This document shows positions 1 to 64,000 of a DNA stretch of 64,000 nt, piece after piece. Position 1 is the first letter of the stretch. Each line of letters opens with the position of its first letter. The position numbers were made by a program, and so were the translations under genes. The notes under the pieces are model-generated. The model had not been told where the DNA came from. It searched no databases and saw nothing but the letters and a program-made list of their open reading frames with translations. Source of the DNA: Halomonas denitrificans (GTDB lineage: Bacteria; Pseudomonadota; Gammaproteobacteria; Xanthomonadales; Wenzhouxiangellaceae); NCBI GenBank assembly GCA_019800895.1, contig JAHVKF010000001.1, positions 744,001 through 808,000 of the forward strand. The letters are read 5' to 3'.

Positions 1-969
1 GCCAGCCTGCCGGTCGACACGCCGAACCACTTCCTGATCAACGTGCAGCCGGTGCAGGCCGACGACGTCCGGCAGCGCCTCGCCGCTCTCGGAGCGACCG
101 GACTGCAGGTCCGCCCCATGGCCAATGCCAACCTGGTCTCGATCGACGGCGACACGCCGCGCGAGGACCCGTTCACCGGCCAGGTCAACCTGTCCTGGAT
201 CGATCGCCTGCCGCCGGCCAACGAGGTCACCGAGGGGCGCTTCTGGGCCCCCGGCGAGCGAGGTCAGATCTCGGTCGCCCGGCGCTGGTCCGAGCGGGTC
301 GGGGTCGGCCTCGGCGATCGAATGACCTTCGACGCCGGGGGGCGGACCCTCACCGCCGAAGTGACGAGCATCCGCGACGTCGACTGGGGATCGTTCAACG
401 TCAATTTCTTCCTGCTGTTGACGCCGGAAGCTGCGGACTCCCTGCCCCACCAGTACGTGGCCAGTTTCCGCGTTTCCGAGGACGCGCTGGATGCGCTGGA
501 CGACCTCGCCCGCGAGCTGCCCAATGCCACGCTGCTCGACGTCGGAGCGCTGGTCGACCGGGTGTTCGAGATCATCGACCAGGTCAGCCGGGCGGCCCAG
601 GTGGTGTTCCTGTTCACGCTGGTCGCCGGCCTGGTCGTGCTGCTGGCCGCCCTGGAAGCAACCCGGGATCAGCGACGCAGCGAGGCCGCCCTGGTCCGCG
701 CGCTCGGCGCGGATCGGCGCATGGTGCGGGGCGGTCTGCTGCTCGAGTACGGAATCATGGCAGCGATCGCGGCTTCGCTGGCCTGCTGCGGCGCGGCGGT
801 CGTCGGTGCACTGCTGGCCGACGAACTGTTCGGCTTCGCCTATCGGCCCGGCTTCGCCCTGTTCGCGCTCGGTTTCTCGGTCGCCGTCACGCTGATCGTG
901 GGCGCCGGCTGGCTGGGCAATCGAAGCGTGCTCGCGACCCCGCCGGTCAGGATTCTCCGCGCACGCTGA
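1..969 (+). CDS. FtsX-like ABC transporter permease, C-terminal part
   Basis: This is the 3' part of a gene that begins before the window; the frame is open from base 1. The visible part starts with a periplasmic-type soluble domain of about 190 residues. Three membrane segments follow, with a conserved cytoplasmic stretch between the first two (EATRDQRRSEAALVRALGA) that is typical of FtsX/MacB-type permeases. The protein ends with an ILRAR tail, common in YbbP-like permeases of very large size. Such permeases work with a separate ATPase in lipoprotein or lipid handling, but the substrate cannot be read from this fragment. The ATPase partner would lie to the left of the window. Confidence 0.85.
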   Translation, partial: ASLPVDTPNHFLINVQPVQADDVRQRLAALGATGLQVRPMANANLVSIDGDTPREDPFTGQVNLSWIDRLPPANEVTEGRFWAPGERGQISVARRWSERVGVGLGDRMTFDAGGRTLTAEVTSIRDVDWGSFNVNFFLLLTPEAADSLPHQYVASFRVSEDALDALDDLARELPNATLLDVGALVDRVFEIIDQVSRAAQVVFLFTLVAGLVVLLAALEATRDQRRSEAALVRALGADRRMVRGGLLLEYGIMAAIAASLACCGAAVVGALLADELFGFAYRPGFALFALGFSVAVTLIVGAGWLGNRSVLATPPVRILRAR

Positions 970-1047
970 TCGCGCATTCCCGGCGGAGCCCGGGATGGCG
1001 CAGGTCGAGACGACGAGCCGACCGCAGCGAGCGGCCGGGAGCTCCGT

Positions 1048-2607
1048 TTACGGGGCGCCGGACTCGAACGAGCCGTCGAACAGCGGATCGAACTGCGGGT
1101 GAGCCCGGTGGTGGTAGCGACCGGCGTCCAGCGGTCCGATGTCTTCGATCGTGCCATCCGGCCAGACGATCGTGACATCGGCTTCGACCGCGTCGGCCAG
1201 CCCGAAGTGCAGCACGGGATCGTGACTGGACCCTCGGGATTCGCCGGCGCGCATCTCGCGAAGCTGGATACCGTCGGCCGTCTCGATCTCCACCCAGGCG
1301 CCGAGCGCATCGCGCGTCACGCCGGGTCCGCCTCCTTCGAGACGGAATCCGATCCAGTTGCCGGCCGTGCTCTGGTTCCGGTACAGGCGATAGCCCTGGG
1401 TCGAATGCCCGAGGACCAGGTCCATCCGTCCGTCGCGGTCGTAGTCGATCCGCGCCGCCGAGATGGTCACGATGTCGTTACCCAGACCCGACTGCGCGGT
1501 GACGTTCTCGAAGGTGCCGTCACCGAGGTTCCGGCTGCACTGGTCGGCACCATCGGGGGTGCCGCCCGGGGTCGGCATGATCGCCAGGTAGGCGTCCTCG
1601 TATCCATCGTGGTCGAAGTCGGAGAAGATCGTGGCCCAGCCGATCCCGGGGTGATTCACCCCGGCAGCGTCCTGGTGCTCCTCGAACGCCAGCGGATCGT
1701 CGCCGGTGGCCCGCAGCAGGACCTGCTCGCCGATGCTGGAAAAGTAGAGATCGACCAGGCCGTCCCGGTCGATGTCCCCGGCGGCGATCCCCATGCCGAA
1801 GACCGGCCGATCGGCACCGCTGGCCGGGGCCACGTCGACCATGCAGACGCCGCTGCAGCCGAGCCCGACGTTGCGCCACAGGGAATTGCCGACTTCCTTG
1901 TCGTTGACCACGTACAGGTCGCTCGCGCCGTCGCGGTCGATGTCGGCGATCATGGCCGCGAGGGCCGGACGGGCCAGGCTCGGATAGTCGAAGTCCAGCG
2001 CAGCGTCGCTCCAGACGCCCGGTGAGGTCTGGAGCAGCATCCGGTCGCGGTTCAGGGGTTCGTTGGGGTCCGCAGGCGTCGAGACCGGGTAGATGCCGAC
2101 GAACAGGTCGGCCAGGCCGTTTCGATCGAGATCGCCCCAGGCAACCGCATCGGTGCGGGGGCCATTGGTCGACATCGGGTCGTGGTCCACGGCCGCGGTC
2201 GTGACGTCCTCGAAGCCTGATCCGGTGTTGCGGAGCAGCCGGTTCGAGCCTCCCCGGCAGCCGAAATACAGGTCGATCCAGCCGTCGTTGTCGTAGTCGG
2301 CCGCCGCGGTCGTGCTGCATTGGCTGCCCTGCAGCTGAGCGTTGATCACCGGATCTTCGGTGAATGCACCGGCGCCGTCGTTGAAGAACAGCCGATTGGG
2401 CTCATCGAAACCGGTCACGAAGATGTCCGGATAGCCGTTGCGGTCGAAATCCGCCACGGCGATTCCACCGGCCGGAATCGTGGCGTCCAGGCCGGGTTCG
2501 AACCCGGCCGTGGCCGACACGTCGACAAACTGGACATCGGCTACGGCAACGGATGCAGGCAATCCTGAAAGCAGGAACGCCCGGGCAAGGATTCGGGAGC
2601 GAAACAT
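1048..2607 (-). CDS. Secreted FG-GAP/VCBS repeat protein with ASPIC/UnbV C-terminal domain (CRTAC1 family)
   Basis: The predicted product is about 519 residues. It starts with a signal peptide that probably ends at ...VAVA, before DVQFVDVS. At least seven repeats of the Ca-binding type D-x-D-x-[DN]-G-x-x-D follow (DFDRNGYPD, DYDNDGWID, DLDRNGLAD, DIDRDGASD and others), which suggests a beta-propeller. The last ~75 residues (VEIETADGIQLREMRAGES... through VWPDGT) match the ASPIC/UnbV domain. I chose the ATG at 2607 over longer in-frame options because AAGGGG sits just upstream and the signal peptide starts there. The protein is expected to be extracellular or surface-located. Members of this family are known from adhesion and extracellular matrix contexts, but the ligand is unknown. 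It stands alone, with its own promoter. Confidence 0.85.
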   Translation of the reverse strand: MFRSRILARAFLLSGLPASVAVADVQFVDVSATAGFEPGLDATIPAGGIAVADFDRNGYPDIFVTGFDEPNRLFFNDGAGAFTEDPVINAQLQGSQCSTTAAADYDNDGWIDLYFGCRGGSNRLLRNTGSGFEDVTTAAVDHDPMSTNGPRTDAVAWGDLDRNGLADLFVGIYPVSTPADPNEPLNRDRMLLQTSPGVWSDAALDFDYPSLARPALAAMIADIDRDGASDLYVVNDKEVGNSLWRNVGLGCSGVCMVDVAPASGADRPVFGMGIAAGDIDRDGLVDLYFSSIGEQVLLRATGDDPLAFEEHQDAAGVNHPGIGWATIFSDFDHDGYEDAYLAIMPTPGGTPDGADQCSRNLGDGTFENVTAQSGLGNDIVTISAARIDYDRDGRMDLVLGHSTQGYRLYRNQSTAGNWIGFRLEGGGPGVTRDALGAWVEIETADGIQLREMRAGESRGSSHDPVLHFGLADAVEADVTIVWPDGTIEDIGPLDAGRYHHRAHPQFDPLFDGSFESGAP

Positions 2608-2635
2608 CGATTTCCCCTTGGCTGATCGTCCGACT

Positions 2636-2664
2636 CTTATCGCGAAATCGAGCGCGGCTGTCAA
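2636..2664 (-). promoter_or_regulatory. Sigma-70 promoter of the FG-GAP/ASPIC gene
   Basis: Read on the minus strand, TTGACA (2664-2659) is followed after exactly 17 bases by GATAAG (2641-2636). Transcription would begin near 2629, about 22 bases before the ATG at 2607. The -35 is a perfect consensus and the -10 matches at four of six positions. Confidence 0.6.
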
Positions 2665-2791
2665 CCCGCGTCCGGGGGCACGAGGCGCGGACGATGGTTC
2701 GTCCAGAAACACATGACGGGCGACGTGATGGTCGATGTGGCGGGGGATTGCGAGGGCTGCGTCACGGCACGGCCCGGAACGACCGGCCCGA

Positions 2792-3316
2792 CTACTTGAC
2801 GACTTTCAGGTTGGGCTTGCCGCGGCCGGAGCCGCCCGGCGAGTCCGGGTCGTCGTCGGGGCCGTCGTCCCGACCGGAATCGCCCTCGTCGGCGCCGGAA
2901 CCGTCGCCCCCCGGGTCCGCTCCCCGAACGGGTCGGGGGCCGGGCGGCGGCGCATCGCCGGAATCGGCGGCCGGGCCGGCCGGACCGGACTCCGGAAACA
3001 TCATGCCCTGGCCGTTCTCACGAGTGTAGACGGCCAGTACCGCGTCGATCGGTACGACCACACCGTGCGATACACCGGAAAACCGTGCAACGAAGCTGAC
3101 GAAGCCGTCGTCGATCTCGAGGTCGCGCACGGCCTCCGGCGCGATGTTCAGAACCACCTTGTCGCCGGAGCGAACCGAGGCCGGAATCTCGAGAGCGTCG
3201 GCCGTCGCATCGACCAGGATCTGCGGCGTGGCCCCGTTGTCCACGATCCACTCGTACAGCGCCCGCAGCAGGTACGGGCGGCTCGACGTCATCGGCCTGT
3301 CGGTGCCGGAAGACAT
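2792..3316 (-). CDS. sspB: ClpXP protease specificity-enhancing factor SspB
   Basis: SspB is an adaptor that carries ssrA-tagged and some other substrates to ClpXP. The N-terminal ~105 residues are the SspB fold (RPYLLRALYEWIVDNGATP; VVLNIAPEAVRDLEI; VPIDAVLAVYTRENGQGMMF). A linker of about 60 residues rich in Gly, Pro and Asp follows. The chain ends in GKPNLKVVK, which matches the ClpX-binding tail (LRVVK) of known SspB. At 174 residues the linker is longer than I would expect. The start is uncertain: ATG 3316 gives 12 residues before RPYLL, while ATG 3292 gives four, and neither has a strong ribosome site. It follows sspA after 9 bases and is surely co-transcribed with it. The clpX and clpP genes lie elsewhere in this window. 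Confidence 0.92.
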   Translation of the reverse strand: MSSGTDRPMTSSRPYLLRALYEWIVDNGATPQILVDATADALEIPASVRSGDKVVLNIAPEAVRDLEIDDGFVSFVARFSGVSHGVVVPIDAVLAVYTRENGQGMMFPESGPAGPAADSGDAPPPGPRPVRGADPGGDGSGADEGDSGRDDGPDDDPDSPGGSGRGKPNLKVVK

Positions 3317-3325
3317 CGCGGCCGG

Positions 3326-3946
3326 TCAGACCGGCTCTTCTTCGCGGAACGCCCGCTCGGCTTCGGTCAGGCTGCGCTGGAACGCGTCCCGGGAAAACAT
3401 CCGCTCCATGTACCGGTGGATGTTGCGGGTCGACTTGGCCGGCAGGTCGACTTCGTAGGAGGGCAGCCGCCACAGAAGCGGCAGCAGTGCGCAGTCGACC
3501 AGGCTCAGTTCGTCGTTGAGCAGGAACGGAGACAGGCCGAACAGCGGGTCCGACTCGATGATGCTGTCTCGGAGCTGCTGGCGGGCGGTGGCGATGCGCT
3601 TGGGCCCGCTGGAGGTCTCGATGATCCGACCGTTCTCGATCCAGTCGCGATGAATCCGGTAGAGGGCCAGACGCAAGCGGGAGCGCGAGACCGGATCGAC
3701 CGGCATCAACGGCGGGTGCGGATAGCGTTCGTCGAGGTACTCGCTGACGACCCAGGTGCCGTAGACCACGAGATCACGATCGACCAGCGTCGGCGGCTCG
3801 CCGTAGGGGCTGAGCTCCGCGAGATCGGCGACGGCCGAACGGTCCTGCTCGATGTGGATGATCTCCACGTTCAGGCCCTTTTCGGCCAGTACGACCCGCA
3901 CCCGATGGCAGTCGAGGCAGTTCTCCGAGGAATACAGCGTCATCAT
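3326..3946 (-). CDS. sspA: Stringent starvation protein A (GST fold)
   Basis: The 206-residue product has an N-terminal thioredoxin-like domain (MMTLYSSENCLDCHRVRVVLAEKGL) and a helical C-terminal GST domain, the SspA arrangement. SspA binds RNA polymerase and changes promoter choice under starvation and acid stress; it is not an active glutathione transferase. The motif around residues 48-52 (YGEPPTLVDRDL) matches the family's conserved surface region near Pro-x-Leu. It lies 37 bases after petC and 9 bases before sspB, the standard gammaproteobacterial order petABC-sspAB, so read-through from the bc1 operon is likely. Confidence 0.93.
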   Translation of the reverse strand: MMTLYSSENCLDCHRVRVVLAEKGLNVEIIHIEQDRSAVADLAELSPYGEPPTLVDRDLVVYGTWVVSEYLDERYPHPPLMPVDPVSRSRLRLALYRIHRDWIENGRIIETSSGPKRIATARQQLRDSIIESDPLFGLSPFLLNDELSLVDCALLPLLWRLPSYEVDLPAKSTRNIHRYMERMFSRDAFQRSLTEAERAFREEEPV

Positions 3947-3983
3947 GGTCGGCGTCTCCCATCGCCAGCGGCACGATCGCCGC

Positions 3984-4733
3984 TCATTTCTTCACATCCT
4001 TCCAGTACTCGTGGTAGAGCATCCAGGACAGGAACGTGAACGCGACGAGGAACAGAAGCACCCAGACGCCCAGCCCCTCGCGAACCAGGATCGCCGGCTC
4101 CCCGAGGTAGATCAGGAACGCGCTGAGGTCGCGGATCGTTCGATCGTATTCTTCCGGGCTCAGCAGGCCCGGCTCGTCCAGTTCGAGTTCCTTGATCCGC
4201 GACTGCTCCTCTCCCGACTCGTCGGTGTAGGTTTCGTAGATCGGCCGCTGGATGCCCTGAAGCTCCCACAATACATGAGGCATCGATGCATTGGCCAGCA
4301 CCGTGTTGTTCCAGCCCTCGTCGGTGAGGTAGAACCCCTTCAGGAAGCTGTAGACCCAGTCCTCGCCCCGCGACCGCGTGATCAGGGTCAGGTCCGGCGG
4401 CGCCTTGCCGAACCAGTCCTCGGACTGTTCCTCCGGCATGGCCGCGATCATGTAGTCGGTCAGCTCGCGGTCGCCGAAGATGAAGTTCTCCTCGACCATC
4501 TGCTCGTCGAGGCCCTCGATGTCCTGGGCGAGCCGCTGGTACCGCATGTACTCGGCAGAGTGGCAGCTGTGACAGTAGTTGAAGAAGGTCTGCGCGCCGC
4601 GCTGAACCGACGCCATGTCGTGCACGTTGGCACCGGCGTGTTCGAGATCTTCGCCGCCGCCGGCCGCGAAAGCCGACGCGGCCAGTGCGCCGACGACGAG
4701 AGCAGAGAGAATCGTGATCCAGCGTCGCATCAT
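3984..4733 (-). CDS. petC: Cytochrome c1, ubiquinol-cytochrome c reductase subunit
   Basis: Cytochrome c1 takes electrons from the Rieske centre and passes them to soluble cytochrome c. The 249-residue product has a signal peptide (MMRRW... ending near FAA), a covalent haem site CHSCH, and an axial methionine candidate downstream (NASMPHVLW). A C-terminal membrane anchor (VLLFLVAFTFLSWMLYHEYW) is followed by a Lys-rich cytoplasmic end. Two adjacent ATGs at 4733 and 4730 are possible; the first overlaps the petB stop as ATGA, which argues for translational coupling. It is the third gene of petABC. Confidence 0.95.
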   Translation of the reverse strand: MMRRWITILSALVVGALAASAFAAGGGEDLEHAGANVHDMASVQRGAQTFFNYCHSCHSAEYMRYQRLAQDIEGLDEQMVEENFIFGDRELTDYMIAAMPEEQSEDWFGKAPPDLTLITRSRGEDWVYSFLKGFYLTDEGWNNTVLANASMPHVLWELQGIQRPIYETYTDESGEEQSRIKELELDEPGLLSPEEYDRTIRDLSAFLIYLGEPAILVREGLGVWVLLFLVAFTFLSWMLYHEYWKDVKK

Positions 4734-5974
4734 TTCGTCACCCGTTCCGGAACCGGCTTGGTGCGTTCGTACTTGGTCACGAACGGCAGCAGGCCGAAGA
4801 AAGCGAAGTACAGGAAGGTCCAGACCCGAGATTCGATGGTCTCGGCCGCAGTGCCCTCGGCCATGCCGAGCATTCCGAGGCGCACGAAGGTGACCGCGAA
4901 CACGGCCAGCAGAATCTTGCTGCCCCAGCCCTTGTAGCGGATCGAGCGGACCTTCGACCGGTCGAGCCACGGCAGCAGGAACAGCACCATGATCGCCAGC
5001 CCCATCAGCACGACGCCGAGCAGCTTGTCGGGCACTGCGCGCAGGATGGCGTAGTACGGCGTGAAATACCAGACCGGCACGATGTGCTCCGGCGTGACCA
5101 GCGGGTCGGCCGGATTGAAATTGTCCGGCTCCAGGAACAGGCCGCCGAACTCGGGCGCGTAGAAGATCACGAACGCGAACAGCGTCAGGAACACGCCGAC
5201 GCCGAAGATGTCCTTGACCGTGTAGTACGGATGGAACGGGATGCCGTCCAGGGGGCGTCCCTGGGCGTCCTTGTGCTTCTTGATCTCCACGCCGTCCGGA
5301 TTGTTCGAACCGACTTCGTGCAGCGCCGTCAGGTGGAGCACCACGAGCAACAGCAGCGCCAGCGGCAACGCGATGACGTGCAGGGCGAAGAAGCGGGTCA
5401 GCGTGGCGTCGGAAACGAAGAAGTCGCCGCGAATCCATTCCGTCAGGGCCTCGCCGATGTACGGCACCGCGCCGAACAAGGAGATGATCACCTGCGCACC
5501 CCAGTAGGACATCTGGCCCCAGGGCAGGACGTAGCCCATGAACGCCTCGGCCATCAGCACGAGGTAGATGAACACGCCGAGGATCCAGACCAGCTCGCGC
5601 GGCGATTTGTACGAGCCGTACATCAGGCCGCGGAACATGTGGAGATAGACCACGATGAAGAAGAACGACGCGCCGGTCGAGTGCATGTAGCGGATCAACC
5701 AGCCCCACTCCACGTCGCGCATGATGTATTCGACCGATGCGAACGCGCTGGCCGCATCGGGCTTGTACTGCATCGTCAGGAAGATGCCGGTGACGATCTG
5801 GTTGACCAGGACCAGCAGCGCCAGCGAGCCGAAGAAGTAGAAGAAGTTGAAGTTCTTCGGAGCGTAGTACTCGCTGATGTGCTCCTTCCAGAATTTCGAA
5901 ACCGGGATGCGGCGGTCGACCCAGTTGCCGAGCGACTCGAGCTGCCGCGTCACGTTGCTAGCAGGCTTTGCCAT
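4730..5974 (-). CDS. petB: Cytochrome b of the bc1 complex
   Basis: Cytochrome b is the membrane core of complex III and oxidises ubiquinol. At 414 residues it is the full-length fused form with about eight membrane helices. The four haem ligands are visible as His98, His112, His199 and His214. The Qo-site motif at residues 300-303 is PVWY instead of the mitochondrial PEWY; a Val here is the known form in many beta- and gammaproteobacteria, so it is a lineage marker and not a defect. It lies 2 bases after petA and overlaps petC by 4 bases. Confidence 0.97.
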   Translation of the reverse strand: MAKPASNVTRQLESLGNWVDRRIPVSKFWKEHISEYYAPKNFNFFYFFGSLALLVLVNQIVTGIFLTMQYKPDAASAFASVEYIMRDVEWGWLIRYMHSTGASFFFIVVYLHMFRGLMYGSYKSPRELVWILGVFIYLVLMAEAFMGYVLPWGQMSYWGAQVIISLFGAVPYIGEALTEWIRGDFFVSDATLTRFFALHVIALPLALLLLVVLHLTALHEVGSNNPDGVEIKKHKDAQGRPLDGIPFHPYYTVKDIFGVGVFLTLFAFVIFYAPEFGGLFLEPDNFNPADPLVTPEHIVPVWYFTPYYAILRAVPDKLLGVVLMGLAIMVLFLLPWLDRSKVRSIRYKGWGSKILLAVFAVTFVRLGMLGMAEGTAAETIESRVWTFLYFAFFGLLPFVTKYERTKPVPERVTK

Positions 5975-5976
5975 GA

Positions 5977-6603
5977 TCAGGCTGCTCCTTCGGGTTCTAC
6001 GCCGATGATGACATTCTCGGCGTCAACGAAACTGTAGGGCGGCACCACCAGGTTGGTCGGTGCGGGAACCCCCTGGTAGACCCGGCCGGCGAGATCGAAT
6101 TTCGACTTGTGGCACGGGCAGAAGAAGCCACCCTTCCAGTTCTCCTCGAACGGTTGTGCGCCGACCTCCGGAATGAACTCCGGCACGCAGCCGAGATGCG
6201 TGCAGTGCATGTTGAGCACCAGGATTTCCGGCCGGATCGAGCGATACAGGTTCTGCGCGTAGTCCGGTTGCTGATCCGGATTCTCGGAGCTCATCGGGTC
6301 GCGCAGCTGGTCATTGATCTCGGACAGGTTCTCGACCATTTGTTCGGACCGCCGCATGATTCCGATCGTCTGACCGCGCCACTGCAGGCGCATCAGCTGT
6401 CCCGGCTCGAGGTCGCCGATATACGCTTCGACCGGCGCGCCGATCACCCGCGCCTTGGCGCTGGGCTTCCACGATGCGTAGAACGGCCAGGCCACGAACC
6501 CCGCACCGACCGCACCGACTGCACCCGTACCGGCCAGCAACAGCATGCGTCGCCCCTTGTTCGGGGCTTTCTCGATCGAGGCCATCGAATCCTTGTCTGA
6601 CAT
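5977..6603 (-). CDS. petA: Rieske iron-sulfur protein of the bc1 complex
   Basis: The 208-residue product has an N-terminal twin-Arg-like stretch (KGRRMLLLAG) and a membrane anchor, then a Rieske domain with Cys134-Thr-His136-Leu-Gly-Cys139 and Cys162-Pro-Cys164-His165. Cys134, His136, Cys162 and His165 bind the 2Fe-2S cluster, and Cys139 and Cys164 form the usual disulfide. An AGGAG site 8 bases before ATG 6603 supports the start. It is the first gene of petABC-sspAB, so the operon promoter should lie in the 260-base gap to degS. That gap has an AT-rich patch at about 6739-6768, but I could not assign a convincing -35/-10 pair. Confidence 0.96.
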   Translation of the reverse strand: MSDKDSMASIEKAPNKGRRMLLLAGTGAVGAVGAGFVAWPFYASWKPSAKARVIGAPVEAYIGDLEPGQLMRLQWRGQTIGIMRRSEQMVENLSEINDQLRDPMSSENPDQQPDYAQNLYRSIRPEILVLNMHCTHLGCVPEFIPEVGAQPFEENWKGGFFCPCHKSKFDLAGRVYQGVPAPTNLVVPPYSFVDAENVIIGVEPEGAA

Positions 6604-6863
6604 GAACGAACTCCTGAATCAGGCAGGCGGACGTCGGCTCGGAGCTCGGCATGGCGGACTGCGCGACGCCGGCCTCGCCGACCGACCACGCGCATGCGCT
6701 GCGCCGACACCCCAGGGACGACTTCCATGGGATCAATCCGATATTTTACCGAAATTTTCACCTTTTTGCCCGCCGTCGGCACCGCGCGGGAGCGATTCGG
6801 AGCGCCCGTTCCACGGGCGATTCGGCGCGCAAGGACGTAGAATGATGAGCATTCCGTGAATCC

Positions 6864-7985
6864 ATGACGCCAACGATGAAGCGCCTTGTCCTGTTCCTGC
6901 TCCAGACCGTCCTGGTGGGCCTCGCCGCCGCGTTCGTCCTGGTCTGGGTCAAGCCGGAGCTGCTGACCTCCACCGGCGCCGCCGGTCCTACGACCGTCGC
7001 CGGCGGCGCTGTGCGCTCCTACGCCGATGCCGTGAACAGGACGGCGCCGTCGGTGGTCAGCATCTACACGCGGACCATGGTCAGCGAGCCCATGATCCGC
7101 GAGGACGGCGATGTGCTGTTCCGCCAGCTTTTCGGCAACCGTCGCGTGATGCGGCCCCGCAGCGGTCTCGGATCGGGCGTGATCGTATCGCCGAACGGCG
7201 TGATCCTGACCACGGCGCACGTGATCGACGGGGTCGACAACATCTTCGTTTCCCTGTTCGACGGCCGCGTTGCCGAGGCCCGGATCATCGGCACCGACCC
7301 GGGCACCGACCTGGCGGTGCTCAAGGTCGAGCTCGAAGGCCTGCCGGCGGCGGTGTTCGATACGGGCACCCGCCACCGGCCCGGCGACGTGGTGCTGGCG
7401 ATCGGCAACGCGTTCGGCCTGAACCACACGGTCACCGCCGGCATCATCAGCGCGACGGGCCGCGGCGACCTCAACCTGACCGCGTTCGAGGACTTCATCC
7501 AGACCGATGCCGCGATCAACTCCGGTAACAGCGGCGGCGCCCTGATCAACCCGGACGGCGAGGTGATCGGCATCAATTCCGCCTCGCTCAGCCAGGACAT
7601 GGGCGCCCAGGGCATCAGCTTCGCGATTTCGGCCCGTCTGGCCACCGACGTGCTGGAGCAGATCCTCCTCTACGGCCAGGTCGAACGGGGCTGGATCGGC
7701 GCCAACGTGTCCGATCCACCGATCGTCGCGCTGGAAGGCGAAGCACAGCCCGAGGGAGTCCAGATCAGCCAGATCTACCGCGACGGCCCGGCGTGGCGGG
7801 CCGGACTCCGGCCGGGCGACATCCTGATCTCGGCCGACGGCGAACCGGTGGGCACCGCCCGCGAATTCACCCTGGGCATCGCCGATCGCGCGCCGGGCGA
7901 CGCCATCGAAGTCGTCGCCATGCGCAGCGGCCAGACCTTCACCACCTCCATCACCCTCATCCAGCACCCACCCCTGCAGGGCTGA
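6864..7985 (+). CDS. degS: DegS/AlgW-type site-1 protease, membrane-anchored trypsin-like serine protease with one PDZ domain
   Basis: The 373-residue protein has an N-terminal membrane anchor (residues 6-28) and a trypsin-like domain with His119 (TTAHVID), Asp149 (GTDLAVL) and Ser223 (NSGNSGG). One C-terminal PDZ domain spans about residues 275-370. A single PDZ plus a membrane anchor is the DegS/AlgW plan, as opposed to DegP with two PDZ domains. DegS senses misfolded outer-membrane porin tails and starts RseA cleavage, releasing sigma-E. That role is inferred; rseA is not in the window. The in-frame ATG at 6876 (MKRLVLF) is an alternative start. A TAGAAT -10-like hexamer lies at 6838-6843, without a clear -35. 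Confidence 0.9.
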   Translation: MTPTMKRLVLFLLQTVLVGLAAAFVLVWVKPELLTSTGAAGPTTVAGGAVRSYADAVNRTAPSVVSIYTRTMVSEPMIREDGDVLFRQLFGNRRVMRPRSGLGSGVIVSPNGVILTTAHVIDGVDNIFVSLFDGRVAEARIIGTDPGTDLAVLKVELEGLPAAVFDTGTRHRPGDVVLAIGNAFGLNHTVTAGIISATGRGDLNLTAFEDFIQTDAAINSGNSGGALINPDGEVIGINSASLSQDMGAQGISFAISARLATDVLEQILLYGQVERGWIGANVSDPPIVALEGEAQPEGVQISQIYRDGPAWRAGLRPGDILISADGEPVGTAREFTLGIADRAPGDAIEVVAMRSGQTFTTSITLIQHPPLQG

Positions 7986-8025
7986 GCTCAGCCCGGCCGC
8001 GGTTCGAGAACGGTGAAAGTTTTTC

Positions 8026-8250
8026 TACCGCAGATGAACGCAGATGGACGCAGATGAACCCCAGCGCGATTCCTTGCGTACAACGACTGAATGGTTGGGT
8101 TCAGCGGCATCCTCGAGAAAACCTCGCGACCGGACCCGCAATCAGTGCCGCCCCCGCTTTCAGCAGCCAACTCCACGCCCTCGGCCGCAGGTTCCGCCTG
8201 TATTCGCCTGAGCGCATTTCATCTGCGTTCATCTGCGTCCATCTGCGGTA
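8026..8250. repeat. Inverted-repeat element A with 10-bp periodic arms
   Basis: The 297-base gap between the convergent degS and dcd genes holds two near-identical inverted arms of about 33 bases (8026-8059 and 8218-8250). Each arm consists of three tandem 10-base units of the type CAGATGAACG/CAGATGGACG. The arms are complementary except for two positions, which result from a swap of unit order. The ~158-base interior has no credible gene. The element could serve as a bidirectional terminator for the convergent genes, but its shape resembles a miniature mobile element. See elements B and C for a similar plan. Confidence 0.75.
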
Positions 8251-8282
8251 ATTGTCTGGATGCTCGTCAGGCTGGAAGGTGA

Positions 8283-8849
8283 TCAGGTCCTAGGCAGGGT
8301 GACGCCGCGCTGGGCCTGGTACTTGCCGCCACGATCCTTGTAGCTGGTCTCGCATTCCTCGTCGGATTCCAGGAACAGGAACTGGGCGACGCCTTCGTTG
8401 GCGTAGATCCGGGCCGGCAGGGGCGTGGTGTTGGAGAATTCCAGCGTGACGTGGCCCTCCCACTCCGGCTCCAGCGGGGTGACGTTGACGATGATGCCGC
8501 AGCGGGCGTAGGTCGACTTCCCGAGACAGATCGTCAGCACGTTGCGCGGGATGCGGAAGTACTCGACGGTGCGCGCAAGGGCGAAGGAGTTCGGCGGAAT
8601 GATGCACGAATCACCCCGGACGTCGACGAAGCTGTCGGGGTCGAAGTGCTTGGGATCGACCACCGCGGAATTGATGTTGGTGAAGATCTTGAATTCATCC
8701 GCGCAGCGCACGTCGTAGCCGTAGCTGGAGGTGCCGTAGGAGACCAGCTTGCGGCCGTCGGCCTCGCGCACCTGCCCCGCCTCGAACGGTTCGATCATGC
8801 CGTGTTCGGCGGCCATCGTGCGGATCCATCGGTCGGACTTGATGCTCAT
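8283..8849 (-). CDS. dcd: dCTP deaminase
   Basis: The 188-residue product deaminates dCTP to dUTP, feeding thymidylate synthesis. Family signatures are plain: SSYGYDVR, the substrate-binding KSTYARCGI, and the catalytic region [18 protein letters not shown] with its conserved Glu. The [14 protein letters not shown] segment and C-terminal [11 protein letters not shown] are also typical. Length matches the family (about 188-193). GAGGAA about 8 bases before ATG 8849 supports the start. It lies 57 bases after apbC on the same strand and is probably in one transcript with it. Confidence 0.97.
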
Positions 8850-8906
8850 TCGGAGTTCCTCGTCGGATACGGTCGGTTCGCAGCCGGCCCTTGCCGGCGG
8901 CCCGGG

Positions 8907-9989
8907 TCAGTCGGTGATCGAGATCTTCGGCATGCGGATCGCGGTGTTCAGGTCCTGCCGGGCCAGGCGGGCGGCCGCGCGGCGAGCGATGGCACGGAAA
9001 CGCAGCGCGGCATCGCCGTCGGGATCGTCGGCCACGGAAGGCCGGCCGACGTCGGTGGAGCGACCCAGTGCCGCGTCGAGGGGCAGTTCGCCGAGCAGGG
9101 CCAGGCCCGTTTCCTCGGCGATCCTCGCGCCGCCGCCGCGACCGAAGATCGGCTCCTCGGCGCCGCAGTTCGAACAGACATGGGTGCTCATGTTCTCGAT
9201 CACGCCGAGCACAGGGACCTTGACCTTGCGGAACATCGCCACCGCGCGCCGGACGTCGTCCAGGGCTACGTCCTGCGGCGTGGTGACCACCAGGCTGCCG
9301 GCCACGGGGATCCGCTGGGCCAGGGTCAACTGGACGTCGCCGGTCCCGGGCGGCAGATCGATCACCAGGTAATCCAGGTCGTCCCACAGGGTTTCCGACA
9401 GCATCTGCTGGAGCGCCTGGGTCGCCATCGGTCCGCGCCAGATCATCGCCTGGTCGACCGAGACCAGCACGCCGATGCTCATGGCCTGGATGCCGTGCGC
9501 CTGCAACGGCAGGATGCGGCGATTCTCGGTGGTCCCGGGCTTGCCGGACAGCCCGAGCATTCGGGGCTGGCTGGGCCCGTAGATATCGGCGTCGAGAATG
9601 CCGACCCGGGCGCCTTCGGCGGCCAACGCGAGCGCCAGGTTGGCCGCGACCGTGGACTTGCCGACCCCGCCCTTGCCGGAGGCGACCGCGATGACGTTGC
9701 GCACCCCGTCCAGCGGCTTCAGCCCGCCCTGCACGGCGTGGGCGCGGATGCGGCTGCCGAGATCGACGGTCACCGCATCCACCCCGTCGAACCCACGGAC
9801 CAGCGACTCGATCCGCCGGACCAGGGAATCGGCGACGCCGCGCGCGGGGTAGCCGAGTTCGACGTCGACGGCCACCTTGCCGTCGCGCACGGCGACCGCT
9901 CGGATCGCGTCGCCGAACGGGGCACCGGATTCGGGGTCGTCGAGCGCCCGCAGGGCGTCGAGCAACGCGTCTCGGTTCGGCTGGCTCAA
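8907..9989 (-). CDS. apbC: Iron-sulfur cluster carrier ApbC/Mrp (P-loop ATPase)
   Basis: The 360-residue protein has an N-terminal MIP18-like (DUF59) domain (about residues 5-85) followed by a deviant Walker A GKGGVGKST (105-113), the ParA/Mrp type. Cys272-x-x-Cys275 (VCSNCG) is the pair that holds a bridging 4Fe-4S cluster in Mrp/Nbp35 proteins. It delivers Fe-S clusters to apo-proteins. The start codon is TTG at 9989 with GGAG about 8 bases upstream; no ATG gives a complete DUF59 domain. Confidence 0.93.
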   Translation of the reverse strand: MSQPNRDALLDALRALDDPESGAPFGDAIRAVAVRDGKVAVDVELGYPARGVADSLVRRIESLVRGFDGVDAVTVDLGSRIRAHAVQGGLKPLDGVRNVIAVASGKGGVGKSTVAANLALALAAEGARVGILDADIYGPSQPRMLGLSGKPGTTENRRILPLQAHGIQAMSIGVLVSVDQAMIWRGPMATQALQQMLSETLWDDLDYLVIDLPPGTGDVQLTLAQRIPVAGSLVVTTPQDVALDDVRRAVAMFRKVKVPVLGVIENMSTHVCSNCGAEEPIFGRGGGARIAEETGLALLGELPLDAALGRSTDVGRPSVADDPDGDAALRFRAIARRAAARLARQDLNTAIRMPKISITD

Positions 9990-10103
9990 GATCGGACTCC
10001 GTCGGTGGACGTTCGCTCAACGGCGTATTGTAGGCGCGCCGCGCGGCCACGGTCGGCTGGTATCCTCTCGGACCTGATCCACTCCCGAGGCTCCCGCGCC
10101 GTC

Positions 10104-10397
10104 ATGGCCCTGAACCGCACCCAGATCCGCTTTCTCCGCGGCCTCTGCCACGACCTGTCACCGGTGGTGATCGTGGCCGACAAGGGGCTGACCGACAATG
10201 TCCGCGCCGAGGTCGAGCTGGCGCTCGACAGCCACGAACTCATCAAGGTGAAGCTGCGAGCCGATCGCGAGCAGCGCAAGGCCTGGGTCGACGACCTGGC
10301 CGACAGCACCCGGGCCGACGTGGTCCAGCAGATCGGGCAGGTCGTCTGTCTGTATCGCCGCCACCCGGACACGCCGCGGATCCAGCTTCCCTGTTGA
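10104..10397 (+). CDS. yhbY: Ribosome assembly RNA-binding protein YhbY (CRM domain)
   Basis: The 97-residue protein is a single CRM domain (MALNRTQIRFLRGLCHDLSP... GLTDNVRAEVELALDSHELIKVKL). YhbY binds precursors of the 50S subunit. The ATG at 10104 was chosen because it gives the exact family length and N-terminus. It is divergent from apbC, with about 115 bases between them. The family is often next to ftsH/rlmE in gammaproteobacteria; here it is not. Confidence 0.93.
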   Translation: MALNRTQIRFLRGLCHDLSPVVIVADKGLTDNVRAEVELALDSHELIKVKLRADREQRKAWVDDLADSTRADVVQQIGQVVCLYRRHPDTPRIQLPC

Positions 10398-10440
10398 TTC
10401 GGACCGCCCTCCTTCGCCACGTCCACGTCGACCGACCGCC

Positions 10441-10821
10441 ATGCAGCTGACCGAACACCGCCCCGACCACAGCTACTTCGTTCACTCGCTTCACGACGAC
10501 GCGATCCGGATCGTCGACCGACCCTGGAGCGAAAGCCTGTTGCTCACGCCCGACCGCGCGCCGAAGCCCTGGCCCGTCGCCGCGGTGGGGGACCTGACCG
10601 AGGAGGCGCTTGCGCCGGTGTTCGAATACCGTCCGGACGTGGTGCTGCTGGCCACGGGCCGCGAGCTCCGGTTTCCGGGCGCCGAAATCCAGCGCCTGTT
10701 CCTGGCCCGACACGTGGGTCTGGAGGTCATGACGCTGGAATCGGCAGCCCGCACCTTCAACGTGCTGGCCAGCGAGGAGCGGCGCGTGCTGGCCGCGCTG
10801 ATCTGGCAGCCGGCCGCCTGA
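10441..10821 (+). CDS. Mth938-like domain protein (DUF498/NDUFAF3 fold)
   Basis: The 126-residue protein has the conserved Mth938 pattern: an early SYFVHSLHDDAIRI strand, then PDVVLLATGRELRFPG and a C-terminal ARTFNVLASEERRVLAALI. Eukaryotic relatives (NDUFAF3) help assemble complex I; bacterial members have no settled function. It follows yhbY after 43 bases on the same strand and converges with nlpD, leaving 9 bases between the stops. In other gammaproteobacteria rpoS often occupies the place next to nlpD, and it is absent here. Confidence 0.85.
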   Translation: MQLTEHRPDHSYFVHSLHDDAIRIVDRPWSESLLLTPDRAPKPWPVAAVGDLTEEALAPVFEYRPDVVLLATGRELRFPGAEIQRLFLARHVGLEVMTLESAARTFNVLASEERRVLAALIWQPAA

Positions 10822-10830
10822 GCCGACCCG

Positions 10831-11811
10831 CTAGCGCTGCGGCAGAAAGCCCGTCGGATCGACCGGCTGACCGTCGCGGCGGATCTCGAAGTGCAGCACC
10901 GGGTCGTCTCGCTCGTTGCGACCGAGCGTGGCGATCACCTGGCCGCCGCGGACCGGATCGCCCTCCGCGACCTGGCGAGTCCGGTTGTGTGCGTAGGCCG
11001 AGAGCATCCGGTCGTTGTGCTTGACGATGATCAGCTCGCCGTAGCCGATCAAGCCGTTTCCGCTGTAGACCACCGTGCCGTCGGCGGCCGCCCGGACCGG
11101 CTGGCCGGGCGTACCCGAGATCAGGATGCCTTTCCTCGTGTCGCCGGGATTGAACCCCCGCGCCACGCTGCCGGCGGTCGGCCAGCGCCAATCGACCCCG
11201 CCGGCGCGGCGCGTCGCGGTCGTCGGCACCGGCGCGGAGCCGCTCGTCGCCGACGTTGACGGCGCGGAAGCCGATGAGGGCCGCCGGGATCGCGGTTCCG
11301 GAGGCGCTGCGGCCGTGCTCTCGCCACCGCTTCGGGACTCGCCAACGGGATCGGCGGTCGCCTCGGTCGACGTCTCGGTCCCCGAGCGGGCCGGCGTCTC
11401 GTTCGAGGCCGATGCAGGCGCCGACGTCCTCGTCGACGGCTGCGCTTCGGCCCGCGTCGATCCGGACGGCGTTCGCGCGACCGCTGGCCGCGCTGGCCGA
11501 ATCGCCGGCTCCATCGCGGCCGGTCGGCGCAGATCGAGGGACTGGCCGACCCGGATGGTGTACGGCGGACCGATGCGATTCCAGCGCGCCATCTCGCGCC
11601 AGTCCAACCCGAACCGGAAAGCGATCGAATACAGCGTATCGCCTTCGCGCACGCGGTAGACCGACGGGGCCGGCGACGGCGGTGGAGCGCTCCGGCTCTG
11701 CGGTCGCTGTTCGGGCATCAGCGGCCCCGGCGCCCCGCAGCCGGCCAGCGTCAGCGCGACCAGCAGGCCCAGCCCGGCGGCACTCCAGTGGGCGGGTCGG
11801 CGGCGGGACAT
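10831..11811 (-). CDS. nlpD: NlpD-like lipoprotein, LysM plus degenerate LytM (M23) domain
   Basis: NlpD activates cell-wall amidases at the division septum. The product (about 326 residues) has a lipoprotein signal ending in LAGC, a LysM domain (YRVREGDTLYSIAFRFGLDW...), a long Ser/Thr/Ala/Pro linker, and a LytM domain at the C-terminus. The LytM domain keeps the fold motifs (GYGELIIVKHND, AYAHN, LHFEIR) but has GILIS where active enzymes carry HxxxD, so it should be an activator and not an enzyme. I chose ATG 11811 over the GTG at 11835: it begins right before the signal peptide and avoids overlap with the upstream gene. It is the last gene of surE-pcm-yqaA-nlpD. Confidence 0.9.
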   Translation of the reverse strand: MSRRRPAHWSAAGLGLLVALTLAGCGAPGPLMPEQRPQSRSAPPPSPAPSVYRVREGDTLYSIAFRFGLDWREMARWNRIGPPYTIRVGQSLDLRRPAAMEPAIRPARPAVARTPSGSTRAEAQPSTRTSAPASASNETPARSGTETSTEATADPVGESRSGGESTAAAPPEPRSRRPSSASAPSTSATSGSAPVPTTATRRAGGVDWRWPTAGSVARGFNPGDTRKGILISGTPGQPVRAAADGTVVYSGNGLIGYGELIIVKHNDRMLSAYAHNRTRQVAEGDPVRGGQVIATLGRNERDDPVLHFEIRRDGQPVDPTGFLPQR

Positions 11812-11818
11812 CGGCCCG

Positions 11819-12418
11819 CTAGTCACCGGCCGCACCGCCGCTCAGGACGATGGCGATGGCCGCGACCACCGCAAGCGCCACCACGATCCAGCCGATCAGA
11901 TCGATCCGATCGCGCAAGTGGTCGGCCATCCGCTCACCCCCTGCGCGGATCAGGGCCGCGACGAGGAAGAACCGGGCGCCGCGCCCGACCAGGCTGCCGA
12001 CGATGAAGCCCGGCAGCGGCATCAGCAGCGCGCCGCCGGCGATCGTGATGATCTTGAACGGTATCGGCGTGAACCCGGCGACGATCACGAAGGCGATCCC
12101 CCAGGTCTCGAACAGGCCGGTCGCCGCGGCGTAGGCATCGAGATAGCCGAAGCGCTCGACCAGCGGAAGCACGACCTCCAGCGCCAGCCAACCGATCAGG
12201 TAGCCGGCCAGGCCGCCGATCACCGAAGCGACCGTGGTCAGGCCGGCGAGGCGCCAGGCCCGGTCCCGATCGGCCAGCACCATCGGCGCCAGCATCACGT
12301 CGGGCGGCACCGGGAAGAAGGTGGCCTCGGCGAAGCTCAATCCGGCGAGATACCGGTGCGCGTTCCGATGGCGGGACCACTCCAGGACCCGATCGTAGAT
12401 GGGCCGGAACAAGCGCAC
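11819..12418 (-). CDS. YqaA family membrane protein (DedA/VTT-related)
   Basis: The 199-residue membrane protein has four to five hydrophobic segments and the motifs FAEATFFPVPPDVML and GFTPIPFKIITIAGGA, both marks of the YqaA branch of the SNARE-associated/DedA superfamily. Members are inner-membrane proteins that may move lipids or keep the membrane potential; the precise role is not established. It lies between pcm (6-base gap) and nlpD (7-base gap), the usual place for this gene in gammaproteobacteria with this operon. Confidence 0.88.
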   Translation of the reverse strand: MRLFRPIYDRVLEWSRHRNAHRYLAGLSFAEATFFPVPPDVMLAPMVLADRDRAWRLAGLTTVASVIGGLAGYLIGWLALEVVLPLVERFGYLDAYAAATGLFETWGIAFVIVAGFTPIPFKIITIAGGALLMPLPGFIVGSLVGRGARFFLVAALIRAGGERMADHLRDRIDLIGWIVVALAVVAAIAIVLSGGAAGD

Positions 12419-12424
12419 GGCGGG

Positions 12425-13090
12425 TCAGTCCAACCCTTCGAGCAGCGGCACGAAACTGACCGGTGCCAGCGTTTCGCGCTCCAGGCCGTCGGGCATGCGC
12501 ACGAAACGCTCGAGCTGCTGGACGCCACCCTGTTCACCGATCGGCGCGATCAGCACGCCCCCTTCGGCCAGCTGGTCGAACAGCGCATCGGGCACCTGCC
12601 CGCCGGCGGTGACAACGATCGCGTCGAACGGGGCCTGGCTGGGCCAGCCGGCGCGCCCGTCCAGGTGGCGGACGAACACGCTGTGCAGCTTCAACCGGTG
12701 CAGGCGCTGCTTGGCCTGGCGAGCCAGCTCGCCGATCCGTTCGGTGGTGAAGACCTGATCGGCCAGCTGGGCGAGAATCGCGGCCTGGTAGCCGGAACCG
12801 GTGCCGATCTCCAGCACCTTGCCGAGCCGACGGCCGGTGAGCACCGCCTCGGTCATCTTGGCCACGACCAGCGGCTGCGAGATCGTCTGTCCGCGTCCGA
12901 TCGGAAGGGCGCTGTTCTCATAGGCCCGCGACGAAAGCGCTTCGTCCACGAACAGGTGGCGCGGCGTTCGCGCGATGACTTCCAGCACCGCCTCGCTGGT
13001 GATGCCCTGGCGCCGAAGCTGTTCGATCAGCCGGCGTCGGGTGCGCTCCGACGTCATGCCGATCCCGCGGGTCAGTGACTCGGCGTTCAT
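12425..13090 (-). CDS. pcm: Protein-L-isoaspartate O-methyltransferase
   Basis: Pcm starts the repair of isoaspartyl residues in aged proteins, using S-adenosylmethionine. The 221-residue product shows the family block [26 protein letters not shown], the SAM-binding loop [12 protein letters not shown], and [10 protein letters not shown]. The ATG at 13090 overlaps the surE stop as ATGA and gives MNAESLTRG...; ATG 13057 would also be possible. The surE-pcm pairing is widely conserved and is thought to serve survival in stationary phase. Confidence 0.95.
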
Positions 13091-13905
13091 TCCCGGCCGT
13101 CTCCCCGGCCCGCTTCCGGGTCGCCTCCTGCGTCCGGGTCGGCATGCGGATCGATTGCGGCGACCCATTGCGACACCTGTTCGAGCGCCTGGTAACGCGT
13201 GAGATCGACGTGGATCGGGGTGACCGAGACGTAGCCGCGCCGGATCGCGTTGAAGTCGGTGCCGGGGCCATTGTCCTCTTCCTCGCCGGCAGCACCGATC
13301 CAGAAGAACTGGCGGCCGCGAGGATCCTTGATGGGAATCACGTCCTCGGAGCGGTGGCGGTGCCCCAGGCGGGTCGTTTCGAAGCCCTTGATCTCGCTCC
13401 AGGGCAGGTCGGGCACGTTGACGTTGAGGATCGTGTCGGCAGGCAGCGGCTCGTCGAACAACTGCCGCATCAGGATCTGGGCGGCCCGGGCACCGCTGGC
13501 GTAGTTCTTCGCCCGACCGCCTTCGTAGACCAGCGAAACGGCCATCGCCGGCAAGCCCAGGAAGCGCCCTTCCATCGCAGCCGCGACGGTGCCGGAATAC
13601 AGCACGTCGTCGCCGAGGTTGCCGCCGTTGTTGATCCCGGAAATCACCATGTCCGGCTCGTCCTCGAGCAGGCCGGTGATGCCGATGTGCACGCAATCGG
13701 TGGGCGTCCCGGAGACCCTGTAGATACCCTCGTCGCGGCGATCGACCCGGATCGGCCGATCGAGCGTGAGGGAGTTGCTCGCGCCGGACCGGTCGCGGTC
13801 GGGAGCGACGAGGGTCACCCGGTCGACGTGGCGCTGGATCTGCTCGGCGAGCACGCGAATGCCGGTCGCATCGAGACCGTCATCGTTGCTGATCAGGATA
13901 TGCAT
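13087..13905 (-). CDS. surE: 5'/3'-nucleotidase SurE
   Basis: SurE is a metal-dependent nucleoside monophosphatase. The N-terminal [16 protein letters not shown] contains the metal ligands Asp8 and Asp9. [23 protein letters not shown] carries the Ser and Asn metal ligands. The length of 272 residues exceeds the usual ~250 because of an Asp/Gly/Arg-rich C-terminal tail. It is the first gene of the surE-pcm-yqaA-nlpD run. Confidence 0.96.
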
Positions 13906-14088
13906 GGAAGGAAGACTACCCCCGGTTGCCGGCGTCCGCTTGCCGGATCGCGATGATGGCGTTCATCGGCCCGGTGTGAACGGCCGCGTGGATGGATTCG
14001 AAGCCCGGTAACTATAATGGATCGAACGATCGGCATTTCACCCGGCGCGCGGCGTCCACGCCCCGATGCCGGCGGTTCTGGAGACTCC

Positions 14089-14700
14089 ATGAGCGATGAT
14101 TGGGACGAGCGGACCGGCGCGGACGACCACGGTCGTCGCGACGGGGAGGCCGAGCTTCGGAGCGACGGCGCCGAGGACGACTTCGGTGCGTTCCGGGACG
14201 CGGTCGGCCCGGTGCGGCGGATCCGCACCGAGCGCGCCGAAACGCGGCCGGAACGGACCCGTCCCTCGCCCCGGATGCGCAGAGCCGACGAAGCGCGGGT
14301 CCTCGACGAGCTCGCCGTCGCATCGCCCGGCGCCGAGGCGCTGGAGACCGGAGAAGAGCTGCAATGGCTGCGTCCCGGCCTGCAGCATCGGGTGCTGGCG
14401 CGCCTGCGGCGCGGTCACTGGCGAATCCAGGACGAAATCGACCTGCACCAGATGAACGTCGACGCCGCGACCCGCTCGATCCGGATCTTTCTCGACGATG
14501 CGCTGGCAGCCGGCATGTCCTGCGTCAAGATCATCCACGGCAAGGGGCTGCGCTCGGGGCCGGCGGGACCGCGCCTGCGGGCCGCCACCGGCCGGATCCT
14601 CAGCCGGCATCCGCGCGTCCTCGCGTTCACCGCGGCCCGGCCGGGCGACGGCGGAACCGGCGCGACCTACGTGCTGCTCAAGCAACGCCAACGCGCGTGA
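14089..14700 (+). CDS. Smr domain protein (SmrA/YdaL type)
   Basis: The product is about 203 residues: a charged N-terminal half, then an Smr domain with DLHQMNVDAA (the LHxxx motif) and KIIHGKGLRSG (the HGKG motif). Smr domains are nucleases or nucleic acid-binding modules. The stand-alone form seen here matches bacterial SmrA/SmrB, of which SmrB rescues collided ribosomes; which subtype this is cannot be settled by eye. ATG 14089 was chosen because GGAG lies 5 bases upstream; an earlier ATG at 14017 would sit on a perfect TATAAT -10 hexamer (14013-14018) and would be at the transcript start. Confidence 0.85.
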   Translation: MSDDWDERTGADDHGRRDGEAELRSDGAEDDFGAFRDAVGPVRRIRTERAETRPERTRPSPRMRRADEARVLDELAVASPGAEALETGEELQWLRPGLQHRVLARLRRGHWRIQDEIDLHQMNVDAATRSIRIFLDDALAAGMSCVKIIHGKGLRSGPAGPRLRAATGRILSRHPRVLAFTAARPGDGGTGATYVLLKQRQRA

Positions 14701-15059
14701 GCGGATCGGCGCAGGCGGTGATTCCCTTGCTGCTGTTGCTCGGCGCGGTGGCTCTGTGGTGGGCAACCGCATTGGCGGCCCGGGACCGCGCGGTCGACGC
14801 GGCCCGTCGCCTGTGCCGACGCGAAGGCTGGCAGCTGCTCGACCAGACGGTCGCCATGGAGCGCTTTCGACCGATGCGGAGCGAACGGGGTCTCACCGGC
14901 GATCGTCGGTACCGATTCGAATTCAGCACCGACGGCGGCCAGCGCCGCGCCGGCGGTGTTCGCCTCGTCGGCGGTCGGGTCGAGCGGGTCTGGGCCGACG
15001 CGCCGGACGGACGCCTGATCGAATCGACGTCGGGTCCACCCGGACCCGATCCGGGCTGA
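14697..15059 (+). CDS. DUF3301 small membrane-anchored protein
   Basis: The 120-residue protein has one N-terminal membrane helix (VIPLLLLLGAVALWWATAL) and a soluble domain with LCRREGWQLLDQTVAMERFR and YRFEFSTDGGQRRAG, the pattern of DUF3301. The function is unknown. It starts with GTG at 14697 that overlaps the Smr stop as GTGA, so translation is coupled to the Smr gene. Confidence 0.8.
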   Translation: MSGSAQAVIPLLLLLGAVALWWATALAARDRAVDAARRLCRREGWQLLDQTVAMERFRPMRSERGLTGDRRYRFEFSTDGGQRRAGGVRLVGGRVERVWADAPDGRLIESTSGPPGPDPG

Positions 15060-15122
15060 CGCCGATCGCCCTCCTCGCGAAGCCCCCGTCTCGGCGGGCG
15101 CGCATCCAATACACTGGCCGAC

Positions 15123-15938
15123 ATGGAGGACCTGCCGACCATGCTCAACGACGTTCCGCCGACCTCGCTGCTGGTCACGTTCATCGGCCTGAGTGCGATC
15201 ATCGCGATCCGCTACGCGCTGATTTCCGGCCTGTTCTACTGGTTGCTGTGGGGCCGGCCGGCCGATCGCGTGGGGGCGATCAAACTGATGCACGGACAAC
15301 CGGCCCCGGGGGCAGTGGGCCGGGAAATTCGATGGTCGCTGTGGTCGTCGTTCATCTACGCCGCGCCGGCCGCGATCGTCATCGAACTGTGGAAGCTCGG
15401 CGGCACCGCCGTGTACACCGACCTGGACGCCCATCCTCTGTGGTACGTGCCGGTCAGCGTGTTCCTGTACCTGTTCCTGCACGATACGTATTTTTACTGG
15501 ACGCACCGCGCGATGCATCATCGCCGACTGTTTCCGGTCGTCCATCGGGTGCACCACGAATCACGTCCGCCGACACCGTGGGCGGCGTTCTCGTTCCACC
15601 CCTGGGAGTCGGTGGTCGGTGCGATCTTCCTGCCATTGCTCGCGCTGGTGCTGCCGATCCACGTCGGTGCCGCGCTGTTCATCCTGACCCTGATGACGCT
15701 GGCCGCCGTGCTCAACCATTCCGGCTGGGAGATCCTGCCGCGGTGGTGGCTACGGGCGTGGCCGGGACGGAACCTGATCACCGCGGCGCATCACGATCTC
15801 CACCACAGGAACCCGCGGACCAATTACGGGCTCTACTTCCGCTGGTGGGACAAGTGGATGGGTACCGACCGGATGGAGACCGAGTACGCGTTCCTGGAAA
15901 CGAACGCGGCGCCGTCCGAAGACCGCGCCGCGTCGTGA
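15123..15938 (+). CDS. Sterol desaturase / fatty acid hydroxylase family membrane protein
   Basis: The 271-residue integral membrane protein has the di-iron histidine clusters of the family: HDTYFYWTHRAMHH, HRVHHESRPP, NHSGW and AAHHDLHHRN. These enzymes use O2 to hydroxylate or desaturate lipids; the substrate cannot be told. Two starts compete. ATG 15123 is first, but the bases right after it (GGAGG at 15125-15129) form an ideal ribosome site for ATG 15141, so the shorter form (265 residues, MLNDVPP...) may be the real one. It is convergent with ppiD. Confidence 0.85.
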   Translation: MEDLPTMLNDVPPTSLLVTFIGLSAIIAIRYALISGLFYWLLWGRPADRVGAIKLMHGQPAPGAVGREIRWSLWSSFIYAAPAAIVIELWKLGGTAVYTDLDAHPLWYVPVSVFLYLFLHDTYFYWTHRAMHHRRLFPVVHRVHHESRPPTPWAAFSFHPWESVVGAIFLPLLALVLPIHVGAALFILTLMTLAAVLNHSGWEILPRWWLRAWPGRNLITAAHHDLHHRNPRTNYGLYFRWWDKWMGTDRMETEYAFLETNAAPSEDRAAS

Positions 15939-16014
15939 TTCCTGCTCGGCCGGGCCGAAAACGGCCAGGCCCCTCCTGCGCCTCGGCGGGAAGCCGGAGC
16001 GCTGTCGTTCGCGC

Positions 16015-17913
16015 TTATTCGAGTCGCTCGTCGGCGACGTTGATCTCCGTGTTCGCCCGGAGCCAGGCCAGCAGGCCCTGGACTTCCCGGCCCACGGCGG
16101 CGAACTGCAGTTGCTGGCGCGCACCGTTGCGCTGCGCTTCGTCGGCCTCGGCCGGATCACCCGGCGTCACGCCGCGCAGCGCGACCACCGTCCAGCCCTG
16201 GCCACGGTCGACGAGTTCGTAGCGGGTCTCGCCCTCGGCCGGCTCGGCCATTCGGAACACGCCTTCGAGGACCGCACCGCCGAGATCGAAGTCGCGTCGG
16301 GTCACGCTGCGCTCATCGACTTCGAGCGATTCGGCCTCGGCCACCTCGCTCAGCGTCTGCCCCGCCCGGACCCGGGCGATCAGCGACTCGCCGTACTCGC
16401 GTGCCCGTTCCTGGGCGGCCTCGCGCGCCAGCTGATCGCGAATCTCGTTTTCCACCGCCTCCAGCGGACGCGGCTGCTCGGGCTGGTAGTCGGTGACGCG
16501 CAGAACGATGGCGCGGTTCTCGCCGACCTCGATCGGCTCGCTGGCCTGGCGGTCGACCAGCACCAGATCGGAAAAGGCCGCCTCGAGGACGGCGGGGTCG
16601 GCCAGCACGCCCTCGGCCGAGAAGCGGGAGTAGGGTCCGGCGGTCTGGAGCTCCAGGCCCAGGTCCTCGGAAATCGCAGCCAGCCCGGTCGGGTCGGCGT
16701 AGACCAGGTCGACCAGACGCTCGCTGAGTTCGAAGTAGAGCTCCTCGGCACGCTCGGCCCGAACCTCTTCCAGCACTTCGGCGCGCGCCTCTTCGAAACT
16801 CTGACCGCGCGGCTCGCGGATGTCGTCGAGGCGGATGATGTGCCAGCCGAAGTCGGACTCGACCGGCGCGGAAATTTCGCCGATGTCCAGCGCGAACAGC
16901 GCGTCGTCGAATGCCGGATCGATGATGCCGGGCTCCAGCCAGCCCAGGTCACCGCCGTCTTCGGCCGAGACCGGGTCGTCGGAGAACTCGGCGGCCAGCT
17001 CACCGAAGGCCTCGCCGTTGTCGATGCGCTCGCGCAGCGACTCGGCGAGTGCTTCGGCCTCGTCGGCGGTGCGCTCTTCGCCGGCGGTGATCAGGATGTG
17101 GGACGCGTTGCGCTCTTCCGGGGTGATGAACCGGGCCTTGACCGCCTCGTAGCGATCGCGCAGCGTTTCTTCGTCGATCTCCACGTCCGCGACCTGCTCG
17201 GCCGTATCGAGTTCGACGTACTCGACGGTGATCTGCTCGGGCCGCATGAAACGGTCCGTGTTGGCTTCGTAGTAATCGCCGATCGCCTCGTCGGTCACCG
17301 CTTCCGGATCGCGGTACGGGGCGCTGTCGATGGCCACCAGGGCCACGTCGCGCTCCTGCTGCTGGACCCGCAGCCAATCGTCGATCGCGTCTTCGGTGAC
17401 GAACGCCGAACTCGACACCGCAGCGGGCACCTCCTGCAGCAGGAGGTCCCGGGTCAGCTCGCGCTCGAACTGCTGAACGGTCCGGCCGGTGGCCTGCAAC
17501 CGCTGGCGATAGATCTGCGGGTCGAACTGGCCGTTGATCTGGAAGGCCGGCACCCCGCGAATGACCTCGAGCAAAGCGGCCGGGCTGATGGCCAGACCCT
17601 GCTCCTGGGCGTAGCCGCTGAGCAGGCGCTGGTCGATCATCTGCTCGAGAAACTCGCGCCGACGCTCGGGCCGGTTGACCTCGAGATCGTTGTAATTCTC
17701 GCCCTGCTGGGCGCGCAACTGCTGGCGGTAGCGCGCGAACTCGGTCTGGAATTCGGTGATCGAGATCGTCTGGTCACCCACCTCCGCGATCGTGTCCTGG
17801 GGGACGTCGCGGATGTAGCTGTCGACACCGAAGAAGAGAAACGGAACGGCCAGCAGGCCGAGGATGATGAAGGCGACAACGCCGGTCACCCGGTCACGAA
17901 TGGCTTGGAGCAT
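16015..17913 (-). CDS. ppiD: Peptidyl-prolyl isomerase PpiD, periplasmic folding chaperone
   Basis: The 632-residue protein has a single N-terminal membrane anchor (about residues 12-30), a large SurA-like N-terminal chaperone domain, and a parvulin (PpiC) domain at about residues 265-360 (NASHILI..., DDPVSAEDGGDLGW, FGWHIIRLDDI). A C-terminal region completes it. It acts at the inner membrane near SecYEG on emerging periplasmic and outer-membrane proteins. Here the gene lies downstream of hupB and two tRNA genes but behind a strong terminator, so it likely has its own promoter between 17914 and 17970. Confidence 0.94.
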   Translation of the reverse strand: MLQAIRDRVTGVVAFIILGLLAVPFLFFGVDSYIRDVPQDTIAEVGDQTISITEFQTEFARYRQQLRAQQGENYNDLEVNRPERRREFLEQMIDQRLLSGYAQEQGLAISPAALLEVIRGVPAFQINGQFDPQIYRQRLQATGRTVQQFERELTRDLLLQEVPAAVSSSAFVTEDAIDDWLRVQQQERDVALVAIDSAPYRDPEAVTDEAIGDYYEANTDRFMRPEQITVEYVELDTAEQVADVEIDEETLRDRYEAVKARFITPEERNASHILITAGEERTADEAEALAESLRERIDNGEAFGELAAEFSDDPVSAEDGGDLGWLEPGIIDPAFDDALFALDIGEISAPVESDFGWHIIRLDDIREPRGQSFEEARAEVLEEVRAERAEELYFELSERLVDLVYADPTGLAAISEDLGLELQTAGPYSRFSAEGVLADPAVLEAAFSDLVLVDRQASEPIEVGENRAIVLRVTDYQPEQPRPLEAVENEIRDQLAREAAQERAREYGESLIARVRAGQTLSEVAEAESLEVDERSVTRRDFDLGGAVLEGVFRMAEPAEGETRYELVDRGQGWTVVALRGVTPGDPAEADEAQRNGARQQLQFAAVGREVQGLLAWLRANTEINVADERLE

Positions 17914-17970
17914 GAAGGGAGAATCCTGTGCAGCGGCTGCTTGTCGTTGATTCGACTCAACACACGGTCT

Positions 17971-18002
17971 AAAAAAAACGGGGCGCCGAAATCGGCGCCC
18001 CG
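17971..18002 (-). terminator. Rho-independent terminator after tRNA-Asp
   Basis: An 11-bp GC-rich perfect stem (17979-17989 with 17992-18002, centre GGGGCGCCGA) is followed on the minus strand by eight U. It begins 9 bases after the 3' end of tRNA-Asp and would end the hupB-tRNA transcript before ppiD. Confidence 0.9.
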
Positions 18003-18010
18003 TTCAGGCT

Positions 18011-18087
18011 TGGCGGAGTGGACGGGACTCGAACCCGCGACCCCCGGCGTGACAGGCCGGTATTCTAACCAACTGAACTACCACTCC
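18011..18087 (-). tRNA. tRNA-Asp (anticodon GTC)
   Basis: This is a 77-base gene with encoded CCA. The anticodon loop CTGTCAC gives GTC, and the acceptor stem GGAGTGG/CCACTCC pairs perfectly. The T-arm reads GGTTCGAGTCC. It is followed by a terminator and preceded by tRNA-Val. Confidence 0.97.
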
Positions 18088-18096
18088 TTGAACTGC

Positions 18097-18172
18097 TGGT
18101 GGGTGCTGACGGGCTCGAACCGCCGACCCTCGCCTTGTAAGGGCGATGCTCTTCCAGCTGAGCTAAGCACCC
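18097..18172 (-). tRNA. tRNA-Val (anticodon TAC)
   Basis: This is a 76-base gene with encoded CCA. The anticodon loop CTTACAA gives TAC, and the acceptor stem GGGTGCT/AGCACCC pairs perfectly. Only 16 bases separate it from the hupB stop, so it is likely cut from the hupB transcript. Confidence 0.97.
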
Positions 18173-18188
18173 GGGACGCGTAAGCGAC

Positions 18189-18461
18189 TTATTTTATCGC
18201 GTCCTTGAAGCCTTTACCAGCCTTGAAGGACGGGGTCTTCGAGGCCTTGATCTTGATCGTCTCGCCGGTGGCCGGGTTACGACCGGTGCGGGCGGCGCGC
18301 TTCTTCACGGAGAAGGTGCCGAAACCGACCAGGGAAACGGTGTCGCCCTTCTTGAGGGCCTTGGTAACAGCGGCAATCATGCCGTCGAGCGCGCGACCTG
18401 CGTCCGCCTTGGAGAGTTCGGCATTGTCAGCGATCGCGTCAACCAGTTCCGATTTGTTCAT
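18189..18461 (-). CDS. hupB: Nucleoid protein HU-beta
   Basis: The product is exactly 90 residues, a normal HU length. [22 protein letters not shown] opens the helical dimer part; [22 protein letters not shown] carries the DNA-binding arm with the conserved RNP. HU bends DNA and compacts the nucleoid. The start at 18461 gives the standard N-terminus, with GGAG about 12 bases upstream. The place after lon and before ppiD is the standard gammaproteobacterial one. The 262 bases between lon and hupB contain two GATATAC motifs that could be -10 sites, not firmly assigned. Confidence 0.97.
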
Positions 18462-18723
18462 AGTGATTCGTACTCCAGGTTTATCGTTATCCAGCGTGTC
18501 TGCCCCTTGATCCGGCTGGCGACCGATCGGTGGTACCAATGGCCCCCATCAACTCCGTACCGGTCGTCCCTCGCGTCGATGGTATATCACGCTGGAGACC
18601 GCATCAACCAAGGTGTTTCGTCGATTCGATCCACGCCCGGACGACTCCAGTCCGAGCGTCTGGGCACCTTGTCGGCGCCCAAACCGGAAGTATATCGAAA
18701 TTCCGCGCGAGGGTGAAGAGGAA

Positions 18724-21144
18724 TCAGTGCGGACGCACGGTTTTTCCCGTGTCCTCCCCGCCGCCGGACGGCGCGGCCAACGCCTCACCGGCGGGCTGTT
18801 CGACCAGCGCGATGTCCAGCACCTGGTCGATCCACTCCACGGGGCGGATGTCCAGATCCTTCTTGATCCGATCCGGGATCTCGGCGAGGTCCTTCTCGTT
18901 TTCCTTCGGAATCAGGACGATGCCGATTCCGCCGCGCAGCGCGGCCAGCAGCTTTTCCTTCAGGCCGCCGATCGGCAGGACGCGTCCCCGCAGAGTGATC
19001 TCTCCGGTCATCGCCACGTCGGCTCGGACCGGCACGCCGGTAAGCACGGAGACCAGCGCCGTGACCATCGCGATCCCCGCGCTCGGTCCGTCCTTCGGCG
19101 TCGCGCCTTCGGGGACGTGCACGTGGAGGTCCTTCTTCTGGTGGAACTCCGGATCCAGCCCCAGCGGCTCGGTGCGCGAACGGACCACGGACAGGGCCGC
19201 CTGCACCGACTCCTGCATCACCTCGCCGAGCTGACCGGTCTGGGTCAGCTTGCCCTTGCCGGCCACTGCGCTGGCTTCGATCTGCAACAGCTCGCCGCCG
19301 ACCTCGGTCCACGCCAGGCCGGTGACCTGGCCGATCTCGTTGCTCTCCTCGGCCCGGCCGAAGCGGTGCCGCCGGACACCCAGGTACTTGTCGAGGTTGC
19401 GGGTGGTGACCTGGCGCTTGTCCAGCGACTTGTCCAGGCTGAGCTCCTTGACGACCTTTCGGCAGATCTTGGCCAGCTCGCGCTCCACGTTCCGCACCCC
19501 GGCCTCGCGGGTGTAGTAGCGGATGATGTCGGTGATCGCCGTATCGCTGACGCTCAGCTCGTCGTCCTCCAGGCCGTGCTGCTCCATCTGCTTCGGCAGC
19601 AGGTACTTCCGGGCGATGTTGAGCTTCTCGTCCTCGGTATAGCCCGGAATCCGGATGATCTCCATCCGGTCCAGCAGCGGCGCGGGGATGTTCAGCGAAT
19701 TCGCCGTGGCCAGGAACATCACTTCCGACAGGTCGTAATCGACCTCCAGGTAGTGATCGGAGAACGTACTGTTCTGTTCCGGGTCGAGCACCTCGAGCAG
19801 CGCCGAGGACGGATCGCCGCGGAAGTCCATGCTCATCTTGTCGAGCTCGTCGAGCATGAACAGCGGGTTGCGCGTCCCGACCTTGGACATGTTCTGGACC
19901 ACCCGCCCGGGCATCGAGCCGATGTAGGTACGGCGATGGCCCCGGATCTCTGCTTCGTCGCGAACGCCGCCGAGGCTCATGCGGATGAACTCGCGCCCCG
20001 TCGCTCGCGAGATCGATCGACCCAGCGAGGTCTTGCCCACGCCGGGCGGGCCGACCAGGCACAGGATCGGCCCCCGCAGCTTCTTCACCCGCTGCTGCAC
20101 CGCGAGGTATTCGAGGATCCGTTCCTTGACCCGCTCGAGCCCGTAGTGGTCGTCCTCGAGAATCTGCTCGGCCTTGGCGAGGTCGTGACGGACCTTGCTG
20201 CGCTTCTTCCACGGCACGGCCAGCATCCAGTCCAGATAGTTGCGAACCACGGTGGCCTCGGCCGACATCGGCGACATCATCTTGAGCTTGTTGAACTCGC
20301 TCCGCGACTTCTCCAGCGCCTCCTTCGGCATCCCGGCCTCTTCGATCCTGGCTTCCAGGTCGCCGAGGTCGTTGCCCGACTCGTCGAGATCACCCAGCTC
20401 CTTCTGGATCGCCTTCATCTGCTCGTTGAGGTAGTACTCTCGCTGGCTCTTCTCCATCTGGGTCTTGACCCGGCCACGGATGCGCTTCTCGAGCTTGAGC
20501 ACGTCGATCTCGCCCTCGATCAGGGCCATCAGCTGCTCGATTCGCTCGCGCAGGTCGGCGGTTTCGAGGATGCGCTGCTTGTCCTCGATCCGGATGCCGA
20601 GATGGGCCGCGATCGTATCGGCCTGGCGGCTGACGTCGTTGATTCCGGACAGCGTGGTCAGCAGCTCGGCCGGAATCTTCCGGCTCAGCTTGACGTACTG
20701 CTCGAACAGGGAAATCAGGCTGCGTGCGGCCACGTCGATCGTCGCCTCGTCGTCCTCGCTGCTCGCCGGCATCGCCGTCCAGGTACCGGCCAGGTAGCCC
20801 GGGTCCTCGTCGAGCGTGTCGACATGGACCCGCTCGACACCCTCGACCAGGACCTTGGTCGTGCCGTCCGGAAGGCGCAGCATCTGGAGGATGGTCGCGA
20901 CGGTGCCGAAATCGAACAGGTCCTCGGCGCCCGGTTCTTCGGTTTCCGGGCTCTTCTGCGTGATCAGCAGGATGCGCTTGTCGACGTTCATCGCCTCGTC
21001 CAGCGCCTTGACCGAGCGCTCGCGCCCCACGAACAGCGGGATCACCATGTGCGGATAGACCACGACGTCGCGCAGGCTTAGTACCGGCGTCGGCTGTCGG
21101 GTGGACTCCAGCGGTGCGGAATCCGGGGTGTTGGACGTTGCCAT
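18724..21144 (-). CDS. lon: ATP-dependent protease Lon
   Basis: The 806-residue AAA+ protease has an N-terminal LonSB substrate-binding domain (from [19 protein letters not shown]), a coiled middle, a Walker [10 protein letters not shown] at about 363-371, and a C-terminal Ser-Lys protease domain with GPSAGIAM (catalytic Ser near 687). It degrades misfolded and short-lived regulatory proteins. AGAGG 5 bases before ATG 21144 supports the start. It has a heat-shock-like promoter of its own in the 158-base gap behind clpX. Confidence 0.97.
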
Positions 21145-21190
21145 CGGGACCTCTGGGCGCGGACGCGCCGTTATGCGTCGAGTAGTGGAG

Positions 21191-21221
21191 CTATATTGGC
21201 ACAGCGACGTGCCGATTCAAG
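21191..21221 (-). promoter_or_regulatory. Candidate heat-shock (sigma-32) or sigma-70 promoter of lon
   Basis: On the minus strand CTTGAAT (21221-21215) is a perfect -35 for sigma-32. After 16 bases comes CCAATATAG (21199-21191), a partial match to the sigma-32 -10 and also readable as a weak sigma-70 -10. Transcription would start near 21183, about 40 bases before the lon ATG. Heat control of lon is known in related bacteria; here it is inferred. Confidence 0.45.
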
Positions 21222-21302
21222 CACGGAGCACGGTCGATCGGCGGCCGAGGCGGGCCGATCGAAGGGAAAAAGTGGGGTCGGCCGCGGAGGCGGACCGGAG
21301 AC

Positions 21303-22559
21303 TCAGGAATCGCCCGAGGCGCGCTTGCTGCTCTCGTAGATGATGTACGGCTCCGACTCGCCGTTGATCACCGCCTCGTCGATCACGATCTTGGCGACGT
21401 TTTCCATCGAGGGAAGCTCGTACATGCTGTCGAGGAGCACGTTTTCCATGATCGTGCGCAGCCCGCGTGCGCCGGTCTTGCGATCCATCGCCTTCTGCGC
21501 GATGGCATGCAGCGCATCATCACGAACCTCGAGCTCGCAGCCTTCCATGTCGAACAGCTTGCGGAACTGCTTGATCACCGCGTTTTTCGGCTCGACCAGG
21601 ATGCGCACGAGCGCCTCTTCGTCGAGTTCGCGCAGGGTCGCGACGACCGGAAGGCGGCCGACGAACTCCGGGATCAGCCCGTAGCGGATCAGGTCCTCGG
21701 GCTCCACGGTGGCGACCAGCTCGGAAAGATTGAAGTCGCTCTTGCCCTTGACCTGGGCGCGGAAGCCGATCCCCGCGGCCTCGGATCGGTCCTGGATGAC
21801 CTTGTCGAGACCGGCGAAGGCGCCACCGCAGATGAACAGGATGTTGCGCGTGTCGACCTGCAGGAACTCCTGCTGCGGATGCTTCCGGCCGCCCTGCGGC
21901 GGCACCGAGGCAAGCGTGCCCTCGATCAGCTTCAGAAGCGCCTGCTGCACGCCCTCGCCGGAGACGTCGCGGGTGATCGACGGGTTCTCGGCCTTGCGGG
22001 AAATCTTGTCGATTTCGTCGATGTAGACGATACCGGTCTGCGCCTTGTCGACGTCGTAGTCGCACTTCTGGAGCAGTTTCTGGATGATGTTCTCGACGTC
22101 TTCGCCGACGTAGCCGGCCTCGGTCAGCGTCGTCGCATCGGCGATCGTGAACGGAACGTTGAGCATCCGCGCCAGCGTCTCGGCCAGCAGCGTCTTGCCG
22201 GACCCGGTCGGCCCGATCAGCAGGATGTTGCTCTTGGCCAGCTCGACATCGTCGCGGTGCTTGTGCGATTCGAGGCGCTTGTAGTGGTTGTACACGGCAA
22301 CCGACAGCACGCGCTTGGCCTGCGGTTGGCCGATGACGTACTCGTCGAGAAATTCGTGGATTTCCTTCGGGGTCGGGAGCTCCTCGCGCTCGCTCAGGCT
22401 CGCTTCCTCGAGCTCCTCGCGGATGATGTCGTTGCACAACTCGACGCATTCGTCGCAGATGTAGACGCTGGGGCCCGCGATCAGCTTGCGCACCTCGTGC
22501 TGGCTCTTGCCGCAGAAGGAGCAGTACAGGACCTTGTTGTCGCTCGACGTTTCGCTCAT
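21303..22559 (-). CDS. clpX: ClpX, ATPase subunit of ClpXP
   Basis: The 418-residue unfoldase has an N-terminal zinc-binding dimer domain with Cys13, Cys16, Cys35 and Cys38, the docking site for adaptors such as SspB. The AAA+ part has Walker A GPTGSGKT, Walker B VYIDEIDK, and the sensor motif GARGLRTI. It unfolds tagged proteins and threads them into ClpP. It is 96 bases behind clpP on the same strand. Confidence 0.98.
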
Positions 22560-22655
22560 GGCGTACTTCCCAACCGTTGCCCGTCATGGTACTCGAAATG
22601 ACCGGGCACGAAGTCAATGCCGGCCGCCGCGCAGGAGCGCCGGCCCGGCCCGGGC

Positions 22656-23273
22656 TCAGGCGTCCGGCGCATCCTGGTCGCGGCGCTCGAGCACGTGGTC
22701 GATCAGACCGTAGTCGGACGCCTCGGCGGCGCTCATGAACTTGTCCCGATCGGTGTCGCGCTCGATGGTTTCGAGGGGCTGACCGGTGTGGTGCTGGAGG
22801 ATCCGGTTCAGCTGGTCCTTCATCTTGAGGATTTCCTTCGCGTGGATGTCGATGTCCGAGGCCTGGCCGGAGAATCCGCCGAGCGGCTGGTGGATCATCA
22901 CCCGCGAATGCGGAAGTGCATAACGCTTGTCCTTCGCGCCGGCGGCGAGCAGGAGGGCACCCATGCTGGCGGCCTGTCCGACGCACATGGTCGAGACATC
23001 GGGCTTGACGAACTGCATGGTGTCGTAGATCGCCATGCCCGCGGTCACCGAGCCGCCCGGCGAGTTGATGTAGACGTTGATGTCCTTCTCGGGATTCTCG
23101 CTTTCCAGGTACAGCAGCTGGGCGACGATCAGGTTGGCCGAGTAATCCTCGATCGGTCCGACGATGAAAATCACCCGCTCCTTGAGAAGGCGGGAATAGA
23201 TGTCGTAGGCGCGTTCGCCGCGGGCGGACTGCTCGACGACCATCGGGACCAGGTTGAGGGCTTTCTCGTTCAC
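22656..23273 (-). CDS. clpP: ClpP, proteolytic subunit of ClpXP/ClpAP
   Basis: The 205-residue serine protease has its catalytic Ser in [10 protein letters not shown], His in [10 protein letters not shown], and Asp in the downstream handle region. The start is GTG 23273, overlapping the tig stop as GTGA; this gives [15 protein letters not shown], which lines up with the usual N-terminal propeptide. A longer in-frame option inside tig has no family support. It is the second gene of tig-clpP-clpX. Confidence 0.96.
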
Positions 23274-24547
23274 GATTCCATCAGCTCCTTGAAGGACATC
23301 GACCGGTCGGAGACCTTGGCGTTGTCCAGCACCCACTCGACGACCTGCTCTTCCAGGACCATGTTGCGGACCTGGTCGGTCAGCTGGGGATTGGTCCGGT
23401 ACAGCTCCACGACCTGTCCGGGATTCTCGTAGGTCTCGGCGATCTCCGCGATCTGCTGCTCGACCCGACCGTCGTCGATCTTCAGCTCGTGCTGGCGAGC
23501 GATCTCGGCCAGCAGGAAGCCGAGCCGGACCCGCCGCTCGGCGCCGGGCCGCAGCTGGTCTTCGGGCACGTCGACCTGCTCGCCGTACTGCTGCTTGAGC
23601 TGCGCCTTCATCTGACCCAGCTCCTGCCGCACCGCGGCATCGGGCAGGCCGAATTCCTTGTACTCCTCGGCCAGTCCGTCGGTCACGGCCTTCTTCAGCC
23701 GGTTGGTCCGCGCCTGCCGCATCTCGCGCTCGAGGTTGCGGCGAACGTCGCTGCGCATCTGGTCCATGCCGCCGTCGACGCCGAAGCTCTTCGCGAACTC
23801 GTCATCGGGTTCGGGCAGGTCGGACGCCTGGACGGTGAGCACCTTGAAGGTCACGTCGGCCGTCTTGCCGGCCAGCGAGTCGTCGCGGAAGTCGTCCGGG
23901 AAGGTCAGTTCCACGGTTTTTTCGGCGCCGGCTTCGACGCCGATCAGCGCCTGCTCGAACGCCTCGAACATCGCGCCGCCGCCGAGCACGGGTTGCGCCT
24001 TGCTGGTCCCGGACTCCGGGACCCGGTCGCCATCGACGTCGGCGTGGAACTCGATCTTGACGCGATCGCCCTGTTCGGCCGGCCGCGCGGCCTCGCTCCA
24101 CTCGCGGCGCTGCTCGCGCAGCGTCTGGATCATGTCATCGACGTCGGTCTCCTCGATCTCGACGACCGGGCGGTCGATCTCCAGGCCCGACACGTCGATC
24201 TCCGGCAGTTCGGGAAAGACCTCGAGCTCGGCGGTGAAGGTGAAGGTCGATTCGCCCTCCGCATCCGGCTGCAGGCTGGACACGCCGGCCACGCGCAGGT
24301 CCTGCTGCTGGATCGCTTCCTGCAGGCTGTTCTGCATGACCTGCTGCAGCACTTCGTCGCGCACCTGCTGGCCGTAGCGCTGCTTGACCACGTTCATCGG
24401 CACCTTGCCGGGCCGGAAGCCCTTCAGGCGAACCTGGCGGCGCAGTTCGTTGAGACGGCCGGAAATCTGGCCGTCGATCGAGTCGGCCGGGACTTCCACC
24501 ACCAGCTTGCGGCCCAGATCACCGGTCTTTTCTACGGATACCTGCAT
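23270..24547 (-). CDS. tig: Trigger factor
   Basis: Trigger factor is the ribosome-bound chaperone with prolyl isomerase activity. The 425-residue product has the N-terminal ribosome-docking motif ([17 protein letters not shown]), an FKBP-like domain starting near residue 150 ([16 protein letters not shown]), and a helical C-terminal chaperone domain. It is the first gene of tig-clpP-clpX. The gap behind it holds tRNA-Lys. Confidence 0.97.
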
Positions 24548-24646
24548 GGGATTGCGTTCTCTAGACGTTGGATAGTTGCTTTCGATATGCGGAACCGGAG
24601 CCCGGCGACCCTTGCAGGTCGCGACGAGGCGCTCCGGATCCGGAAA

Positions 24647-24722
24647 TGGTGGGCCGTGTAGGACTCGAACCTACAACCAATGGATTAAGAGTCCACTGCT
24701 CTACCAATTGAGCTAACGGCCC
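24647..24722 (-). tRNA. tRNA-Lys (anticodon CTT)
   Basis: This is a 76-base gene with encoded CCA. The anticodon loop CTCTTAA lies between stem halves GTGGA and TCCAT and gives CTT. The acceptor stem GGGCCGT/ACGGCCC pairs perfectly. It is last in the Pro-Arg-His-Lys run. Confidence 0.96.
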
Positions 24723-24821
24723 GTCGATCGTGCATCGGTCGCCGCGGCCGGCGCCGGAAACTCCGCACCGGTTCCGACGGAACCCCGGTTCGCGCGATGC
24801 CCGGCCGGAACCGGGCGAAAA

Positions 24822-24897
24822 TGGGGTGGACGATGGGATTTGAACCCACGACCGCTGGAGCCACAATCCAGTGCTCTACCCCTGAGCTACGCCCACC
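24822..24897 (-). tRNA. tRNA-His (anticodon GTG)
   Basis: This is a 76-base gene. The anticodon loop TTGTGGC gives GTG. The extra 5' G (G-1) faces C73 before CCA, the identity mark of tRNA-His, encoded in the DNA. The seven-pair acceptor stem (GTGGGCG/CGTCCAC) has one G-U pair. Confidence 0.96.
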
Positions 24898-25051
24898 ATC
24901 GTTCGCGCTCCGACCCGAAGTCCGGGTCACCTGCTTGTCGGCCTCGCTCGCCACCGCCCGAGGCGGCGACGATCGAAGCGGCCCTATTCTAACCGCATTG
25001 CCCCGCGGTGCGGCGCGACAACGCCTTGTCCGTCGTGGCCCGGAAAGACGT

Positions 25052-25128
25052 TGGCGCGCCTGGCAGGACTCGAACCTGCAACCGCCGGCTTAGAAGGCCG
25101 ATGCTCTATCCGGTTGAGCTACAGGCGC
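25052..25128 (-). tRNA. tRNA-Arg (anticodon TCT)
   Basis: This is a 77-base gene with encoded CCA. The anticodon loop CTTCTAA gives TCT, reading AGA and AGG codons that are rare in this GC-rich genome. The acceptor stem GCGCCTG/CAGGCGC pairs perfectly. Confidence 0.96.
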
Positions 25129-25274
25129 ATCTCGGGACGACCCTGCCGCGAGCTCTCGAACGATTCCGCGATCTCGTCAGCGATCTCGCCAGCGATCTCG
25201 GCCGCGCCGCCGACCTGGTGTCGACGTTGCGGCAGCGGAACGGTCCTGCGGTCGACCGCCGGAGTCCGCGAAAC

Positions 25275-25351
25275 TGGTCGGGGCGGCAGGATTCGAACCT
25301 GCGACCTACTGCTCCCAAAGCAGTTGCGCTACCAGGCTGCGCTACACCCCG
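25275..25351 (-). tRNA. tRNA-Pro (anticodon TGG)
   Basis: This is a 77-base gene with encoded CCA. The anticodon loop TTTGGGA gives TGG. The 5' end is C1, as in bacterial tRNA-Pro. It is the first gene of the four-tRNA run, right behind a promoter. Confidence 0.96.
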
Positions 25352-25362
25352 GCGAGCCGCAT

Positions 25363-25392
25363 AGTATCTCCGATCCGAGCGCTGGGAGTCAA
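25363..25392 (-). promoter_or_regulatory. Promoter of the Pro-Arg-His-Lys tRNA cluster
   Basis: On the minus strand TTGACT (25392-25387) is followed after 18 bases by GATACT (25368-25363). A GC-rich discriminator follows, as expected for stable RNA under stringent control. Transcription would start near 25356, 5 bases before tRNA-Pro. The -35 overlaps the stop region of the carbonic anhydrase gene. Confidence 0.6.
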
Positions 25393-25946
25393 CCGTCGGC
25401 ACCGACCAGGTACTCGTCCTTCAGCCGCACGTAGTGCGCGGCGGAGTAGCGCAGCATGTCCAGCTCCTCGGCAGACAGTTCCCTCGCGGGCCGCGCCGGC
25501 CGGCCGCGATAGAGCCAACCGCTCTGCAGCCGCTTGCCGGGAGCGACGAGGCTGCCCGCGCCGATCATCACGTCGGACTCGATCTCGGCACCGTCGAGGA
25601 TCAGGGAACCCATGCCGACAAGGCAACGATCGCCGATCGTGCAGGCGTGGAGGACCGCGGCATGCCCCACCGTCACGTCCTCGCCCACGATCAACGGGTA
25701 GCCGCCGGGCACCTGGGGGCCATCGTGGGTCACGTGGCACACCGTGTTGTCCTGAAGGTTCGTCCGCGCACCGATGTCGATCCGGTGGACGTCCCCGCGG
25801 AGCACCACACCCGGCCACACCGAGACGTCGGCGCCAAGCCGGACCCGGCCGATCACCGTGGCCTTCGGGTCGACCCAGACCCGCTCGCCCAGCGCGGGGC
25901 GCTCATCGCGGAACGGTCGGATCGTGTCGTTTTTCTGATGGTTCAT
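25389..25946 (-). CDS. Gamma carbonic anhydrase family protein (YrdA type)
   Basis: The 185-residue protein is a left-handed beta-helix made of hexapeptide repeats (VIGRVRLGADVSVWPGVVLRGD..., TIGDRCLVGMGSLILDG). It keeps Arg/Asp near the metal site and the histidines in NTVCHVTHDG and VTVGHAAVLHAC that bind metal in gamma-class carbonic anhydrases. Many YrdA/PaaY-like members have weak or thioesterase activity, so carbonic anhydrase activity is not certain. It is divergent from argS across a 334-base gap. Confidence 0.88.
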   Translation of the reverse strand: MNHQKNDTIRPFRDERPALGERVWVDPKATVIGRVRLGADVSVWPGVVLRGDVHRIDIGARTNLQDNTVCHVTHDGPQVPGGYPLIVGEDVTVGHAAVLHACTIGDRCLVGMGSLILDGAEIESDVMIGAGSLVAPGKRLQSGWLYRGRPARPARELSAEELDMLRYSAAHYVRLKDEYLVGADG

Positions 25947-25997
25947 CGGAAATCTTCTCGTTCCAGGCGGCCTGTGGACCGGGCGCGGCCCGACCGG

Positions 25998-26208
25998 TTA
26001 TTCACAATGTCACGCAACGTTCAAGAAACAGCGGCTTGCCCCGCGCAATGCAAAACCTTTCTTTCGACATGCTCGCAACCTTTTGTTTTTCATGCAATCG
26101 CCCGCAGTGGGCCGATTTTGCCCAATGCGCAGGGCATGCGATCGGCCCGGCGACGGAGGCGATTGTCGAGCCGTTGCCCACAACGTTATCCACAGGAGTT
26201 GTGGACAA
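25998..26208. promoter_or_regulatory. Intergenic DnaA-box-like cluster upstream of argS
   Basis: The 334-base gap 25947-26280 has four 9-mers that fit or nearly fit the DnaA box: TTATTCACA (25998-26006), TTGCCCACA (26174-26182), the perfect TTATCCACA (26186-26194), and TTGTCCACA on the minus strand (26200-26208). An inverted repeat CCACAAC/GTTGTGG (26178-26184, 26198-26204) brackets the perfect box. A stretch at about 26045-26100 is AT-rich relative to its surroundings. A TACAAT -10-like hexamer for argS is at 26242-26247. No gene fits in the gap. DnaA binding is inferred from the motifs. Confidence 0.5.
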
Positions 26209-26280
26209 CCCGCGCGCACCCATGCGACCGGGGCGGATGGCTACAATAGCGCACTGTCCACCACCCGGGTCCGGCCGCTC

Positions 26281-28044
26281 ATGCGCGCCCACATCGAAGA
26301 ACTCATCCACCAGGCGCTCGGCTACCTGAAGCGCGACGGCGAACTGCCGCGCGACGTCGACCCTGCATTCCAGATCGACCGTCCGCGCGATGCGTCCCAT
26401 GGCGACTACGCCTGCAACGTGGCCCTGGTGCTCGCCAAGGCCGCAAGAAAGAACCCCATGGACATCGCCGAGGCGATCGCTGCCCGCCTGCCAGGCTCGA
26501 AGCGGATCTCCAGGGTCGAAACCGCTCGCCCGGGCTTCCTCAACTTCCACGCCAGCGATCACCACCTGCGCTGCGTGGTACGCGAAGCGCTGGCGGACGG
26601 GTCGACCTACGGACATCAGCCAGCGGGGCGCAAGGGGGAGGTCCTGGCCGAATTCGTCAGCGCCAACCCGACCGGACCGCTGCACGTCGGCCACGGCCGT
26701 GGCGCCGCCTACGGTGCTTCCGTGTCGGCCGTGCTCGAGGCCGCCGGCCACTCGGTCGTGCGCGAGTACTACGTCAACGATTACGGGCGCCAGATGGACA
26801 TCCTGGCGGTCTCGGTCTGGTTGCGCTATCTGGAGCTATGTGGAGAGACACCTCGCTTCCCGGACAACGGCTACCGCGGCGAGTACATCTACGATATCGC
26901 CCGCCAGGTCCGGAATCGCCACGGCGATGACATGCGCTTTTCCGGCGCGAAAGTCGCCGAGGGCCTGCCTCCGGACGCCAGCGAGCAGGAAGACGGCGAC
27001 AAGGAACGCCACATCGATGCGCTCGTGCAGCGCGCCCGGGACCTGCTCGGCGACGGCTACGAGGCCTGCTTCCGGACGGCGCTGGAAACCATGCTCGAAG
27101 ACATCCGCGGCGACCTCGGCGAATTCGGCGTGACCTTCGACCGGTGGTTCTCCGAGCGTGAACTGGAGCGCTCCGGCGCACTGGAGCGCGCGATCGCCCG
27201 GCTCGAGCGCGGCGGCTGGCTGTACGAAGAATCGGGCGCGACCTGGTTCAAGTCCTCCGAACTCGGCGACGACAAGGACCGGGTCGTGGTGCGCGAAAAC
27301 GGCCGCACGACCTATTTCGCGTCCGACGTCGCCTACATGCTCGACAAGTTCGACCGCTGCTCGGGGCAGCTGCTCTACATCTTCGGCGCCGACCACCACG
27401 GCTACGTGCCGCGGCTCAAGGCGGCAGCCCGCGGACTCGGCGAGGATCCGGACCGTCTCGAATTCCAGCTCGTCCAGTTCGCGGTGCTGTACCGCGGCGG
27501 CGAGAAGATCCAGATGTCGACCCGCTCCGGCGAGTTCACGACGCTCCGCGACCTTCGCGCCGAGGTGGGCAGCGATGCGGCGCGCTACTTCTACGTGATG
27601 CGCTCGCACGACCAGCACCTGGACTTCGACCTGGACCTGGCCAAGTCGCGCGCCAACGAGAACCCCGTCTACTACATCCAGTACGCCCACGCGCGCGTCC
27701 ACAGCATCTTCCGCCAGATGGAAGGCAAGGGCATGAAGCACAACCCGGCGATCGGTGACGCCGCGCTCAAGCGACTTACCGAGCCCCAGGAGCGCGCGCT
27801 GATGCAGGCCATCGGCCGCTGGCCGGAGGTGATCGAGGCGGCTGCACGCCGGCGCGCTCCGCACGACCTGGCCCATGCGCTGCACGAACTGGCTTCGGCA
27901 TTCCACACCTGCTACAACGCCGTGCCGGTACTGGTCGACGACGAAGACCTGCGCAACGCCCGGCTGAACCTGGCCCAGGCCGTCGCCCGGGTGCTCGCCG
28001 GCGGCCTGAAGCTGATCGGCGTTTCCGCCCCGGAGCAGATGTAA
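26281..28044 (+). CDS. argS: Arginyl-tRNA synthetase
   Basis: The 587-residue class I synthetase has an N-terminal Add1 domain (DYACNVALVLAKAARKNP), the HIGH-type motif HVGH in SANPTGPLHVGHGRG, and a KMSKS-like MSTRSG. A C-terminal anticodon-binding helical domain (YAHARVHSIFRQ...) follows. ATG 26281 gives the normal family N-terminus. The stop overlaps the next ATG as TAATG. Confidence 0.97.
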   Translation: MRAHIEELIHQALGYLKRDGELPRDVDPAFQIDRPRDASHGDYACNVALVLAKAARKNPMDIAEAIAARLPGSKRISRVETARPGFLNFHASDHHLRCVVREALADGSTYGHQPAGRKGEVLAEFVSANPTGPLHVGHGRGAAYGASVSAVLEAAGHSVVREYYVNDYGRQMDILAVSVWLRYLELCGETPRFPDNGYRGEYIYDIARQVRNRHGDDMRFSGAKVAEGLPPDASEQEDGDKERHIDALVQRARDLLGDGYEACFRTALETMLEDIRGDLGEFGVTFDRWFSERELERSGALERAIARLERGGWLYEESGATWFKSSELGDDKDRVVVRENGRTTYFASDVAYMLDKFDRCSGQLLYIFGADHHGYVPRLKAAARGLGEDPDRLEFQLVQFAVLYRGGEKIQMSTRSGEFTTLRDLRAEVGSDAARYFYVMRSHDQHLDFDLDLAKSRANENPVYYIQYAHARVHSIFRQMEGKGMKHNPAIGDAALKRLTEPQERALMQAIGRWPEVIEAAARRRAPHDLAHALHELASAFHTCYNAVPVLVDDEDLRNARLNLAQAVARVLAGGLKLIGVSAPEQM

Positions 28045-28592
28045 TGGCGCGCAAGCAGGCGCGACGGGGCTCCTCGGCCGGCGGCAGCCTGCTGAGCTTC
28101 GTCGCGGGCGTGGCCTGCGGCCTGGGCCTTGCCTTGCTGGCCTGGGTCGGCGGCTACCTGCCGCGCGGCGACGAAGCGCCCCCGGGGCAACCCGACGGCC
28201 GCAGCGAGCCGCCGATCATCGACGCGCCCGGCACCGGAAATCGCGACCGCCAGTACGACTTCTTCACCGTACTGCCGGAGATGGAGGTGGTCGTACCGCG
28301 CGACGAGATCGAGCAACGGGCGCGCGACAACCCCGAACAGCCGGCCACGCCGTCCGGCGGGCGTTACCTCATCCAGGCCGGATCGTTCCGGGCCTCCGAA
28401 GACGCCGAGGCCCTGAAGGCCCAGCTCGCCCTGCTCGGCCTCATCGCCCGGGTCCAGGAAGTCTCCGTGGACGACGCCACCTGGTACCGGGTCCGCCTCG
28501 GTCCCTTCGACACGGCCCGGGCCGCCGACCAGGCACGTCGCCAGCTGCAGGACAACGGCTTCGACGCCATGGTCATGAGCGGCGGCCGATAG
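28044..28592 (+). CDS. SPOR domain protein, FtsN-like
   Basis: The 182-residue protein has a short cytoplasmic N-terminus, one membrane helix (LSFVAGVACGLGLALLAWVGGYL), a proline-rich periplasmic linker, and a C-terminal SPOR domain (RYLIQAGSFRASEDAEALKAQLALLGL... WYRVRLGPFDTARAADQARRQL). SPOR domains bind denuded peptidoglycan at division sites. The argS-ftsN order is known from other gammaproteobacteria, so this is probably the division protein FtsN. It is translationally coupled to argS. Confidence 0.88.
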   Translation: MARKQARRGSSAGGSLLSFVAGVACGLGLALLAWVGGYLPRGDEAPPGQPDGRSEPPIIDAPGTGNRDRQYDFFTVLPEMEVVVPRDEIEQRARDNPEQPATPSGGRYLIQAGSFRASEDAEALKAQLALLGLIARVQEVSVDDATWYRVRLGPFDTARAADQARRQLQDNGFDAMVMSGGR

Positions 28593-28617
28593 GCGCGGCC
28601 CACGCCCCGCCACGCTG

Positions 28618-29742
28618 ATGACCGCTTCGACGCCGAGAGCCGCACTGATCCTGCCGGGGGGCGGAGCACGCGGGGCCTACCAGGTCGGCGTGGCCAAGGC
28701 CCTGGCCGAGTACCTGCCCGGGCCTGCATCGCCGTTTCCGATCATCGCCGGTGTGTCGGCCGGCGGCATCAATGCCGCGGTCCTGGCCAGCCATGCCGCC
28801 GACCTCGCGCACGGCGCGGCGCGGCTCGAGCGCTTCTGGGGCAATTTCCGCTGCGATCACATTTACCGCACCGGCTGGTTCCACAACCTCGGCACGGGAC
28901 TGCACTGGCTGGCGGCCATGACGCTGGGCGGGCTCGGCGTGGCCAACCCGAAGTCGCTGCTCGACAACGCGCCGCTCGGCGAACTGCTGGCACGCGAACT
29001 GCGCACCGACGGGATCACCGAGAACATCGCGTCAGGCCGCCTCGAGGCCTTGCTGATCACGGCTTCGGGCTATTCGACGTCGCAGGCCGTGACCTTCTTC
29101 CAGGGCCGCGAGGACATCCGCGAGTGGGCGCTGTACCGCCGCGCCGGCCGGCGAACGCGGATCGGCCCGGATCACCTGCTGGCCAGCGCCGCCCTGCCGC
29201 TGCTGTTCCCGGCCCGGCGGATCGGTCGCGAGTACTTCGGCGACGGCGGCATGCGCCACACCACGCCGCTGAGTCCACCGATCCACATGGGTGCGGACCG
29301 CCTGGTGATCATCGGCACCCGCGATGCCGCACAGGACCCGGAGCCCCCGGCCTGCCCGGACTATCCGTCGCTGGGCGAGATCGGCGGCTACCTGCTCGAC
29401 GTGATCTTCATGGACTACCTGACCAACGACCTGGCCCGGCTGCGACGGATCAACCGGACGCTTTCGTTGATGACCGAGGAGCAACGTCGACGGACCGAAC
29501 TGCGCCCGATCGAAAGCGTGCTGATCCAGCCCAGCCGCGACGTCCGCGAGATCGCCACGCGCCACATGCACCGCATCCCGGCCAGCGTGAAGACGCTGCT
29601 CCGCGGCATCGGCGCCTGGGGCCCCGGCCGCCTGCCCAGCTACCTCCTGTTCGAAGCGGAGTTCTGCCGCGAACTCATCGACCTCGGCTACACCGACGGC
29701 CTCGCCGCGAAGGACGAAGTGCTGGCGGTGATGGGCGACTAG
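28618..29742 (+). CDS. Patatin-like phospholipase
   Basis: The 374-residue protein has the patatin oxyanion loop GGGARGAYQVG, the nucleophile elbow GVSAGG (Ser near residue 46), and the catalytic Asp in YFGDGGMRHTTPL. These make a Ser-Asp dyad lipid acyl hydrolase. There is no signal peptide, so it should act inside the cell or be exported by an unusual route. It follows the SPOR gene after 25 bases and could be in the argS transcript. It ends just before inverted-repeat element B. Confidence 0.92.
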   Translation: MTASTPRAALILPGGGARGAYQVGVAKALAEYLPGPASPFPIIAGVSAGGINAAVLASHAADLAHGAARLERFWGNFRCDHIYRTGWFHNLGTGLHWLAAMTLGGLGVANPKSLLDNAPLGELLARELRTDGITENIASGRLEALLITASGYSTSQAVTFFQGREDIREWALYRRAGRRTRIGPDHLLASAALPLLFPARRIGREYFGDGGMRHTTPLSPPIHMGADRLVIIGTRDAAQDPEPPACPDYPSLGEIGGYLLDVIFMDYLTNDLARLRRINRTLSLMTEEQRRRTELRPIESVLIQPSRDVREIATRHMHRIPASVKTLLRGIGAWGPGRLPSYLLFEAEFCRELIDLGYTDGLAAKDEVLAVMGD

Positions 29743-29758
29743 ACGCCTCGCTAACGGT

Positions 29759-30041
29759 CCTTTAGAGGATGGACGCAAAGGCGCGAAGGGGCGAAGGAAC
29801 GCAATGAAGACCGAGGAATCTGAGAACATCTGGAAGAGCGTCTGACGATTCAACGAATCGGCAGCCCGCACTTCCTCGATGCATGCCGTTGGGAAAAATG
29901 TCAACCAGACCGTCTCCGGAGGATCCGGCCACACGAAGCGTCCGACCAGCGCATCGACTCCCCAAGATCACTAAAAAACCAAGTCCTGCTTTCCTTCGCG
30001 CTTCTTCGCCCCTTCGCGCCTTTGCGTCCATCCTCTAAAGG
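29759..30041. repeat. Inverted-repeat element B with 8-bp periodic arms (perfect 38-bp arms)
   Basis: The 327-base gap between the convergent patatin and DUF962 genes is almost filled by a 283-base element. Its ends are perfect 38-base inverted repeats (29759-29796 and 30004-30041). Inside each arm, short units of the type GCGCGAAG/GGGCGAAG/GACGCAAAG follow one another. The right arm continues the periodic pattern inward as GCGCGAAG while the left arm has drifted. The interior (about 207 bases) is AT-richer and has no credible gene. The arms are related in sequence to those of element C (40661-40906). Confidence 0.85.
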
Positions 30042-30069
30042 CCGATGGCACCCAACCCGAACGAAGCCG

Positions 30070-30372
30070 TCAGATCCGGATCTTGCCGCGGAGGATGTCG
30101 TAGAACATGACCCAGTCGCCGGCCAGGCTGTAGAGGGGGTACTTGAAGGTCGCCGGTCTGTTCTTCTCGAACGCGAAGTGACCGACCCACGCGAACCCGT
30201 AGCCGGCCAGCGGCATGGCGAGGAACCACCACGGCGACACGAACAGTCCGGCGATGAACGCGGCGATCACCAGCCAGGTCCCGACGAAGTGCAGCCGCCG
30301 GCAGCGCCGATCGGCATGCTCGTCCAGGTAATACGGATAGAACTCGCGAAAGCTTGCGAACCCCTGGGGCAT
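30070..30372 (-). CDS. DUF962 / Mpo1-like membrane protein
   Basis: The 100-residue protein has the family plan: FREFYPYYLDEHADRRCRRLHFVGT, two or three hydrophobic segments, then GYGFAWVGHFAFEKNRPATFKYPLYSLAGDWVMF. Yeast Mpo1 is an Fe(II)-dependent dioxygenase of 2-hydroxy fatty acids. The histidines that bind iron (in HADRR, LHFVGT and GHFAFEKN) are kept here, so a lipid oxidation role is plausible but not shown. GAGGA 7 bases before ATG 30372 supports the start. It lies 14 bases after the Spy-like gene. Confidence 0.87.
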   Translation of the reverse strand: MPQGFASFREFYPYYLDEHADRRCRRLHFVGTWLVIAAFIAGLFVSPWWFLAMPLAGYGFAWVGHFAFEKNRPATFKYPLYSLAGDWVMFYDILRGKIRI

Positions 30373-30386
30373 GCCCGGTTCCTCGC

Positions 30387-31349
30387 TCAGAAACCGCCCA
30401 ATCCGTCGCCGACCAGCGCGGCCAGGCGATCGCGCAGCGCGTTGCGCAGAAGGGCGATCAGCGCCAGCTGGTCTTCGGTCAGCACGTCGCGAACCTGCAG
30501 CACCACGTCGGCGCGCACCAGCGCCAGGGACTCGAACAGCGCGGCCTGCTCGTCGATCAGCGCATCGATGGCCGCCCGGTCGTCCGGCGCGTTCCGGGCC
30601 AGGTCGAGCAGCTCGTTGCGGTTGGCCGCGAGATCGGCGGCGATCGAGAGGACCCCGGGCGCGGCCTCGTCCAGGATGGCCTGGATCGCCGCGCGCTGCG
30701 TAGGCGTCAGCCCCAGCGCATCACCCGCGTGGTCCAGCCCGTCGCCGGCGGCCGGGCCGGCGCGGCGCATCACCATCCGGCTCAGGCCCTGGCGATCCGC
30801 GCTCGCTTTCATCCCGTCGGCCAGGCCGCCGAACCGGTCCTCCAGCAGCGCGCGCAATTCGACCAGCAGCATCCGTTGCTCTTCGGTCAGGACCTGGCGC
30901 ACGGCGATCAGGGTGTCGACAGCCAGCGACGAGAGGTCGGCAAGTCCGCGTCCCTGCGCAGCGGCCAGGGTCTCGATCACGGCCGGATCGACCGGGTCGG
31001 CGAGCAGCGCGTCGTTCATCGCGCGGCGGCCGTCGGCCAACGTCCCGGCAAGCTCCATCGCGTCCGGCGCGGCGGTCACCAGGATCATGCCGATCATCGC
31101 GCGCTGGGCCGGGAGGAGATTGAACTCGTCGGCCAGCGCCTGGACGTCGTAGATCAGATCGACCAGGTCCTGCCCGTCCACCGTCGCCGGCGCGCTGCGC
31201 GCCTGCGGTGCCGGACCGAGCGGCTCGACCGAGCGAGCGGATACCGGACTCGCGGTCAGTGCGACGACCAGGACGACAGGCGCCACGAGAGCGGCCGCAG
31301 TGCGCGGAGCGAAGCAGCGGGAACAGATCGAGCGAACGAATGCGGTCAT
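30387..31349 (-). CDS. Exported Spy/CpxP-like protein with two LTxxQ modules
   Basis: The 320-residue protein has a signal peptide (MTAFVRSIC... ending near PVSA) and then two related all-helical halves. Each half carries a pair of LTxxQ-like motifs (LLPAQ and LTEEQ in the first, LTPTQ and LTEDQ in the second). LTxxQ is the hallmark of Spy/CpxP periplasmic chaperones and stress sensors. A double-length version suggests an internal duplication. I chose ATG 31349 since the upstream part of the open frame overlaps the MerC gene and shows no protein-like sequence. The exact role is unknown. Confidence 0.65.
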   Translation of the reverse strand: MTAFVRSICSRCFAPRTAAALVAPVVLVVALTASPVSARSVEPLGPAPQARSAPATVDGQDLVDLIYDVQALADEFNLLPAQRAMIGMILVTAAPDAMELAGTLADGRRAMNDALLADPVDPAVIETLAAAQGRGLADLSSLAVDTLIAVRQVLTEEQRMLLVELRALLEDRFGGLADGMKASADRQGLSRMVMRRAGPAAGDGLDHAGDALGLTPTQRAAIQAILDEAAPGVLSIAADLAANRNELLDLARNAPDDRAAIDALIDEQAALFESLALVRADVVLQVRDVLTEDQLALIALLRNALRDRLAALVGDGLGGF

Positions 31350-31462
31350 GGTGTCGAGCCTCCGATTCGAGGCACCGGCCTTCGAGCCGGCGCGCCAATC
31401 AACGGAAAAACGATACCACGATCCGCGGGCGCCGCTCATCCATGGCACGGGGGAGGGCAGCG

Positions 31463-31891
31463 TCAGCGACGCAGACGGTCCCGCGCGCGGAGGTTGAGCG
31501 AATGCCCGACGATCAGGCAGATGCCGCCGGCCGAGGTGACCGCGGCAATCCCCAGCGGCGGCAGGGCGTGGCGCTGCTCCAGCCACGCGGCCAGCACCAG
31601 GAACCCGATCCCCGCGGTGGCCGGAATCCACATGGCCGGCGTGCGGTGCTTCAGGAATCCCAGCGTGAAGGCGAGCCCGCTGACCGGCACGATGACCGCC
31701 AGCAGCACGAAGTGGAATGCCTCGTGCGACAGGAACCCGGCGGTCAGCGACGGCGCCAGGACCAGCACCAGCGGCAGCGCCAGGCACTGCAGCAGGCAGA
31801 ACGCGGACACGCCGATGCCCAGCCGGTCCAGCCAGGACACGGGCAAGTCGGCGCTCGATGCCTTGCGCTGTTTGTTCAGGACGGCGGCCAT
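31463..31891 (-). CDS. MerC domain membrane protein
   Basis: The 142-residue protein has four membrane helices and the MerC pattern WLDRLGIGVSAFCLLQCLALPLVLVLAP, with a Cys-x-x-x-Cys pair in the first helix, and HRTPAMWIPATAGIGFLVLAA. MerC is a mercury importer in mer operons, but lone MerC-domain genes in proteobacteria often belong to zinc regulons. The start ATG 31891 has no clear ribosome site; ATG 31930 is in frame but would lie inside the presumed operator. Confidence 0.8.
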   Translation of the reverse strand: MAAVLNKQRKASSADLPVSWLDRLGIGVSAFCLLQCLALPLVLVLAPSLTAGFLSHEAFHFVLLAVIVPVSGLAFTLGFLKHRTPAMWIPATAGIGFLVLAAWLEQRHALPPLGIAAVTSAGGICLIVGHSLNLRARDRLRR

Positions 31892-31910
31892 GGGCGTCGG
31901 ACGGAGGGAA

Positions 31911-31933
31911 CGATTGTGATGATATAACATTTT
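31911..31933. promoter_or_regulatory. Zur-box-like operator upstream of the MerC gene
   Basis: The + strand half site TATAACATTTT (31923-31933) matches one half of the gammaproteobacterial Zur palindrome at 10 of 11 positions. The other half (31911-31921) is weaker, 6 of 11. It sits 20-42 bases upstream of the MerC start and covers a TTATAT that could be its -10. Zinc control is thus plausible; this is an inference from the motif. Confidence 0.4.
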
Positions 31934-32368
31934 CCATCGCGGGGCTTCACCCTGCTCCGGAGTGACTGGCCGGAGCCCCGGCATCGCGAGCGTCCCCTCG
32001 GTGCGAGCAGCGCAGAGCGGAGGTTGCGTGCAGGCGGCGGCACCGCGCGCGTCGTGCTCGCCGACTCCGGGCCGTTCGACGGCCGAGATCGGAGCACCGT
32101 GATCGCCCCGTCGATGGGGCAGCCCGGCGACGAGAAGGCGCCGGCGATGCTCCTTCGGGCGAGCGCTCGCACGGTCGGTTCGAACCCTGACCTCGACGGG
32201 GGATCGTCGGCGGTTCGACCCGATCGTACGGCCCCTCCTGCGCGCGATCTTGCGGGCATCGGACGACAGGATTCGCTAGACTACGCCACAGTTGGTCGGG
32301 CGACATCGCATTCTGCGACCGTCGGAAACCGACCCTGGTCTTCGACACGAAAGGGAGCATCTCTGAAC
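31934..32368. other. 435-base non-coding stretch between MerC and an exported protein gene
   Basis: No reading frame here looks like a protein in codon use or similarity. A TAGACT hexamer at 32277-32282 could be the -10 of the downstream gene, but no good -35 is present at 16-18 bases. An AGGGAG ribosome site for the downstream gene lies at about 32352-32357. I see no repeat or hairpin that explains the length. Confidence 0.4.
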
Positions 32369-33109
32369 ATGAACGTCTTCGAAATTTCCGGTCGATTCAC
32401 GACCGCACTCGTCGCTCTGGGCCTCACCGCCGGGCTTGCCCATGCCCAGGTCACCGGCGAAGGAAGCCCGGAACCGCGTGGCGGCGTCCCCGCCACGGAC
32501 ATCACCTTCGAGCCGATCGATGCGCCGCACGCGGTCTGCCCGCCGTTCGGCGCGTGCCCGCCGGCCGACCAGGTCACCGACGAATACCTCGGCTTCGGGG
32601 TCGACTTCACGCCGTTCGGGGGCAACCCGCCGGTCGGGGTCTTCAACGACCCGCCGGAGAAGTTCGGTGGCGTCAACGCTGCCGGTGATCTCGACCTGGT
32701 GACCGACACCTGTGGACAGATCGTCGTTCCCGGAACCACCAATCCTGGCCGGACGGATGTGATCGGCGTCGCGGCCGGTGGTGTCGGCGGGCCGAGCGAC
32801 ATCCTGCTCGAAGCCTTCGACGCCGGCGGCGCCCTGGTGGGGTCGAGCATCGCCGACGACGGTGCCGATGGCGACGGCGACATCATCGCCGTCGTATCCG
32901 ATCCGAACGGGGCGATCGCCAGCTTCTGCGTATCGACCCCGACCGGCGATACGCACGGAGTGCATTTCATCTACCTGAACACGCCGGAAGCCGGCCTGCC
33001 GCAGACGACGGAAGTGCCGTCGCTGTCCGCGCTCGGTCTCGGCGTGCTGGCCCTGCTGCTCGCCGCGGCCGGGCTCTTCGGCGTCCGCCGCTTCGGAAAG
33101 CCGTCCTGA
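32369..33109 (+). CDS. Exported protein with IPTL-CTERM-like C-terminal sorting tail
   Basis: The 246-residue protein has a signal peptide ending at AHA-QV, a beta-rich body with two cysteine-flanked loops (CPPFGACPP; TDTCGQIVV), and a C-terminal tripartite tail: VPSLSALGLG, a hydrophobic helix, and RRFGKPS. This is the layout of IPTL/PEP-CTERM proteins that are processed or anchored at the cell surface. I do not recognise the body; its length and Ca-like acidic loops (DDGADGDGD) suggest an extracellular domain. A terminator follows. A second tail-bearing protein is at 38789-39562. Confidence 0.75.
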   Translation: MNVFEISGRFTTALVALGLTAGLAHAQVTGEGSPEPRGGVPATDITFEPIDAPHAVCPPFGACPPADQVTDEYLGFGVDFTPFGGNPPVGVFNDPPEKFGGVNAAGDLDLVTDTCGQIVVPGTTNPGRTDVIGVAAGGVGGPSDILLEAFDAGGALVGSSIADDGADGDGDIIAVVSDPNGAIASFCVSTPTGDTHGVHFIYLNTPEAGLPQTTEVPSLSALGLGVLALLLAAAGLFGVRRFGKPS

Positions 33110-33138
33110 TCCGCAGCTGGACCTCGTAATCCGCCAAG

Positions 33139-33175
33139 CGCCGGCGAGCCCCCAGGGCCGCCGGCGTTTTCTTTT
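33139..33175 (+). terminator. Rho-independent terminator of the tail-bearing exported protein
   Basis: CGCCGGCG (33139-33146) pairs with its own copy at 33159-33166, and an inner GCCC/GGGC pair extends the stem. TTTTCTTTT follows directly. It begins 30 bases after the stop. Confidence 0.85.
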
Positions 33176-33327
33176 GCGGGGGATCGATTCGCCCTCGGCT
33201 GCGGTCCGCGCCCGTCGCTACCAGCGATGCGGCCCGGGTCGATCGGTGGCCCGTACCAGCTGACGGATGGCTGTCGCTGACACTCCAGCGGCCTCGTGGC
33301 GGAGCCGCCCGGTGCGAACTTGCAGGA

Positions 33328-33403
33328 TGGTGCCGGCACCAGGAGTCGAACCCGGGACCCCCTGATTACAAATCAGGTGCTCTACCAGCTGAGCTATACC
33401 GGC
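33328..33403 (-). tRNA. tRNA-Thr (anticodon TGT)
   Basis: This is a 76-base gene with encoded CCA. The anticodon loop TTTGTAA gives TGT, and the acceptor stem GCCGGTA/TGCCGGC pairs with one G-U. It is a single gene with its own promoter. Confidence 0.96.
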
Positions 33404-33424
33404 AAGTGATCATCAACTTCGGCA

Positions 33425-33454
33425 ATTCTAGCGGAGACGGTTCCGTCCGGCCAA
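33425..33454 (-). promoter_or_regulatory. Promoter of tRNA-Thr
   Basis: On the minus strand TTGGCC (33454-33449) is followed after 18 bases by TAGAAT (33430-33425). Transcription would start near 33418, about 15 bases before the tRNA. The -10 is good and the -35 moderate. Confidence 0.45.
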
Positions 33455-33464
33455 CCGAAGGCGC

Positions 33465-34091
33465 CTAGAAGCAGGGAATCTCGAAGTGCGTTGCACCGGG
33501 GCTGGAGCGGAGGATGAAGCGCCAGGGGGAGCGTTCGCCGGGGTCGATGCGGTAGTCGATCCAGAACTGGGGGGCGTCTTCGCGGCGCACGGCGAGCTGG
33601 GCGTCGAACCCCATGCGGCGAATCCGGTTCAGGCGGGCACGGGCGTTCTCCCGGTTCTCGAACAGCCCCAGCGACACCGCGTCCGGCAGGTCGTCGTCGG
33701 CGACCACGAAGTAGTCCTCGACCCCGCGCGCGGCAAGTTCCTGCGCCAGGTCGATGGCCGCCGGACGACTCGGCGCGGCAACGAACACCCACCAGCCCCG
33801 ATCGCGATCGGCCTCGCTGCGGCGCGGCCGGATCAGCGAGGCGAACGGGCGCAGCCGATCCTCGGCGCGGCTCTGCTGGACCAGGGTCGCGAAGGGCCCG
33901 ATCGTGTAGCAGCGCGGCACCGTCGACTGCGCCTCCCGCCAGTCCAGTGCGATCAGCTCCAGCTGCGGAATCTCCGGGTCGGGCGCCGGCGGAGGAGGCC
34001 GCGGCGCGGGCGGCGGCTGCATCTGGCCGAGCACCAGCAGCACCACGTTGGCCAGCACCAGCAGGACCGCGGCGATGCGCCAGCCCATCAT
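33465..34091 (-). CDS. SPOR domain protein downstream of coaX
   Basis: The 208-residue protein has one N-terminal membrane helix (IAAVLLVLANVVLLVLGQM), a proline-rich linker, and a C-terminal domain with the SPOR-like pattern WWVFVAAPSRPAAIDLAQELAARGVEDYFVV ... LGLFENRENARARLNRIRRMGFDAQL. A protein of this type behind coaX is common in gammaproteobacteria. It should bind septal peptidoglycan. It starts 19 bases after coaX, so birA-coaX-spor form one transcript, with plsY upstream. Confidence 0.82.
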   Translation of the reverse strand: MMGWRIAAVLLVLANVVLLVLGQMQPPPAPRPPPPAPDPEIPQLELIALDWREAQSTVPRCYTIGPFATLVQQSRAEDRLRPFASLIRPRRSEADRDRGWWVFVAAPSRPAAIDLAQELAARGVEDYFVVADDDLPDAVSLGLFENRENARARLNRIRRMGFDAQLAVRREDAPQFWIDYRIDPGERSPWRFILRSSPGATHFEIPCF

Positions 34092-34110
34092 CGTTCGGCC
34101 TCCATGCGGT

Positions 34111-34845
34111 TCACGTCATTCGGGTCGCGGCGAGCGCCAGGCCCAGCAGCACCAGGTCGGGCTGCCGGTCGTCGGGGTCCAGCGCGGATTGTACCGTCGA
34201 GGCCCCGCCGCCGGTCAGCACGAACACCGGTGAACAGCCCAGCGTCCTGCCCGCCCGCTCGATACCGAGTCGGATCGCCCCGGCCTGCTGCAGGACCAGT
34301 CCGCGCTCCAGCGCCTGGGCCGTATCGAGCGCCGGCGCCAGCGGCAGATCGGCCGCTTCGCGCGCCCGCTCCAGCCCCGGCGCCCGGGCCAGCAGGCCGG
34401 ACCGCGCCGCGTCCGGTCCGGGCAGGATCCAGCCGCCGCGGTGGATTCCGGAGGAATCGACCACGTCCAGCGTCGTCGCGGTACCGATGTCGACGACCAC
34501 GAGGGCCTGCCCGTGCATCTGCCAGGCAGCATTCACGGCCAACCAGCGATCGGTGCCCAGGGACGCGTAGGCCGGCGCAACGGGCAGATCGACGTCGCCG
34601 AGACCGACCGGGGTCCACCGGATCGAATGGCTTTGCAGGACGGCGACCAGCTCGCCTTTGGCCGCGTCGCCGCGCACGTCCGTCAGGAGCACGCGACTGC
34701 CCGGATGCGCCTCGGCCCAGCGATCGAACGCGTCGATCGATTCGGCCACGGTCCTGCCGAGACCTCCGGCGCCATCCAGCTGCGCGCGCTTGAGCCGGGT
34801 ATGCCCGACCTCGACCAGCCAGGGCTCGGGGTTACTCGCGGCCAC
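34111..34845 (-). CDS. coaX: Type III pantothenate kinase, divergent
   Basis: CoaX phosphorylates pantothenate, the first step to coenzyme A. The 244-residue product has VVVDIGTATTLDVV (phosphate-2 motif), GGWILPGP, and LTGGGASTV of the ASKHA kinases. The N-terminal phosphate-1 motif, normally D-x-G-N-[TS], reads EVGHT here, so Asp becomes Glu and Asn becomes His. The start is GTG 34845, which overlaps the 3' end of birA by 14 bases; no ATG fits. Context (birA before, SPOR after) supports coaX. Activity may be altered. Confidence 0.88.
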   Translation of the reverse strand: MAASNPEPWLVEVGHTRLKRAQLDGAGGLGRTVAESIDAFDRWAEAHPGSRVLLTDVRGDAAKGELVAVLQSHSIRWTPVGLGDVDLPVAPAYASLGTDRWLAVNAAWQMHGQALVVVDIGTATTLDVVDSSGIHRGGWILPGPDAARSGLLARAPGLERAREAADLPLAPALDTAQALERGLVLQQAGAIRLGIERAGRTLGCSPVFVLTGGGASTVQSALDPDDRQPDLVLLGLALAATRMT

Positions 34846-35821
34846 GCAGGCTGACCTCCCCGGCGCTGAATTCCAGCCGCTGCGCATCGTTGCCGGCGCG
34901 GACCCAGAGTCCGCCGCGCTCGCTGATTCCGTCGACGATGCCGTCGATCGAAGTGCCGTCGCCGCGCTCGACCCGGACCGCCCTGCCCCGCAGCACGTCG
35001 AGCTCGCTCCATTCGGACTCCATCGCCCCGAAGCCCTCGGCCTGCAGGCGCGCGCAGGCCGCATCCAGCGACTCGATCAGAGCGGACGCGATCCGGTTCC
35101 GCCGATCCGGTCCCGGGCCGATCGCGCACAGGTCGATCCACGGCTGGTCGATGGTCCGCGCCGCGACGGGCGGCATCCAGACGTTGACGCCGATCCCGAC
35201 GACCACGTCGCAGGGGCCGTCGACGACGCCGTGCAGTTCGACCAGCAGGCCGCCGAGCTTGCGGCCGTCGGCGACCAGGTCATTGGGCCACTTCAGGCCG
35301 ATGCCCTCGGCGCCGAGCCCGGCCAGTGCCCGGGCGGCCGCGACGCCGGCGACCAGGCTCAATGCGCCGAGGCGCGGAAGACCGACGTCGAAGCGATACC
35401 CGAAGCTCAGCGCGATCGACGTTCCCGGCGGCGCGGTCCACGTACGCCCCCGGCGGCCGCGTCCGGCCTGCTGCCACTCGGCCAGCACCGCCCGCCGGTG
35501 AGCGAAGCCTTCGCCGGCGAGTTCTGCATTCGTGGAGTCGCAGCGCCCGAGCACGCGGATATCGATGGCGGAATCGACGGCCGAATCGATGGACGAGTCC
35601 AGCTGGCTGCGGATCGTCCGTGCATCCAGGCGTTCGATGCGCCGCCCGAGCCGGTAGCCGCGCTGGGTGTCGGACTCGATCGGCAGGCCGGCCTCGCGCA
35701 GCGCCTCGACCTGTTTCCAGACCGCGGTCCGGCTGACGCCGAGGGCCGCCGACAGCGACGGACCGGCATGCCAGTCGGCGTCGCCGAGTCGTTCGAGGAG
35801 GTCCAGTGCGGTGTCGGTCAT
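34832..35821 (-). CDS. birA: Biotin-protein ligase and biotin operon repressor BirA
   Basis: The product (329 residues) has an N-terminal winged helix (SLSAALGVSRTAVWKQVEALREAGLPIESDTQRGYRL), a catalytic ligase core with the biotin loop QQAGRGRRGRTW and KWPNDL, and a C-terminal SH3-like domain. The DNA-binding domain means it can act as both enzyme and repressor. ATG 35821 gives the usual N-terminus. ATG 35869 overlaps the plsY stop as ATGA and would add 16 residues; it cannot be ruled out. Confidence 0.94.
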   Translation of the reverse strand: MTDTALDLLERLGDADWHAGPSLSAALGVSRTAVWKQVEALREAGLPIESDTQRGYRLGRRIERLDARTIRSQLDSSIDSAVDSAIDIRVLGRCDSTNAELAGEGFAHRRAVLAEWQQAGRGRRGRTWTAPPGTSIALSFGYRFDVGLPRLGALSLVAGVAAARALAGLGAEGIGLKWPNDLVADGRKLGGLLVELHGVVDGPCDVVVGIGVNVWMPPVAARTIDQPWIDLCAIGPGPDRRNRIASALIESLDAACARLQAEGFGAMESEWSELDVLRGRAVRVERGDGTSIDGIVDGISERGGLWVRAGNDAQRLEFSAGEVSLRGRE

Positions 35822-35865
35822 CGGGGGCGGGTACGGCGCGGTGGGTCGGTCGGCGAGCCGGCGGT

Positions 35866-36534
35866 TCATTTCCTGCGCTTGAGGACGCGGGCTTTCTCGA
35901 AGCGATTCTCGGTGCCGCTGACCAGCCGCAGGAGGTTGCTGCGATGGGTGAACACCAGCAGCACCGCGAGCGCGACGGAAAGCACGCCGAGCACCGTCGG
36001 CAGCGGATCGGGACCGGCCAGGTACATGGAGGGCACCAGGCTCAACCCGGCCAGGATGGTCGCGAGGCCGACATAGCCGGTGCCGATCAGCGTGACCAGC
36101 CAGACCACCAGCAGCGGCAGCACGCACCACGGTGCGAGCACGAGCACCGCGCCCACCGCCGTTCCGGCCCCCTTGCCGCCGCGGAAGCCGAAGTACACCG
36201 GCCAGACGTGACCCAGCACCGCCGAGAACCCGCAGACGCAGGCCAGCACCAGCGGATCCGGTGGCGCCGTGCCGAACAGCGAGGCGACGGTCGGGGCGAG
36301 CAGCGGCAGGGGCCACGCTGCCAACACGCCCTTGCCCAGGTCGATCAGCACCACGCCCAGCGCGAACGCCCAGCCGACCGTGCGCAGGGCGTTGGTACCG
36401 CCCGCGTTGCCCGAGCCCATGGTTCGGATATCGACATCCCGGAGGCGGCCGAGCACGAGCGAACCCGAGATCGATCCGATCAGGTAGGCGGCCAGGGCGA
36501 ACAGCGCGATCTGCAGGTCGACGAGGTCAGGCAT
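35866..36534 (-). CDS. plsY: Glycerol-3-phosphate acyltransferase PlsY
   Basis: PlsY moves an acyl group from acyl-phosphate to glycerol-3-phosphate to make lysophosphatidate in the inner membrane. The 222-residue protein has five to six membrane helices and the three family motifs: GSGNAGGTNALR, GHVWPVYFGFRGGKGAGT, and a third near THRSNLLRL. The next gene upstream encodes a fatty acid kinase fusion that could make its acyl-phosphate donor. It is followed by birA. Confidence 0.95.
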   Translation of the reverse strand: MPDLVDLQIALFALAAYLIGSISGSLVLGRLRDVDIRTMGSGNAGGTNALRTVGWAFALGVVLIDLGKGVLAAWPLPLLAPTVASLFGTAPPDPLVLACVCGFSAVLGHVWPVYFGFRGGKGAGTAVGAVLVLAPWCVLPLLVVWLVTLIGTGYVGLATILAGLSLVPSMYLAGPDPLPTVLGVLSVALAVLLVFTHRSNLLRLVSGTENRFEKARVLKRRK

Positions 36535-36612
36535 GGGGGTCGCGCATCCGAATCAGGTCCGTCAATGTGGTGTTTCGCAATCTGCTCCGCGCCGCCCCGC
36601 CATTCGCTGGAA

Positions 36613-38436
36613 TCAGCCCGGGGCGCTCCAGGGCTGCAGGCCGACGATCAGGCTTCCGGGGCCGGCGTGGACGCCGACCGCGGGACTGGCCTCCTCGATC
36701 CAGCAGGCGTCGACCTCGGGATGCGCGGTCAGCAGCAGTTCGCGCAGCAGCCGGGCATCGTCGCGACAGTCGGCCTGACTGATCAGGATGCGGTACACGG
36801 TACCGGAATCCATCTTCCTCGCGAGAAATTTCGCGAAGCGCCGGACCGCCGGCTCGCCGCGGCCGCGCACGATGCCGCGCGCCGCCAGCAGCCCATCCGT
36901 CGTATTGGCCAGCACCGGGTTCAGCCGCAGGTTGCGCGCCAGCCAGTCCATCCAGGGCTTCACCCGGCCGCCTCGCACGCCCCAGGACAGGTCGCGGGCC
37001 AGGGCGAAGGTGCGGGTCTTCGGGCCGATCTCGTCGAGCCCCGAGACGATCTCGCGCCGGCTCCAGCCGGCCGCCGCCGCCTCCGCCGCCCACAGCACCA
37101 GCAGCGCCTGGCCGCAGGCCGCGTTCTTCGAGTCGTGGACCGTGATCGGCGCATCGTCGCCGAGCCGCTTCGCGGTCTGCTCGGCCGCCTGCCAGGTGCC
37201 GCTGAGCTGGCCCGAGACATGGATCGAGACCACCTCGTGCCCGTGACTCGTCAGGAGTTCGAACTGGCGCCGGAAATCGCGCGGCGGCGGCTGCGAGGTC
37301 TGGGGGTGGACCTCGCCCTTCTCCACCTTCGCGTAGAACGCGCCGGGCTGGATCGACAGCTTGTCGAGGTACTCCGTGTCTCCGAAGAACAGGCGAAGGG
37401 GAACCGTATGGATGCCGAGCCGATCGATCTCACCCGCCGGCAGGTCGGCCGCCGAGTCGGTGACCACGGCAATCGTGCCGCGCTGGTTGAGCAGGCCGTG
37501 CTGCCGGCTCATGTCATCGGCCTTCTGCTGGCGGATATCGCCGAACTCGGCGCACACCCGGAACACTTCGCCGGGCTTGTTGGTATGGATGTGGACCCGG
37601 GCGCGGCGACCGCCGCCGGCGACGACCAGGCTGCTGGCGTCCAGCGCGTTCAGGCGTTCGCGCAGGGTGCCCACTTGGACATCGTCGCCGTCGATCAGGC
37701 ACTCGGTGCAATAGCGATGATCCAGCGGGCCGGCCTCGTGCCCTCCTGCCGTTCCTTCCGCGTCGGCTTCGAAAGCCGGGAGCGCCTCGGCGTCGGGGAC
37801 GCGACCGCTTCGCACGTAGCGCCAGATGCCGTCGATCAGATCGACGAAGCCCTGGGCCCCGGCGTCGACCACACCGGCGTCCTTGAGCACCTGAAGCTGG
37901 TCCGGCGTGGCCTTCAGCGAACGATGCGCCGCCTTGCGGGCTCGCCCCAGCAGGTCCCGGATGTCCTCGATCCCCGATTCAACGCCCTGTGCCAGCGCAT
38001 CGCCGAAATCCTCCAGCACGGTCGGCATGGTGCCGGCGACCGGTTTCGACATCGCGGACCACGCCGATACCGCGCCGGCCTTGACCGCGTGCGCGAGCTG
38101 GTGGGCATCGAAGCGGTGATTGGTCCGGCTGCTTTCGCTGACGCCGTGGAAGAACTGGGCAAGAATCGCCCCGGAATTACCGCGCGCCCCGTCCAGGGCC
38201 GCGTCGGCGACGTCGTCGAGCAACATCGGCACCGTGGCTCGACGGCCTTCGGCCAGTCGCCTGCGCACGCTCTGGAGCGTGAACAGAAGGTTCGTACCGG
38301 TGTCCCCGTCGGGCACCGGAAACACGTTGATCCGATTGAGCAGATCGCGCCGGGCCTGGACGTGGGCGATGCCGGCCATCAGTGCGTTGCGCAGGTGCTC
38401 GGCATCGATGTGCAGAAGCGTGGAGTTCGAGCTCAT
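36613..38436 (-). CDS. Single-chain fatty acid kinase: DAK2 (FakA-N), FakA middle domain and DegV (FakB) fused
   Basis: The 607-residue protein joins two parts that are separate in Firmicutes. Residues ~10-210 are a DAK2/DhaL-like nucleotide-binding domain with DGDTGTNL (43-50), GARGNSG (83-89) and DAGAQGFVDL (191-200). Residues ~240-315 match the FakA middle domain (RYCTECLIDG; HIHTNKPG). Residues ~322-605 are a complete DegV/FakB domain with TDSAADLP (326-333), TSQP (380-383) and SGQLSGTWQ (408-416), which bind the fatty acid carboxylate. FakA-FakB makes acyl-phosphate from free fatty acid. The usual FakA C-terminal domain seems replaced by FakB itself. The gene is 78 bases upstream of plsY on the same strand, which uses acyl-phosphate. 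Confidence 0.88.
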   Translation of the reverse strand: MSSNSTLLHIDAEHLRNALMAGIAHVQARRDLLNRINVFPVPDGDTGTNLLFTLQSVRRRLAEGRRATVPMLLDDVADAALDGARGNSGAILAQFFHGVSESSRTNHRFDAHQLAHAVKAGAVSAWSAMSKPVAGTMPTVLEDFGDALAQGVESGIEDIRDLLGRARKAAHRSLKATPDQLQVLKDAGVVDAGAQGFVDLIDGIWRYVRSGRVPDAEALPAFEADAEGTAGGHEAGPLDHRYCTECLIDGDDVQVGTLRERLNALDASSLVVAGGGRRARVHIHTNKPGEVFRVCAEFGDIRQQKADDMSRQHGLLNQRGTIAVVTDSAADLPAGEIDRLGIHTVPLRLFFGDTEYLDKLSIQPGAFYAKVEKGEVHPQTSQPPPRDFRRQFELLTSHGHEVVSIHVSGQLSGTWQAAEQTAKRLGDDAPITVHDSKNAACGQALLVLWAAEAAAAGWSRREIVSGLDEIGPKTRTFALARDLSWGVRGGRVKPWMDWLARNLRLNPVLANTTDGLLAARGIVRGRGEPAVRRFAKFLARKMDSGTVYRILISQADCRDDARLLRELLLTAHPEVDACWIEEASPAVGVHAGPGSLIVGLQPWSAPG

Positions 38437-38514
38437 GTCCCCTTGTCGATCGTCGGTGTCGCGTGGAGCCGGGCCGCCGGACTCGAGCCGAGGGCGACCG
38501 GCGGCCGACCCGGG

Positions 38515-38751
38515 TCAGTCGGTCGAGCCGGCGAGCTCGCGGACCTGGGATGCGGTGAACGGCCAGGTGATCTTCTCTCCGGTGTCTTCGTTCAGGATCA
38601 CCGGCACCTGGTCGCCGTAGCGCTGGATCAGGTCGAGGTCGGCGTCGATATCGACCTGGGTGACCCGGTCCGAGAGGCCGGCCAGGTTGATCAGGGCATG
38701 CGCCTTTTCGCACAGTTCGCAGGACTCACGGGTGTAGAAGACCAGGGTCAT
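38515..38751 (-). CDS. Glutaredoxin family protein
   Basis: The 78-residue protein has a thioredoxin-like fold with CELC (the CxxC redox site) in MTLVFYTRESCELCEKAH and the cis-Pro in DQVPVILNED. It belongs to the small YruB/DUF836-like glutaredoxin group. ATG 38751 is preferred over an upstream TTG because it sits directly at the first beta strand. The target is unknown. It lies 78 bases before the FakA-FakB fusion on the same strand. Confidence 0.88.
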   Translation of the reverse strand: MTLVFYTRESCELCEKAHALINLAGLSDRVTQVDIDADLDLIQRYGDQVPVILNEDTGEKITWPFTASQVRELAGSTD

Positions 38752-38788
38752 TGGCGAAGTTCCGCTCGGCAAAACGGCAAGTATTCCA

Positions 38789-39562
38789 CTAGCTGCCGCG
38801 CGCGTCCAGCCGACGACGGGCAGCGAGCCCCAGCAGCAGGACCACGGCGGCCAGCGCCAACAGGCCCGCGACCCCGAGCGCGGGAACGGTCGCCGCCGAA
38901 CCGGCCAGCACCTCGACGGTCGCCCGGAGCATGAAGTCCTGGCGCGTGGGGATCATGAATGCCACGCCTCGATCGGCGATCCAGCTGCGCCCCGCGGGCT
39001 TCAGCGACTGGTCCGACTCGACATTGAAGTCTTCGCCCGCATGACGCGGATCGCCCTGGACCATGATCCAGAACACCGGGTCGTCGACGATCCACGGCGA
39101 CTCGAAGGTGATTTCGACCTGCCCTGTGCCGTCGCCGGTGATCACGGTCGCGTTGCGCTGGGGATCGCCCAGATCGGGTTCGCCGTCAATGTCCCGATAG
39201 ACGTAGACCTCGTTGGGCCAGGGCCCGCCGACCGCGCTGAAATCCAGCGAATTGGAGATGCAGAAGCCGGTCAGCAGCACCCGTCCGGCTTCGAGATCGA
39301 AGTCGTCGAGCTCGAAGCGCACGCCGAGAAAATGATCCGGTTCACCGGCCTGTCCGCCGCCGAAGAAGATGCTGGTCTCCGCCACGCCGTCGTCGTAGGC
39401 CAGGTCGCCGCAGTCGAAGGCCGCGGCACCCCGTGCCGGCGTTCCGGCGCGCGCCTCGGCGGTCGTTGGAGCGGCCGGGGTCGCCGGCGCACCTGGCTGC
39501 AACTGGGCGCACGCGCCCCCGGCAGACCCGAGCAGAAGGAGCATGAGCAGGAATCGGTGCAT
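38789..39562 (-). CDS. Exported protein with C-terminal hydrophobic/Arg sorting tail
   Basis: The 257-residue protein has a signal peptide with a possible lipobox-like end (MLLLLGSAGGACAQ), an Ala/Pro/Thr-rich linker, and a beta-sandwich-like body that I do not recognise (FDCGDLAYDDGVAETSIFFGGG... GFCISN...). The tail VPALGVAGLLALAAVVLLLGLAARRRLD matches the tripartite plan of surface-sorted proteins, as in the gene at 32369. The CAQ could be a lipidation site or a normal cleavage site. The start ATG 39562 has no clear ribosome site; ATG 39544 is possible. Confidence 0.65.
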   Translation of the reverse strand: MHRFLLMLLLLGSAGGACAQLQPGAPATPAAPTTAEARAGTPARGAAAFDCGDLAYDDGVAETSIFFGGGQAGEPDHFLGVRFELDDFDLEAGRVLLTGFCISNSLDFSAVGGPWPNEVYVYRDIDGEPDLGDPQRNATVITGDGTGQVEITFESPWIVDDPVFWIMVQGDPRHAGEDFNVESDQSLKPAGRSWIADRGVAFMIPTRQDFMLRATVEVLAGSAATVPALGVAGLLALAAVVLLLGLAARRRLDARGS

Positions 39563-39631
39563 GAGCGAGCGCAGGAAGAGGAAGAACGCAAGTATAGAGA
39601 CCCGCCGTGGGGACGCACATGCCCACCGGAC

Positions 39632-39660
39632 TTGACTTCATTTAGTTAATTAGCTAATCT
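39632..39660 (+). promoter_or_regulatory. Promoter with embedded operator for the sdpR-like gene, probably leaderless
   Basis: TTGACT (39632-39637) and TAATCT (39655-39660) are spaced by exactly 17 bases. The spacer and -10 contain a near-perfect palindrome TTAGTTAATTAGCTAA (39642-39657, 14 of 16 positions symmetric), a typical ArsR-family operator. The expected transcription start (39666-39668) meets the ATG at 39668, and there is no ribosome site, so the mRNA should be leaderless. Confidence 0.7.
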
Positions 39661-39667
39661 TCTAAAC

Positions 39668-40012
39668 ATGAGCAGCGTATTCAAGGCCCTGTCCGACCCG
39701 ACCCGCCGCGAGGTGCTCAAGCTCCTGCGCAAGGGACCTCTGACGGCCGGCGAACTGGCGTCGAATTTCGAGGTCTCGAAGCCGACCATGTCCGTGCACT
39801 TCCGCGTGCTCAAGGACGCCGGGCTGGTCCGCGCCGAACGCAACGGCAAGTCGATCGAATATTCGCTCCGGATGTCCGTGCTCGAGGAGGCACTGATGGG
39901 CTTCGCCCAGGCCTTCGGAATGAACCCGGTTGCGGGTGCCGATACCGGCGACCGCACCGGCCCGCTCGACACCCGGAATTCGCCCGACCCGACCCACGAG
40001 GAGAAGCCATGA
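39668..40012 (+). CDS. ArsR-family autorepressor, SdpR-like
   Basis: The 114-residue winged-helix protein has the SdpR signature MSSVFKALSDPTRREVLKLLRKGPLTAGELA and the recognition helix SKPTMSVHFRVLKDAGLV. It lacks the metal-binding cysteines of ArsR/SmtB. SdpR in Bacillus represses itself and the immunity protein SdpI until SdpI captures it at the membrane. Here the next gene also encodes a membrane protein with a 4-base overlap, so a similar capture circuit is plausible. The operator lies directly in its promoter. Confidence 0.9.
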   Translation: MSSVFKALSDPTRREVLKLLRKGPLTAGELASNFEVSKPTMSVHFRVLKDAGLVRAERNGKSIEYSLRMSVLEEALMGFAQAFGMNPVAGADTGDRTGPLDTRNSPDPTHEEKP

Positions 40013-40602
40013 TGAATCCCCTGACGCTCCGCATGATCGCCTTCCAGGTCCTGATCGTTCTGGCGCTTGCCCTCGGCGCCCTGGCCTGGATCGCCCGGCC
40101 GGAAGGGGCCCTGATCTGGGGCGTCGGCATGGCGACCCTGCCGGTCGCCTGGGTCGGACTTCACCTGTTCGGCGCCATGCCCTCGGCCGCGTGTCCGGAA
40201 CAACGCCGCACCGTCCTGAACAGTCTGATCGGCGCCGGATTGCTGATCGCGGGGGCGCTCGGCGCGAGCGCGCTCGGAGCGATGGGCACGATCCCGGAGG
40301 ACTGGATCACGCGCTACGCCATGATCACCAACGCGATGGTGCTGGTCGTGATCGGCAATGGCCTGCCGAAGAAGGTCGAACCCGGGTGCTCTCCCACCCG
40401 GGGACTGGCCATGCAGCGCCTGATCGGCTGGACCTTCGTCATCGGCGGCATTGCCCAGGCGATTTGCTGGCTGCTGGTACCTGCCGTCGACGAGGCACTG
40501 GTCGTCGTCACGGTCGCCATCTACATCCTCATGGCCCTGGCGATCCTGATCGGTATCCGGCGCATCCGGCGTGGTTCCGTGACCCAGTCCCCGACCGCCT
40601 GA
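40009..40602 (+). CDS. Membrane protein, possibly SdpI-like partner of the upstream repressor
   Basis: The 197-residue protein has five to six membrane helices. The segment MVLVVIGNGLPKKVEPG resembles the GNYxPKxxPN motif of SdpI proteins, with the same helix placement, but the match is distant. It overlaps the sdpR-like stop as ATGATGA (start at 40009 or 40012). By position and coupling it is the likely signal receiver or target for the repressor. Its substrate or toxin is unknown. Confidence 0.65.
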   Translation: MMNPLTLRMIAFQVLIVLALALGALAWIARPEGALIWGVGMATLPVAWVGLHLFGAMPSAACPEQRRTVLNSLIGAGLLIAGALGASALGAMGTIPEDWITRYAMITNAMVLVVIGNGLPKKVEPGCSPTRGLAMQRLIGWTFVIGGIAQAICWLLVPAVDEALVVVTVAIYILMALAILIGIRRIRRGSVTQSPTA

Positions 40603-40660
40603 CCCGACGCCATAACCCAGGCGAACTCGGCCCGGCCCGGCTCGGCAGCGGGTGCCCTCG

Positions 40661-40906
40661 GATGATGGGCGCGAAGACGCGAAGGCGCGTAGAGAAAAGC
40701 GTAACGTCCGCCGGAGAACCAAAAAACGATCACTTGCCGAGACGCAGGGGCAAAGAGGAATCCGAGACGAGACACGACCGGGATCCGACGCCGCGGCCCA
40801 CGAATCCCGTCGTCGCGCACTTGATACCGGACCCGGCGATTTTCGATACTCCAACCCATCGCTTCTGCTGTTCTCGTCGCGCCGTTGCGCCTTCGCGTCC
40901 ATCATC
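40661..40906. repeat. Inverted-repeat element C with 8-bp periodic arms (imperfect)
   Basis: The 404-base gap 40603-41006 holds a 246-base element with 39-base inverted arms (40661-40699 and 40868-40906) that match at 32 of 39 positions. The outer GATGATGG and following GCGCGAAG/ACGCGAAG units are shared with element B. An internal patch at about 40740-40757 (GACGCAGGGGCAAAGAGG) looks like a decayed further arm. The interior has no credible gene. Right of it, CATAAT at 40969-40974 may be the -10 for sdaA, without a clear -35. Confidence 0.7.
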
Positions 40907-41006
40907 AAAATCGGCAGCCCGGAGGCTCGAAGGATGCCGACTTGCGGGCAGACAGCCGAGTCGGAAGGCATAATCAGCGGTCCACGCATGCAGCACGGAG
41001 GCCGCC

Positions 41007-42377
41007 ATGGCCGTCAGTGTGTTCGACCTGTTCAAGATCGGGATCGGCCCGTCGAGCTCGCACACGGTGGGCCCGATGCGCGCGGCCTGCCTGTTCGCGC
41101 GCTCGATCGATCGCCACGAACTGCTCGACCGGGTCGCCAAGCTGAAGCTCGAACTGTTCGGATCGCTGGGCCACACCGGACGCGGCCACGGCACCGACCT
41201 GGCGGTGCTGATGGGACTGGAAGGCCACCTTCCCGACGAGATCGACCCCGACCACATTCCGAAGCGCATGGCCGAGATCGGCGAATCCGGCGAAGTACGC
41301 CTTCTCGAGCAACGCGCCATCCGGATCGACCTGCGCCGGGACCTGGTCTTCCACAAGCGCCAGACCCTGCCCTTCCACTCCAACGGAATGCGCTTCCAGG
41401 CCTTCGACGCGGACGGCGAGCCGCTGATCAAGCGCGAGTACTACTCGGTCGGCGGCGGGTTCGTGGTCAACCCCGACGAGGCCGCGGCCGACCGCATCGT
41501 CGCCGACGACACCCGGGTCCGCTACCCGTTCTCCTCCGGCGACGAGCTGCTGGACCAGTGCCGCGGGAACGGACTGCGGATCGCCGACGTGATGCTGGCC
41601 AACGAGCAGGCCTGGCGCTCGGAGACCGAGATACGCGACGGACTGATGACCATCTGGCAGGCGATGAAGGACTGCGTGCAGCGCGGCTGCGAGAGCGAAG
41701 GCGTATTGCCCGGTGGCCTCAAGGTCGGCCGGCGCGCGCCGCGCCTGTTCGCCAGGCTCAAGGAACGCGCGAAGCGCGAAGACCTCGACAGCCTCGACTG
41801 GATCAACCTCTACGCGCTCGCGGTCAACGAGGAGAACGCCGCCGGCGGACGCGTCGTCACGGCACCGACCAACGGCGCGGCGGGCATCATTCCCGCCGTG
41901 CTCCACTACTACCGCCGCTTCGTCGATTCGGCCAGCGAGGACGGCGTGATCGAGTTCCTGCTGACCGCCGGAGCGATCGGCATCCTGTACAAGGAGAACG
42001 CGTCGATCTCGGGCGCCGAGGTGGGCTGCCAGGGCGAAGTCGGCGTGGCCTGCTCGATGGCTGCCGGCGGCCTCACCGCCGCGCTCGGCGGGTCGATGGA
42101 GCAGGTCGAGAACGCCGCCGAGATCGGCATGGAGCACAATCTCGGCCTGACCTGCGACCCGGTCGGCGGCCTGGTCCAGATCCCCTGCATCGAGCGCAAC
42201 GCGATGGGCGCGGTCAAGGCGGTCAACGCGACCCGCATGGCCATGGCCGGCGACGGCAAGCACCGGGTGTCGCTCGACAAGGTCATCAAGACCATGCGCG
42301 ACACGGGGCGCGACATGAAGTCGCAGTACAAGGAAACCTCGCGCGGTGGCCTGGCGGTCAACGTCATCGAGTGCTGA
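41007..42377 (+). CDS. sdaA: L-serine ammonia-lyase (L-serine dehydratase)
   Basis: SdaA turns L-serine into pyruvate and ammonia using a 4Fe-4S cluster. The 456-residue single-chain form begins with [24 protein letters not shown] (beta domain) and carries the cluster cysteines in [16 protein letters not shown] and [14 protein letters not shown]. The C-terminal [22 protein letters not shown] is standard. The length equals the family norm. Confidence 0.97.
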
Positions 42378-43512
42378 GACCGGCGAAACGGCGCTGGCGA
42401 CCTGCGCGCCGAAGCCGCCGAACAGCACACCGCCGAGCGCCCTTCGGGCCCTGCCGGCGGTCGTCCTGATCGCCTCCCTGCTCACGGCCTGTCGACCGCC
42501 CCAGGCGCCCTTGCCGGAGGATCTGGCGCACGCTCCGGTCGCGTTCGATCACCACGTCCACCTGCTCGGCCCCCGCCTGGTCTCGGACTGGTCGGCCGTC
42601 GGTGCCGAATTCTCACGCGATCCTCGGCACTACGCCAGCGCATCGGCCGTATTCGACGCACCGGCCGGCGCCCGGGGCGCACTGCTGGTGCCGATGGCGC
42701 ACCTCTACGCCTCCGACGGATTCGCAGCGAGTCTCGCCTTGACCGAGGAAGAGGCCCATGCCCGGGCCCGGGCCGAGAACGATCACGTCGCGGCGGCGGC
42801 CGTCGCGTCCGGCGGACGCGCGAGGGCGCTGTGCAGCATCGATCCGCTGCGCGCCTGGGCGCTCGAGGAATTGCACCGTTGCACCGAGCGGAAGGAAGTG
42901 ATCGGAATCAAGCTGCACCTGGCCACTGCCGGCATCGATCCGAGAAACGAACGTCACCTCGAGGCCCTTGCAGCGACCCTGGACGCGGCGGTCGAAGCAG
43001 GGCACCTCGTCCTTCTCCACCTGGATCCGCAGCTGCGCGACCTCGACATCGACGATATCCAGCGCCTGCTCGATCGTGTGATCCAGCCGCACCCCGATAT
43101 CCGGCTCGTCATCGCCCACCTCGGCGGTAGCGGCGGCTACGGAAGCTGGACGCAGCAGGTCTTCGGCCGACTGCTCGACTGGCTCGAGTCGGAGCGATCG
43201 GCGGGACGGGAACGTCCCGGCCTGCGCTTCGATGTCTCGGCGGTCTGGCTCGAGGAGGCCAGTGAAGGCGTGCCGGCGAGCCTGCCGGAGCACGCCGATG
43301 CACTGGCGCGCGACCTGGCCCGGGCCGGGCCCGAGCGCCTGCTGTTCGGCAGCGACTGGCCGCTGTTCGAACCGGGCCGCTACGCCGCCGTGCTGCGATA
43401 CCGGGTGACGCTCGGCGACGGCTTCTGGGACCGGGTTCTCGAGAACCGGGCCGTCGATGAGCGGAGTCCGCCCATCGACCCGGCAGGCACTGCCGCGAGA
43501 GCCGCCCGATGA
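42346..43512 (+). CDS. Metal-dependent TIM-barrel amidohydrolase, possible lipoprotein
   Basis: The body has the amidohydrolase-2 metal motifs: FDHHVHLLG (HxH), [31 protein letters not shown], and LFGSDWPL (catalytic Asp). A hydrophobic stretch ending LLTAC before the body looks like a lipoprotein signal. The start is unsure: GTG 42346 overlaps sdaA by 32 bases and leaves a long leader before the hydrophobic stretch; I find no better ATG, GTG or TTG. The substrate is unknown. It follows sdaA and converges with the S9 peptidase gene. Confidence 0.7.
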
Positions 43513-43540
43513 GGCAGCCTGCACGCGGCGCCAACGTTCG

Positions 43541-45577
43541 TCAGGGTGCTTCGGAGGACGAGGAAGACGACTCGTCGTTACCGGACTCCTGGCCGATATG
43601 GCGATCGAAGAACTCCAGCATGGCCGTGTACAGATCGACGCGGTTGCCGACGTCGTAGAAGCCGTGCCCTTCCTTTTCCTTGATCATCCACTCGTAGTCC
43701 TTGCCGATTTCGTCCAGCGCGTCGCGCAGACGATGCGCGTGGCCGACCGGAACGCGCACGTCGGACGCGCCGTGGACGATGAACAGGTCGGCCTTGATCC
43801 GGTCGACGTGATGGACCGGTGAGACGGGACGCAGCGACTCGGCGTCCTCGCCCACCGCGGATCCCATGAAGCGCTCGAAGTTGCGGCGCCCTTCGTGGCT
43901 GCTGCGGTTCATGGAGAAGTCCGAGCCGTCGCCCTCGCGGAACCAGACCAGGTCGTAGACGCCGACGTAGCCGACGGCGCACTGGTAGAGGTCCGGCGTC
44001 TTGACCACGCCCATCAGCGTCGCGTAGCCCCCGTAGCTGCCGCCGTAGATGCAGACCCGGTCCGGGTCGACGATGCCTTCATCGATCGCCCACTGCACGG
44101 AATCGGTCAGGTCGTCCTGCATCTTGCCGCCCCACTCGCGCCAGCCGGCCTGCTGGAAATCCGTTCCCCGATTGCCCGAACCGCGGAAGTTGACCTGCAG
44201 GGTGGCGTAGCCGTGCTGGGCGAAGAACTGGGCCTCGGGGTTGAAGCCCCATCGGTCGTACGGGCCGAAGGGACCGCCGTGTACGTTGAGAATCAGCGGC
44301 AGGTTTTCCTTCTCGCCGGCCGGGCGCGTCAGGAAGGCATTGAGCACCAGGCCGTCCCGCGCCTCGATGCGGACAGGTTCCATCGGCACGAGCGCATCCT
44401 TGTCGATGTTCGGGAACGATGCCGACAGGAAGGCCAGCTCCATGTCCTCCGTGTTGAACAGGTAGAACTCGCCGGGGTTGCGATCGCCGGTCACGTAGAT
44501 CGTGGCCAGCGATCCGTCTTCCGTCGACGACGTCACGAACACGTTGTCGTTCGGAAACGCGTTGAGAAGCCCGGCCAGCATCCGTGCATCTTCGGGCAGC
44601 GCTTCGACCTGCTCGTCGAACAGCGAGTAATCCGCCGGCCCGAAGCTGGCCCAGGCGCCCATCACCTTGCCGCGCGGGGTGCGCAGGAGACCCTGGACGT
44701 CGACGATGTCGTGGCGATAGAGCAGCTCGATCTGCCGCGTATTGAAGTCGAAGCGGAACACGCCCATCCGGTCACCGGTCGGCATGTCGTGGTTCGATGC
44801 GAAATAGACCTGCTCGTTGTCGGCCGAGAATCCGAGGAAATTCACGTTGGGCCGGCGCCGATCGCTGTCCAGGTCCAGGGATTCCCACTCTCCGTTGATC
44901 TTTGCGTAGAGCCGCAGCTCGACATCGTCGAGCGTGTCGCCCATCTTGACGGCGATCGCGCCGCGCAGCTCTCCGTCGTTGTCGGCGACCAGCCCGCGCA
45001 TGTCGGGATCGACCGGCTGGTCACCGAGGAAATCGAGCTCGCCATCGAACATGTTGAGCAGATTGCCCTTCGGCTCGCCGTCGTCGGCGAAGTGATAGCG
45101 GGCGATCAGGATGTTCTCGTCGTCGTCCGGAAGCGGATGAAGGACCTGGTAGCCCGACAGGTTGGAACCGAAGATCTGCTGCCGGCGCGTGCCGTCGATG
45201 TTGGCCGCGTACAGCGCCCCGGGCCGCCCCAGATTGTCGAGGTTGCCGGTGACTTCGCCGACCGACATGACCACGCGGCTGTTGCTGCCCCACCAGAAGT
45301 TCAGCACGTGCATGTTGCCGCCGAATTCGAAGCCGCTGACGATGTCCTGGCTGGCCAGCTCCATCACCGCGAGCTTGACTTCGGACCCCTCTTCGTAGGT
45401 CAATGCCACGTGCTCGCCGTCCGGCGAGAGCTTCATGTTCTTGACCAGCGACTTGCCGAAGATCTGTTCGGCGGGAAGCGTGTCGGCGACCGACGACGAT
45501 ACGCTGACGGCGAGCGTCAGCGCGAAGAAGGCGATCACGGTGGTTCGGCTAGCAATCCGGCGAGCGATTCGATTCAC
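43541..45577 (-). CDS. Secreted S9 family (prolyl oligopeptidase-like) peptidase
   Basis: The 678-residue protein has a signal peptide ending near SVAD, an N-terminal beta-propeller (MKLSPDGEHVALTYEEG...), and a C-terminal alpha/beta hydrolase with Ser near 514 (GGSYGGY), Asp near 602 (HGASDVRV) and His near 636 (KEGHGFYD). It should be a periplasmic or secreted oligopeptidase. The C-terminus has a Ser-rich run. The start is GTG 45577 with GGAA upstream. It belongs to the DPP/acylaminoacyl-peptidase group, frequent in protein-eating marine gammaproteobacteria. Confidence 0.92.
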   Translation of the reverse strand: MNRIARRIASRTTVIAFFALTLAVSVSSSVADTLPAEQIFGKSLVKNMKLSPDGEHVALTYEEGSEVKLAVMELASQDIVSGFEFGGNMHVLNFWWGSNSRVVMSVGEVTGNLDNLGRPGALYAANIDGTRRQQIFGSNLSGYQVLHPLPDDDENILIARYHFADDGEPKGNLLNMFDGELDFLGDQPVDPDMRGLVADNDGELRGAIAVKMGDTLDDVELRLYAKINGEWESLDLDSDRRRPNVNFLGFSADNEQVYFASNHDMPTGDRMGVFRFDFNTRQIELLYRHDIVDVQGLLRTPRGKVMGAWASFGPADYSLFDEQVEALPEDARMLAGLLNAFPNDNVFVTSSTEDGSLATIYVTGDRNPGEFYLFNTEDMELAFLSASFPNIDKDALVPMEPVRIEARDGLVLNAFLTRPAGEKENLPLILNVHGGPFGPYDRWGFNPEAQFFAQHGYATLQVNFRGSGNRGTDFQQAGWREWGGKMQDDLTDSVQWAIDEGIVDPDRVCIYGGSYGGYATLMGVVKTPDLYQCAVGYVGVYDLVWFREGDGSDFSMNRSSHEGRRNFERFMGSAVGEDAESLRPVSPVHHVDRIKADLFIVHGASDVRVPVGHAHRLRDALDEIGKDYEWMIKEKEGHGFYDVGNRVDLYTAMLEFFDRHIGQESGNDESSSSSSEAP

Positions 45578-45736
45578 GGGCGGTTCCAGGTTCGGTCGGA
45601 AGCCGCTTATTTTGTCAAACTACGCCGGTGGCTGCACGACCCGTGAACGCCCGCGCCGCACCGTGGTCCGAGATGCCGAAGGTGCGCGCACCGCCGCATG
45701 CTATTCCACTGTCCCCGAACGCAAGCCGGAACTCCG

Positions 45737-46675
45737 ATGCCGACCCGATCCAGGCCCCACGCTTTGCCGCAGCTCCCCTTCCTGCTCCTGATCGCCGCCG
45801 TGCTGCTGGCCGGGCAGCCGGCCACGGCCCAATCGGTCTACGTCTGGACCGACGAGAACGGAATCCAGCACCTCTCCGATCGTCGGCCGAGCGCCGAGTA
45901 CGAAGTGATCGAGCAGCGGGCCGTGGCCAAGCCCAAGGACCCGGTGACCATGCGCAACGTCGGCACCGAACGCGAGCCGGACTATCGCTTCGACAATCAC
46001 CTGCACGGGCCGGTGACCGTAGCGGTGGTGTTCGCCAAGGCCGAGAACGTGGTCAGCGATCCGCCGCTGCCGACGTTGCTGGAGATTCCCGCGCGGGGCC
46101 ACCGTTCGGTCCTGATCGGCCCCCTGGAGCGTCGCCTCGGCTGGAAGTACCGGATCGAGATGCAGGCCGTACCCGGCTCGATGGGCGCCGGCAAGGACGG
46201 AGTACCGCTCTACCGGGTCCCGCTGCGCGCCGACACGCCGATCCGCATCGGCCAGGGCTTCGGCGGCAGTTTCAGCCACGACGCGCCGGGCAGTTACTAC
46301 GCGGTCGACTTCTCGCTGCCGGTGGGCACACCGGTGGTCGCCGCTCGCGGCGGCGTGGTGATGGACACGGCGCGGAACTTCCACCGCGCCGGCACCGACG
46401 AGGACCGCGACGGGCCCCGAGCGAACTACGTCCGCATCCTGCACGACGACGGCACCATGGCGGTCTACGCCCACCTGGACTATGGCGGGGTCGCGGTCCG
46501 CGACGGCCAGCGGGTCCGGGCCGGCCAGCTGATCGGGCGCTCCGGCAACACCGGCTACTCCACCGGCCCCCACCTGCACTTCTCGGTCCAGGTCAACCAC
46601 GAGATGCAACTGGTCACCATCCCGTTCCGGATGACCGACACCAAGGGCCGGCCGCTGGACCTGGACGGCCCGTAG
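45737..46675 (+). CDS. Secreted M23 peptidase with N-terminal DUF4124
   Basis: The 312-residue protein has a signal peptide ending at ATAQ, a DUF4124 segment (VYVWTDENGIQHLSDRRP), a middle region, and a C-terminal M23 domain (FGGSFSHDAPGSYYAVDFSLPVGTPV; YAHLDYGGV; GPHLHFSV). The zinc ligands HxxxxxxxD, H and HxH are present, so this should be an active peptidoglycan endopeptidase, unlike NlpD. The last residues (RPLDLDGP) and the stop are encoded by the first copy of a 43-bp tandem repeat. ATG 45737 is chosen because it directly precedes the signal peptide. Confidence 0.9.
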   Translation: MPTRSRPHALPQLPFLLLIAAVLLAGQPATAQSVYVWTDENGIQHLSDRRPSAEYEVIEQRAVAKPKDPVTMRNVGTEREPDYRFDNHLHGPVTVAVVFAKAENVVSDPPLPTLLEIPARGHRSVLIGPLERRLGWKYRIEMQAVPGSMGAGKDGVPLYRVPLRADTPIRIGQGFGGSFSHDAPGSYYAVDFSLPVGTPVVAARGGVVMDTARNFHRAGTDEDRDGPRANYVRILHDDGTMAVYAHLDYGGVAVRDGQRVRAGQLIGRSGNTGYSTGPHLHFSVQVNHEMQLVTIPFRMTDTKGRPLDLDGP

Positions 46676-46859
46676 AAAATCGACCGATCGCCGGCCGCTG
46701 GACCTGGACGGCCCGTAGAAGTTCGACCGATCGCCGTCCGCTGGACCTGGACGGCCCGTAAGAATCGACCGACCGCCGTCCGCTGGACCTGGACGGCCCG
46801 TAAGAATCGGCCGACCGCTGGCCGATGGACCTGGACGGTCCGCAGGAACCGGCCGACCG
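46648..46859 (+). repeat. Five tandem copies of a 42-43 bp hairpin-forming repeat
   Basis: The copies run 46648-46690, 46691-46733, 46734-46775, 46776-46817 and 46818-46859. Each contains CTGGACCTGGA flanked by GGCCG/CGGCC, able to fold to a 5-bp hairpin, then a spacer of the type AGAATCGACCGACCG. In copies 3-5 changed stem bases still pair as G-U. The first copy lies inside the M23 gene's 3' end and later copies repeat its stop codon region, so the array seems to have grown from coding sequence. There are no unique spacers, so it is not CRISPR. It fills most of the gap to prfC. Confidence 0.9.
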
Positions 46860-46961
46860 CCGCCCTCCGGCTCGGACGCGCCGTGGCAAGCAACCGCCCG
46901 CCGTCCGCGCCGGTACAATGGCCGGCTGATCCAGAACCCGCCTCACCGCCCGGTCCCGCAG

Positions 46962-48560
46962 ATGAAACTTGCCGACGAAATCGCCCGCCGCCGCACCTTC
47001 GCGATCATCTCGCACCCCGACGCCGGCAAGACCACGCTGACCGAGAAGTTCCTGCTGTTCGGCGGGGCGATCCAGCTGGCCGGCTCGGTCAAGTCGCGCA
47101 AGGCCTCGCGGCACGCGACCTCGGACTGGATGGAGATGGAGAAGGAGCGCGGCATCTCGATCACTTCCTCGGTGATGCAGTTCCCCTATCGCGAGCGGAT
47201 CGTCAACCTGCTCGACACGCCCGGCCACGCCGACTTCTCCGAGGACACCTACCGCGTGCTGACCGCGGTCGACTCGGCGCTGATGGTGATCGATTGCGCG
47301 AAGGGCGTCGAGGAGCGGACGATCAAGCTGATGGAGGTCTGTCGCCTGCGCGACACGCCGATCTTCACCTTCATCAACAAGCTCGATCGCGAAGGCCGCG
47401 AGCCGATCGAGCTGCTCGACGAGGTCGAGGAGGTGCTGGGCATCGAGTGCGCGCCGATCACCTGGCCGATCGGCATGGGCCGGCGGCTCAAGGGCATCTA
47501 TCACATGCTCCGCGACGAGATCCAGATCTACGAGTCCGGAAAGAACTACCTCCGCCAGGAGCCGAAGATCATCGCCGGCATCGACAGCCCGGAGGCCGAC
47601 GCCACCCTCGGCGACATGGCCCAGGAACTGCGCGACGAAATCGAGCTGGTCAAGGGCGCCAGCCACGACTTCGACGCCGAGGCCTACCTCGCCGGCAGGC
47701 AAACCCCGGTGTTCTTCGGATCGGCCCTGAACAACTTCGGCATCATCCCGCTGCTCGACGAGTTCGTCGAATACGCGCCGACTCCGCAGCCGCGCGCCAC
47801 GTTGGGCCGCACCGTCGACCCCGGCGAAGCGAAGATCACCGGCTTCGTGTTCAAGGTCCAGGCCAACATGGACCCGGCCCACCGCGACCGCATGGCCTTC
47901 ATGCGGGTCTGCTCGGGCACCTTCACCAAGGGCATGAAGCTGCACCACGTGCGGCTCGGCAAGGAGCAGCGCACGCACGGCGCGCTGACCTTCATGGCCG
48001 ACGAACGCGCCGAGGCCGAGCAGGCCTTCCCCGGCGACATCGTCGGTCTGCACAACCATGGAACGATCGGCATCGGCGACACCTTCACGGAGGGCGAGAA
48101 CCTGCAGTTCGCCGGCATCCCGAGCTTCGCGCCGGAGCTGTTCCGCCGCGTCCGGCTCAAGGACCCGCTGAAGCTCAAGGCGCTGACCAAGGGCCTCACC
48201 CAGCTCTCGGAGGAAGGCGCGACCCAGTTCTTCAAGCCGCTGATGGGCAACGACCTGGTCGTCGGCGCCGTCGGCATGCTGCAGTTCGACGTCGTGGCCT
48301 ACCGGCTGCAGGACGAATACAACTGCGAGGCGATCTTCGAGAACGTCAACGTCGCCACCTGTCGCTGGGTCTCGACCGACAAGGAGCGCGACCTCGAGAA
48401 GTTCCGCGACAAGAATATTCAGCACCTCGCCGAGGACGGCGGCGGTCGCCTGGTCTATCTCGCCCCGACCCGCGTCAACCTCCAGCTCGCCCAGGAGCGC
48501 CACCCCGAGATCACCTTCCGGGCCACGCGCGAGGTCAGCGTCTACGTCGGAACGGACTAG
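46962..48560 (+). CDS. prfC: Peptide chain release factor 3
   Basis: RF3 is the GTPase that recycles RF1/RF2 after termination. The 532-residue protein has G1 HPDAGKTT, G3 [14 protein letters not shown], and G4 NKLD. The following domains II and III are complete ([25 protein letters not shown]...). A TACAAT -10-like hexamer lies at 46914-46919. Confidence 0.97.
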
Positions 48561-48703
48561 CGTCGCGTCCGCCGGAGCGGCGCGCGCGAAGACGCCTGTT
48601 CCTCGAAGCCACTCCGTTGCCCGCCGACACTCGCCCATCGGCGACAGCGAGGCAGGCACAATGCGGCGATGCAGTTCTGCGCGCAAATGCCGAAGACCAC
48701 ACC

Positions 48704-50059
48704 ATGAATACCCTGGCCGCCGCCCGGGCTCACTTCCCGAACCGCGACCGGCGCCGCGCGCTGCTGGCGCTGGCGCTGCCGATCATCGGCGGCATGGCGT
48801 CGCAGAACATCCTGAACCTGGTCGACATCGCGATGGTCGGCCGGCTGGGCACCACCGCACTGGCCGCAACGGGCCTCGGCTCCTTCGCCAACTGGTTGTC
48901 GATGGCCTTCATCCTCGGGCTGTCGACCGGGGTGCAGGCGATCTGCGCACGGCGCGTCGGCGAAGGGGCGCACGGCGAGATCGCGGTGCCGCTGAACGGC
49001 GGCCTGATGCTGGCGCTGATCCTCGGCACGCCGCTGGCCGCGGCGCTGATCCTGTTCGCGCCGGAGTTCCTAGCGCTGCTCAACAACGATCCGGTCGTGG
49101 TCGAGGAGACCATTCCCTACCTGCAGGTCCGCCTGCTGGCACTGGTCTTCGTCGGCATGAACTTCTCCTTCCGCGGCTACTGGTCGGCGGTCCACCGCAC
49201 CGGCATCTATCTGACCACGCTGCTGATCATGCACGCCTTGAACATCTTCCTGAACTGGGTGCTGATCTTCGGCAAGCTCGGCGCGCCGGCGCTGGGCGTG
49301 ACCGGCGCCGGTCTTTCGACCACCCTGTCGATCGTCGTCGGCACGCTGATCTACATCGGCTTCGGCATTCGCCACGCCTGGTCCGAAGGCTTCCTGCACC
49401 ACCGCCCGTCGATCACGATGCTGGCGAAGCAGTTCCGGCTCAGCCTGCCGGCCAGCCTGCAGCAGTTGTTCTTCTCCGCCGGCATGCTGACGCTGATCGT
49501 GATCATCGGTCGGATCGGCACCGCCGAACTGGCCGCGGCCAATGTCCTGATGACGCTCGGTCTGGTGATCATCCTGCCGTCGATCGCACTCGGCATCGCC
49601 ACCGCGACGCTGGTCGGCAACGCGCTCGGCCGCGAGGACGTCGCCGACGCACGGGCCTGGGGCTGGGACGCGGCGCTGTTCACGGGGCTGGTCGGCGCGG
49701 CGCTGGGGCTGGCGGTAGCGGTCTTCGGCAAGCCGATTCTCGGCGTCTTCCTGACCGATCCGGCGGTCGTCGCGCTGGCCTGGCCGCCCCTGCTGATCTC
49801 GTGCGCGGTCATCGGCATCGACGCCGCCGGCCTGGTCCTGCTGCACGCGTTGCTCGGCGCCGGCGATACGGGCCGGGTGATGAAGATTTCGCTCATCGCC
49901 CAGTGGGCGGTGTTCCTGCCGATCGCCGCCCTGGCCGGTCCCGTTCTCGGCGGTGGCCTGCTGCTGGTCTGGATCCTGCAGGGCCTGTACCGCTCCGGCC
50001 AGACGCTGTGGTTCGCCGCGGCCTGGCACCAGGGGAAGTGGCAGCACATCAAGGTGTAG
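48704..50059 (+). CDS. MATE family efflux transporter
   Basis: The 451-residue protein has 12 membrane helices in two halves (LALPIIGGMASQNILNLVDIAMVGRLG... and FRLSLPASLQQLFFSAGMLTLIVIIGRIG), the MATE/DinF fold. These transporters expel cationic drugs or metabolites against Na+ or H+. The substrate is unknown. ATG 48704 gives a normal N-terminus. It begins 143 bases after prfC and probably has its own promoter. Confidence 0.92.
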   Translation: MNTLAAARAHFPNRDRRRALLALALPIIGGMASQNILNLVDIAMVGRLGTTALAATGLGSFANWLSMAFILGLSTGVQAICARRVGEGAHGEIAVPLNGGLMLALILGTPLAAALILFAPEFLALLNNDPVVVEETIPYLQVRLLALVFVGMNFSFRGYWSAVHRTGIYLTTLLIMHALNIFLNWVLIFGKLGAPALGVTGAGLSTTLSIVVGTLIYIGFGIRHAWSEGFLHHRPSITMLAKQFRLSLPASLQQLFFSAGMLTLIVIIGRIGTAELAAANVLMTLGLVIILPSIALGIATATLVGNALGREDVADARAWGWDAALFTGLVGAALGLAVAVFGKPILGVFLTDPAVVALAWPPLLISCAVIGIDAAGLVLLHALLGAGDTGRVMKISLIAQWAVFLPIAALAGPVLGGGLLLVWILQGLYRSGQTLWFAAAWHQGKWQHIKV

Positions 50060-50118
50060 ATGTGGGGCCCGCGGCCCACTCACTCGCGACCCGACGGAGG
50101 GCCGAAGCGAAGTCCGTG

Positions 50119-50223
50119 CTGCAGGAGTGAGCTTGCGAGCGAATCCGGACCGAACCCGGTTTGTGGGAGTGAGCTCGCGAGCGAATCCGGAACCAACCCT
50201 TCGCTGGCAAGCTCACTCCCACA
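50119..50223. repeat. REP-like repeats, one single and one inverted pair (REPIN-like)
   Basis: The 277-base gap between MATE and nupC has three copies of a GTGGGAGTGAGCTYGCGAGCGAA-type sequence: 50119-50148 and 50162-50190 in direct order, and 50200-50223 inverted. The second and third pair over 24 bases with two mismatches to form a long hairpin. This is like Pseudomonas REP/REPIN units. No RAYT transposase is in the window. The hairpin may also stop transcription after MATE. Confidence 0.8.
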
Positions 50224-50336
50224 GTCCGGAGCCTGAATGGACTGTCGATGCAGGCGTCCCCGCCTCGCACCGGCGTTCCGCGTCGGCCGGAACAACCCGC
50301 TAAACTGCCCGACGTCGCTCTTCTCCGGACCTTTCC

Positions 50337-51599
50337 ATGTCCAACCTGATCGGATTGCTCGGCATCGCCCTGCTGCTCGGCGTCGCCTGGGCCGCCTCCG
50401 AGCACCGCCGTCACATCCAGTGGCAGACCATCGTGATCGGGCTGCTGCTCCAGCTCGCGCTCGCCGTGTTCGTGTTGTGGGTCCCCTTCGGACGCGTCGT
50501 GTTCGAAACGCTCGGCGCCGGTTTCGTGACCCTGATCGGCTACACCCAGGCCGGCTCCGCGTTCATCTTCGGTGACCTCGCCGACGCCGAGGCCTTCGGC
50601 TTCATCTTCGCCTTCCAGGTGCTGCCGACGATCATCTTCTTCGCCTCGCTGATGGCCTGCCTGTACCACCTCGGCGTCATGCAGAAGATCGTCGAGTGGA
50701 TGGCGGTGATCATGACCCGGTTCATGAAGGTCTCGGGCTCGGAGTCGCTGGCCACGGCAGCCAACGTGTTCGTCGGCCAGACCGAGGCGCCGCTGGTCGT
50801 GCGCCCGTTCATCGCCGGCATGACCCGCTCGGAGCTGTTCGCCCTGATGACCGGCGGCATGGCGACGATCGCCGGGGGCGTTCTGGCCGCCTACGTCCTG
50901 CTGCTCGGCGGCAGCGATCCGGCCGAGCAGGCGTTCTACGCCAAGCACCTGATCTCCGCATCGATCATGGCCGCACCGGCCGCGCTGCTCGTCGCCAAGC
51001 TGATCCTGCCCGAGCGCGAGGCCTCGGACACCATGGGCCTGGTCAAGACGACCGTGGAGCGAGAGCACACCAACCTGATCGAAGCCGCGGCCGGCGGCGC
51101 CGGCGAGGGGCTCAAACTGGCATTGAACGTCGGCGCGATGCTGCTCGCCTTCCTGGCGCTGATCGCCCTGATCAACGGCCCGCTGACCTGGCTCGGCAGC
51201 GTGACGGGGCTCGAAGCGCTGGTCGGCCAACCGATCGACCTGGCCCTGATCCTCGGCTGGATCTTCGCGCCGGTGGCCTTCCTGGTCGGCGTGCCGCTCG
51301 ACGAGGCGGTCACGGTCGGCGGGCTGATCGGCCAGAAGATCGTCGCCAACGAGTTCGTCGCCTACGTCGCGCTGACCGACATCCAGGGCGAGCTCTCGGA
51401 GCGCTCCGTGCTGATCGCGACCTACGCCCTGTGCGGCTTCGCCAACTTCTCGTCGATCGCGATCCAGCTCGGCGGCATCGGCGGTATCGCCCCGTCGAGG
51501 CGCGCCGACCTGGCCCAGCTCGGTCTCAAGGCGATCCTCGGCGGCACGATCGTCAGCCTGCTGAACGCGGCCTGGGCCGGACTGCTGGTCTGGCACTGA
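50337..51599 (+). CDS. nupC: Concentrative nucleoside transporter, NupC family
   Basis: The 420-residue membrane protein has the CNT core motifs [16 protein letters not shown] and [16 protein letters not shown], which bind nucleoside and ion. It takes up nucleosides with H+ or Na+. A TAAACT -10-like hexamer is at 50301-50306. It is convergent with ydcF-like gene 51634-52386. Confidence 0.93.
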
Positions 51600-51633
51600 A
51601 GGCCGCGACTCCTGTCGTGCCCCGGTACCGGAA

Positions 51634-52386
51634 TCAACGCCCCAACCAGTAGCCCAGCATCTCCTTCAGCGCGCGGCGGCTGCCGTCCAGCGCAGACGAG
51701 TCGGGCAGCCAGCGCAGCAGGCCGGGCGGGTCGTCCCGGACTTCGTGATCGGTCGGCGCGGTGAACACCTCGACCCCGACCGCGTCGAAGTGCTTCAGCG
51801 CCCGGCGCATGTGCAATGCCGATGTGACCAGCAGCATCCGGTCCGCCCCCCGGGCGCGCAGCAGGTCGGCGCTGAGCTGCGCGTTCTGGCGGGTGTCCAG
51901 GCTGGCCGGCTCGAGTAGGATCCGATCGGCCGGAACGCCGAGATCGACCAGGAACGCCACCGCGGCCTCGGCTTCGGAACCGCCCGCGTCGCGCCAGGGC
52001 AAGGCGCCGCCGGAAATCAGGATCTCCGGCGCCTTGCCCGCCCGCCACAGGCGGTAGGCATGCCAGTAGCGATCGGCGGCGGCACCGAGGTTCGGATCCG
52101 GGGACCGCGAGGTCGGCGGATCGATTCCTCCGCCGAGCACGACAATGGCATCGGCGGCCGGCACTTCCCCGATCGGCTTCGGCGGATACATCGATTCGAG
52201 CCGTCCCCGGAGCAGGTCGGAGACCGCCGGGGTCGCGGACAGCCACAGCGCGGCAAGCGCGACGAACACGAGCGTCTTGCCGCCGCGCCAGTCGCGCCAG
52301 GCCAGCCACAGGCCGACCAGCGCCAGCAGGATCGGCCCGCCCGGCGGCAGCAGCAGCGCCAGCAGCAGTTTCTCGATCAGCTCCAT
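51634..52386 (-). CDS. YdcF/ElyC/SanA family membrane protein (DUF218)
   Basis: The 250-residue protein has two N-terminal membrane helices and a DUF218 domain (ADAIVVLGGGIDP; PEILISGGAL; ILLEPASLDTRQNAQ; LLVTSALHMRRA). ElyC and SanA relatives take part in envelope integrity and polysaccharide (ECA/peptidoglycan) balance. ATG 52386 sits directly before the first membrane helix. It is 10 bases behind the bestrophin-like gene and likely co-transcribed. Confidence 0.88.
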   Translation of the reverse strand: MELIEKLLLALLLPPGGPILLALVGLWLAWRDWRGGKTLVFVALAALWLSATPAVSDLLRGRLESMYPPKPIGEVPAADAIVVLGGGIDPPTSRSPDPNLGAAADRYWHAYRLWRAGKAPEILISGGALPWRDAGGSEAEAAVAFLVDLGVPADRILLEPASLDTRQNAQLSADLLRARGADRMLLVTSALHMRRALKHFDAVGVEVFTAPTDHEVRDDPPGLLRWLPDSSALDGSRRALKEMLGYWLGR

Positions 52387-52396
52387 GGTATCGATC

Positions 52397-53179
52397 CTAG
52401 CCCGTCGCCGACGGCCCGGCCTGGCGGGCGACCAGGCGGTCTGCGAGGCGATCCAGCGGCGCATCGGAGACCTGGATCAGCCCGACCCGGCCATGGTCCA
52501 TGTCCACGGTCGCCAGCAGCGCGGCGGCGATCAGCACCGCGAGCACCCGGGTGAGCAGCGTCCGGCGGTGCCCGCTCAGCCGGCCCGAGTAGCCGATGAC
52601 CAGCAGAGAGAGCAGCGAGCAGATCACCAGCAGCGCGAGAATGGCCATCGGCAAGTGGCGATGCGACGCGGCCACCCGGCGATCGAGCACGTCGAACAGC
52701 GCGCCGACGGCATCCAGCACCTCGACGTGGAGCGGCGGCGCGATGTCCCGCGCGTTGACCACGATCGACCACATCCGGTCGAGTCGCTGCTCGGCCACGG
52801 GCAAAGCCGACTGGCCGGCGATGGTCTGGTCCGCCGAGAAACCGAGGCGATGAGCGAGGTAGTCCACGAGTTCGTCTCGCAGCGCGGCCGACGCCTCCGG
52901 CGGCAGCAGGTCGGCGCGCAGCCAGACCGCCTCGATCGCCGAGCGGTCCGCGACCACCAGGTCCTGGCGCTCGACGAAGCGGCCGGACGCGCCGCCGAAG
53001 CTGAACCCGAGCAGCAGCGCCAGCAGGCCCAGCATGGCGCCCTGGATCGTGCCCGCGTCGATCGTGTGCTCCGAACCGCGTTCGAGGTGCCGCCCGGCCA
53101 GCCAGCGGCCGATGTCGACGGCCACCAGCAGAACGGCGACGAAGAGAATCGCGATCAGCAGTTCCATCCAGGGGGTCAT
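52397..53179 (-). CDS. Bestrophin-like (DUF4239) membrane protein
   Basis: The 260-residue protein has an N-terminal pair of membrane helices, a helical cytoplasmic region with a conserved LLGFSFGGASGRFVERQDLVVADRSAIEAVWLRADLL block, and two C-terminal membrane helices. This is the DUF4239 plan, described as bestrophin-like. The function is not established. ATG 53179 precedes the first helix directly. It is divergent from the sirtuin gene. Confidence 0.8.
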   Translation of the reverse strand: MTPWMELLIAILFVAVLLVAVDIGRWLAGRHLERGSEHTIDAGTIQGAMLGLLALLLGFSFGGASGRFVERQDLVVADRSAIEAVWLRADLLPPEASAALRDELVDYLAHRLGFSADQTIAGQSALPVAEQRLDRMWSIVVNARDIAPPLHVEVLDAVGALFDVLDRRVAASHRHLPMAILALLVICSLLSLLVIGYSGRLSGHRRTLLTRVLAVLIAAALLATVDMDHGRVGLIQVSDAPLDRLADRLVARQAGPSATG

Positions 53180-53257
53180 CGGTTTCGCGCCTGTCTCGCC
53201 GGGGGTCGCGCCGATCATAGCCGGAGTGGTGCACGCGGGCATGCCACAATGCCTCCC

Positions 53258-54010
53258 ATGACGCTCGACCGAACGCTGCTGAACGAAGCGCGTGACGCGC
53301 TCCGGGCCGCCGATCGCGTCGCCGTACTGACCGGAGCTGGCGTGTCGGCCGAGTCGAACATCCCGACCTTCCGCGATGCGCAGACCGGCATGTGGGCCCG
53401 CTTCGACCCACGCCAGCTCGCCTCGCCGGAAGGGTTTGCGGAGGCCCCGGACCGGGTCTGGAACTGGTATCGATGGCGGCGCGAACTCGTTGCAAGCAGC
53501 CGGCCGAATGCCGGCCACGATGCACTGGCGACGCTTCAACGAAGTCGGCCCGGGGTCACATTGATTACCCAGAACGTCGACGGGTTCCACCAGCAGGCCG
53601 GCGCCCGGGACGTGCTCGAGCTCCACGGCAGCCTGCAGCGAACGGTCTGCTCGGTCACGCGCAGGGTCATCGACCAGGACTGGCTCGACGAGCATGCCGA
53701 CGCGGAACCTCCGCCCTCGCCGCACCACCCCGACGGCCTGGCACGGCCCGACGTGGTCTGGTTCGGCGAGGCGCTTCCCGCCGCGGTCATCGACGCGGCC
53801 CTGGATGCCGCCGCCCGCTGCGACCTGATACTGGTCGCCGGAACATCGGGCGAAGTCCATCCGGCCGCGAGCCTGCCGTTCATCGCCCGCGATCACGGCG
53901 CGCGCGTCATCGACGTCAACCCGGAAGCGACGGCCATCTCGCGCATGGCGGACTGGCACCTGGCCGGACCGAGCGCCCGCTGGCTCCCGGCATTGATCTG
54001 CTCGGCGTGA
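53258..54010 (+). CDS. Sir2-family NAD-dependent deacylase lacking the zinc cysteines
   Basis: The 250-residue protein has the sirtuin NAD motifs GAGVSAESNIPTFRD (27-40), QNVD (105-108) and the catalytic His123 in LHGS. Tyr71-x-x-Arg74 (YRWR) is the pair that marks class III sirtuins active on succinyl- and malonyl-lysine. The small zinc ribbon, normally with four Cys, keeps only Cys131; the other positions read DEHADAEPPPSPHHPDG. The zinc site is thus lost or replaced. ATG 53258 is used; ATG 53249 adds three residues. Confidence 0.9.
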   Translation: MTLDRTLLNEARDALRAADRVAVLTGAGVSAESNIPTFRDAQTGMWARFDPRQLASPEGFAEAPDRVWNWYRWRRELVASSRPNAGHDALATLQRSRPGVTLITQNVDGFHQQAGARDVLELHGSLQRTVCSVTRRVIDQDWLDEHADAEPPPSPHHPDGLARPDVVWFGEALPAAVIDAALDAAARCDLILVAGTSGEVHPAASLPFIARDHGARVIDVNPEATAISRMADWHLAGPSARWLPALICSA

Positions 54011-54071
54011 CCGGTGGCACGCGCCCCCGCAAGCCGCTAGAGTGCGGGGCCGACCCCGGCCCGGCCCGCGC

Positions 54072-55961
54072 ATGAGATTGCTGAAGCTGATCGTCCACCG
54101 CCGATTCGGCGCGTTCTTCGCGGTCCAGGCGCTGGGCGCGCTCAACGACAACGTCTACCGGAATTCGCTGGCCACACTCCTGGTCTTCGGCATCGGCATC
54201 GAAGCGGGCTGGGACGCGGCAGGACTGGTCAACCTGGCCGCGCTGTTGTTCATCCTGCCCTACTTCCTGTTCTCCGCCGTGTTCGGCCAGCTCGCCGACC
54301 GCTTCGAGAAGTCGCGGATGATCGTCTGGATCAAGGTCTTCGAGCTGGCGATCTGCGCGTTCGCCGGCATCGCGCTGTACACCGGGAACGTCGCATTGCT
54401 GATGAGCGTGGTCTTCCTGCTCGGATTCCAGTCGACGCTCTTCGGTCCGATCAAGTACGCCATCCTGCCGCAGCTGCTCGATCGTGAACGACTCACCGCC
54501 GGCAACGGCCTGGTCGCGGCGGGCACCTACGTCGCGATTCTCGCCGGCACCATTCTCGGCCCGCTGCTGGCCGGTATCGATCTCGCCTGGCCCTGGGCCG
54601 TGCTGCTCGGAACCCTGGCGATTGCGCTGGTCGGCTGGATGGCCTCGCTGGCGATTCCGGCGGTGCCGGTCGGCGATCCCGACCTTCCGTTGAACCTGAA
54701 CCCGGTGACCGCATCGTGGACCGCGGTGCGCCGGCTGGCCGCCGACCGCAGGCGCCTCAACAGCGTGCTGGGCGTGTCCTGGTTCTGGTTCTACGGAACC
54801 GTCTTCCTGGTCCAGATTCCGGCATGGACCCAGGGCGTGCTCGGCGGCGACGAACGCGCCCTGGCGGCGTTGCTCGCGCTGTTCATCATCGGCATCAGTA
54901 CCGGAGCACTCCTGTGCGACCGTCTGTCGCGGGGCGGCATCGAGATCGGCCTGGTCCCGATCGGCGCGGCCGGCATGACGATCTTCGGGCTCGACCTGAT
55001 GTTCGCCAGCCCCGCCACGCCGTTGCTCGACGCGTCGATCGCCGATCTCCTGGGCCGGGACGGCAGCCTGCGCATCATCGCCGACCTGCTGCTGATCGGG
55101 ATGTCCGGCGGCCTGTTCATCGTGCCCCTCTATGCACTGGTCCAGTCCCAGTCGGGCGATGACGAGCGTGCGCGCGTGATCGCGGGGATGAATATCCTCA
55201 ATGCGCTGTTCATGGTGCTGGCCAGCGCGCTCGCGATCGTGCTGCTGAGCATCGTCGGGCTGACCATCCCGGAACTGTTCGGCGTGGTCGCGCTGATCAA
55301 CCTCGCGGTGGCCGTCTACATCTTCACCCTGGTGCCGTCGTTCGCCCTCCGCTTCCTGATGTGGGTGGTCTCGCGCCTGATCTACCGGGTCCGCATCGTC
55401 GGTGCGGGCGCCGGACGGGTGCCCGAGTCGGGCCCGGCGCTGATCACCTGCAACCACCTCAGCTTCATGGATCCCCTGATCATCGGCGGGACGATCCAGC
55501 GACCGATCCGGTTCGTGATGACGCACCGGATCTACAAGGTGCCCGGGCTGACCTGGTTGTTCCGACTGGCCGGAGCGATTCCGGTGGCTCCCGCACGCGA
55601 AGATCCCGCCCTCCTCGAACGTGCCTTCACCCTCGTCGACGAAGCGCTGGAGCGAGGCGAACTGGTCGGTATCTTTCCCGAGGGCGGGCTCAGCCCGGAC
55701 GGAGAGGTGCAGGCCTTCCGCTCGGGCATCTCCGAGATCCTCGAGCGCCGACCGGTGCCGGTCCTGCCCATGGTGCTCGAGGGACTCTGGGGCGGCGTGT
55801 TCAGTCGCGCATCCGGTCGCTGGCGCCGTCGCGACCGCGGGTTCTTCTCGAGGGTCCAGCTCGGGATTCTGGAGCCGATCCCTCCCGGTCAGGCCGACCG
55901 GAAGCCGCTCGAGACCTTGACACGGACCGCCTACGAACGGCTCCGGGACCCGACCGGATGA
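54072..55961 (+). CDS. LplT-like MFS lysophospholipid transporter fused to PlsC-type acyltransferase
   Basis: The 629-residue protein joins an N-terminal MFS transporter (FFAVQALGALNDNVYRNSLATLL, the LplT mark; 12 helices to about residue 430) and a C-terminal acyltransferase with NHLSFMD (HX4D) and FPEGGLSPDG. In E. coli LplT flips lysophosphatidylethanolamine inward and Aas re-acylates it. Here transport and acyl transfer sit in one chain. The acyl-ACP synthetase domain that follows in Aas and in the larger three-domain fusions is absent. The stop overlaps the GNAT ATG as ATGA. Confidence 0.92.
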   Translation: MRLLKLIVHRRFGAFFAVQALGALNDNVYRNSLATLLVFGIGIEAGWDAAGLVNLAALLFILPYFLFSAVFGQLADRFEKSRMIVWIKVFELAICAFAGIALYTGNVALLMSVVFLLGFQSTLFGPIKYAILPQLLDRERLTAGNGLVAAGTYVAILAGTILGPLLAGIDLAWPWAVLLGTLAIALVGWMASLAIPAVPVGDPDLPLNLNPVTASWTAVRRLAADRRRLNSVLGVSWFWFYGTVFLVQIPAWTQGVLGGDERALAALLALFIIGISTGALLCDRLSRGGIEIGLVPIGAAGMTIFGLDLMFASPATPLLDASIADLLGRDGSLRIIADLLLIGMSGGLFIVPLYALVQSQSGDDERARVIAGMNILNALFMVLASALAIVLLSIVGLTIPELFGVVALINLAVAVYIFTLVPSFALRFLMWVVSRLIYRVRIVGAGAGRVPESGPALITCNHLSFMDPLIIGGTIQRPIRFVMTHRIYKVPGLTWLFRLAGAIPVAPAREDPALLERAFTLVDEALERGELVGIFPEGGLSPDGEVQAFRSGISEILERRPVPVLPMVLEGLWGGVFSRASGRWRRRDRGFFSRVQLGILEPIPPGQADRKPLETLTRTAYERLRDPTG

Positions 55962-56566
55962 CGGTCCTGGCCACGGAGCGACTGCGCATCCGGCCCTGGC
56001 ATGCCGGCAGGACGCCGCCCACGGTCGAGGCCGTCGACGACGCGCTGGCGTCCGGCGATCGGACCGCGCTCGCGCGCATGGCCACCGATGCCGAGATGAT
56101 GCGCTATGTCACCGGCGGCCAGCCGTGGTCGCCGGAGCGGATCGACGCGTTTCTGCAGCGCCAGGCCGGGTTCGCGGCAAGGCACGGCCTGGCCTTCGGC
56201 GCGGTCGAGCGTCGCTCCGACGGCGAGGTGATCGGCTTGTGCGGCATCCAGCCACTCGACGCCGGTCACCTGGACGGCCACTTCGAACTCGGCTGGTGGA
56301 TCTGGCGGGACCACTGGGGCCGGGGCTATGCAAGCGAAGCGTCCCGCGCGGTGCTCGAGCACGCGCGGGACGTGCTGCGCCTCGATCGACTGCTGGCCGT
56401 CATCGACCCGCCCAACCTGGCCTCGATCCGCGTCGCCGAGAAGCTGGGCATGCGATTCACGGAGATCCTGCCGGCTCGCGCGACGCGCACCGATCGCGAC
56501 GACAAGCCGGTCGCCCTCTACGAAGTCCGGTTCGCCGACCGCGCCGGCACCGGACCCCCGAAATAA
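55958..56566 (+). CDS. GNAT family N-acetyltransferase, RimJ/RimL type
   Basis: The 202-residue protein has the GNAT pattern LATERLRIRPW at the start, ELGWWIWRDHWGRGYASEA (acetyl-CoA loop) and NLASIRVAEKLGMRF near the end. Members acetylate N-termini of ribosomal proteins or small amines; the target is unknown. It is coupled to the LplT-PlsC gene by a 4-base overlap. Confidence 0.9.
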   Translation: MTVLATERLRIRPWHAGRTPPTVEAVDDALASGDRTALARMATDAEMMRYVTGGQPWSPERIDAFLQRQAGFAARHGLAFGAVERRSDGEVIGLCGIQPLDAGHLDGHFELGWWIWRDHWGRGYASEASRAVLEHARDVLRLDRLLAVIDPPNLASIRVAEKLGMRFTEILPARATRTDRDDKPVALYEVRFADRAGTGPPK

Positions 56567-56591
56567 AACGTGCCGCCACGAGGGCGGCACG
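56561..56591 (-). terminator. Rho-independent terminator of the EAL/DUF6502/heptad-repeat operon
   Basis: A 9-bp perfect stem (56569-56577 with 56583-56591, CGTGCCGCC/GGCGGCACG) has a 5-base loop and on the minus strand is followed by UUUUAUUU. It lies 119 bases after the stop of the exported heptad-repeat gene and overlaps the end of the convergent GNAT gene. Confidence 0.85.
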
Positions 56592-56709
56592 ACCCCACTG
56601 CCATAGCGTCGGAGACGCCGGGGATTGGGTAGGGCGCCTCGCCGAAGCGAGCGGCGAGTGCCCGATTCGATCCGCCACGCGAACCGAACGATGCTCGATG
56701 CGTTGCGGT

Positions 56710-57375
56710 TTACTGGGTCCGCACGGGGAGTTCCATCACGCCGACCGCCTGGCGGGAATCGTTCGCACCCCAGCGATACAGGATCACGGCGGCCGTCGCG
56801 CTGCCGTCGAGCGTGATCTCGGCCTCGCCCCAGAGATGCGTCGAGCCGCCGCTGGTGGCCCACTTGACGTCCGGAACGAAGTGATCGAAGACCCCTTCGC
56901 ACGCGGGGCTGGCCGGCGTCTTCGCGCCCGAGCCGTCGCCCTGGACCCGGCTTCCGCCGTTGGCTTCCCACTGGACCAGCGCCTGCGTTCCCTCGACATC
57001 GAGTCGGTAGCTCAGCGGCAGCGTGACATAGCCACTGACCGACCAGCCGGCGCCGCCCAGCTCGCAGGACTGGTCACCGACCTGCAGGGCCACCGCATCG
57101 TCACGTACGACGAGTTCCGCCTCCAGGCCTTCGATCAGCGGCGCATTGGCCGACAGCGGCCCGGAAGACGCCAGCACGTTGCCGGCCATCCCGGCCGCGG
57201 CCATGGCGCACAACAACAGCGATACACGGCCGATGCCGGTGCCGGTGCGTTCGATTCCCGTGCCGGTGCGCTCGATACCCGTTCCGGTACGTTCGATGCC
57301 GGTGCCGGTGCGTTCGATGCCGGTGCCGGTCCGTTCGATTCCGGTTCCGTTGCGCTCGATGGTCAAAGCATTCAT
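56710..57375 (-). CDS. Exported protein with six N-terminal ERTGTGI heptads before its signal peptide
   Basis: The 221-residue product starts MNALTI, then six heptads (residues 7-48; ERNGTGI once, ERTGTGI five times), then a hydrophobic stretch (51-70) ending NVLASS that looks like a signal peptide. The rest (about 150 residues) is a beta-rich domain with two cysteines, which I do not recognise. An AGGAGA site 7 bases before ATG 57375 fixes the start, so the heptads are translated. An extended n-region before a signal peptide is unusual. It is the last gene of the EAL-DUF6502 operon (46-base gap) and is followed by a terminator. Confidence 0.75.
   Translation of the reverse strand: MNALTIERNGTGIERTGTGIERTGTGIERTGTGIERTGTGIERTGTGIGRVSLLLCAMAAAGMAGNVLASSGPLSANAPLIEGLEAELVVRDDAVALQVGDQSCELGGAGWSVSGYVTLPLSYRLDVEGTQALVQWEANGGSRVQGDGSGAKTPASPACEGVFDHFVPDVKWATSGGSTHLWGEAEITLDGSATAAVILYRWGANDSRQAVGVMELPVRTQ
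57232..57357 (-). repeat. Six 21-bp coding tandem repeats (ERTGTGI heptads)
   Basis: Six units of 21 bases run without gaps inside the exported protein gene. On the minus strand each reads Glu-Arg-Thr-Gly-Thr-Gly-Ile. Differences among units fall at third codon positions (GAA/GAG, CGC/CGT/CGG, GGC/GGA/GGT, ACC/ACG), with one exception, Asn for Thr in the first. Selection therefore keeps the peptide, and the minus-strand frame is the real one. Confidence 0.9.
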
Positions 57376-57421
57376 GTCGTTCTCTCCTGAAACTATGGGG
57401 TGGGGACCGAAGACCCGTGGG

Positions 57422-58243
57422 TCATTCGAAGAAGAACCAGCCGACGCCCAGGGTTCCTCCACTGGGAAGTTCGGGGTTTTCGTAGCGCTCGAGGATTCCC
57501 TCGACTTCGAGAATGTGCTGCTCGATGACCGATCGCAGTTCGGCACGAGCCGTATCGAATTGATCCGCCGGCACCTGGAAGCTCCAGCGATCCCGCTGCA
57601 GCCGACGCTTCTCGAATTCCGGCGTGTGGATGTTGTAGTGGACCGTTCGCGCGTGGCGCGAGATCGACTTCGACCCGACGTCGAAGAGCAACGCTTCCGA
57701 AGAGCCCACCGGCTGGAAATAGGGGTTGACCAGCTCGACGAAATCGTCGTCGATGACACGCACGTTGCCGGCCTCCAGCAACCGGTCGAGCACCGTGTTG
57801 CAGGTAACGGCGCGGCCGATCAACGGCTTCGACAGCGTCTCGAAGGTCCGCGGCCGGCCGAATACGGCGAGGCGGTCGGGCTTGCCCTGCTCGTCGTGGT
57901 AGTCCTTGTCCTGGACCCAGCGCTCGAGAACCGCCGCTTCGGCCGAGAACGCCGATGCCGAGAGCGGCTCTTCGGTCCTGGATGCGGACTCGACCGAATC
58001 GATCGTTCGCGTGTCCAGCCCGGTCAGCAGCGCCAGCTTGGACTTGGTGACCTTAGCGTTGTCGGCGTTCTTCTCGATCCAGCGCCGTGCCTCTTCGATG
58101 TAGATCTTGCGCAGCATCTGGAGCATGTAATGGCACGAGACCCGGCCGACGAACATCCGGATGATCGGACGGAACATCCGGTCGATCGCCGTGGCGAACA
58201 GCTCGGCGACCTGTGAATTGTTCTGCAGCGTGGCGGCTTGCAT
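57422..58243 (-). CDS. DUF6502 family protein
   Basis: The 273-residue soluble protein has an N-terminal FRPIIRMFVGRVSCHYMLQMLRKIYIEEA segment, a helix-turn-helix-like KVTKSKLALLTGLDTRTIDSV, and VLERWVQDKDYHDEQGKP followed by FETLSKPLIG. This is the DUF6502 pattern as I recall it. The HTH-like part suggests DNA binding; no function is established. It lies 10 bases after the EAL gene and 46 bases before the exported protein gene, all on one strand. Confidence 0.7.
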   Translation of the reverse strand: MQAATLQNNSQVAELFATAIDRMFRPIIRMFVGRVSCHYMLQMLRKIYIEEARRWIEKNADNAKVTKSKLALLTGLDTRTIDSVESASRTEEPLSASAFSAEAAVLERWVQDKDYHDEQGKPDRLAVFGRPRTFETLSKPLIGRAVTCNTVLDRLLEAGNVRVIDDDFVELVNPYFQPVGSSEALLFDVGSKSISRHARTVHYNIHTPEFEKRRLQRDRWSFQVPADQFDTARAELRSVIEQHILEVEGILERYENPELPSGGTLGVGWFFFE

Positions 58244-58253
58244 TGCGTCTACC

Positions 58254-58985
58254 TCACTTCAGGAACTGGGGGCGGCTGAACAGGAAGCCCTGGATCCAGG
58301 ACACGCCGAACTGCTCGATGGCGCTGACCTGTTCGGCGGTTTCGACGCCTTCGGCGACCAGACTCAGCCCCGTCGCCTCGGCAAAGGCCTGGAGACCCTC
58401 GATCACTCCGCGACTGTTCGGCGTGCGCGGCCCGCCCTGCACGATGGACCGGTCCAGCTTGATGAAATCGACCAGCCCCGCCGACACCATGTCGAGGTTG
58501 GAGAAGCCCTGACCGTAGTCGTCCAGTGCCACGCCGACGCCGGCCCGGCGCAGTTCGACGATCGTCTCGAACGATGAATTCAGCTCGACCGCGCCCCCGA
58601 ACTCGATCACTTCGAGAATCAGCCGGCTCAGGTCGATGCCCTGCTCTTCCGCACTGCTCCAGACGGTCTCCAGCAGGCTCGGATCCTCCAGCGTCGTCGG
58701 CAGGATGTTGACGCTGAACCGGGTGTCGGCAGGCAGCGCCCGCGCTTCGACGAACGCCCTCTCGATGACCCGGTGGTCGAACTCGTTGCCGTCGCGCCGG
58801 TAGGCCCGCCGGATGTACTGCTCGACCGAAGGCCCGGATCGCATCGCCTCGGGACGGAGCAGGAATTCGACCCAGCGCATGCGTTCGGTCGAACGGGTCG
58901 GCACGATCTCCTGCGCCGCGAGCCGGAAGGCCGGCAGGGGCGGGTATTCGATGTCGACGATGGAATGGGGCGCGTAACTGATCAC
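58254..58985 (-). CDS. Compact EAL domain protein, probable c-di-GMP phosphodiesterase
   Basis: The product is a lone EAL domain of about 243 residues. The EAL motif is EFL (WVEFLLRP), but the metal and catalytic residues are kept: Asn in FSVNILP, Glu in LEVIEFG, the DD pair in ALDDYGQGFSN, Lys/Asp in FIKLDRS, Glu in VAEGVET, and Gln in IQGFLFSRP. It may hydrolyse or merely sense c-di-GMP. I chose GTG 58985 (GAGG 7 bases upstream) because the promoter's expected start, near 59007, lies downstream of the other candidate ATG at 59033. It is the first gene of the three-gene operon. Confidence 0.82.
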   Translation of the reverse strand: MISYAPHSIVDIEYPPLPAFRLAAQEIVPTRSTERMRWVEFLLRPEAMRSGPSVEQYIRRAYRRDGNEFDHRVIERAFVEARALPADTRFSVNILPTTLEDPSLLETVWSSAEEQGIDLSRLILEVIEFGGAVELNSSFETIVELRRAGVGVALDDYGQGFSNLDMVSAGLVDFIKLDRSIVQGGPRTPNSRGVIEGLQAFAEATGLSLVAEGVETAEQVSAIEQFGVSWIQGFLFSRPQFLK

Positions 58986-59013
58986 GAGGCGGCCTCGGCG
59001 GAACTGGGAATTG

Positions 59014-59042
59014 ACATTAGCCGCAATTGCCATAAATGTCAA
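59014..59042 (-). promoter_or_regulatory. Sigma-70 promoter inside a 32-bp palindrome, EAL operon
   Basis: On the minus strand TTGACA (59042-59037) is followed after 17 bases by TAATGT (59019-59014). The region is symmetric: TTGACATT (59011-59018), centre GCAATTGC (59023-59030), AATGTCAA (59035-59042). It could be a regulator's operator covering the promoter. The rest of the 314-base gap (59043-59299) is GC-rich and shows no gene or repeat that I can support. Confidence 0.65.
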
Positions 59043-59299
59043 ACCTATTTTCCGGCCGGTGTTCGCTGGGCTTCGCCGCTCTTCCAGCAGCGGCCTCGGG
59101 CGCGCCGAACCGCCCCGCGCCGCGGATGCACACGGGCGTCGTCGATCCGCCATGTGGCGCACGGCGGGAACAGGGTCGGGGACCGTCGACCGCGCATCGG
59201 TGCTCGGCGGTTGCTGGGCGCGGGCGCGTGACCGCACGCGCCATCGGAAGCGGGATCGACGCGGCGCGGAGGCCGCGTTCGGCGAGACCCCTTGGGCGT

Positions 59300-60052
59300 T
59301 CAGCGCTGCTCGAGGCGGCGCGCGATCACGATCAAGCGGTCGGAGTCGAGGTCGTAGGGGCCGCCTTCGTAGTCGCCGTCCACCGAGGCGACCTCGAAGC
59401 CATTGGCCTCGATCAGGCGGGTCAGCTCGGAGGCCGACCAGACGCGGTGGGACCAGCGACGCCGGTCCACCCGGTCGCCGTCGATCAGCAGCCACTCGTT
59501 GTCGAGCCGGGCGCCCGCGTCGACCAGCACCGGCCGCTCGATCAGCAGGCGCCCGTCGTCGTACTCGGTGCAATGAACCGGTTGCAGGTCGCGGCACAGC
59601 GTCTCGAGACCGACCACGTCGATCAGGAGACGCCCGCCCGGCTTCAACGACGCATGGGCGCATTCCAGTACGCGCGCGTGGTCCTGCTCGTCGTCGAAAT
59701 AGCCGAAGGACGTCCACATCAACAGCACCGCGTCGAAGGCCTCGCTGCGCTGGAACGTGCGCATGTCGGCCTGCAACGCTTCGAGCTCCACGCGTTCGGA
59801 TTCGGCGCGCGCAGCCAGCTGCGAGAGCAGGTGGCCGCTGGTGTCCACCGCCGTGACCGCGAGGCCGGCCCGGGCCAGTGGGAGCGCGTGGCGACCCGGC
59901 CCGCAGCCGAGGTCGAGCACGGCGCCGCGCTCCAGCCCGAGGCGATGGCGAATCAGGGGCACCTGCTCCGCCGCCTCGCTAAACTGCGACTCGGAGAACA
60001 TCAGCGGTCCGAAGCGCTGCCAGAATTCATCGTCCATGTACCAATCGGTCAA
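59300..60052 (-). CDS. Class I SAM-dependent methyltransferase
   Basis: The 250-residue protein has the SAM-binding motif VLDLGCGPGRHALPLARAGL, motif II VTAVDTSGHLL, and the post motif FDAVLLMWTSFGYFDDEQD. The substrate is unknown. The start is TTG 60052: AGGAGAAG lies about 7 bases upstream, and it gives the TDWYMDDEFW start typical of this group. An ATG at 60037 is the alternative. Its 5' end overlaps by 17 bases the 5' end of the divergent HExxH lipoprotein gene. Confidence 0.9.
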   Translation of the reverse strand: MTDWYMDDEFWQRFGPLMFSESQFSEAAEQVPLIRHRLGLERGAVLDLGCGPGRHALPLARAGLAVTAVDTSGHLLSQLAARAESERVELEALQADMRTFQRSEAFDAVLLMWTSFGYFDDEQDHARVLECAHASLKPGGRLLIDVVGLETLCRDLQPVHCTEYDDGRLLIERPVLVDAGARLDNEWLLIDGDRVDRRRWSHRVWSASELTRLIEANGFEVASVDGDYEGGPYDLDSDRLIVIARRLEQR

Positions 60053-61094
60053 GATTCTTCTCCTGTTGGGCGCAGCGTCGGTCCTCGGCGGCTGTGCGAC
60101 CCTGCAATGGTACGGCCAGGCCGCCCGCGGTCAGATGGAGCTGCTCACGAAGCGCCAGGATATCGAGCAGTTGCTGGCCGACGAAGCGCTTGCCGCGGAC
60201 ACTCGGCGCAAGCTGGAGACGGTGCTCGACGTTCGCGAGTTTGCCAGCCGGGAGCTCGGCCTGCCCGACAACGACAGTTACCGCAGCCTGGTCGAACTGG
60301 ATCGCCCCTACGTACTCTGGAACGTGGTCGCGGCGCCCGAGTTCTCGGTCGAGCCGAAAACCTGGTGCTATCCGCTGGTCGGCTGCCTGGCCTATCGGGG
60401 CTGGTTCCGGAAGTCGACGGCGGAGCGAAGCGCCCGTCGGCTGGCCGAGCGCGGCATGGACGTGCGCGTCGCGCCGGTGGCCGCGTATTCCACCCTCGGG
60501 CGCTTCGCCGATCCGGTCACCTCGCCGATGCTGGCCCGCGATCCCGTCGCCCTGGCCGGCCTGGTCCTGCATGAACTGGCCCACCAGCAGCTGTTCGTAG
60601 CGGGCGACACGCGATTCAGCGAAGCCTTCGCCACGGCCGTCGAACGGGCCGGGCTGGACCGCTGGCTTCTCGCACGCGGCCATCACGTGGCGCGCCGACG
60701 ACTGGCCGACGAGCGACGCACGACATCGGAGTTCCTCGATCTCCTGCTCGAGGCCCGGCGCGACCTGGCCGCGCTCTACGCAGGGCCGCTGGACGAGGAG
60801 GCGATGCGGGCGGCGAAGCGACGGCGCCTGGGCGCGCTGCGCGATGCGGGACGGCGCCTCGCCGAGCGCCGCGGCACCGATCGGTTCGACCCGTGGCTTT
60901 CCAGCGAACTCAACAATGCCGACCTGGCGCTCGTGGCCACCTACGAGGACGGAACGCGCGCATTCGCCGCGCTTCTGGCAGAATACGACGGCGATTTCGG
61001 GCGCTTCCTGCACGCCGCACAGCGGCTGTCCGAGCAGCCGGCCGAATCGCGCGAAGCTTTCCTGAATTCATGCCGGACGACCGCTTGCCCGTGA
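60036..61094 (+). CDS. Lipoprotein with HELAHQ zinc-protease motif (predicted aminopeptidase family)
   Basis: The 352-residue protein has a lipoprotein signal (MYQSVKILLLLGAASVLGGC, lipid on Cys20) and the zinc motif HELAHQ at 179-184, with a candidate third ligand Glu197 in FSEAFAT. This matches the predicted aminopeptidase family often found in proteobacteria (COG4324-like). The substrate is unknown. The stop overlaps the lptD ATG as TGATG, so expression is tied to outer-membrane biogenesis genes. Confidence 0.85.
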   Translation: MYQSVKILLLLGAASVLGGCATLQWYGQAARGQMELLTKRQDIEQLLADEALAADTRRKLETVLDVREFASRELGLPDNDSYRSLVELDRPYVLWNVVAAPEFSVEPKTWCYPLVGCLAYRGWFRKSTAERSARRLAERGMDVRVAPVAAYSTLGRFADPVTSPMLARDPVALAGLVLHELAHQQLFVAGDTRFSEAFATAVERAGLDRWLLARGHHVARRRLADERRTTSEFLDLLLEARRDLAALYAGPLDEEAMRAAKRRRLGALRDAGRRLAERRGTDRFDPWLSSELNNADLALVATYEDGTRAFAALLAEYDGDFGRFLHAAQRLSEQPAESREAFLNSCRTTACP

Positions 61095-63316
61095 TGCCGA
61101 ACCCGACTCGCCAGGCGCGCGGACGCGCGAACCCGGCGCAAAGCGCCTGCCGACTCCCGGTGTGGATCGTCGCGTCGATCCTGACTCTGGGCAGCGCGTT
61201 CGCCCAGGACGAGCCGAGCAGCGGTGCGAGCCAGGTCTCCGCGTCGCAGTGCCGAGCTCCCGGCAGCATCCCCCCTCGCGGCGAAACCCGTCGGATCGGA
61301 CCGCTGCCGATGGATATCCAGGCCCGCGACATGCAGGCGCCGGCCGGCGCGCCGATGCGGTTCCGCGACAACGTCCTGCTGGTCTACGGCGACCAGCGCC
61401 TGCGCACGGACGAGCTCATCTACGACCCCGAGACCGGACGCGTCGAACTGCCGGGCTGGCTCGAGTACACCGACGCGGTGATCCGGATGCGCGCCGAGTC
61501 TGCGGCCTACAACACGGAGACCTCCGAAGGACGCTTCGACGGCGTGGACTACTACATCGCCGGGGCCGAGGGTGCCGGGCATGCCGGCCGGGTCCGGATG
61601 CTGGGACCGGAGCAGGCGCGCGTCGAGACCTTCGATTTCACGACCTGCGACATCGAGGACCCGGACTGGCAGCTGAAGGCCGGTGAAGTCGACCTGGACT
61701 TCGACCGCGGAATCGGCACCGCGCGCAACGCACGTCTGGAGTTCAAGGGCGTTCCCCTGCTCTACTCGCCCTGGCTGAGTTTTCCGCTGGACAACCGGCG
61801 CAAGAGCGGCTTCCTGTATCCCCAGCTCGGCTTTTCCAGCGACAACGGGGTGGACCTCGCGGTCCCCTGGTACTGGAACATCGCGCCGAACATGGATGCG
61901 ACCTTCACCCCGCGCCTGATCGGCGACCGGGGCCTCTCGCTGGGCAACGAATTCCGGTTCCTGACCCGCCGCCAGGCCGGCACCGTGCGGCTGGACTATC
62001 TGCCCGACGACGACGAGGCCGACCGCGACCGCTGGCTCGCACGCCTGCGCTACCGCACCCGCCTGGCCGAGGACTGGACCACCCGCGTCACCCTGAACCG
62101 GGTCAGCGACGAGGACTACTTCTTCGACCTGGGCAACGATCTGGAGTCGAGCACCATCCAGTACCTGCGTTCGGACGTCACGCTGCTCGGCCAGGGACGG
62201 TTCTGGACGATGCGCACGACCTTCGATACGTTCCAGGTCCTCGACCGGGACGTACCGGACGACCGCGAGCCCTTCGACCGCCTGCCGCGCATCGAATTCG
62301 ACGGGGAGTGGCCGCTGGGTGACGGCTTCACCATGAGCCTGGACAGCGAGGCGGTGTATTTCGACCGTTCCGAGGGCACGACCGGGGCGCGGCTCGACCT
62401 GCTGCCCGAGCTGTCGTGGCGCCTGGTCCGACCCGGCGGCTTCCTCGAGCCGGCAGTGGGCTTGCGCGCGACCGCCTACAGCCTCGAGGATGCGCCGGCC
62501 GACGACAGCCCGGCGCGGGTGCAGCCGATCTTCAGCGTCGACGGCGGCCTGGTGTTCGAACGCGAAACGCCTTCGGGCCATCTGCAGACGCTCGAGCCAC
62601 GCGCCTTCTACCTCTACGTCCCGGGCCGCTCCCAGAACGACTTTCCGGTCTTCGACACCCGCGAACTGACCTTCGGCTTCGGCCAGCTGTTCCAGACCAA
62701 TCGCTACGCCGGCGCCGATCGCCAGACCGACGCGAACCAGCTCACGCTGGCACTGACCAGCCGCTTGCTCTCGCGCAGCGATGGCCGCAGCCTGCTCGAC
62801 GCAAGCATCGGTCAGATCCTGTTCTTCGACGACCCCAGCGTCCGCCTGCCGGGCGAACCCGAGGACGACCGCGAGCTGTCTGCGACGGTCGCCGAAGTCA
62901 ACTGGCGCCCGACCGACCGCTTCCTGTTCAATACCGGGCTGCAGTGGGATCCGGACGACAACCGGATCGACGTCGCGGCCTTCGGTCTGCGCTGGAAAGG
63001 CAGTGACGCACGGCAGATCCAGCTCGGCTACCGCTTCCGCCGCGACCGGGTCGACCAGTTCGATATCCGCTGGCGCTACCCGCTGACCGCTGAACTCAAC
63101 CTGATCAGCCGTGTCAATTACTCCCTGAAGGACGACGAACCGCTGGAACTGCTCGGCGGACTCGAATACGAGAGCTGCTGCTGGGCCGTCCGGGCCTCCA
63201 TTCGCCGCTATGTCAGCGACCGCCAGGCCGACCAGCGCACCGCGTTCTTCCTCGAGCTGCACCTCAAGGGCCTCGGCAGCCTCGGCCGCCGTCCCTACGA
63301 TCTGTTCACGAACTAG
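61094..63316 (+). CDS. lptD: LPS-assembly protein LptD
   Basis: LptD is the outer-membrane barrel that inserts LPS, together with LptE. The 740-residue product has a signal peptide (ending near AFAQ), an OstA/LptA-like jellyroll (IQARDMQAPAGAPMRFRDNVLLVYGDQRL), and a large barrel. Cysteines at 53, 185 (FTTCDIED), 695 and 696 (ESCCWAV) match the four that form the two long-range disulfides in known LptD. ATG 61094 is coupled to the preceding gene; ATG 61070 (MPDDRLPV) is the alternative. Confidence 0.96.
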   Translation: MPNPTRQARGRANPAQSACRLPVWIVASILTLGSAFAQDEPSSGASQVSASQCRAPGSIPPRGETRRIGPLPMDIQARDMQAPAGAPMRFRDNVLLVYGDQRLRTDELIYDPETGRVELPGWLEYTDAVIRMRAESAAYNTETSEGRFDGVDYYIAGAEGAGHAGRVRMLGPEQARVETFDFTTCDIEDPDWQLKAGEVDLDFDRGIGTARNARLEFKGVPLLYSPWLSFPLDNRRKSGFLYPQLGFSSDNGVDLAVPWYWNIAPNMDATFTPRLIGDRGLSLGNEFRFLTRRQAGTVRLDYLPDDDEADRDRWLARLRYRTRLAEDWTTRVTLNRVSDEDYFFDLGNDLESSTIQYLRSDVTLLGQGRFWTMRTTFDTFQVLDRDVPDDREPFDRLPRIEFDGEWPLGDGFTMSLDSEAVYFDRSEGTTGARLDLLPELSWRLVRPGGFLEPAVGLRATAYSLEDAPADDSPARVQPIFSVDGGLVFERETPSGHLQTLEPRAFYLYVPGRSQNDFPVFDTRELTFGFGQLFQTNRYAGADRQTDANQLTLALTSRLLSRSDGRSLLDASIGQILFFDDPSVRLPGEPEDDRELSATVAEVNWRPTDRFLFNTGLQWDPDDNRIDVAAFGLRWKGSDARQIQLGYRFRRDRVDQFDIRWRYPLTAELNLISRVNYSLKDDEPLELLGGLEYESCCWAVRASIRRYVSDRQADQRTAFFLELHLKGLGSLGRRPYDLFTN

Positions 63317-63337
63317 CGATTTACCCAGGACTCCACC

Positions 63338-64000
63338 ATGACCCGAATCCGATCGACCGCTCTGCTCTCTCTGCTGCTGGCGCTCGCCCCGCTGGCCGCC
63401 CTGTCCCAGGAGCGCCAGCCCATCGACGAGATCGTCGCGGTGGTCGACGAGGACGTCATCCTGCGTTCCGAACTCGACTCCGCGCTGGCCGGCATCGTCC
63501 AGCAGGTCGAAAGCCGCGGCGAGCGCCTTCCGCCGCGAGGCGTGCTCGAGGAGCAGGTGCTCGAGCGCCTGATCATGAACCGCATCCAGATCCAGCGCGC
63601 CGAGCAGACCGGCATCCGCGTCTCCGACCAGGACGTCGACCGCGCCTTGACCGATCTGGCCCGACAGAACGGCCTGACCCTGGGTGAACTGCGCGGCGCG
63701 ATCGAAGCCGACGGCCTGAGCTTCGATGAATTCCGCCAGGAGATTCGCTCCGAACTGACCACCCAGGCCCTGCGCCGCAGGATCGTCGACGGCATGGACG
63801 AGATCACCGAGACGGAGATCGACATCATGCTGGCCTCGGAGAACTTCGAAGGCGACGAGTACAAGCTGGCCCAGATCATGATCACGGTGCCCGAGTCGGC
63901 CACGCCGGCCGAGATCGACGCGGCCACGGCCCGCGCCAACGAAGCCTGGCAGGCGCTGGAGGACGGGCTGGACTTCGCGTCGGCGGCGATCGCCTACTCC
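63338..64000 (+). CDS. surA: Periplasmic chaperone and prolyl isomerase SurA, N-terminal part
   Basis: The reading frame runs off the right end of the window; 221 codons are visible. A signal peptide (MTRIRSTALLSLLLALAPL... ALS-QE) leads to the SurA N-domain: PIDEIVAVVDEDVILRSELD, VLEQVLERLIMNRIQIQRAEQTGI, and LRRRIVDGMDEITETEIDIML. The last visible part (YKLAQIMITVPESATPAEI) begins the first parvulin domain. AGGA 7 bases before ATG 63338 supports the start. SurA brings barrel proteins such as LptD to BAM, and the lptD-surA order is standard. Confidence 0.95.
   Translation, partial: MTRIRSTALLSLLLALAPLAALSQERQPIDEIVAVVDEDVILRSELDSALAGIVQQVESRGERLPPRGVLEEQVLERLIMNRIQIQRAEQTGIRVSDQDVDRALTDLARQNGLTLGELRGAIEADGLSFDEFRQEIRSELTTQALRRRIVDGMDEITETEIDIMLASENFEGDEYKLAQIMITVPESATPAEIDAATARANEAWQALEDGLDFASAAIAYS

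Follow-up and report, generated by a model that had tools for sequence, protein, structure and literature searches.

Fatty acid kinase (Fak) is described as a Gram-positive strategy, its typical FakAB systems as consisting of one FakA and several FakBs, and the FakB of Firmicutes as exchanging acyl-phosphate with the bilayer (available text of PMC10146087). In S. aureus, FakA_C binds FakB and FakA_L is the dimer domain (excerpts of PMC9136124). Gram-negative bacteria are described as using FadL/FadD with PlsB, E. coli PlsY as dependent on PlsX-made acyl-phosphate alone, and the Xanthomonadales as the only bacteria known to keep solely PlsB/PlsC (excerpts of PMC11633183). The window analysed here, a stretch of DNA of 64,000 nucleotides from a gammaproteobacterium, contains a gene in which the kinase and fatty-acid-binding components of Fak, which returns fatty acids to the membrane lipids of Gram-positive bacteria, are joined in one chain beside plsY. 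Two makers of acyl-phosphate are known, PlsX, the usual one, and Fak.

Domain composition of the fused gene

The gene, referred to here as fak, is a 607-residue frame that runs from ATG to stop on the minus strand (38436..36613). The first-pass annotation had given no strand; what the plus strand reads over the same interval is a different sequence and not this gene. The chain is composed of three consecutive domains:

36613..38436, minus strand: fak, predicted fused fatty acid kinase, 607 aa (frame, Pfam, alignment, AlphaFold model)
37825..38319, minus strand: DAK2 / FakA N-terminal ATP-binding domain, residues 40-204 (Pfam Dak2, 1.6e-36)
37498..37719, minus strand: FakA middle domain, residues 240-313 (Pfam FakA-like_M, 7.9e-18)
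36643..37476, minus strand: DegV/FakB fatty-acid-binding domain, residues 321-598 (Pfam DegV, 5e-58)

The C-terminal domain is a member of the DegV family, scoring 227.2 bits with TIGR00762 (cut-off 99.7) and 197.1 with PF02645 (cut-off 27). The whole chain falls below the cut-offs of the named Fak families, with 174.4 bits against 975 for NCBIfam FakA (NF038248), 266.7 against 396.1 for YloV (TIGR03599) and 110.3 against 350 for FakB1 (NF038249). The YloV profile matches fak up to profile position 302 of 530 (fak residue 319) and the FakA profile up to position 312 of 549 (residue 314), where both matches end, and the FakB1 profile covers residues 322-601 (profile positions 3-280 of 286). FakA_C, the FakB-binding domain, is therefore missing, and its position is taken by a complete FakB, with DegV starting directly after the point where the matches stop.

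Two other assignments were considered and rejected. The C-terminal part is not FakA's own FakB-like FakA_C, as the FakA profiles stop before it, FakB1 covers it and the carboxylate residues are kept. Nor is the protein a dihydroxyacetone kinase, as it scores 28.1 bits with dak_ATP (cut-off 574.95) and 27.8 with DhaL (cut-off 138.3). The first-pass annotation had read a DAK2 domain, a FakA middle domain and a full DegV/FakB domain in one frame, with the FakB domain standing where the C-terminal docking domain of FakA would be. The 607-residue frame, the Pfam domains and the end points of the FakA profiles bear this out, and in a domain search of the kind that it had proposed, the C-terminal part scores as a true DegV. 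The three motifs it had named are also present in the translation (TDSAADLP, TSQP and SGxLSGT, the last as SGQLSGT).

A profile search of the window's own genome gives a single Dak2 match and a single DegV match, both of them fak. The nearest named relative found is from Wenzhouxiangella sp. XN79A (83%). NCBI taxonomy places Wenzhouxiangella in Chromatiales, and other matches to fak are labelled Lysobacterales, Lysobacteraceae or Xanthomonadaceae.

Conserved residues and linker

Individual positions were followed in an alignment of 41 fusions that share 30-83% identity with the window protein. All 13 residues checked for ATP binding, catalysis and the carboxylate site are identical in every one of the 41. 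The nucleotide and metal residues are N37, which sits just ahead of the DAK2 domain, D43, D45, T46, N87 and D191; they match by alignment all six Mg-ATP sites of S. aureus FakA_N (N32, D38, D40, T41, N82 and D185; excerpts of PMC9136124). In the middle domain, the invariant Cys243, His282 and His284 correspond to the FakA catalytic residues Cys240, His282 and His284 (same excerpts). A second cysteine, C246, lies three residues past Cys243 in 40 of the 41 fusions and is absent from the two canonical FakAs aligned; together with His282 and His284 it could complete a metal site.

The carboxylate site of the FakB domain comprises T380, S412, R491 and H590, each invariant. T380, S412 and H590 are presumably the Thr, Ser and His that have carboxylate roles in FakB. 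R491 was assigned from an Arg in the excerpts of PMC9136124 and placed by an alignment that assumes a tag length. The first-pass annotation had singled out these carboxylate residues as a point on which its reading could fail; none of the four sites is lost in any of the 41 fusions.

The segment that joins the two halves is nearly constant in length. The spacing between Q312 and D327 is 14-16 residues in 40 fusions and 11 in the remaining one, which holds the FakB domain at an almost unvarying distance. The FakB docking/membrane arginine is poorly kept, with Arg in 6/41 fusions at R524 and in 23/41 at the next candidate, R526, as placed by a phmmer alignment that is unsure in this stretch. We take the aligned arginine to be R202 of S. 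aureus FakB2. The missing docking partner could explain why this site is not conserved.

Stand-alone DegV proteins of the same order provide a control. The 21 examples (stretches of 301-313 residues) include 17 from genomes lacking FakA_M and 4 from fusion-bearing genomes (G322, G332, G344 and G367). In all 21, Asn replaces the FakB His and the SGT motif is missing; Thr and Ser align in 21/21 and Arg in 19/21. At the His and SGT positions the invariance of the fusions thus exceeds general DegV conservation, and the objection that these residues, being common to all DegVs, are uninformative was rejected. These stand-alone proteins (L029:1495-2436 and L142-L161), mostly from FakA_M-less genomes, form a divergent type, and the one in G025 adjoins DsbA-like and diphthamide-synthase-like genes.

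Predicted structure

The AlphaFold model of fak has a mean pLDDT of 90.8 and a pTM of 0.78. Its N-terminal part superimposes on the S. aureus FakA N-domain with Z 34.9 and an rmsd of 1.6 over 212 residues, and the N-domain also matches the DhaL fold (Z 25.7). The C-terminal part matches many DegV/FakB structures with Z of about 29-33, several of which were solved with fatty acid. The middle domain was barely covered by the structural alignment rows (VIA-align). The domains are not arranged as in the crystal structure of S. suis FakA (7w7h; TM 0.33-0.37, rmsd 25), which is unsurprising given that the third domain differs. A viral fold library gave no match at E <= 0.001.

Distribution of the fusion

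The fused form was surveyed in three draws. An even draw of 185 genomes from the class contains DegV in 19 and FakA_M in 11; FakA_M is joined to DegV by coordinates in 10 of these 11, with G102 and G126 cut by a contig end. The two are separate in the remaining one, G108, where the separate FakA gene (L079, G108:C7:14722-16491) passes the YloV cut-off (573.4 against 396.1) and may have been transferred or be contamination. What we call the order is a survey group that probably corresponds to Xanthomonadales. The 200 genomes drawn from it contain DegV in 152 and FakA_M in 97, and FakA_M is fused in frame to DegV in 95 of the 97, rather than occurring as the two separate proteins of known Fak. 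The exceptions are G316, near a contig end and with an unlisted DegV position, and G332, where the frame is broken. A draw of 398 genomes from the phylum contains FakA_M in 2, both from this order and both fused. Together these counts make the fused form the main form of Fak seen within the phylum, and its frequency in the order is a point that the first-pass annotation had missed.

Genomic context and adjacency to plsY

The genes flanking fak in the window are all on the minus strand:

35866..36534, minus strand: plsY, acyl-phosphate-using glycerol-3-phosphate acyltransferase (TIGR00023)
34832..35803, minus strand: birA-like biotin protein ligase, next conserved gene past plsY (Pfam, fetched regions)
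38515..38751, minus strand: glutaredoxin-like (DUF836) gene, upstream of fak (Pfam, fetched regions)

The plsY product scores 149.3 bits with TIGR00023, above the equivalog cut-off of 137.2. fak lies upstream of plsY, and the gap between the fak stop and the plsY start is 78 bases (36535-36612), the distance given in the first-pass annotation. A scan of 35700-39000 found no promoter-like sites, and one terminator-like site on the opposite strand, no more than in shuffles, so that the scan carries little information. Two further frames of the window, 38789-39562 (minus strand) and 32024-33109 (plus strand), encode secreted-looking proteins whose C-termini resemble, by eye, a sorting signal of a hydrophobic stretch and a basic tail; the 38789-39562 protein matches no Pfam family at E 0.1.

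Whole-protein homologues of fak are found in 35 of the 41 genomes searched, with the window's own genome counted and the matches in G007 and G020 partial. The fetched regions number 40, of which 30 come from the order and 10 from elsewhere; plsY follows fak in 28, and birA is also present in 26 of these; a glutaredoxin homologue lies upstream in 8, at 32 to 3318 nt. The PlsY search was given to 80 of the 107 FakA_M-positive genomes, 70 in the order and 10 outside. In 67 of the 80 the next gene downstream, in the same orientation, is plsY (66/70 within the order and 1/10 outside it), which answers the question, raised by the first-pass annotation, of how often the fusion sits beside plsY. Given the homologues in 35/41 genomes and the adjacency across the order, the arrangement is not due to chance. 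A further 27 positives from the order were outside the PlsY search; the locus was fetched for 10 of them, and plsY is there in all 10.

Four genomes of the order depart from this arrangement. In G007 the contig ends inside fak and PlsY was not found, and in G231 fak and plsY are on separate contigs, where plsY sits at the start of its own. The two genes are also on different contigs in G033 and G035, and the fak loci of these genomes run at least 2.5 kb beyond the gene without plsY. The broken frame of G332 (L069, G332:C9) is interrupted within the FakB portion, through assembly error or decay, and plsY still adjoins it.

Co-occurrence with PlsY, PlsX and PlsB

PlsY was tested in 70 of the 97 fusion-positive and 67 of the 103 fusion-negative genomes of the order, the latter picked from survey listings and not at random; it is present in 69/70 and 3/67, respectively. 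PlsX was detected in 93 of the 200 genomes (53/97 fusion-positive, 40/103 fusion-negative), absence here meaning absence from one Pfam search, a single method. PlsB is present in 197 of the 200. The joint counts for the 137 genomes tested for PlsY are:

fak present: PlsX and PlsY both present 30; PlsY without PlsX 39; neither 1
fak absent: PlsX and PlsY both present 2; PlsX without PlsY 11; PlsY without PlsX 1; neither 53

Thus 39 genomes carry the fusion and PlsY with no PlsX detected. PlsX-negative assemblies include several that are 99-100% complete in 1-7 contigs (rounded; G027, G029, G335, G344 and G309). The window's own genome contains PlsB, PlsX and PlsY along with the fusion, so fak is not the sole possible source of acyl-phosphate there.

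Fisher tests that ignore kinship associate fak with PlsY (p 3e-34) and also PlsX with PlsY (p 0.0008; PlsY in 32/43 PlsX-positive against 40/94 PlsX-negative genomes). Because kinship is ignored, contrasts were also made on a tree of 60 PlsB proteins, built by a quick method, with long branches for G263 and G033 and with the PlsY label of G011 taken from its fetched region; supported branches only were used. In 7 independent fak contrasts PlsY changes the same way in 6, the opposite way in 0 and ties in 1 (p 0.031). In 4 PlsX contrasts, too few for significance, PlsY on average changes the same way in 0.1, the opposite way in 1.4 and shows no difference in 2.5, which gives no hint of a link between the two. 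One clade of 41 rows is wholly without PlsX; 19 of its rows have fak and PlsY, and 22 have neither.

In the sampled relatives, then, PlsY is kept almost only where the fusion is kept, even where PlsX was not detected, and the fusion tracks PlsY more closely than PlsX does, which the first-pass annotation had missed. The comparison with PlsX is the sole point weakened by the raw association of PlsX with PlsY and by the small number of PlsX contrasts, and the 39 PlsX-less genomes suffice to carry it.

Two further patterns were seen in the order. In family f9 (e.g. G032, G239 and G263) PlsX and PlsB are present and PlsY was not detected; DegV was not detected in these three genomes either. PlsX thus stands there apart from the partner it normally has. 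In G224 (G224:C1:2288920-2289889) PlsY is present, PlsB has no match and the PlsX match is split in three, with a TAG in one of the pieces, which represent a damaged gene or sequencing errors.

Proposed function and alternatives

We consider it highly probable that fak encodes a fatty acid kinase in a single chain and that PlsY uses the acyl-phosphate it makes, in a salvage route beside PlsB. The C-terminal FakB domain would take one free fatty acid and hold its carboxylate with T380, S412, R491 and H590. The DAK2 domain would bind Mg-ATP via N37, D43, D45, T46, N87 and D191 and, with Cys243-His282-His284 of the middle domain, would phosphorylate the carboxylate. The kinase domain that receives the fatty acid from FakB most likely belongs to the same chain or, in a putative dimer, to the partner chain, the short and nearly fixed linker substituting for the FakA_C that recruits FakB in Firmicutes. 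PlsY, encoded next door, would then turn acyl-phosphate into lysophosphatidic acid, so that outside or recycled fatty acids could be salvaged in parallel with the PlsB route. A direct physical hand-over of acyl-phosphate to PlsY, as suggested in the first-pass annotation, is conceivable but unsupported.

In the PlsX-less genomes the fusion is the sole one of the two known acyl-phosphate makers found. These genomes have no known enzyme to convert acyl-ACP to acyl-phosphate, so salvage should be the only source of the fatty acids that reach PlsY there. The first-pass annotation had proposed both a tie between the fused enzyme and PlsY and a route for outside or recycled fatty acids. The adjacency, the co-occurrence and the tree contrasts support the tie, and the clearest case for the probable route comes from the 39 genomes in which PlsX was not detected. 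We lean towards a broader reading for a large part of the order, in which PlsY has been freed from PlsX and the one-chain kinase is its sole donor, forming a salvage-only acyl-phosphate branch that runs parallel to de novo synthesis by PlsB and was lost as a unit where PlsB alone was kept.

The kinase might instead make an acyl-phosphate that mainly regulates a target such as LpxC, with plsY nearby through shared ancestry. A 2026 preprint, available in excerpt, proposes acyl-phosphate as an inhibitor of E. coli LpxC (PMC13060810), the near-universal PlsB probably makes PlsY dispensable for bulk synthesis, and plsY does not adjoin fak in 9 of the 10 fak-positive genomes outside the order, some on short contigs. 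We nevertheless find this unlikely: PlsY has been lost with fak in separate lineages and kept with fak in the absence of PlsX, and G033 and G035 keep both genes although these lie on different contigs. That last observation also bears on linkage as the only cause of the co-occurrence, with fak and plsY having separate roles and being deleted together. As neighbours, adjacent in nearly all genomes of the order examined, the two could be lost jointly by single deletions, and G268 has PlsY with FakA_M and DegV not detected, presumably the tie in the tree test. PlsY lacking both PlsX and Fak would, however, have no known donor; 39 of the 40 PlsX-less, PlsY-positive genomes tested carry fak, the exception being G030, and the pattern that would, if frequent, favour linkage, PlsY without fak and PlsX, occurs in 1 genome among the 67 fak-negative ones. 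We therefore regard linkage alone as very improbable.

The substrate, finally, might be another carboxylate or lipid and not a common fatty acid. The close structural matches include many DegV/FakB entries with bound fatty acid, however, the carboxylate residues are invariant and PlsY requires acyl-phosphate, which leaves such a substrate scarcely credible beside a fatty acid kinase that feeds PlsY.

If the salvage reading is true, the current picture is incomplete, in that a fused Fak linked to PlsY occurs in roughly half of the sampled genomes of one order. The natural PlsX-less genomes would allow PlsX and PlsY to be considered apart from each other, and the reason why Gram-negative bacteria with PlsB keep PlsY would become directly testable. 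The route might also bear on escape from inhibitors of fatty acid synthesis. For in vitro lipid synthesis, which now combines FakA, FakB and PlsY as separate proteins (excerpts of PMC13400652), the fusion would supply acyl-phosphate from a single gene.

Comparison with known systems

The domains and the reaction are individually known; the apparent novelty lies in the one-chain form, its Gram-negative home and the tie to PlsY without PlsX. A 2005 paper on the EDD domain reportedly may have noted DAK2-DegV combinations. In the literature searched (titles, abstract starts and passages, with subscription papers mostly outside it) we found no report of a FakA-FakB fusion in a Gram-negative bacterium, and none of the one-chain form, the Gram-negative home or the PlsX-less tie to PlsY. 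If the order is Xanthomonadales, the 53 genomes with none of fak, PlsX and PlsY fit the statement that these bacteria keep solely PlsB/PlsC, whereas the fusion-bearing genomes do not.

The closest described systems are the FakA-FakB pairs of Firmicutes (S. aureus, B. subtilis and S. suis, 7w7h), which share the kinase domain, the Cys-His-His residues, the FakB fold and the carboxylate residues with fak. They differ in having two chains where fak has one, in possessing FakA_C, and in using several exchangeable FakBs where fak has a single fixed one in a Gram-negative host beside PlsB. The DhaK/DhaL dihydroxyacetone kinases have the DhaL fold in common with the fak N-domain, although the family scores lie far under the cut-offs. 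The C-terminal domain belongs to the DegV EDD-domain family (TIGR00762) but is joined to a kinase, and the stand-alone DegVs of the order differ from it in carrying Asn for the FakB His. PlsY of the PlsX/PlsY pathway likewise uses acyl-phosphate; here, in 39 genomes, PlsY is paired with the fusion where PlsX is undetected.
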